Translations under genes and position numbers: made by a program
IMG/VR virus record: IMGVR_UViG_3300037248_000031
Location: 1 to 20,060 of that record
Length of the DNA: 20,060 nt
Strand: one strand, 5' to 3'
From: a virus
Notes under the pieces: model-generated
Databases searched by the model: none
The model's input: the letters and a program-made list of their open reading frames with translations, nothing else
Told to the model about the DNA's origin: nothing
Part shown: piece after piece, positions 1 through 20,060 of the stretch
Layout of the letters: each line of letters opens with the position of its first letter
How positions within the stretch are numbered: the first letter of the stretch is position 1

Positions 1-113
1 GATGATGGCTGCCGGGGAGACATCCGGCACGAGAGATGTTACACCCAGATTACGGTCGGCGCAACTAGGAGACTCACCAGATCTTCTAAACCGGCGCATT
101 TCGCATGTAGCTG
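1..113 (+). other. left edge, possible end of an upstream gene
   Basis: Two forward frames are open here. One runs from base 1 to a TGA at 115-117. The other begins ATG ATG at base 2 and stops at 155-157, giving 51 residues with no recognisable domain. Neither has the strong C/G third-position bias of the genes downstream, so chance openness is possible. The stretch may hold the tail of a gene cut by the window edge, or only upstream DNA of the promoter that follows. Confidence 0.2.
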
Positions 114-143
114 TTGACTCATTCCCCACTCCCGTGATACGCT
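114..143 (+). promoter_or_regulatory. candidate sigma70-like promoter, leaderless transcript likely
   Basis: TTGACT at 114-119 (-35) is followed after 18 bases by TACGCT at 138-143. A weaker alternative -10 is GATACG at 136-141. The expected start of transcription, about 7 bases after the -10, falls on or next to the GTG start of the HTH gene at 150. No Shine-Dalgarno precedes that GTG. This suggests a leaderless mRNA. The -10 is imperfect, so confidence is moderate. Confidence 0.45.
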
Positions 144-149
144 CCTGTC

Positions 150-659
150 GTGGCTGAGGTCGAGCAGGTTGCGTCGCCGGTCGATTGGGAGGCAAAGACC
201 CTCGATCGCTATTCGAAGCGCCTCATCACCCTGGCGGCGAAGAAGAAGAAGCGTCTGGAGGCGATGGCCAAGCTCGGGCTGACCCCGGAGATCATCGCCA
301 AGGAGCGGCAGCGGGTGTCGAACGTCATGCGGCGCCTCCCCTCCTACAACCCACCCACCCCGCAACAGGTGACTGATCTCAGGGTCAAGCTCGGGCTGAC
401 TCACGACATGTTCGCGACCATCCTCGGGCTCGGCAAGCGGACCACCGATCAGTGGGAGAAGGGCAAACGGGTGCCGATTCGCAAGCACACCGCGCTGATG
501 ACCCGGATCGCCCAGATGAACGGGATCGACTGGCCTAGGATGACGGATGCGCTCGGGGTCGGCAAGCCGGTGCCTGATCCGATTACAGTTGTAGGACCGA
601 TTGATGAAGCTGAGGAGGAAGTGAAAGCTGATGAGAGTATTCAACGCCCTGAACGGTGA
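150..659 (+). CDS. XRE/YiaG-type helix-turn-helix protein
   Basis: The product has 169 residues and starts at GTG. The N-terminal half (about 1-70) is rich in Lys and Arg and probably helical. Residues about 77-110 form a clear HTH: a helix LRVKLGLTHDMFATILGL, then a recognition-type helix with QWEKGKR, as in XRE-family regulators that bind operator DNA as dimers. The C-terminal tail is acidic and probably disordered. There is no Shine-Dalgarno before the GTG, but a promoter ends 7 bases upstream, which fits a leaderless start. As first gene of the collinear block it may regulate it or act in packaging; the DNA target is unknown. The 3' end overlaps the next gene by 29 bases. Confidence 0.75.
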   Translation: MAEVEQVASPVDWEAKTLDRYSKRLITLAAKKKKRLEAMAKLGLTPEIIAKERQRVSNVMRRLPSYNPPTPQQVTDLRVKLGLTHDMFATILGLGKRTTDQWEKGKRVPIRKHTALMTRIAQMNGIDWPRMTDALGVGKPVPDPITVVGPIDEAEEEVKADESIQRPER

Positions 660-1056
660 AGAGGTCAAGAAGATCCTGAAATCGGACTTCGCGAAGCTAT
701 TGGACATGGACAGCGAACTGGCGCGCCATCTCACGTTCCCCGTCATCACCTGGCGGATCACGGTCGAGATGGAGATCTATCCGCGTACGCCCAAGGAGAA
801 GATCATCGCAGGCACCGGCACATTGGAGGAGGTCGATCCCAACACCAGCCAACCGGTCGACGTCACCGGGCTCACTCCTCGAAAGATCGCCATGGCCACT
901 GAAGAGCGCCGCATCGACGCACCAGATCAAGCGCGCGAAGAGGAAGGGATCGCGAGAGTAGAAGCCAAACCTCAGATCACATTCGCGAGGCGGGCTGAGG
1001 TGGGGGCGGGCGCATTGAACCCCACGATCGCGTCGGGGAACCGGCAGCGGGGATAA
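631..1056 (+). CDS. hypothetical phage protein, 141 residues
   Basis: The family is not recognised. The ATG at 631 is preceded by a GAGGAGGA-type Shine-Dalgarno about 11 bases upstream and lies inside the 3' end of the HTH gene, which suggests translational coupling. Residues 1-60 look folded: amphipathic helices containing EEVKKILKSDF, then a beta-type stretch with VITWRITVEMEIYPR. The rest is charged and probably disordered (EERRIDAPDQAREEEG). It has no membrane segment or signal peptide. Its position before a probable small terminase suggests an accessory packaging or regulatory role, which is inference only. Confidence 0.6.
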   Translation: MRVFNALNGEEVKKILKSDFAKLLDMDSELARHLTFPVITWRITVEMEIYPRTPKEKIIAGTGTLEEVDPNTSQPVDVTGLTPRKIAMATEERRIDAPDQAREEEGIARVEAKPQITFARRAEVGAGALNPTIASGNRQRG

Positions 1057-1062
1057 TCGCGC

Positions 1063-1515
1063 GTGGGGTTGCTGGACTTCCACGTCGAGTTGGCGCAGAC
1101 TAATCACCTGCTCAAACGAATCGCCGACGCTCTCGACCGCGCCATCCCCCCTCCTGTTGACCCTCAACAGCGCCGCGCGTACGAAGGCGCCAAGATCACC
1201 GTAGAGGACCTCTCGCGCATGGGCGATCCTGAAGCCCGCGAGCGTGAACGCGAAAAGATCGCGATGGACCGCAATATCTGGAGGAGGTATGGATTTGAAA
1301 AAGGGCGCGGGCAAGCGAAACCCGTGGGAGACGGAGTCGTCGCGCAACCGGGCGGCGTCGCTGATCAAGCAGTCGCGGCTGAAAGAGAGGCGGTTACTCG
1401 CGTCGGAACCTACGACCACGACGACCCCCTCGACACCCCCGGCTGGCTCGAAGAAGAAATCGGACTCGACCGCAGCGGGCGATCCCTTGACTCCTCAAAT
1501 CATGCCGGATTCTAG
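1063..1515 (+). CDS. hypothetical coiled-coil protein overlapping the next gene
   Basis: The GTG start lies 6 bases after the previous stop. The first ~80 residues are helical and heptad-like (LAQTNHLLKRIADALDRA), resembling the short helical proteins often found near phage packaging genes. The last ~75 residues are read from DNA that also encodes the start of the next gene in another frame, and they are low in complexity (LDTPGWLEEEIG). The overlap of about 227 bases is unusually long. Either both frames are used, or a stop or frame difference in relatives makes the protein shorter. The function is unknown. Confidence 0.5.
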   Translation: MGLLDFHVELAQTNHLLKRIADALDRAIPPPVDPQQRRAYEGAKITVEDLSRMGDPEAREREREKIAMDRNIWRRYGFEKGRGQAKPVGDGVVAQPGGVADQAVAAEREAVTRVGTYDHDDPLDTPGWLEEEIGLDRSGRSLDSSNHAGF

Positions 1516-2149
1516 CGGCGTAACCACCCCTGCCCCCGCCGAGAGTGACCGGTTCGTCGCCCCCATCCCCAACGGCATCGGCTCCCCGCTCGCCATCTGC
1601 CTGCGCACTATCATCCCGCATGGCTGGCGATCGATCTTTCACCTGTTCTCGCAGCTCGATCTCGGCCCTAACGACCCACGCGTCGGCCTGATCCTGGTCT
1701 GGAACATGATGACCTCGCACGAACGCCAGAAAGCCACCCCCGAAGACCTCTGCGCACGCGCCGGGATCAGCTATGGCCGCCTTCTCTATCTGGTCGAGGA
1801 GTCCGCCCGTGAGCGCAACCAGCTCACTTCCTCAATCGTCCGCTCCATGAACGCGACCACTCTCGTGCAGAAGGCGATCAGCTACGGCAAGGGCAAGGAA
1901 GGGTTCAAGGACCGGGAGATGCTGCTCAAGTCGTCCGGGTTCGTGCCCATGCCATCGGGTACCCAGATCAATAACACAGCAGTCGCCAATTCCAAATCGG
2001 GCGCCGTCGCGGGCCGCCTAGACGAATCGCTCGAAGAGATGGAAGAGGATACGTTGGAGTTCACTGAGATCGTGCGCGCAGCGTCGGATACGAAGCGCCG
2101 CGAATCCCCTGCCGATTTCGTGACGGATGAGTTTGGAGGCGATTCGTGA
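1289..2149 (+). CDS. probable terminase small subunit
   Basis: The product has 286 residues from the ATG at 1289, which follows a GAGGAGG Shine-Dalgarno with very short spacing; an in-frame ATG at 1244 would add 15 residues. Residues ~1-75 are basic and then Pro/Thr-rich. A folded core follows, with a predicted HTH around ATPEDLCARAGISYGRL and helices leading to a KDREMLLKSSGFVP motif. Similar DREM-L-K-GF stretches occur in small terminases that recognise phage DNA and load the large subunit. The C-terminus is acidic. Its position upstream of the large terminase fits, although three genes intervene. The assignment rests on motif memory and context, so it is tentative. Confidence 0.5.
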   Translation: MDLKKGAGKRNPWETESSRNRAASLIKQSRLKERRLLASEPTTTTTPSTPPAGSKKKSDSTAAGDPLTPQIMPDSSGVTTPAPAESDRFVAPIPNGIGSPLAICLRTIIPHGWRSIFHLFSQLDLGPNDPRVGLILVWNMMTSHERQKATPEDLCARAGISYGRLLYLVEESARERNQLTSSIVRSMNATTLVQKAISYGKGKEGFKDREMLLKSSGFVPMPSGTQINNTAVANSKSGAVAGRLDESLEEMEEDTLEFTEIVRAASDTKRRESPADFVTDEFGGDS

Positions 2150-2328
2150 TCCGCTACCCTTTGGTCCCGCCCGAAAAACTACACGAGGCTGTCCTTCACG
2201 CAAGCATGATGGCGTCTGCAGACCCGGATCACAGCTACGTAATCGTGTGCCACAAGTGCGGTGCGCCTATTCATGAACACAAGGATGGATTTGAGTGTGT
2301 TGACAATGCGATTGGAGGCGATACCTAG
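2146..2328 (+). CDS. small Cys-motif (zinc ribbon-like) protein
   Basis: This protein of 60 residues starts at a GTG that overlaps the previous stop (GTGA). Near the C-terminus it has CHKCGAPIHEHKDGFEC, with Cys-x2-Cys, two His and a third Cys, a plausible single zinc site. The N-terminal half contains a helix (EKLHEAVLHASMMASA). The TPR-glycosyltransferase gene begins directly after its stop codon, with no gap. The role is unknown; it is one of at least seven small Cys-motif proteins in this window. Confidence 0.6.
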   Translation: MIRYPLVPPEKLHEAVLHASMMASADPDHSYVIVCHKCGAPIHEHKDGFECVDNAIGGDT

Positions 2329-3561
2329 ATGGCTGAGTATTCGGCTCCCGTCTCGAACAACGAAGCGCTCGCCGATCTGGAAGCCGGTAAGATCGCGGAG
2401 TCACTCGCAGCATTACGTGAGCAGGTCTGGCGCGATCCCTCTTACAAGTCACTGTGCAATGTGGCGGCTGCCGAGCGCGCTGCGGGAGAGTTCGAAGCTG
2501 CCCGTGATCACCTGAACAGCGCCAGACGCATAGATTCGCGATCTCCTGTGGCGTGGTTCAACATGGCTAATGTCGATACCGACTGCGGCAACTTTGATCG
2601 TGCGCTAGGTTTATACGCGTTTGCATGGGAGCGAGGCAATGGGAACAAACAGATCGCCCTCGGCTACGCGCAAGCCCTCCTTCGTGAGCGCCGCTTCGCC
2701 GAAGCATGGCCACTCTGGGAACTTGGTCGCCTGGAATGGTCCTGGTTACCGCTCCCCGGTACGCGCCCCTGGCACCCGACCCTCTCGCCTGGCCATGTCC
2801 TCGCCATGTGCGAAGGTGGCTATGGCGACGCTTTCCTCTATTCGCGGTGGCTCCCCTTCATCAAACAGAGCGGGGCGGCGAAGGTCACTCTGATGATCTG
2901 GCGCTGCCTGCTCGACTGGACCGACTGGCGCGCGCTCGGCGTCGATGAAGTGGTCGCAAAAGAGGATGGAATCTCGCCTGAGGGAATTGACTACACGACG
3001 AGCTGGATGAGCCTGCCGGTGCTCGCAGGGATGCGGTCGATGAAGGATTTGCCGTGGCCTGAACCGTGGCTGTGGAGCGCTGGCAGGCCTATGCCACGTG
3101 CTGCCACGAACAGGATCGGTTTCTGCTGGACCGCAGCCGAACAGGGGCTGCTGCGCAAGATTCGCACACTTGATGATGACACCGCGAGCAGGGTTGGGCG
3201 CTACCTGGAAAATGACCTGGATAACGCGTGGTGTCTATCGCTTGTTCCTGGCGCTTCTCCGTGTATGCGTTTCAGTACGCTCGCGCGTGACATCTCGTGG
3301 AGAGACACGACAGCGCAGATCCAATCCCTCGACTATGTCGTCTCCACCGACACTGCCGTCGCGCACCTCTCCGCCCTCTGCGGCATCCCGACCCTGATCC
3401 TGCTCCCTTGTAACAGTGACTGGAAGTGGGGGCGCGACTCACTGACCGATGAGTGGTACGGCCCCCATGTGCGCTACTACCGCAATCGCGATCCGCTCAA
3501 GTGGGACGTTGACGTGATCAAGCGAGCTATCGAGGAGATGATCCGATGTCCATCTGCGTAG
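2329..3561 (+). CDS. TPR protein fused to a GT-B type glycosyltransferase-like domain
   Basis: The product has 410 residues. Residues ~10-130 are helical tetratricopeptide-type repeats (for example NVAAAERAAGEFEAARDHL). Residues ~155-400 resemble the glycosyltransferase fold of heptosyltransferases (GT9) and TPR-linked transferases. Visible parts are the glycine loop EGGYGDAFLYSRWLP at 162-176, the second-domain strand IGFCWTA at 263-269, and the hallmark STDTAVAHLSALCGIPT at 339-355 followed by WKWG. Such enzymes transfer sugar from a nucleotide-sugar donor. The acceptor here could be a virion protein or a host envelope glycan. It sits between the probable small and large terminases. The 3' end overlaps the next small gene by 16 bases. 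The fold is fairly sure; substrate and activity are not. Confidence 0.7.
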   Translation: MAEYSAPVSNNEALADLEAGKIAESLAALREQVWRDPSYKSLCNVAAAERAAGEFEAARDHLNSARRIDSRSPVAWFNMANVDTDCGNFDRALGLYAFAWERGNGNKQIALGYAQALLRERRFAEAWPLWELGRLEWSWLPLPGTRPWHPTLSPGHVLAMCEGGYGDAFLYSRWLPFIKQSGAAKVTLMIWRCLLDWTDWRALGVDEVVAKEDGISPEGIDYTTSWMSLPVLAGMRSMKDLPWPEPWLWSAGRPMPRAATNRIGFCWTAAEQGLLRKIRTLDDDTASRVGRYLENDLDNAWCLSLVPGASPCMRFSTLARDISWRDTTAQIQSLDYVVSTDTAVAHLSALCGIPTLILLPCNSDWKWGRDSLTDEWYGPHVRYYRNRDPLKWDVDVIKRAIEEMIRCPSA

Positions 3562-3707
3562 CACGGCGCAAGGATGGATCGTTACGCAATCGGCACTCCT
3601 GGAGGTACAAATACTGCCGTTGGTGTGGCCGTCACAGGGATGACATTAAGGCCGATGACAAGGCGCTTGCGGATTACAGGAGGGTAAAACGTACCACCCC
3701 TCAATAA
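3546..3707 (+). CDS. small basic Cys-motif protein, 53 residues
   Basis: An ATG at 3546, inside the 3' end of the glycosyltransferase gene, opens a frame of 53 residues rich in Arg and Lys. It contains the pair YCRWCGRH plus an isolated Cys near the start, suggesting a partial zinc knuckle. Its 3' end overlaps the extended 5' end of the large terminase in the -1 frame. The Shine-Dalgarno that would serve the terminase (3678-3684) lies inside this gene. The function is unknown; a packaging accessory or nucleic-acid binding role is inference. Confidence 0.55.
   Translation: MSICVARRKDGSLRNRHSWRYKYCRWCGRHRDDIKADDKALADYRRVKRTTPQ
3678..3691 (+). promoter_or_regulatory. strong Shine-Dalgarno preceding an ACG codon of the terminase frame
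   Basis: AGGAGGG at 3678-3684 is followed 4 bases later by ACG at 3689-3691, in frame with the large terminase. The terminase frame is open back to 3659 and holds no ATG, GTG or TTG before GTG at 3890, although codon usage is typical of a gene well upstream of 3890. ACG is therefore the best-placed start by spacing. ATA at 3704 and CTG at 3776 are in-frame alternatives without a ribosome binding site. Confidence 0.45.
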
Positions 3708-5911
3708 TCCGTGCCTCAATCGATCACGCCCAAGCCGCGCGCAAACCCGACGGCTCCCCTCGTCTCGACTTCACCCTGGAGTACAAATCAGTCGCCGAAG
3801 TCTCTGCCGCCGTCACGCACTTCAAATCCCTCCGCGACATCCACTCGGGCAAGCTCACCCGTCCCCTCAAACCCGACGAGCGGCAATGGGTGCGCAACGA
3901 GCGCCTCCTCTGCCGCTTCGACTTCCTCTACTGGGCGACGCGCTACGCCAAGATCCGCTCCTTCGAAGGGACCCTCGTCACTTACTCGCCGAACGTGGCG
4001 CAGCGTATCCTCCACACGATCTACGCCGAGAACGAGCTGAAGCGTGTCGCCAACGCCTCGATCGATTTGAAGGCCCGCCAGCTTGGCGTCTCGACCGATA
4101 CCGAACTTCGCGTGCTCCATCGCGCTCTCTACTATTCCCACGTCAATGCCGTCGTTGCCTCGTCCGACCCCGACAAATCCACCAAAATGGCGGGCATGAT
4201 GGAGCTGGCCTACGACGAGCAGCCCTGGTACCTCCAGGTCGCCGACCGTCGCATCGTGGGCGAGCTGTTAGAGTTCCCCCATCAGGACTCCGCGATCTCG
4301 ATCCAGCACGGCTCACAATTCACCGGGATCGCACGCGGTACCACCCCCACTGTCGCTCACCTCAGCGAGCTCTCCGATTACGAACACGCCGAAGACCTCG
4401 TGGACGCTTCGCTTCTCCGCGCCATGCACGATTCTCCGTGGATGTTTCTGGTCCTCGAATCGACCGCCATGGGCCGCCGCAACTGGTGGCACCGCTCGTG
4501 GCAGCACGCTAAGGAGAACTGGTCGCACGGGCGCTCCCGCCTCCGCCCGATCTTCCTCCCCTGGTTCGTGGGCACCGACCTTTACCCATCCGAGACCTGG
4601 CTCCGCGCCCGCCCGATCCCTCCCGACTGGACTCCGGCGCCGAACGTCGTGGCCCATGCCGAACGCGCCAACAACTACGTCCGCGCGAACGCTCTGCTCC
4701 GCCGCTTCCTCGGCGACGCCTGGCGGATGCCACGCGAGCAGATGTGGTTCTACGAAGTGGAGTACGACGAGCACCGTGCCAAACAGGAGCTGAACAAGTT
4801 CTTTCAGGAGATGCCCGCCGATGACATCGAAGCATTTCAGTCCACGAACCTGTCTGTCTTCGACGCTGACACGATCATTGCCTATCACAACAGTTCGACC
4901 GCCAAGAACCCGTACGGGGTCTACACCATTCTGGGAGACGACATCCCAGACCGGCTGCGCATTCCTGAGCCTCGATGGGACCGCAACAAAGCCCCCGTTG
5001 AGATCCGTGCCGCGTGGGGCACCTCGACCCCGCTGATCTACACTCTCCAACCCGTAAAGTGGGAGGGCTACTCCTCCGACGACGGCCTCGGCAAACTCTA
5101 TATCTGGGAGCCCCGCGATGACACTGCTACCTACGGATACGGCTGCGATACCTCTGACGGTCTCGGTCAGGACCGTTCGGTGCTCGAATTTATGCGCAAG
5201 GGCGATTCCTGGCGCAACGATGCCCAAGTGGCCGAGTATGCGTACGACTACACCAACGCTTTCGATCTCTGGCCAATGGCCATGGCCGTGGGTACTTACT
5301 TCTCGACCTATCACGAGGGCCTTCGTCGCCAACCCCGCGCCGCGATCGAATGCAAAGGAAACGGCGAAGTAGTCCAGAACGAGTTGCGCAAGCGTGGCTG
5401 GGTGAACTTCCACCCGTGGGTCCGCTACGACTCGCGCAAAGTCGAGAAGCACAAGGCCCACAAGATGGGGATCGTGACCGTCTACTGGTTCCGCTCGATG
5501 CTCGTCGACTGGGTCACCAAAGCCCTCCGTGATGGCTGGATCGACATCAACTCCCCATGGTTCGTCGAAGAGATGGAAGACTGGGAGCGCGACTGGGACG
5601 CGCAGGACACCAAAGCCGCGTACGGCGGCCACGACGACCGGATCATGTCGCTCGGGTTCGTGCTACTATCCCTCTACGACACCGAGATTCACACCGGCAT
5701 GCGCGGTTTGTCAGACGTTCGGCAGCGGATCGGCAAGCAGCAGGAGTTCGCTACCTACTCGCCCGGATTCCAAGGCTCCGACATCCACGAGGACTCCCCC
5801 ATGGCGAGCTATCTCCAACACCCCGACCCGGAGTCGCCGATCGCGCACATGCTCAACATCAAGCCGCAGCCGGAGGACAGATTCGATTACACAGGAGAGT
5901 ACGATCTATGA
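3689..5911 (+). CDS. terL: terminase large subunit (packaging ATPase/nuclease)
   Basis: This is the packaging motor that binds the portal, translocates DNA with ATP and cuts it. From ACG 3689 it has 740 residues; from the first conventional start, GTG 3890, it has 673. ATPase signs (numbered from ACG): Walker A-like KARQLGVST at ~128-136, Walker B region TVAHLSEL ending in acidic residues at ~221-228, and coupling motif LESTA at ~256-260. RNase H-type nuclease signs: GCDTSDG with Asp near 487, and a GHDDR motif with Asp ~649-650. All expected acidic positions are present. The 5' extension has the same C/G third-position bias and reads as protein (for example RPLKPDERQWVRNERLL), so I place the start upstream of 3890. 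The stop overlaps the next ATG (ATGA). Confidence 0.9.
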   Translation, partial: TYHPSIIRASIDHAQAARKPDGSPRLDFTLEYKSVAEVSAAVTHFKSLRDIHSGKLTRPLKPDERQWVRNERLLCRFDFLYWATRYAKIRSFEGTLVTYSPNVAQRILHTIYAENELKRVANASIDLKARQLGVSTDTELRVLHRALYYSHVNAVVASSDPDKSTKMAGMMELAYDEQPWYLQVADRRIVGELLEFPHQDSAISIQHGSQFTGIARGTTPTVAHLSELSDYEHAEDLVDASLLRAMHDSPWMFLVLESTAMGRRNWWHRSWQHAKENWSHGRSRLRPIFLPWFVGTDLYPSETWLRARPIPPDWTPAPNVVAHAERANNYVRANALLRRFLGDAWRMPREQMWFYEVEYDEHRAKQELNKFFQEMPADDIEAFQSTNLSVFDADTIIAYHNSSTAKNPYGVYTILGDDIPDRLRIPEPRWDRNKAPVEIRAAWGTSTPLIYTLQPVKWEGYSSDDGLGKLYIWEPRDDTATYGYGCDTSDGLGQDRSVLEFMRKGDSWRNDAQVAEYAYDYTNAFDLWPMAMAVGTYFSTYHEGLRRQPRAAIECKGNGEVVQNELRKRGWVNFHPWVRYDSRKVEKHKAHKMGIVTVYWFRSMLVDWVTKALRDGWIDINSPWFVEEMEDWERDWDAQDTKAAYGGHDDRIMSLGFVLLSLYDTEIHTGMRGLSDVRQRIGKQQEFATYSPGFQGSDIHEDSPMASYLQHPDPESPIAHMLNIKPQPEDRFDYTGEYDL

Positions 5912-6450
5912 AGCACAAATGGCAAGGGCAACAGACACCTAAGCAATCTGATGCATCACCCGTCGCCGCTGCAGAGTATAATGAGCAGCCAGAGGTGACC
6001 GCACCAATGCAAACGACTTATCTTTCGCCGCGACAGTACACGGTCGTGGACATCCAGGCGCTTGTGGCAGTAGCGAACAGCGCCGCCCCCGCAACCCCAA
6101 CGACTCCCGAGCCCACGCCTGCGTCTACTGTGCCCACAATACCTGGTGTGCCTCCTGGACCCACTCCTGCGCCCCCCACGGGAACGGTGCTGGTGACCGC
6201 GCTCTCAGTCGACGTGGACAACCATGAAGCCGCCTACGCCGTGGCCATCGACGCAACCCACGTCGCAGTCGTCCCGCGCGGCCCCATGGGTCCGTTCGCG
6301 GTCACCGTCAAGGGCACTGATATCTATGGCAACTCCGTCGCACCCCTCGTGATCCCGTTCGAAGTGGTGCCTAACGTAAAGCTGACCGGCGTCGTTGGCC
6401 CTTTACAAAACAAAGGTGTCGAGACCCCCGGCATTCCTGCGCGATGGTAG
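5908..6450 (+). CDS. Pro-rich linker plus Ig-like domain protein
   Basis: The product has 180 residues from an ATG overlapping the terminase stop, with an AGGAGAG Shine-Dalgarno about 10 bases upstream. Residues ~1-55 are polar. Residues ~65-95 form a Pro/Thr/Ala-rich linker (TPTTPEPTPASTVPTIPG). Residues ~97-165 are beta-rich, with alternating hydrophobics as in a small Ig-like module. Ig-like domains are frequent on phage capsids, where they may bind carbohydrate. There is no membrane segment. A virion surface or decoration role is inferred from composition and context; the exact family is not recognised. Confidence 0.6.
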   Translation: MKHKWQGQQTPKQSDASPVAAAEYNEQPEVTAPMQTTYLSPRQYTVVDIQALVAVANSAAPATPTTPEPTPASTVPTIPGVPPGPTPAPPTGTVLVTALSVDVDNHEAAYAVAIDATHVAVVPRGPMGPFAVTVKGTDIYGNSVAPLVIPFEVVPNVKLTGVVGPLQNKGVETPGIPARW

Positions 6451-6454
6451 TGGT

Positions 6455-6538
6455 GTGAACCCCGCGCCGTGGCCGCTGCTGCCGTATGTCATAGCCGTGA
6501 TCGGTGCGATCCTGGTGGTGCTGCTGAAGGTGACATGA
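6455..6538 (+). CDS. 27-residue single-membrane-span peptide
   Basis: GTG at 6455 opens a short frame of 27 residues that is almost entirely one hydrophobic segment (LLPYVIAVIGAILVVLL) with a short Lys-containing end. It fits the gap between the Ig-like protein and the zinc-ribbon gene, and its TGA overlaps the next ATG (ATGA), the junction style of bona fide genes here. No strong Shine-Dalgarno is visible. The function is unknown; a holin-like or membrane accessory peptide is possible. Confidence 0.45.
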   Translation: MNPAPWPLLPYVIAVIGAILVVLLKVT

Positions 6539-7044
6539 CAACGTGCTCTCAATGCGGGGCGGAACTGCAGATCGGCGACTTTCCGTTCTGCCCCCATGGT
6601 TCCATCTATGCCCAGTACGCCCAACATTTCGACCCTATCGTCGTCCATCAGGCTCCCGACGGTTCGTATTCATTCCCGGCTTCGGTGGATGCTCCGCTCC
6701 GTCCAGGATATGCAAAGGTCGAGATCCGCACTCTGCGCGAGGCTGACCGAATCACTCGCGAAGTCAACAGCCGCGAGGACGCCGCCATCCGCGAATCCCA
6801 CCACGCGAGTGAAGCTCAGCGCGAAGCTACCCTTGCGCGCAATCGTGCCCAGCTCGACCAAGCCAAGGCGCGCTTCTCGCCCCAAGGCCGCGAGTTCGCC
6901 GCGCGCATGAGAGAGTACGTCAACTCGAAGCGCCGCCCCGGTCCTGGCTCGGCGAACTTCCACATCGACGTTTTCTCTCACGACCGTTCGAACCGCGAGG
7001 AGTATCGCGATGCGCGCACTGACTGGAAATCGAGGCGTGTATGA
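6535..7044 (+). CDS. zinc-ribbon protein with helical C-terminus
   Basis: The product has 169 residues from the ATG at 6535, which overlaps the stop of the 27-residue peptide. The N-terminus has CSQCG followed by CPHG, a zinc-ribbon-like arrangement. A middle region contains LREADRITREVNSRED, which matches a pattern I associate with zinc-ribbon proteins encoded between terminase and portal in many phages. Residues ~90-135 are a charged helix (coiled coil) and the C-terminus is basic. A packaging or head-assembly accessory role is plausible but unproven. Confidence 0.65.
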   Translation: MTTCSQCGAELQIGDFPFCPHGSIYAQYAQHFDPIVVHQAPDGSYSFPASVDAPLRPGYAKVEIRTLREADRITREVNSREDAAIRESHHASEAQREATLARNRAQLDQAKARFSPQGREFAARMREYVNSKRRPGPGSANFHIDVFSHDRSNREEYRDARTDWKSRRV

Positions 7045-7205
7045 TGTGGCTGTTTGCGCGATACAGTTGGGGATGGGACCTGCGAGTACCGTTTGGGTGG
7101 ATAACCTTCAGCCGCTGTGATGGCGTGCCCAAGCTGTATTTTTCACCTGATGCTACACCTTCGCATCCACGTGCGTTTGTGCTGTATCGCGCGAGGCGTT
7201 TCTAG
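7041..7205 (+). CDS. hypothetical protein, 54 residues
   Basis: Two adjacent ATG codons (7041 and 7044) open this frame, the first overlapping the previous stop. The product is rich in aromatics and Arg (FARYSWGWDLRVPFGWITF) with no clear membrane span. Its TAG shares its last base with the portal GTG (TAGTG), suggesting coupling to portal translation. No family is recognised. Its codon use is less C/G-biased than the flanking structural genes, as for several other small accessory genes here. Confidence 0.5.
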   Translation: MMWLFARYSWGWDLRVPFGWITFSRCDGVPKLYFSPDATPSHPRAFVLYRARRF

Positions 7206-9241
7206 TGTCCCTCGGACGCGACTCTGACTGGCGCTGCCCTCCAGCCTACACCGCGCAAGGCGACCTGACCACCTCCGACCGCAAACTCGGCTGGCTGCGT
7301 GAAGCGATCGGTGAAGGCGAGCAATTCCTCAAGACCCAACGCGCCTTCATGGACATGGACCGCGCCTTGGACGTGATCGCAGGCGTTTCCCCCTCCGACT
7401 CCCGCCAGGCGCGCACCCTCAGCGGTCTCCGCATCAACCGCGCCAAGCGGAACGTGCGCGAGATCGTCTCGACTCTCTCCAATCTCCGGCCCATGTGGGG
7501 GTACAAGAATGACAATAAGCTGTACGATTCGCACTCAGTCGTTCTCAACAAGCTTGTCAATAGCTGGTGGCACAACACCTTCGCCGACCGGCGCATTCGG
7601 CAGGCTCTGCAATACGCAATGGTCATGGGGACCGGTTACATTTCACCGGTTTGGAAACGCGACTTCTGGAACGCGGGCCGTGGTGACATCTTTCTCAATG
7701 TGTATGGTCCGCGCGACGTTCTATTTGTGCAGCTCCCGTCCGATCACAACATCCAAGGCGCCTACGCCGTCATCATCCGCATACGCACTCCCATCCACGT
7801 CGCCTGCGCCATGTGGCCTACCCTCGCCGATAAGTTCGCCCCGACCTATGTCGCCTCAGGCGCGCTCCGACGCGGAATGGGAAGAGTCACTGGCTTCGTT
7901 ACGCCGATCCTTCGGCGACTAGGTGGCGGGCAAAACCGCCGCGAAGAGGACGACACCCCCTTCCCGATGCTCGACATCTTCCACACGTACATCATGGACC
8001 CGGCGATCAACCTTGGCCCCGATCCGATCGTGATGGGCGAACCCGACACGAACTTCTCCTACACTGTCCCAGTCTACGAGTCGCTCCTCGAAACGACGCA
8101 GAAGGACGCGCAGGGCAACAAGCTCCAGCGCAAAGTGGGCCGCGAAGAGTCGATGCTCTACCCCGCGCGCCGCCTCCTGATCGCGTGCCCTGAATGCAAC
8201 CTGGAGATCAGTGACGGCCCCTCCCCGTGGTGGCATCGCAAGGTCCCCGTGATCGGCTTCACCCCGGACGACTGGCCATGGGAAGTCTGTGGCTACTCTC
8301 CCCTCCGTGACATGGCCCCGATCCAGGGCGGCGTCAACTCTCTGATCCGCGCAGTTGACGACTCCGCCAACGCCCGCCTCCGTCCCAACGTGTGGTACGA
8401 CGCGAACGTGCTCGCGAAATCGGTGATGGACGATCTCGACTTCCGCCAGGGCGGCCAATCCATTCCAGCCCCGCTCGGCATCACAGGCGAACCCATCAAG
8501 GCGATCCTGAACCCGCAGTGGTACTCAGTCGAAGCCTTCATCCCCGAGTTCGTCAAGTTCCTCTACGAGCAGATGGATCACGTCTCCGGTGTCCGCGACA
8601 TGACCGCGATCGCCAAAGCCCGCCAGATCCCCGCCTCCGAATCGATCGACAAATTGATGGAGATGATGGGGCCGCTCGTCCAGGACATCTCGCGTGGCAT
8701 GGAAGCTGGACTGCGCGACTTGGGCGAGATGGTCAAGGCGCTCTTTTTCCAGTTCTACAACGCCCCGCGCCGCGTGCAGATCCTGGGAGAAAAGGACGGC
8801 CTGGTCGAGGAGGACTACGACTATGAACCCGCATCTATGCTGCCCTCGCATGTTCTTGGCGAGCCGACAGATACAGCGTCTCCTACGCCTCTCTGGCAAA
8901 GGGCGCGCTGGCACATGGACAACTTCGTATTTCACGTTACGCCGCAATCGCTGCATCAGATCACGCAGATGTCGCGGAAACTTCTCTACCTGCAGCTCTT
9001 CCGCCAGGGAGGGACGCCGTTCCCGATGGACCCGTGGACGCTCGGTAAGGAACTCGACATAAACATCGGCGAGGAGCCGCCTGCGACCAAGAACATCATC
9101 CAGCGCTGGATCGAGTGGCGGAAGCTGATGCAGCAGATGATGCCGCAGCAACCCGGTCAGCCAGGCCGTAAGCCTACAGGTGGCGCGGCGCCGCATCTCG
9201 TCAATAAGGGCGGACGGCAGACAGTAGCCGAATCGCGATGA
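7205..9241 (+). CDS. portal protein (head-tail connector)
   Basis: The product has 678 residues from GTG 7205. Portals form the dodecameric ring at the unique capsid vertex through which the terminase pumps DNA. Supporting features are the size; a helical N-terminal region with conserved-looking LNKLVNSWWHNTFADRRIRQ followed by YAMVMGTGYISPVWKRDF; a wing or stem region GYSPLRDMAPIQGGVNSLI then DDSANARLRPNVWYD, the usual portal order of G-x-(S/P)-x-x-R-D then Q-x-x-x-N; and a long helical C-terminus ending in a Gln/Pro-rich tail. An internal CPEC is unusual. It lies downstream of terminase and upstream of scaffold and capsid, as expected. Its stop overlaps the next ATG. Confidence 0.85.
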   Translation: MSLGRDSDWRCPPAYTAQGDLTTSDRKLGWLREAIGEGEQFLKTQRAFMDMDRALDVIAGVSPSDSRQARTLSGLRINRAKRNVREIVSTLSNLRPMWGYKNDNKLYDSHSVVLNKLVNSWWHNTFADRRIRQALQYAMVMGTGYISPVWKRDFWNAGRGDIFLNVYGPRDVLFVQLPSDHNIQGAYAVIIRIRTPIHVACAMWPTLADKFAPTYVASGALRRGMGRVTGFVTPILRRLGGGQNRREEDDTPFPMLDIFHTYIMDPAINLGPDPIVMGEPDTNFSYTVPVYESLLETTQKDAQGNKLQRKVGREESMLYPARRLLIACPECNLEISDGPSPWWHRKVPVIGFTPDDWPWEVCGYSPLRDMAPIQGGVNSLIRAVDDSANARLRPNVWYDANVLAKSVMDDLDFRQGGQSIPAPLGITGEPIKAILNPQWYSVEAFIPEFVKFLYEQMDHVSGVRDMTAIAKARQIPASESIDKLMEMMGPLVQDISRGMEAGLRDLGEMVKALFFQFYNAPRRVQILGEKDGLVEEDYDYEPASMLPSHVLGEPTDTASPTPLWQRARWHMDNFVFHVTPQSLHQITQMSRKLLYLQLFRQGGTPFPMDPWTLGKELDINIGEEPPATKNIIQRWIEWRKLMQQMMPQQPGQPGRKPTGGAAPHLVNKGGRQTVAESR

Positions 9242-9438
9242 CAACCGACCAACTCGCCGCATCCGTCCCCGACACTGACCACTCCTGGATGTTAGTCGGC
9301 TGCCCGCGCTGCCTCACGATCTCGGGCGTGATATTCTTCGATGATGGGCGCGCAGTGCACGTCGGCTGCAACTGGGAAGGAACGGTAAAAGATCTATGGC
9401 AGCGGCTGCTCAAACCGGGTCCGTATCAAGTGAGCTGA
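9238..9438 (+). CDS. zinc-ribbon-like microprotein, 66 residues
   Basis: The ATG overlaps the portal stop (ATGA). The protein contains CPRCLTISGVIFF, a beta hairpin-like stretch, and a further Cys in VGCNWEG, so three Cys and nearby His could form a zinc site. The C-terminal helix is DLWQRLLKPG. It overlaps the next microprotein by 43 bases in a different frame. A similar fold in the next gene suggests a related pair. The function is unknown. Confidence 0.6.
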   Translation: MTTDQLAASVPDTDHSWMLVGCPRCLTISGVIFFDDGRAVHVGCNWEGTVKDLWQRLLKPGPYQVS

Positions 9439-9608
9439 CACAGGTCTCCTGCCTCAAGTGCCACAACGTCATGACACCTATTGCCGTGACCGATGGGCAG
9501 ACATCGGCGTGGGTGTGCAGGTGTGGGCGAATGCTGCAGCCACGCAACGAGTGGAGTGACTGGCTACAGCGCTTCGATCCGTGGCTGACGAGCAACTGGC
9601 ATGGCTGA
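9396..9608 (+). CDS. zinc-ribbon microprotein, 70 residues
   Basis: This protein has four Cys in a standard ribbon: CLKCH, then CRCG about 23 residues later, followed by a Trp-rich end (NEWSDWLQRFDPWL). The architecture parallels the preceding gene (ribbon, then a helix with W and L), so the two may be diverged duplicates; that is inference. The start at 9396 gives a 43-base overlap with the previous gene, and the end overlaps the next gene by 8 bases. The role is unknown. Confidence 0.6.
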   Translation: MAAAAQTGSVSSELTQVSCLKCHNVMTPIAVTDGQTSAWVCRCGRMLQPRNEWSDWLQRFDPWLTSNWHG

Positions 9609-10344
9609 CATGCCCCAGCCGTCCCCCTCGTTCCTCGAAATCCTGCAGCAGTTCCCTGGCCTGCTCAAGAACAAACTCGGCCAGGCGATCGGATCGGTCG
9701 GCCCGCAGGAATCCCCCGACTATAGCCTGGCCTACTCCCGCCTCTCGCACGACCCGATGATCACGGCGCACTCACCACAGCAAATGAAACAGCTCGACCC
9801 GAACGACTGGGGCGCGACCTTTCAAAAGCCGGGCGACGTCGGCATCGGCGGTGGCCCTCTCGCGCAACTGGTCCGCTCGCAACTTCCCTCCGGCCCGGTC
9901 TCGGTCGTGAGCCCCGATGCAACCGGCACGATGGAGCAGCCGAAGCAAGGCGGGATGCAAGGCGTCCCACGCCACGAAGCGATCCACCAATTCCTTGGCG
10001 ATTCCCATGTCTCCGCCGATTCCCTCCTCTCGCAGCTCCCCCAACCCGTCGCCGATCAGATGCGCAGCTACCTGACGCAGAATGTTCCGAAATCGCAGTG
10101 GGCCAACGAAATCGCCGCGCGCCTCGGCTCCTCTGGCATCAACGCCCCTGGCTCCGATCCCCGCATCAACCAGGCCGAAACCCTCGGCATCTCCCCCCAG
10201 CAAGCTCAGCAGGCCTGGTCAAAATACCTCTCGCTGCTCGCCAAAACCGACCCTGCCAAGGCTGCGAAGCTGATGCGTTACACAGGCGCGAATCAGCCCT
10301 CAAACTCCCAATACCTGGCCTCGATCGCAACTCAGCCGAAATAA
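9601..10344 (+). CDS. putative HExxH zinc metallopeptidase, virion-associated
   Basis: The product has 247 residues. A RHEAIHQFL segment at 124-132 contains HExxH (H125, E126, H129), the zinc-binding and catalytic signature of zincin peptidases. A candidate third ligand is E170 in WANEIAARL, an arrangement I recall from small phage and plasmid gluzincins. The N-terminal ~90 residues and the C-terminal helix (ISPQQAQQAWSKYLSLLAK) do not match a known domain to my eye. Located between portal and scaffold, it could be a head-maturation protease or cut host proteins. The motif could also be fortuitous, so activity is unproven. Confidence 0.55.
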   Translation: MADMPQPSPSFLEILQQFPGLLKNKLGQAIGSVGPQESPDYSLAYSRLSHDPMITAHSPQQMKQLDPNDWGATFQKPGDVGIGGGPLAQLVRSQLPSGPVSVVSPDATGTMEQPKQGGMQGVPRHEAIHQFLGDSHVSADSLLSQLPQPVADQMRSYLTQNVPKSQWANEIAARLGSSGINAPGSDPRINQAETLGISPQQAQQAWSKYLSLLAKTDPAKAAKLMRYTGANQPSNSQYLASIATQPK

Positions 10345-10349
10345 CCGAC

Positions 10350-10379
10350 TTGACATTGTCCTCTGCAGGGGTCTATGAT
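10350..10379 (+). promoter_or_regulatory. near-consensus sigma70 promoter
   Basis: TTGACA at 10350-10355 and TATGAT at 10374-10379 are separated by 18 bases. It is the best promoter match in the window and starts 6 bases after the metallopeptidase stop. Predicted transcription starts near 10386, exactly at the base of a hairpin. It would drive the three basic peptides and the scaffold-capsid genes independently of upstream read-through. Confidence 0.75.
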
Positions 10380-10385
10380 CCCACT

Positions 10386-10415
10386 CAGGTGAAACCCGGA
10401 CGCGCGGCTCACTTG
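10386..10415 (+). promoter_or_regulatory. hairpin at the predicted 5' end of the transcript
   Basis: CAGGTGA at 10386-10392 can pair with TCACTTG at 10409-10415 (7 pairs, one G-U), with an inner CCG/CGG stem. A second small stem, CCTTC with GAAGG, follows near 10449-10468. The first stem lies where the mRNA from the adjacent promoter should begin, so it could protect the 5' end. No terminator-like U run follows. The gap up to 10491 holds no convincing gene. Confidence 0.4.
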
Positions 10416-10491
10416 TAGTACCAGTATTTGACTCTCAGTAACGATAGCCTTCCGCATCGAGCGAAGGTGGTCGGATGAAAGGAGAAAAGCG

Positions 10492-10554
10492 ATGTTCGGG
10501 ATTTCGAAGTACGAAGTAGCAGACAGACGGCACCGTGGTCGCAAGAAACGGTAG
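10492..10554 (+). CDS. 20-residue basic peptide
   Basis: The ATG is preceded by GAAAGGAG with 7-base spacing, one of the best ribosome sites in the window. The peptide ends in RRHRGRKKR and is about 40% Arg, Lys or His. The TAG overlaps the GTG of the next peptide (TAGTG). It could bind nucleic acid, for example helping DNA condensation or capsid assembly. It is too short for family assignment; the good ribosome site and promoter are the main support. Confidence 0.5.
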   Translation: MFGISKYEVADRRHRGRKKR

Positions 10555-10622
10555 TGAACGTCGCGACGAATGACATGGCTCGTCGTGGCAGGAAGCGGAT
10601 GTCCAAACGTCCGAAGCGGTAA
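10554..10622 (+). CDS. 22-residue basic peptide
   Basis: GTG at 10554 shares its first base with the previous stop. The peptide ends MARRGRKRMSKRPKR and is strongly cationic. An internal ATG at 10575 would give a 15-residue form. It has no separate Shine-Dalgarno, so translation would be coupled. The cationic motif RGRK also occurs in the preceding peptide, suggesting a shared role or origin. Confidence 0.4.
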   Translation: MNVATNDMARRGRKRMSKRPKR

Positions 10623-10655
10623 TTGATCCGGCGTCCGGGTCCAACCGCAAAACAT

Positions 10656-10745
10656 ATGGCGAAACGCAAAGGCGGCAAAAAGGGCGGTAAGGGCAAGAGC
10701 AAGATCGAGACCCCCTTCATGCAGCGCATCACATCGAAGCGATAG
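10656..10745 (+). CDS. 29-residue Lys/Gly-rich basic peptide
   Basis: ATG at 10656 starts a peptide beginning MAKRKGGKKGGKGKSK, reminiscent of histone-like tails, with a C-terminal part FMQRITSKR. An in-frame TTG at 10623, right after the previous TAA, would give 40 residues and continuous coupling. No Shine-Dalgarno is seen before either. The TAG is followed directly by the next ATG. Electrostatic binding to DNA or to the acidic scaffold is a reasonable guess, not a demonstrated function. Confidence 0.45.
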   Translation: MAKRKGGKKGGKGKSKIETPFMQRITSKR

Positions 10746-11090
10746 ATGGCTTCCATCTCAACGCCGTTCGCACCATCCTTCACGCCCCCCGGTGCGCCCG
10801 GCTCACCCGAGGCCCCCAACCGGCCTCCCGTTCCCACCTCCCCCCCGCCGATGGATGCGCTCTCAGGGCCGATGCCCCAGCAGACCTCCCCCGATCCACA
10901 AGCCCGTCTGCGCTCGATCATGATGCGCTACCGCGAGATCGAGAACCAGATGAACGCGATGGCGCAGGAGTTCCCGGAGGCGGCGAAGGATCTGCGGCAG
11001 GCGGTGAACGCGCTCCGCTCGGGGATGTCGAAATCGGTATCGCAGCCTAACCAAGCGCAGGAACCACAAGCCCCGCGTACACTCGCATGA
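10746..11090 (+). CDS. Pro-rich protein with C-terminal coiled coil
   Basis: The product has 114 residues. Residues 1-50 are Pro/Ser/Ala-rich and disordered (for example PNRPPVPTSPPPMDALSG). Residues ~53-95 form a helix (RSIMMRYREIENQMNAMAQ) that could dimerise. The tail is Gln/Pro-rich. It follows the basic peptides without a gap and its stop overlaps the next ATG. No known family is recognised. A position just before the scaffold suggests an assembly or minor head role. Confidence 0.6.
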   Translation: MASISTPFAPSFTPPGAPGSPEAPNRPPVPTSPPPMDALSGPMPQQTSPDPQARLRSIMMRYREIENQMNAMAQEFPEAAKDLRQAVNALRSGMSKSVSQPNQAQEPQAPRTLA

Positions 11091-11350
11091 ACGCCTTAGA
11101 GGTGGAACACAACCGTCTGTTGAGCGAGGGCCGAATCAGCCTGTCCCCGGACACCTGCGTGTTCTGCCATGACAAGCCCAAATCCGGCTATACGCATGTG
11201 GATCTGGTGCTGTCACTCAACCAATTTTCTCCTCCGCCCGCTGGGGCCGTTCGCGTGAGCGATAACCCTGGCGGCGATCCCAATCCACAAGTCCCTTCCT
11301 TCGATCACGACACGGAAGAGACCGGAGCCAACCATGCCAACAGGCAGTAA
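11087..11350 (+). CDS. small Cys-motif protein, 87 residues
   Basis: The ATG overlaps the previous stop (ATGA). Near residue 24 it has CVFCHDKPKSGYTHVDLVL, a Cys-x2-Cys with two His further on that could bind one metal. The second half is Pro/Gly/Asp-rich and probably unstructured. It overlaps the scaffold-like gene by 17 bases. The function is unknown; it belongs to the group of Cys-motif microproteins placed ahead of a larger assembly gene. Confidence 0.55.
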   Translation: MNALEVEHNRLLSEGRISLSPDTCVFCHDKPKSGYTHVDLVLSLNQFSPPPAGAVRVSDNPGGDPNPQVPSFDHDTEETGANHANRQ

Positions 11351-12455
11351 CCAGCAACTCGACGATTTCGATCTGCAGTCGTGGCTCGCCGACATTTCCG
11401 CCGACGGTTCCCTCTCGCAGGACGAAGTCAACAACCTGAAGTCGATCCTCGGTAAGGACAAAGTCACCACCCGCCTCAAAGATCAGGTTCTGATGCGCCG
11501 GGATTACTCGCGCAAGACACAGGAACTGGCCGATGGACGGCGGGCTCTCGAAGCCGATGTGAACTCGGTGCTCCAAGAGCGTCAGAACCTGGCAGAGTGG
11601 AAAAGTGGTCTCGACGATAAGTACAACAAAATCGCCGCGGATCTCGAAGCTGCTCGCATCACCGAAGGCCAGTACCGCGCTCGTATCTCCACACTCGCCC
11701 GGCAATACAACGCGGACGAGAAGGCGCTGCTCGAAGGGATCTCAACCCCCGAGGGTGGCAACAAAGGTGGAGACGGTGGAGCCCCCGCGAACAAAGGCGG
11801 AGGGAATGGCGATCAGTCGCAGTATCTCACCCGCGAAGATGTTAACAAGCTGGCCGCACAGCGCGACCGTCAGACACTCCGTCTGCTTGCTGAGTTCCCC
11901 GACATTGCGGAGGAACATCAGGAACTCTTCGGCAAGTCCCTTCGAACGTTCGAATACACCACCCCATCGGGCGAACAGCTCCGGGGCCGGTCGGCGTTCA
12001 TCCAGAAGGCGCTTGACACCAACGACCAACTGACCCGCCAAGGCAGGCCAGCCATGGACCTTCGCCGCATCTGGGAGACCACGTTCGACGTGCCCAAGAA
12101 GCGCGAAGAGATGCACACCGAGACTCTGCGCACGCAGATCCGGGGCGAGTTGGAAGGTGAGTACCGGCAGAAAGCCACGGAGGCTGCTCTGAACGGAGGC
12201 AATGCTCCAGGTCGGCCCGGACAGCAACGCGAGCACTCTCCCGTATTCGCCAAGGAGATGAAGACTCCTGCGGAGCGGGACGCGGAAGCTGCGGCGGGCA
12301 ACGGCAATGGACACGGGGACAACGGTAGACTGCCACCCCCGGCTGAATCCGCTGCCGGTCGCGAGAGTCGCTGGCAAAAGTCGGCATCGAGCTTCCTCGA
12401 TCGCCGCGCCCGTGGGATTCCCATGGGGCAGCCTGACGTGGCAAAGAGCGCTTAA
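11334..12455 (+). CDS. scaffold-like head assembly protein
   Basis: The product has 373 residues and is highly charged. Residues ~45-115 form a long coiled coil (for example RRALEADVNSVLQERQNL). A Gly/Asn/Lys-rich low-complexity hinge follows at ~140-160, then a second helical region, then a C-terminal disordered stretch (about 270-345) and a short basic end SSFLDRRARG. Helical, acidic, flexible proteins encoded directly upstream of the capsid gene are usually scaffolds that template the procapsid and bind capsid protein with a basic C-terminal helix. No protease motif is visible. The assignment is by position and composition rather than family match. Confidence 0.6.
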   Translation: MPTGSNQQLDDFDLQSWLADISADGSLSQDEVNNLKSILGKDKVTTRLKDQVLMRRDYSRKTQELADGRRALEADVNSVLQERQNLAEWKSGLDDKYNKIAADLEAARITEGQYRARISTLARQYNADEKALLEGISTPEGGNKGGDGGAPANKGGGNGDQSQYLTREDVNKLAAQRDRQTLRLLAEFPDIAEEHQELFGKSLRTFEYTTPSGEQLRGRSAFIQKALDTNDQLTRQGRPAMDLRRIWETTFDVPKKREEMHTETLRTQIRGELEGEYRQKATEAALNGGNAPGRPGQQREHSPVFAKEMKTPAERDAEAAAGNGNGHGDNGRLPPPAESAAGRESRWQKSASSFLDRRARGIPMGQPDVAKSA

Positions 12456-12460
12456 GGCGT

Positions 12461-13009
12461 ATGATGCCGCAAGTGCAAGGTTCACCAACTGAAGTCGATT
12501 GGGCGCGGTTAGCCGTTCTGATCGACGGAGAAGGGTACATCGGAATCGCCACTGCCTTTTCCAAGAAGCGGAAATGGGCGCGGCCTCACCTGTATCTGGA
12601 TGTGCGGATAACCAACACGGACCCGCGTGTCTCTGAATGGTGTGTGGCTCACTTCGGTGGTAGGGTGTACATGGGTAAGCGGCCTGCCAGTAAGAAGTGG
12701 AGCAACTGCTTCTATTGGACAGTTGCCTGTAATAAGGCTGAAGCCATATTGCGGGGATGCTTGCCGTACTTCATTGTGAAACGTGATCAAGCAGAGGTTG
12801 CACTGGCTTTCCAGGCGACGATTGATCGCGCGCGTAGCAATGGCGTCAAGGGAGTGCCCGTTGCAGATGTTCTGGAACAGGTACGTTTGCGAGACGCTCT
12901 CCGCGATTTGAAAGGCACCTCTTCCCGTCGAAACAAAGTGAACAAGGCACTCGACGAGTATCTCAGAGGAGTTGACGCTGTTGCTGAGAACCCTAAGCGA
13001 GCTAATTGA
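12461..13009 (+). CDS. LAGLIDADG-type homing endonuclease, free-standing
   Basis: The product has 182 residues. One LAGLIDADG motif is clear: LAVLIDGEGYIGI at 17-29, with E24 at the catalytic acidic position. Only one copy is present, so the enzyme probably works as a homodimer and cuts a palindrome-like site. The region after the motif (LDVRITNTDPRVSEWCVAHFGG) matches the usual alpha-beta core with the DNA-contacting strands. By eye, its codon use is less C/G-biased than the flanking scaffold and capsid genes, a sign of separate origin. It lies between scaffold and capsid, upstream of capsid exon 1, and not inside the group I intron. Its TGA overlaps the capsid TTG start. A second in-frame ATG is at 12464. 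Confidence 0.85.
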   Translation: MMPQVQGSPTEVDWARLAVLIDGEGYIGIATAFSKKRKWARPHLYLDVRITNTDPRVSEWCVAHFGGRVYMGKRPASKKWSNCFYWTVACNKAEAILRGCLPYFIVKRDQAEVALAFQATIDRARSNGVKGVPVADVLEQVRLRDALRDLKGTSSRRNKVNKALDEYLRGVDAVAENPKRAN

Positions 13010-14413
13010 TCGCAAGTTCTCCACGGCACGACTACAAATATCTGAGCGATCCGATCCTGGACGAGATTTGAAAAGAGTCCCGTGCATGCGAAAGTGTGCA
13101 TGTGAACCGCGTGAATTGCTGGGAAACCTAAAGCTGGTGGCAGCCAAGGCAATCAGCAGCCAAGCCTCAGCGATGAGGAAGGTTCAGAGGCCATCCTGAA
13201 AGGGAGTAGGGTCAAGCGACCCGAAGCGCGCGGCACCCGCTTATGAGGGTGATGATATGGTCCGAGCTTGGGGACGAAAGCCCCAGAAGGTCGGGAATAG
13301 CGAACCCGGTCGCAACACAACTGTAACCTCACAACGCTCAAGGAGATCTACCCGGACGCCGTCGAAGACAACTTCTTCCTCGATAGTCCATTCCTTGCGC
13401 ACTTGCGCAAGAAGGCGATGGTGCCCTTCACGGGCGGCGCCTTCATGCAGACCGTTTTCATTTACGCGCCTCTCATCGGTGGTGCGTACACGCGCGGCCA
13501 GAACTTCGATATCAACAAGCCGCAAACCCTATCGGGCACCGAGTTCGACCCGAAGTATTACGAGGTCTCGGTCGTCGAGTACAAGGAAGACATCCAGGTC
13601 CTCAACCGTGGCGACCTCTCGATCTTCCGCCTGATCGACATCGACATGCAGAATGGCATCCAAACCATCTCTGCGATCATCGCGGTCGATTTGCAGCAGA
13701 ACGGCCAGCTCGCCCCGCGAACCCCTAACATCAACGGGTGGACCGAGGCGATCAACGACGGGAACAACCCCTCGTGGGACGGCAACATCTACACGTCCTA
13801 CGGGACCCAGGCGCGCAACGGCAACATCGCCATCGCACTCAACGGCAACGTGTTCTGGGCAGGCGATCAGGCTGGCAACGTCGGCGCAATGACCTACCAA
13901 CTGCTGGAAGAGGCGTATCAGTCAGCCTCGATCGGGCGCGACGAACCCGACTTGGGCGTCGCGAACAAGGCCGCCTACGCTTACATCAAGGAGCGTATCC
14001 AGCCTCAACAGCGGTTCGCTCAAGAGCGCGACCCCTACTGGGGTGCCAACGGGATGCGCATGAACAACGCGCTGATCCTGAAGGACGACTACTTCCCGTC
14101 GCTCAAGTACGGTCAGAATCAGGCGGGGATCGGCAACTTCCTGACCTCGACCTTCGCCTACACCGCACCCGCGACCGTCGTGAACAACTTCCCCACGACC
14201 AACGTCACCCTGACCGTGGGCGAGGTGTTCGTGTGGTTCAACACGCGGAAATTCCTGCTTCGTCTCGCGGACGACCCGGAGTTCGGTCTGGGCTTCTCGG
14301 GCTTCGTTCCGGCGCAGGACAATACCCGCGTCGCTGGTCAGATCAAAGCTGCGATCAACCTGGAGTGCATTGCTCCCCGCTTGAACACGCAGATTTATGG
14401 GATCGGAGGTTGA
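13006..14413 (+). CDS. major capsid protein, split by a group I intron (exons 13006-13067 and 13324-14413)
   Basis: Spliced product: 383 residues. Exon 1 starts at TTG 13006, overlapping the endonuclease stop, and reads HDYKYLSDPILDEI before the splice site. Exon 2 continues NLTTLKEIYPDAVEDNFF. Joining after U13067 and G13323 keeps the frame and completes an Ile codon (AT+T). Without splicing, translation stops at TGA 13069. The product forms the capsid shell (HK97-type fold expected). The segment DNFFLDSPFLAHLRK then GGAFMQTVFIYAP resembles N-terminal regions of many phage capsid proteins; the rest is a mix of beta strands and helices of normal capsid length. TTG is the only possible start after the in-frame stop at 13003, and no good Shine-Dalgarno precedes it. 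ATG 13403 would lose 47 residues. Confidence 0.8.
13068..13323 (+). ncRNA. group IA self-splicing intron in the capsid gene, 256 nt, no ORF inside
   Basis: All core helices can be drawn. P1: exon 13061-13067 with 13077-13083, U67-G77 wobble at the splice site. P2: 13084-89/13094-99 with GAAA loop. P3: 13107-11/13229-33. P4: 13117-22/13153-58. P5: 13127-29/13147-49. P6a: 13165-68/13175-78. P7: 13189-94/13257-62. P7.1: 13195-97/13202-04, GAAA loop. P7.2: 13209-13/13218-22. P8: 13234-38/13247-51. P9: 13269-73/13281-85. P9.1: 13292-95/13305-08. The P/Q/R/S boxes resemble classical ones (for example AATTGCTGGG and GGTTCAGAGG). Extra P7.1/P7.2 stems are typical of subgroup IA. The terminal G is 13323. 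Exons join in frame. Confidence 0.85.
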
Positions 14414-14429
14414 GCGTACGTGACTACGC
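14414..14429 (+). promoter_or_regulatory. small hairpin between capsid and decoration genes
   Basis: GCGTA at 14414-14418 can pair with TACGC at 14425-14429, leaving a 6-base loop, just before the AGGAG ribosome site of the next gene. With no U run it is not a terminator. It might tune translation or mark an RNA processing site. The evidence is only the 5-pair stem. Confidence 0.25.
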
Positions 14430-14441
14430 GAGGAGATAACT

Positions 14442-15056
14442 ATGCCGACTAACTTCCTAACCAACATCACACACTGGTCGGTCCAGTACCTGGATCTGAT
14501 CAACGACGCTTTCATCGGCTCCCCGACTTCGACAGGCACGGGCGCGCAACCCTATCCCGGCCAGCTTGGCGGGATCATCGCATTGTCCGAGACCGAGGCC
14601 AACCTGCGCGGCTCGAAGATCACTCTGCACTCCGGCCTCTACCAGTACATCAACTTCCTGACTGGTTCGACGGCCTCGAACGTAGCAGGCCAAGTGGTCT
14701 TCTACGACACTGCGGCCCATCGTGCGGGTTGGACGGCAACCCCCGACGTGACCGCAACCACCATCGGCCAGGTCGCTGGCATCACGCTCGGCGCCGTGAC
14801 CAAGGGCAACTACGGCTGGATTCAGATCAATGGTGTGGCGAACGTGAAGTACAAGACTTCGCTCACCGCTGCGACCCCGGCCATCGGCGATCTCGTGATC
14901 GTGGACCAATCGCCCTCGAACCTCGCTGACGATCCAACGCAATCCGGCAACCCGACCTACGTGATCCTGAAATCGGTACTCGGCGTTGCTCAAGTGGCCC
15001 CGGTGGGTGCGGCGACTTCGCTCGTCCAGCTATGGCCGCGCTTCTTTAACATGTAG
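14442..15056 (+). CDS. capsid decoration-like protein
   Basis: The product has 204 residues, with a GAGGAGAT Shine-Dalgarno 6 bases before the ATG. The protein is beta-rich. A central part (GQVVFYDTAAHRAGW, then IGQVAGITLGAVTKGNYGW) resembles small phage proteins that bind the outside of the capsid, where the phrase ALGAVTKGNYGWIQ and a following strand are common. It is placed directly after the capsid gene, as expected for a decoration or head-stabilising protein. No enzyme motif is visible. The role is inferred from context and style. Confidence 0.6.
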   Translation: MPTNFLTNITHWSVQYLDLINDAFIGSPTSTGTGAQPYPGQLGGIIALSETEANLRGSKITLHSGLYQYINFLTGSTASNVAGQVVFYDTAAHRAGWTATPDVTATTIGQVAGITLGAVTKGNYGWIQINGVANVKYKTSLTAATPAIGDLVIVDQSPSNLADDPTQSGNPTYVILKSVLGVAQVAPVGAATSLVQLWPRFFNM

Positions 15057-15076
15057 ACTGGAGGAGATCACACAAC

Positions 15077-15439
15077 ATGGCATCTCCAGTCAAAGTTAAC
15101 GGGATATTCGGGATCGGGGACCGCATGATGTCGATCGTTGACGTCACCGGTCCCACGTCCTACACGCAAATCACGCCAGGGGTACCTCCTGCCGGTCCAA
15201 CCGGTGGGCAGGTACTCTCTGCGCAGAATGTCGGGCTCAAGGTCATCGAACTGGTGATCTGCGGGCTCGACAATAGCGGTACCTACACGGTGGATGGCGC
15301 AAGGCTACCGGTGGCGCAGGGCGCAGAGTTTCCTAACTCGGCAGCGCTCATCTGGGTCACGGCGGCGAGCGGCGCGCAGGTAGCTGGCGCGACTAACCTG
15401 TCCACCTTCGTAACGCGAATGGCATTTATCGGGCGCTGA
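15077..15439 (+). CDS. hypothetical virion protein, 120 residues
   Basis: A strong TGGAGGAGAT Shine-Dalgarno precedes the ATG. The product is beta-rich, with an N-terminal MASPVKVNGIFGIGDRMMS, a Pro/Gly turn region at ~30-45 and strands such as VGLKVIELVICGLDNSGTY and ALIWVTAASG. There is no signal peptide or membrane span. It lies between the decoration-like protein and the adaptor candidate, so it is probably a minor head or head-tail joining component. The family is not recognised. Confidence 0.6.
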   Translation: MASPVKVNGIFGIGDRMMSIVDVTGPTSYTQITPGVPPAGPTGGQVLSAQNVGLKVIELVICGLDNSGTYTVDGARLPVAQGAEFPNSAALIWVTAASGAQVAGATNLSTFVTRMAFIGR

Positions 15440-15448
15440 GGTTAATCC

Positions 15449-16465
15449 TTGCCGCTTGATCAATATGCTCAAGAACTGATCGGCCTCTACCCTGGCCTCT
15501 CACTCCTGCCCGCCCGGACCATGATCAACCGGGCGTGGCAGGATATTCGCGACGAGGGTCTGTGGTCGTGGCTCGTCGCGGAGTTCGCCTACGTCGCTCC
15601 TCTCCCTGTAACCGCAGGCACGGTCACTACAACCCTCGCCAGCGCCATCGTCACAGGCGACGCCAACGCGACCGCCGCGTGGACCCCTCTCGCCGCCGCC
15701 AATCCCCCTCTCGCCTCTCCTAATCTCGGTATCGGTCGCCAATTCCGCTGCGGGATGGGCAACCCGATCTACAACATCGTCGCCTACAACGGCACGAACC
15801 AGATCACACTCGACCGCCTCTACACCGAAGCCGAGAACGTAGGCGCGGGCCAAACCTACCAGATCTACAAGCCCTATTACGCGCCCCCCTCCGCTGACTT
15901 CCTCCGCTTCTTCTCAGTCACGAACATCCAGTTCGCCTACTCGATCGTGGGCAAGTCTTTGAACTTCAACCGCGAGCAGCTCGACCGGATGGACCCGCAG
16001 CGCGGCTCGTTCGGCAACGCCTACATCATCGGCAGCTACAAATCCGATCCGCTGCTGCAAACTCCCGTGTATGAGTTCTGGCCTGCTCCCACCGATGGCA
16101 ACACCTACATGGCGATCTACCAGCGTCGCGGTCTCCCACTGACTCCGGCAGGTGTGACTCCGGTGATTGACTACCCTCCGACTCTCTCCCCCTCGCTCCT
16201 GATGGCACGCGCCGAGTTTCAAACCTCGATCTGGGCAGTCAAGAACATGAACCGCTACCCCGATCTGAAGGGTGTGAATTGGTTCGGCGTGCGCAAGGAG
16301 GCACTCGCTCAATACCTGAACGAGTTGGTGAAGCAGCGCCGTCAGGACATGGAGATCTTCAAGAACACGTGGATTCTGCCGAAGGGGACTTATCTAGGGT
16401 TCCCGGTCGATGCGGCCTTCATTCAATCCCATGACGTCGATCTCATGTTCGTCGACGTCGGTTGA
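15449..16465 (+). CDS. head-tail adaptor-like structural protein
   Basis: The product has 338 residues from TTG 15449, with GAGGT upstream. The N-terminal helices (ARTMINRAWQDIRDEGLWSW) resemble adaptor proteins of the P22 gp4/connector kind, which dock under the portal. A beta-domain insert follows at ~45-145 with Thr/Val repeats, then helices and a C-terminal stretch LNELVKQRRQDMEIFKNTW. No other start with a better ribosome site is evident. The partial gene at the right edge has a similar layout. Assignment to the adaptor group is tentative; a structural virion role is likely. Confidence 0.55.
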   Translation: MPLDQYAQELIGLYPGLSLLPARTMINRAWQDIRDEGLWSWLVAEFAYVAPLPVTAGTVTTTLASAIVTGDANATAAWTPLAAANPPLASPNLGIGRQFRCGMGNPIYNIVAYNGTNQITLDRLYTEAENVGAGQTYQIYKPYYAPPSADFLRFFSVTNIQFAYSIVGKSLNFNREQLDRMDPQRGSFGNAYIIGSYKSDPLLQTPVYEFWPAPTDGNTYMAIYQRRGLPLTPAGVTPVIDYPPTLSPSLLMARAEFQTSIWAVKNMNRYPDLKGVNWFGVRKEALAQYLNELVKQRRQDMEIFKNTWILPKGTYLGFPVDAAFIQSHDVDLMFVDVG

Positions 16466-16491
16466 TATGCAAGGACTTAGTGTGGGATACT
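16462..16491 (+). promoter_or_regulatory. candidate promoter of the lysis-like region, leaderless start likely
   Basis: TTGATA at 16462-16467 and GATACT at 16486-16491 are separated by 18 bases, the same spacing as the two other candidate promoters. Transcription would begin near 16498-16499, where the next ATG lies. No Shine-Dalgarno precedes that ATG. The 33-base gap here is one of the few breaks between genes in this part of the window. Confidence 0.5.
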
Positions 16492-16498
16492 GCGTGCC

Positions 16499-17077
16499 AT
16501 GAGGCTAGCGGTTGCGCTACTGTTCGCTGCTCACTTGATGGCGCAGTCCACAGTCTCCGTTCTCCTCACTCCCGAGAGCGGCTCCTCAACCGCGAACGTC
16601 TTCGGCAAGGGCAAGGTAGTCGTCTGGGACTGCTCACTCTGCAACGACACTTCTTTCACTGTCACTGTTCCCCCCGAGCGCGTCTACATGTCCGCGCCGA
16701 AGCTGCACCATCTCGATCTCGCGCGCGCGACGGCGCAGCTTCAATCGTCCTACAACCGTCGAGCCCTTCCGATCCTGATCACGGCTCTCGGCTGGGCAGC
16801 GGACGGTGCGGTTGTATTCATGGGCGGCAGATACATCGCGGCAACCCCCAAGGTGATCGGTGCAGTAGGCGCAGGCGGGGCGGCGGCGCGCTTCATCGCG
16901 GGTAAGCTACAAGGAGTGACGCCGCAATTCGCCAGCCTCCTCCCCGATCTGTTGTCTGAGTCAGTCGTGCTGCTCCCGGCTCAGTGCGCGACACGTACCA
17001 TTCTCGCTTCACAGACTCGCAAGGAGGACGTGATCCAGTCCACGATCACTATCCCCGTCGCGGCGGTGTCACATTGA
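16499..17077 (+). CDS. exported membrane-associated protein with CxxC
   Basis: The product has 192 residues. The N-terminus MRLAVALLFAAHLMAQS is a typical secretion signal with likely cleavage after Ala15 or near it. The exported part begins beta-rich and contains WDCSLCND at ~43-50 (possible disulfide or metal site). Two hydrophobic, Gly/Ala-rich stretches at ~90-107 and ~112-132 may insert into a membrane. The family is not recognised. As the first gene after a promoter in a region rich in membrane proteins, it may belong to lysis, superinfection exclusion or envelope modification; this is inference. Confidence 0.6.
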   Translation: MRLAVALLFAAHLMAQSTVSVLLTPESGSSTANVFGKGKVVVWDCSLCNDTSFTVTVPPERVYMSAPKLHHLDLARATAQLQSSYNRRALPILITALGWAADGAVVFMGGRYIAATPKVIGAVGAGGAAARFIAGKLQGVTPQFASLLPDLLSESVVLLPAQCATRTILASQTRKEDVIQSTITIPVAAVSH

Positions 17078-17148
17078 GTAACCACCTCAGCCTTGCTGCA
17101 AAGAGTTGGTGGCAGCGGCTCTGGTATCTCGTTCGCTATAGGAGATAA
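17074..17148 (+). CDS. possible 24-residue basic peptide
   Basis: TTG at 17074 overlaps the previous TGA and opens a frame of 24 residues ending SWWQRLWYLVRYRR, aromatic and basic. Its stop lies within the ribosome site of the next gene. It could be an amphipathic membrane peptide, or chance. The only support is the coupled start and the otherwise unexplained gap. Confidence 0.25.
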   Translation: MSNHLSLAAKSWWQRLWYLVRYRR

Positions 17149-17150
17149 AA

Positions 17151-17417
17151 ATGCTGGCTCTCGTTGAAGTGAACAATCAACAGATCGTCGAGTTGGCTAC
17201 ACCGATCGCAGTGATCATCTCCATCCTCCTTCAGCAGCGCGCGGCCAGTAAGGCGCAGGCAGCCGCAGTAGTCGCAGCGCAGAAGACCGACGAGATCCAC
17301 ACGATGGTGAACAACAATCTCACCGCAGCGCGCGCCGAAGTAGTTGCGCTCCAGAAGCAGGTCACCGACCTCTCCGTGCACATCGCGAAGATCACAGAAA
17401 AGGATGGGGGCGCTTGA
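17151..17417 (+). CDS. small membrane protein with coiled coil, holin-like
   Basis: The product has 88 residues. A TAGGAGAT Shine-Dalgarno lies about 6 bases before the ATG. Residues ~10-28 (QIVELATPIAVIISILL) form one membrane span, followed by a Gln/Ala-rich charged helix to the end (for example LQKQVTDLSVHIAKITEK). A single span plus cytoplasmic coiled coil is seen in some phage holins and holin-associated proteins. Its TGA overlaps a TTG that starts the next small gene. Its place in the run toward the endolysin supports a lysis role, but the family is uncertain. Confidence 0.5.
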   Translation: MLALVEVNNQQIVELATPIAVIISILLQQRAASKAQAAAVVAAQKTDEIHTMVNNNLTAARAEVVALQKQVTDLSVHIAKITEKDGGA

Positions 17418-17587
17418 TCCGTGCCGAAATATTAGCGAGTGTGCTGTTTTGGGCATACACACGCGATCAGCTATGCCTATCGTTGGAGCAGGAGAACCGC
17501 GAACTACGTCAAACAGTGGGAGATCTGCACGAAGAGATTGTCAGGCTCGTGCTTGCCCCTCTCGGGACATCGACGAAGGCCAACTGA
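17414..17587 (+). CDS. 57-residue spanin-like or coiled-coil membrane protein
   Basis: TTG at 17414 overlaps the previous stop. The product has a short hydrophobic N-terminus (IRAEILASVLFWAYT) followed by a coiled coil (SLEQENRELRQTVGDLHEE). This is the layout of an inner-membrane spanin (Rz-like) in miniature. The next gene, which starts immediately after the stop, has a secretion signal, so the pair might act as inner and outer spanin; the second lacks an obvious lipobox, which weakens this. Confidence is limited by length and the TTG start. Confidence 0.45.
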   Translation: MIRAEILASVLFWAYTRDQLCLSLEQENRELRQTVGDLHEEIVRLVLAPLGTSTKAN

Positions 17588-17863
17588 ATGCAGCGTCTTC
17601 CACTCCTCATCGTGATCGCACTGGCCGCCGTGGCCCAGAAACCTGCGCGCATGGAGATAGACCCCGTGGCCGATCTCAACGGGAGATTCGTGTGGGGGCT
17701 GCAGCGCCCTGACCAAACCAAAGCCTGCACGGTCGAGAAGGAGATCATCGTGTACCCGGTCGCGCACATTTCGGTGCCTGGAGCGGTCATCGATGACCTC
17801 GACCTTCATGCTAAGATCTGCGTATCAGGGCACTGGCGAACTGTGAAACTCGGAGTAGAGTAG
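17588..17863 (+). CDS. small exported protein, 91 residues
   Basis: The ATG follows the previous stop directly. MQRLPLLIVIALAAVAQ is a secretion signal with cleavage likely after Ala16 or Gln17. The mature part (~74 residues) has two Cys (KACTV and KICVS), which may form a disulfide, and is beta-rich (EIIVYPVAHISVPG). No lipobox is clear. It could be an outer-membrane or periplasmic lysis factor, or another envelope protein. The family is not recognised. Confidence 0.55.
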   Translation: MQRLPLLIVIALAAVAQKPARMEIDPVADLNGRFVWGLQRPDQTKACTVEKEIIVYPVAHISVPGAVIDDLDLHAKICVSGHWRTVKLGVE

Positions 17864-17871
17864 GAGGCACT

Positions 17872-18042
17872 ATGACGCTATCGATTCTGTTCTGGATACT
17901 GATGATCCTTTGGGTGATCGTGTACTGGGGCGGAGAGTTCAACCCCACACAGCCGTATTACAGGCGCGGCGCAGGCATCCTGATATTCGTCCTGCTGGTG
18001 ATTCTGGGCTGGGCGGTGTTCGGCGGGCCTGTCAGGGGCTGA
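17872..18042 (+). CDS. two-span membrane protein, holin candidate
   Basis: The product has 56 residues. AGGAGG lies 4 bases before the ATG. There are two membrane segments, ILFWILMILWVIVYW at ~5-19 and ILIFVLLVILGWAVF at ~36-50, joined by a polar Arg/Tyr/Pro loop. Two-span small proteins (class II) are frequent among phage holins, which trigger lysis by making membrane holes. The location just upstream of the endolysin-like gene supports this. No family match can be made by eye. Confidence 0.5.
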   Translation: MTLSILFWILMILWVIVYWGGEFNPTQPYYRRGAGILIFVLLVILGWAVFGGPVRG

Positions 18043-18058
18043 CGGAAAGGAGGGCGAA

Positions 18059-18133
18059 ATGGACCCGATCACTGTTTGCATCGTGATCTACACGATCTGG
18101 ACGATCGCGCTCGTTGTGTCGCCGAAGAAGTAG
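18059..18133 (+). CDS. 24-residue membrane peptide
   Basis: ATG at 18059 follows GGAAAGGAGG with 5-base spacing, a near-ideal ribosome site. The peptide is one membrane helix (ITVCIVIYTIWTIALVV) ended by PKK, which orients the tail to the cytoplasm. It is too short for family assignment. The strong ribosome site argues that it is translated. A regulator of the neighbouring holin candidate is possible. Confidence 0.5.
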   Translation: MDPITVCIVIYTIWTIALVVSPKK

Positions 18134-18143
18134 AGGATTAATC

Positions 18144-18293
18144 ATGCCGGGCGTCGAAGATACGATGCACGAGTTCAAGCGGGGGAAGCTCCACTCTGGC
18201 TCGAAGAAGGGGCCAAAAGTGAAGAGCCGCGCACAAGCCCTCGCGATCGCATTAAACCAGGCCCGCCGCCGAACCCGTGGCAAGAAGCGATGA
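18144..18293 (+). CDS. DUF6496-like small basic protein
   Basis: The product has 49 residues. The stretch TMHEFKRGKLHSGSK followed by KVKSRAQALAIALNQARR matches a pattern I recall as DUF6496, short basic proteins common in phage and bacterial genomes with no known function. The C-terminus is RRRTRGKKR. The stop overlaps the endolysin ATG (ATGA), so the two are probably co-translated. Its charge suggests nucleic-acid or virion binding. Confidence 0.65.
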   Translation: MPGVEDTMHEFKRGKLHSGSKKGPKVKSRAQALAIALNQARRRTRGKKR

Positions 18294-18670
18294 CTGGCCT
18301 CGTCGACGCGATCGTCAACTCCATCGCATCCGCCGAGGGCTTCTTCGTCAACGGTGCAATCCCTAACCGCGATGACAATCCCGGCGATCTTCGCGCAGCT
18401 CCCTGGCTAACTAACCCAGTAATCGTAGACGGCTTCTGGAAGGCAGCGACCGTGGCCGAAGGGATCGCCGGAGTCCACCACCAGGTGGCTCTCGACATCG
18501 CGCGTGGCTATTCGCTCCGCACCCTGATCTACGCGTGGGCGCCCCCAACCGATCACAACCAGACAGAGATCTACCTCCACGAAATGGTCAGGCGCCTCGG
18601 TGTGCAGGGATTCGTCATCGACCCAGAGAAGCAGCTCTGGCTGTACCTGGACGTCAAGTACGTGGCGTAG
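18290..18670 (+). CDS. endolysin-like peptidoglycan hydrolase
   Basis: The product has 126 residues. The N-terminus IVNSIASAEGFFVNGAIPNR then DDNPGDLR matches a motif of small lysozyme or transglycosylase-type phage proteins, in which the Glu in AEGF is the likely catalytic acid and NPGDL follows. A helix AEGIAGVHHQVALDIARG and the C-terminal YLHEMVRRLGV complete a compact lysozyme-like fold. It would cleave cell-wall glycan in late infection, or act as a virion-borne hydrolase. No signal peptide is visible, so release would need a holin; several small membrane proteins lie just upstream. Confidence 0.7.
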   Translation: MTGLVDAIVNSIASAEGFFVNGAIPNRDDNPGDLRAAPWLTNPVIVDGFWKAATVAEGIAGVHHQVALDIARGYSLRTLIYAWAPPTDHNQTEIYLHEMVRRLGVQGFVIDPEKQLWLYLDVKYVA

Positions 18671-18680
18671 TGGTAGAATC
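18671..18680 (+). promoter_or_regulatory. possible extended -10 promoter
   Basis: TGGTAGAAT at 18671-18679 fits an extended -10 (TG-n-TAGAAT). No good -35 is seen 16-18 bases upstream. It lies just after the endolysin stop, at the start of a 139-base gap, and could serve the small genes that follow. A CCACCG/CGGTGG stem (18741-18746 with 18760-18765) lies downstream in the same gap. Confidence 0.35.
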
Positions 18681-18705
18681 GACCCAGTGCTAGCTGTTGG
18701 AGACG

Positions 18706-18825
18706 ATGTTGCATGACGGGCATCTCTGGTGCCGCCATAGCCACCGGGCGCGTAGTACACGGTGGTCGATGTTCATGGGAACTCGTCAGTTTGTGAAAGG
18801 AGCAGTGAAATGGGAAAGGCAATGA
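18706..18825 (+). CDS. possible 39-residue basic protein
   Basis: ATG at 18706 has GGAG 6 bases upstream and opens a frame of 39 residues rich in Arg, His and Trp (HLWCRHSHRARSTRW). It ends within the start of the next gene, a 16-base overlap. It would fill most of an otherwise empty gap. The family is not recognised and the frame could be chance. Confidence 0.3.
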   Translation: MLHDGHLWCRHSHRARSTRWSMFMGTRQFVKGAVKWERQ

Positions 18826-19091
18826 TCAACACGCCGTTCGAGTCGTGCGAAGGTGTCGTCGCGAAGACTCCATCGATCAAGGGAGTCAACGGTACGTACA
18901 GTGGCAACCGTCCTCCATTCGACAAACCTCACTCGAAGGGCAAGGACACGATCCCGGTCAAGTTCTTCTCAGGCGAGGGCGACAAGATCGGCCCACTCTC
19001 ACCGGACCCCGAAGCGTTTCAATCCCCGCATGGCAACACACTAACCATTGGGGGCGCCGTAGACCGTAAGAGCCGCAAGTCGGGCGATTAG
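18810..19091 (+). CDS. hypothetical small protein, 93 residues
   Basis: ATG at 18810 has GAAAGGAG about 7 bases upstream. An in-frame GTG at 18762 would add 16 residues but lacks a ribosome site. The protein is polar, Gly/Ser/Pro/Lys-rich and probably flexible (KGVNGTYSGNRPPFDKPHSK), with a short beta-type segment DTIPVKFFSG. No family is recognised. A minor virion or accessory role is possible. Confidence 0.55.
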   Translation: MGKAMINTPFESCEGVVAKTPSIKGVNGTYSGNRPPFDKPHSKGKDTIPVKFFSGEGDKIGPLSPDPEAFQSPHGNTLTIGGAVDRKSRKSGD

Positions 19092-19105
19092 TCGCGGGCC
19101 GACTG

Positions 19106-19321
19106 ATGCTGCGCCGTTGGGTAAATAAGTGCCGCAATTGTGGAGCTGTGCGTGAGTACCCAAGTGGGCGACACATCACGACATGTCCTCGATGTGGAAG
19201 CATGGATATAGAGTACACACCGGCTCCGAGAACGCAGGCGCAGCGCGAGCGCCTGATACTAGAAGCTATCAAAGGAAACGAGGCTGATGATGAGTTTCGG
19301 GCAAGCACTAGAAGCCGTTAA
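19106..19321 (+). CDS. zinc-ribbon microprotein, 71 residues
   Basis: The protein contains CRNCGAVREYPSG and, 15 residues on, CPRCGSMDIEY, a complete four-Cys zinc ribbon at residues ~9-33. A charged helix follows (TQAQRERLILEAIKG). The gene lies directly before, and overlaps by 35 bases, the Tad2-like gene. It could bind DNA, RNA or protein. It is the cleanest zinc ribbon of the window. Confidence 0.65.
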   Translation: MLRRWVNKCRNCGAVREYPSGRHITTCPRCGSMDIEYTPAPRTQAQRERLILEAIKGNEADDEFRASTRSR

Positions 19322-19508
19322 GAATGGTAAGACGGCACAGCGTGTGGGTTGGAACGGCAAAGGCATGTGGATTGCGCTTCAGAAGCCCGACGCACAGTCC
19401 AAAATAGGTGTGCCGTACCTGTACATGAAGGGCGTCGATGGGAAGCTGTTTCCGTGGAATCCCAACAATCTGGATATGCTCGCAGAAGACTGGCAGATAG
19501 TGAGCTGA
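19287..19508 (+). CDS. DUF2829 / Tad2-like anti-defence protein
   Basis: The product has 73 residues. MSFGQALEAVKNGKTAQRVGWNGKGMW, PYLYMKGVDGKLFPW and DMLAEDWQIV are the three signature parts of DUF2829. Members of this family include Tad2, which binds cyclic nucleotide signals made by Thoeris (and some CBASS) defences and so keeps the effector inactive. The full short domain is present with no truncation. Two ATG codons (19287 and 19290) are possible. The neighbours are small accessory genes between lysis and tail genes. Family membership is confident; activity on any particular signal is not shown. Confidence 0.8.
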   Translation: MMSFGQALEAVKNGKTAQRVGWNGKGMWIALQKPDAQSKIGVPYLYMKGVDGKLFPWNPNNLDMLAEDWQIVS

Positions 19509-19512
19509 TCAC

Positions 19513-19734
19513 GTGGCACCCGAAGAGTTGCAGGCGTTCGAGAAGGCGTATCAGGAAGCGCAGCAAGGTGCGGATACACCAGAAATGGTCGTAACACCTG
19601 ATGGCATATTCGTGCGCGGTGACGACGGGGTTACTGTGTACGACTACGACGACGAGGGCAACGCGATCGGCCTGACCCAGACGCAGCAGTTCGAGCGAAT
19701 CGAAGCGACGAAGGCGCGTCTGGGGATCACTTGA
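19513..19734 (+). CDS. acidic hypothetical protein, 73 residues
   Basis: GTG at 19513 lies 4 bases after the Tad2-like stop. The product is acidic: a helix (EELQAFEKAYQEAQQG), beta-strand pairs (GIFVRGDDGVTVYDYDDEG) and a terminal helix. No family is recognised. It is probably co-translated with the Tad2-like gene. It could be a further anti-defence or accessory factor, which is speculation. Confidence 0.5.
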   Translation: MAPEELQAFEKAYQEAQQGADTPEMVVTPDGIFVRGDDGVTVYDYDDEGNAIGLTQTQQFERIEATKARLGIT

Positions 19735-19738
19735 GAGT

Positions 19739-20060
19739 GTGCCCTACGCTTACTATCCTCTCTCGCAGCTTCTCACCGATCTATCCCTGCGTCTGCAAGA
19801 TCCGAATGGCGTGTTCTGGACCCCCGTCGAACTCACTCTCTACATCCAGGAAGCCCTTCGAACCTGGAACGCAATGGCCACCTGGTACCGCGACCGGTTT
19901 TCCTTTAATACCGTTGCCGCGACAACCTGGTACGATCTCAGTGCACAGACGGGTACACTAGTCCCGTATACCGTCACTGATACTACCCTGTTCGAGACTA
20001 TCGAGTACCACCTGCTTGAACCTCCCACGGCTCCCTACTCGGGCAGTGAGATGTTCACGA
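19739..20060 (+). CDS. structural protein, 3' end cut by window edge
   Basis: The frame from GTG 19739 runs off the window, giving at least 107 residues. TTG 19731 lies in another frame. The N-terminus has helices SQLLTDLSLRLQDPNGVFW and LTLYIQEALRTWNAMATW, followed by strands (FSFNTVAATTWYDLS). This resembles the helix-then-beta plan of the adaptor-like protein at 15449, so it may be a paralogous connector or tail protein. C/G third-position bias supports coding. The true length and family cannot be judged. Confidence 0.55.
   Translation, partial: MPYAYYPLSQLLTDLSLRLQDPNGVFWTPVELTLYIQEALRTWNAMATWYRDRFSFNTVAATTWYDLSAQTGTLVPYTVTDTTLFETIEYHLLEPPTAPYSGSEMFT

Follow-up and report, generated by a model that had tools for sequence, protein, structure and literature searches.

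How a mobile intron comes by its endonuclease is a long-standing question, and it is raised by the major capsid locus of the DNA described here, IMG/VR record IMGVR_UViG_3300037248_000031, positions 1 to 20,060 (20,060 nt in full, referred to as the window). In this locus, an ORF-less group I intron (13068-13323) lies beside a free-standing endonuclease gene (12461-13009), which is the anatomy for collaborative homing. This process has been inferred from a handful of cases with endonucleases of other families. It has been documented for psbA/F-CphI of cyanophage S-PM2 (PMC6083498), reported for T3 and T7-like phages, suggested at terL of ICP1 on the basis of the same intron/endonuclease arrangement (PMC10448857), and reviewed (PMC3984707). 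The question is whether the two elements at the capsid locus act together or are merely neighbours.

A reading of the sequence alone had placed a group I intron at 13068-13323, and the Rfam covariance model RF00028 (Intron_gpI) bears this out. The model matches the window at 13058-13286 on the + strand over its full length (1-253), with 64.1 bits, above the curated gathering cut-off of 50 bits, and an E-value of 1.9e-14 calculated over the window. Both group I hallmarks are present: the conserved splice-site U falls on 13067 in the cmscan alignment and forms the P1 wobble pair with G13077, and the last base of the 256-nt intron is the omega-G, 13323. No endonuclease ORF occurs within these 256 nt, in agreement with the earlier statement that the endonuclease lies outside of the intron. 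The capsid frame that is read from TTG 13006 runs into TGA at 13069-13071, and joining U13067 to U13324 gives, as had been predicted, a single open frame through DEI^NLTTLKEIYP. This is the only nearby pair of positions that combines a U before the intron, a terminal G and the exon length of relatives. The intron interrupts the gene at codon 9 (in the numbering of relatives), between a 5' exon at 13006-13067 (+) and a 3' exon at 13324-14413 (+), the latter encoding a phrog_9953 major head protein.

The core is complete. On the + strand, P1 pairs 13062-13069 with 13075-13082 (span 13062-13082; cmscan alignment and sequence), with a single mismatch, A13064/C13080, and is followed by the P2 hairpin with a GAAA loop (13083-13100). 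P3 (13107-13113 with 13227-13233, span 13107-13233) encloses P4 (13116-13121/13154-13159), P5 (13127-13129/13147-13149), P6 (13160-13161/13181-13182) and P6a (13165-13168/13175-13178). The G-binding helix P7 pairs 13189-13193 with 13258-13262 (element span 13189-13262), and the subgroup IA markers P7.1 (13194-13205) and P7.2 (13209-13222), P8 (13234-13251) and the P9 hairpin with a GAAA loop (13270-13284; cmscan alignment) complete the set. On inspection, a possible P9.0 joins A13265-G13266 with C13321-U13322, and no convincing P10 pairing was found in the sequence. The intron is compact, with short peripheral loops, and P3, P4, P5, P5a, P6, P6a, P7, P7.1, P7.2 and P8 contain no non-standard pair in the window.

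Comparison of 15 viral intron cores points in the same direction. In this alignment, 87% of cells are paired, and 110 double changes are found against a mean of 39 in shuffles, a level reached by none of 500 shuffles; sliding the partner columns by one to three lowers pairing to 28-43%. P3 is paired in 100% of cells, with double changes at five of its seven pairs, and P7 is likewise paired in 100% of cells, with double changes. The earlier assignment to subgroup IA is right, because P7.1 and P7.2 are present between P7 and P3 and compensatory change in the core helices is strong. The minimum-energy fold is modestly lower than that of shuffles (z -2.6), as expected, since a pseudoknotted core cannot be represented in such a fold.

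The relatives of the capsid protein provide the third line of evidence. There are 18 close viral relatives (46-97% identity), and an alignment scan returned 30 loci together with a further one from a Bryobacterales MAG. In all of the relatives found (about 30 contigs), the capsid gene is uninterrupted at the intron site; in the closest ones the DEI^NLTTLKEIYP junction is matched exactly and contiguously, and one relative without the intron has a 97% identical capsid protein. The spliced gene is collinear with that of L001, a phage with neither intron nor endonuclease whose scaffold and capsid DNA is about 88-90% identical to the window: both measure 1116 nt from the LSDPILDEI codon, with 101 mismatches and no gap. 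The site lies in a conserved segment, DPxxDE(I/L)xxTT, with invariant D3, P4, E8 and T13. A search of the records of the 18 closest relatives gave no group I intron, including elsewhere in the capsid genes. Only one genome with the intron is known in this capsid family. Together, the covariance model, the covariation and the intron-less relatives support the interpretation of 13068-13323 as a group IA intron that lacks an ORF, is apparently self-splicing and has U13067^U13324 as its exon junction. Taken alone, this intron is a further member of an already known class.

Raised exon divergence beside the intron was considered as a mark of co-conversion and rejected: the 10 nt that follow the site contain three changes, but all relatives vary at synonymous positions there. 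Two other segments of the window appear to be insertions or replacements as well, namely 17399-18143, with a counterpart of only about 350 nt in L001, and 19088-19504, with none. The relative on the Bryobacterales MAG contig (L099) and Tunturiibacter phages (L020, 31% identity) suggest Acidobacteriota hosts.

The start of the capsid gene shows what the endonuclease gene has displaced. The head scaffold gene occupies 11334-12455 (+); homology with L001 ends with its stop codon and starts again at 13325. The window lacks the 72-nt leader that separates scaffold from capsid, and the endonuclease gene stands in its place, its TGA overlapping TTG 13006 (TTGA). The proposed TTG start is indeed the sole ATG, GTG or TTG in the capsid frame, but relatives start 12 codons later, with TTG, GTG or ATG where the window has CTG 13042. 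Their proteins begin at [M/V/L]-[S/A/P]-DPILDEI, with homology from [S/A]DPILDEI, and in L001 and L002 a ribosome-binding-site-like sequence precedes the start. Nothing in relatives corresponds to the N-terminal residues IASSPRHDYKY, so that HDYKY, to which the earlier reading pointed, is not conserved. Translation from TTG 13006, coupled to that of the endonuclease, would add 12 residues; the alternative would be initiation at CTG. A hairpin in the leader that would conceal the start of the capsid gene in L001 and L002 was also considered, and it proved no better than in shuffles.

The neighbouring endonuclease, on which the earlier reading touched just briefly, tells more about the locus than the intron does. 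The ORF at 12461-13009 (+) encodes 182 aa with the motif LAVLIDGEG and belongs to the single-motif LAGLIDADG enzymes of I-CreI/I-MsoI type. A profile built from it and its phage relatives retrieves I-MsoI, I-CvuI and I-CreI from PDB sequences (best E-value 2.4e-14, to I-MsoI), and its AlphaFold model (pLDDT 80) has I-MsoI and I-CreI as top Foldseek matches (E-value 5.5e-9, TM-scores 0.65-0.78). The name of its PHROGs family, 'HNH endonuclease', is ruled out by these profile and structure searches. The Pfam models LAGLIDADG_1 and LAGLIDADG_3 match the relatives only, not the window's own protein. While the fold is shared with I-CreI, I-MsoI and I-CvuI, identity in the structural alignment is 17-18%, and the genes of those enzymes reside inside organellar rRNA introns, whereas the window's enzyme is encoded by a free-standing phage gene.

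Single-protein scans revealed no close copies of this endonuclease besides L094 itself, and an alignment scan, which returned 80 loci, was required. Six of the seven best relatives (L101, L102, L103, L094=L104, L105 and L107) are located in head-gene modules. In L101, L094 and L107 (45%, 39% and 35% identity), the gene occupies the slot between scaffold and capsid that it has in the window, and the capsid gene is continuous across the intron site; the L101 scaffold is 62% identical to that of the window, and its contig stops about 14 nt beyond the site. In L102 and L105, the endonuclease is directly downstream of the capsid gene. Such a position on either side of the capsid gene would be expected of a family with its target in that gene. 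The idea that endonuclease divergence tracks capsid divergence fails for L102 and L105. Of the four possible states, three are seen at the capsid locus: genomes with neither element, genomes with the endonuclease alone and a genome with the two together; the intron alone was seen in none of the capsid-family relatives. The simplest order of arrival would be the endonuclease first and the intron later, with secondary loss as an alternative.

The explanation that we consider best, and hold to be probable, is that a free-standing endonuclease of the capsid locus now collaborates with a later-arrived intron, through predicted cleavage and splicing. The group IA intron at codon 9 would splice itself out of the late mRNA, allowing capsid protein to be made normally, and the endonuclease for its homing would be supplied by the adjacent LAGLIDADG gene. 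Having replaced the capsid leader, this enzyme would most likely cleave capsid alleles that lack the intron, close to the 5' end of the gene, during co-infection, and double-strand-break repair would copy endonuclease and intron together. In its own genome, the intron would destroy the cut site.

Collaborative homing is supported by the head-gene modules in which all but one of the seven best relatives of the endonuclease are located, and by L001, which lacks both elements. It is weakened by the lack of a clear P10 and by the single intron-bearing genome in the capsid family. Moreover, the joined exons contain no good pseudo-palindrome at the intron site, although LAGLIDADG enzymes with a single motif would be expected to work as dimers; the comparison is uninformative as to whether the enzyme cuts there. 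In L101, L094 and L107, immunity does not require the intron, since the endonuclease is kept there without it, and in consequence the target could be at another place in the capsid gene or close to it. The palindrome that scored best, TTGCGCACTTGCGCAA, 79 bp downstream of the intron site, is intact in the window and is not an obvious target. A near-perfect palindrome, CTTGCGCA-CT-TGCGCAAG, is present in the capsid coding sequence at 13390-13415 and also in L001.

It is possible, though we find it rather unlikely, that intron and endonuclease are neighbours with no link between them. In that case the endonuclease would home alone into the scaffold-capsid slot (intronless homing, with its target at any point of the capsid region), and the intron would have come separately, not specifically mobilised by it. 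The three genomes with endonuclease and no intron, and the two with the endonuclease downstream of the capsid gene, fit such a history, whereas the sole genome with an intron has both elements, about 60 bp apart, and its close relative L001 has neither. The absence of a palindrome at the intron site also agrees with it, as does the ability of free-standing phage endonucleases to cleave at a distance of hundreds to thousands of bp from their own gene (PMC2988022); however, any cut at the capsid 5' end would bring the intron along by co-conversion anyway.

Very unlikely is a remnant of a mobile intron that once encoded its own endonuclease and lost it, the neighbouring gene being a replacement. 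Such endonuclease turnover has been proposed for loci of this kind (PMC10448857), and on inspection endonuclease-like ORFs sometimes adjoin or interrupt the introns that share this core in capsid genes of other phages (L039, L052, L055), but the compact 256-nt intron, with its short loops, retains no ORF remnant. That the insertion is decayed or chimeric, with capsid made from a downstream start, is scarcely credible even for a metagenomic contig known by its sequence only, given the complete core, unbroken P3-P8 pairs, compensatory changes and exact exon junction, and downstream starts would drop the conserved N-terminal segment.

Returning to collaborative homing, the closest known arrangements differ in their enzymes. 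In S-PM2, a group I intron likewise lies beside a free-standing endonuclease gene, but F-CphI is of Endo VII type (DHHRN), with proven cleavage, and the host gene is psbA, while the window has a putative LAGLIDADG nuclease and a capsid gene (PMC6083498). At ICP1 terL, a head/packaging gene is likewise split and has the endonuclease next to its first exon, but the enzyme is of GIY-YIG type (T5orf172) and the gene encodes a terminase (PMC10448857). The literature searched, which covered few subscription journals, contains no earlier LAGLIDADG-based collaborative homing. With about even confidence, we propose a clade of free-standing I-CreI-like endonucleases specialised on the phage capsid locus and joined in one genome by a group IA intron at their own target site, that is, a LAGLIDADG collaborative-homing pair whose endonuclease-first intermediate is preserved in relatives. 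The intron and endonuclease, seen beside endonuclease-only relatives, form a new variation on this arrangement that lends itself well to testing: one phage family displays neither, endonuclease-only and both states at a single site, and the predicted cut site in one short conserved capsid segment makes the idea directly testable.

The supposed rarity of a capsid intron did not hold up. A pattern built from the window's intron core retrieved 40 IMG/VR loci, a redundant set that is not an estimate of frequency; 32 of them hold a capsid gene related to one of nine representative downstream exons, all nine of which are PHROG major head proteins, and in most the intron abuts the exon. Capsid genes are plainly a recurrent home of this core among the loci compared, which suggests that in uncultured phages they commonly house introns of group IA; misannotation of split capsid genes is probably frequent. 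The IA introns of L032, L042, L045, L060 and L061 share the core and have capsid host genes, but differ from the window in capsid family and insertion site. The closest introns (L042, L032, L060, L061; 72-78% over 84-159 nt) sit in other capsid families, which suggests that introns move between capsid loci. A published example is mycobacteriophage LittleE, whose major capsid gene carries a probable group I intron with an associated LAGLIDADG gene, and for which splicing was established by RT-PCR and N-terminal sequencing; its intron is about 819 bp, with the LAGLIDADG frame inside on the bottom strand, unlike the ORF-less intron and outside endonuclease of the window (PMC3706429). Tuc2009 is cited there as another.

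Several further arrangements were observed. In L042 (4218-6893), the capsid gene between scaffold and C-terminal exon is seemingly split by several group I introns, and the 13.9-kb contig (G019) has four RF00028 matches. L052, L039 and L057 (G037, G038 and G039) have up to seven matches per contig, and the stretches between these contain capsid exons and endonuclease-like ORFs. In L045 (at 955), as well as L031, L041, L044, L047, L053 and L064, an IA intron lies at the very start of capsid genes of another family, phrog_247, with a tiny 5' exon and a position similar to that of the window's intron. Finally, in Gordonia phages a LAGLIDADG-like frame runs antisense in MuF-type minor capsid genes (L023, 2001-2393; L028, 1501-1914).
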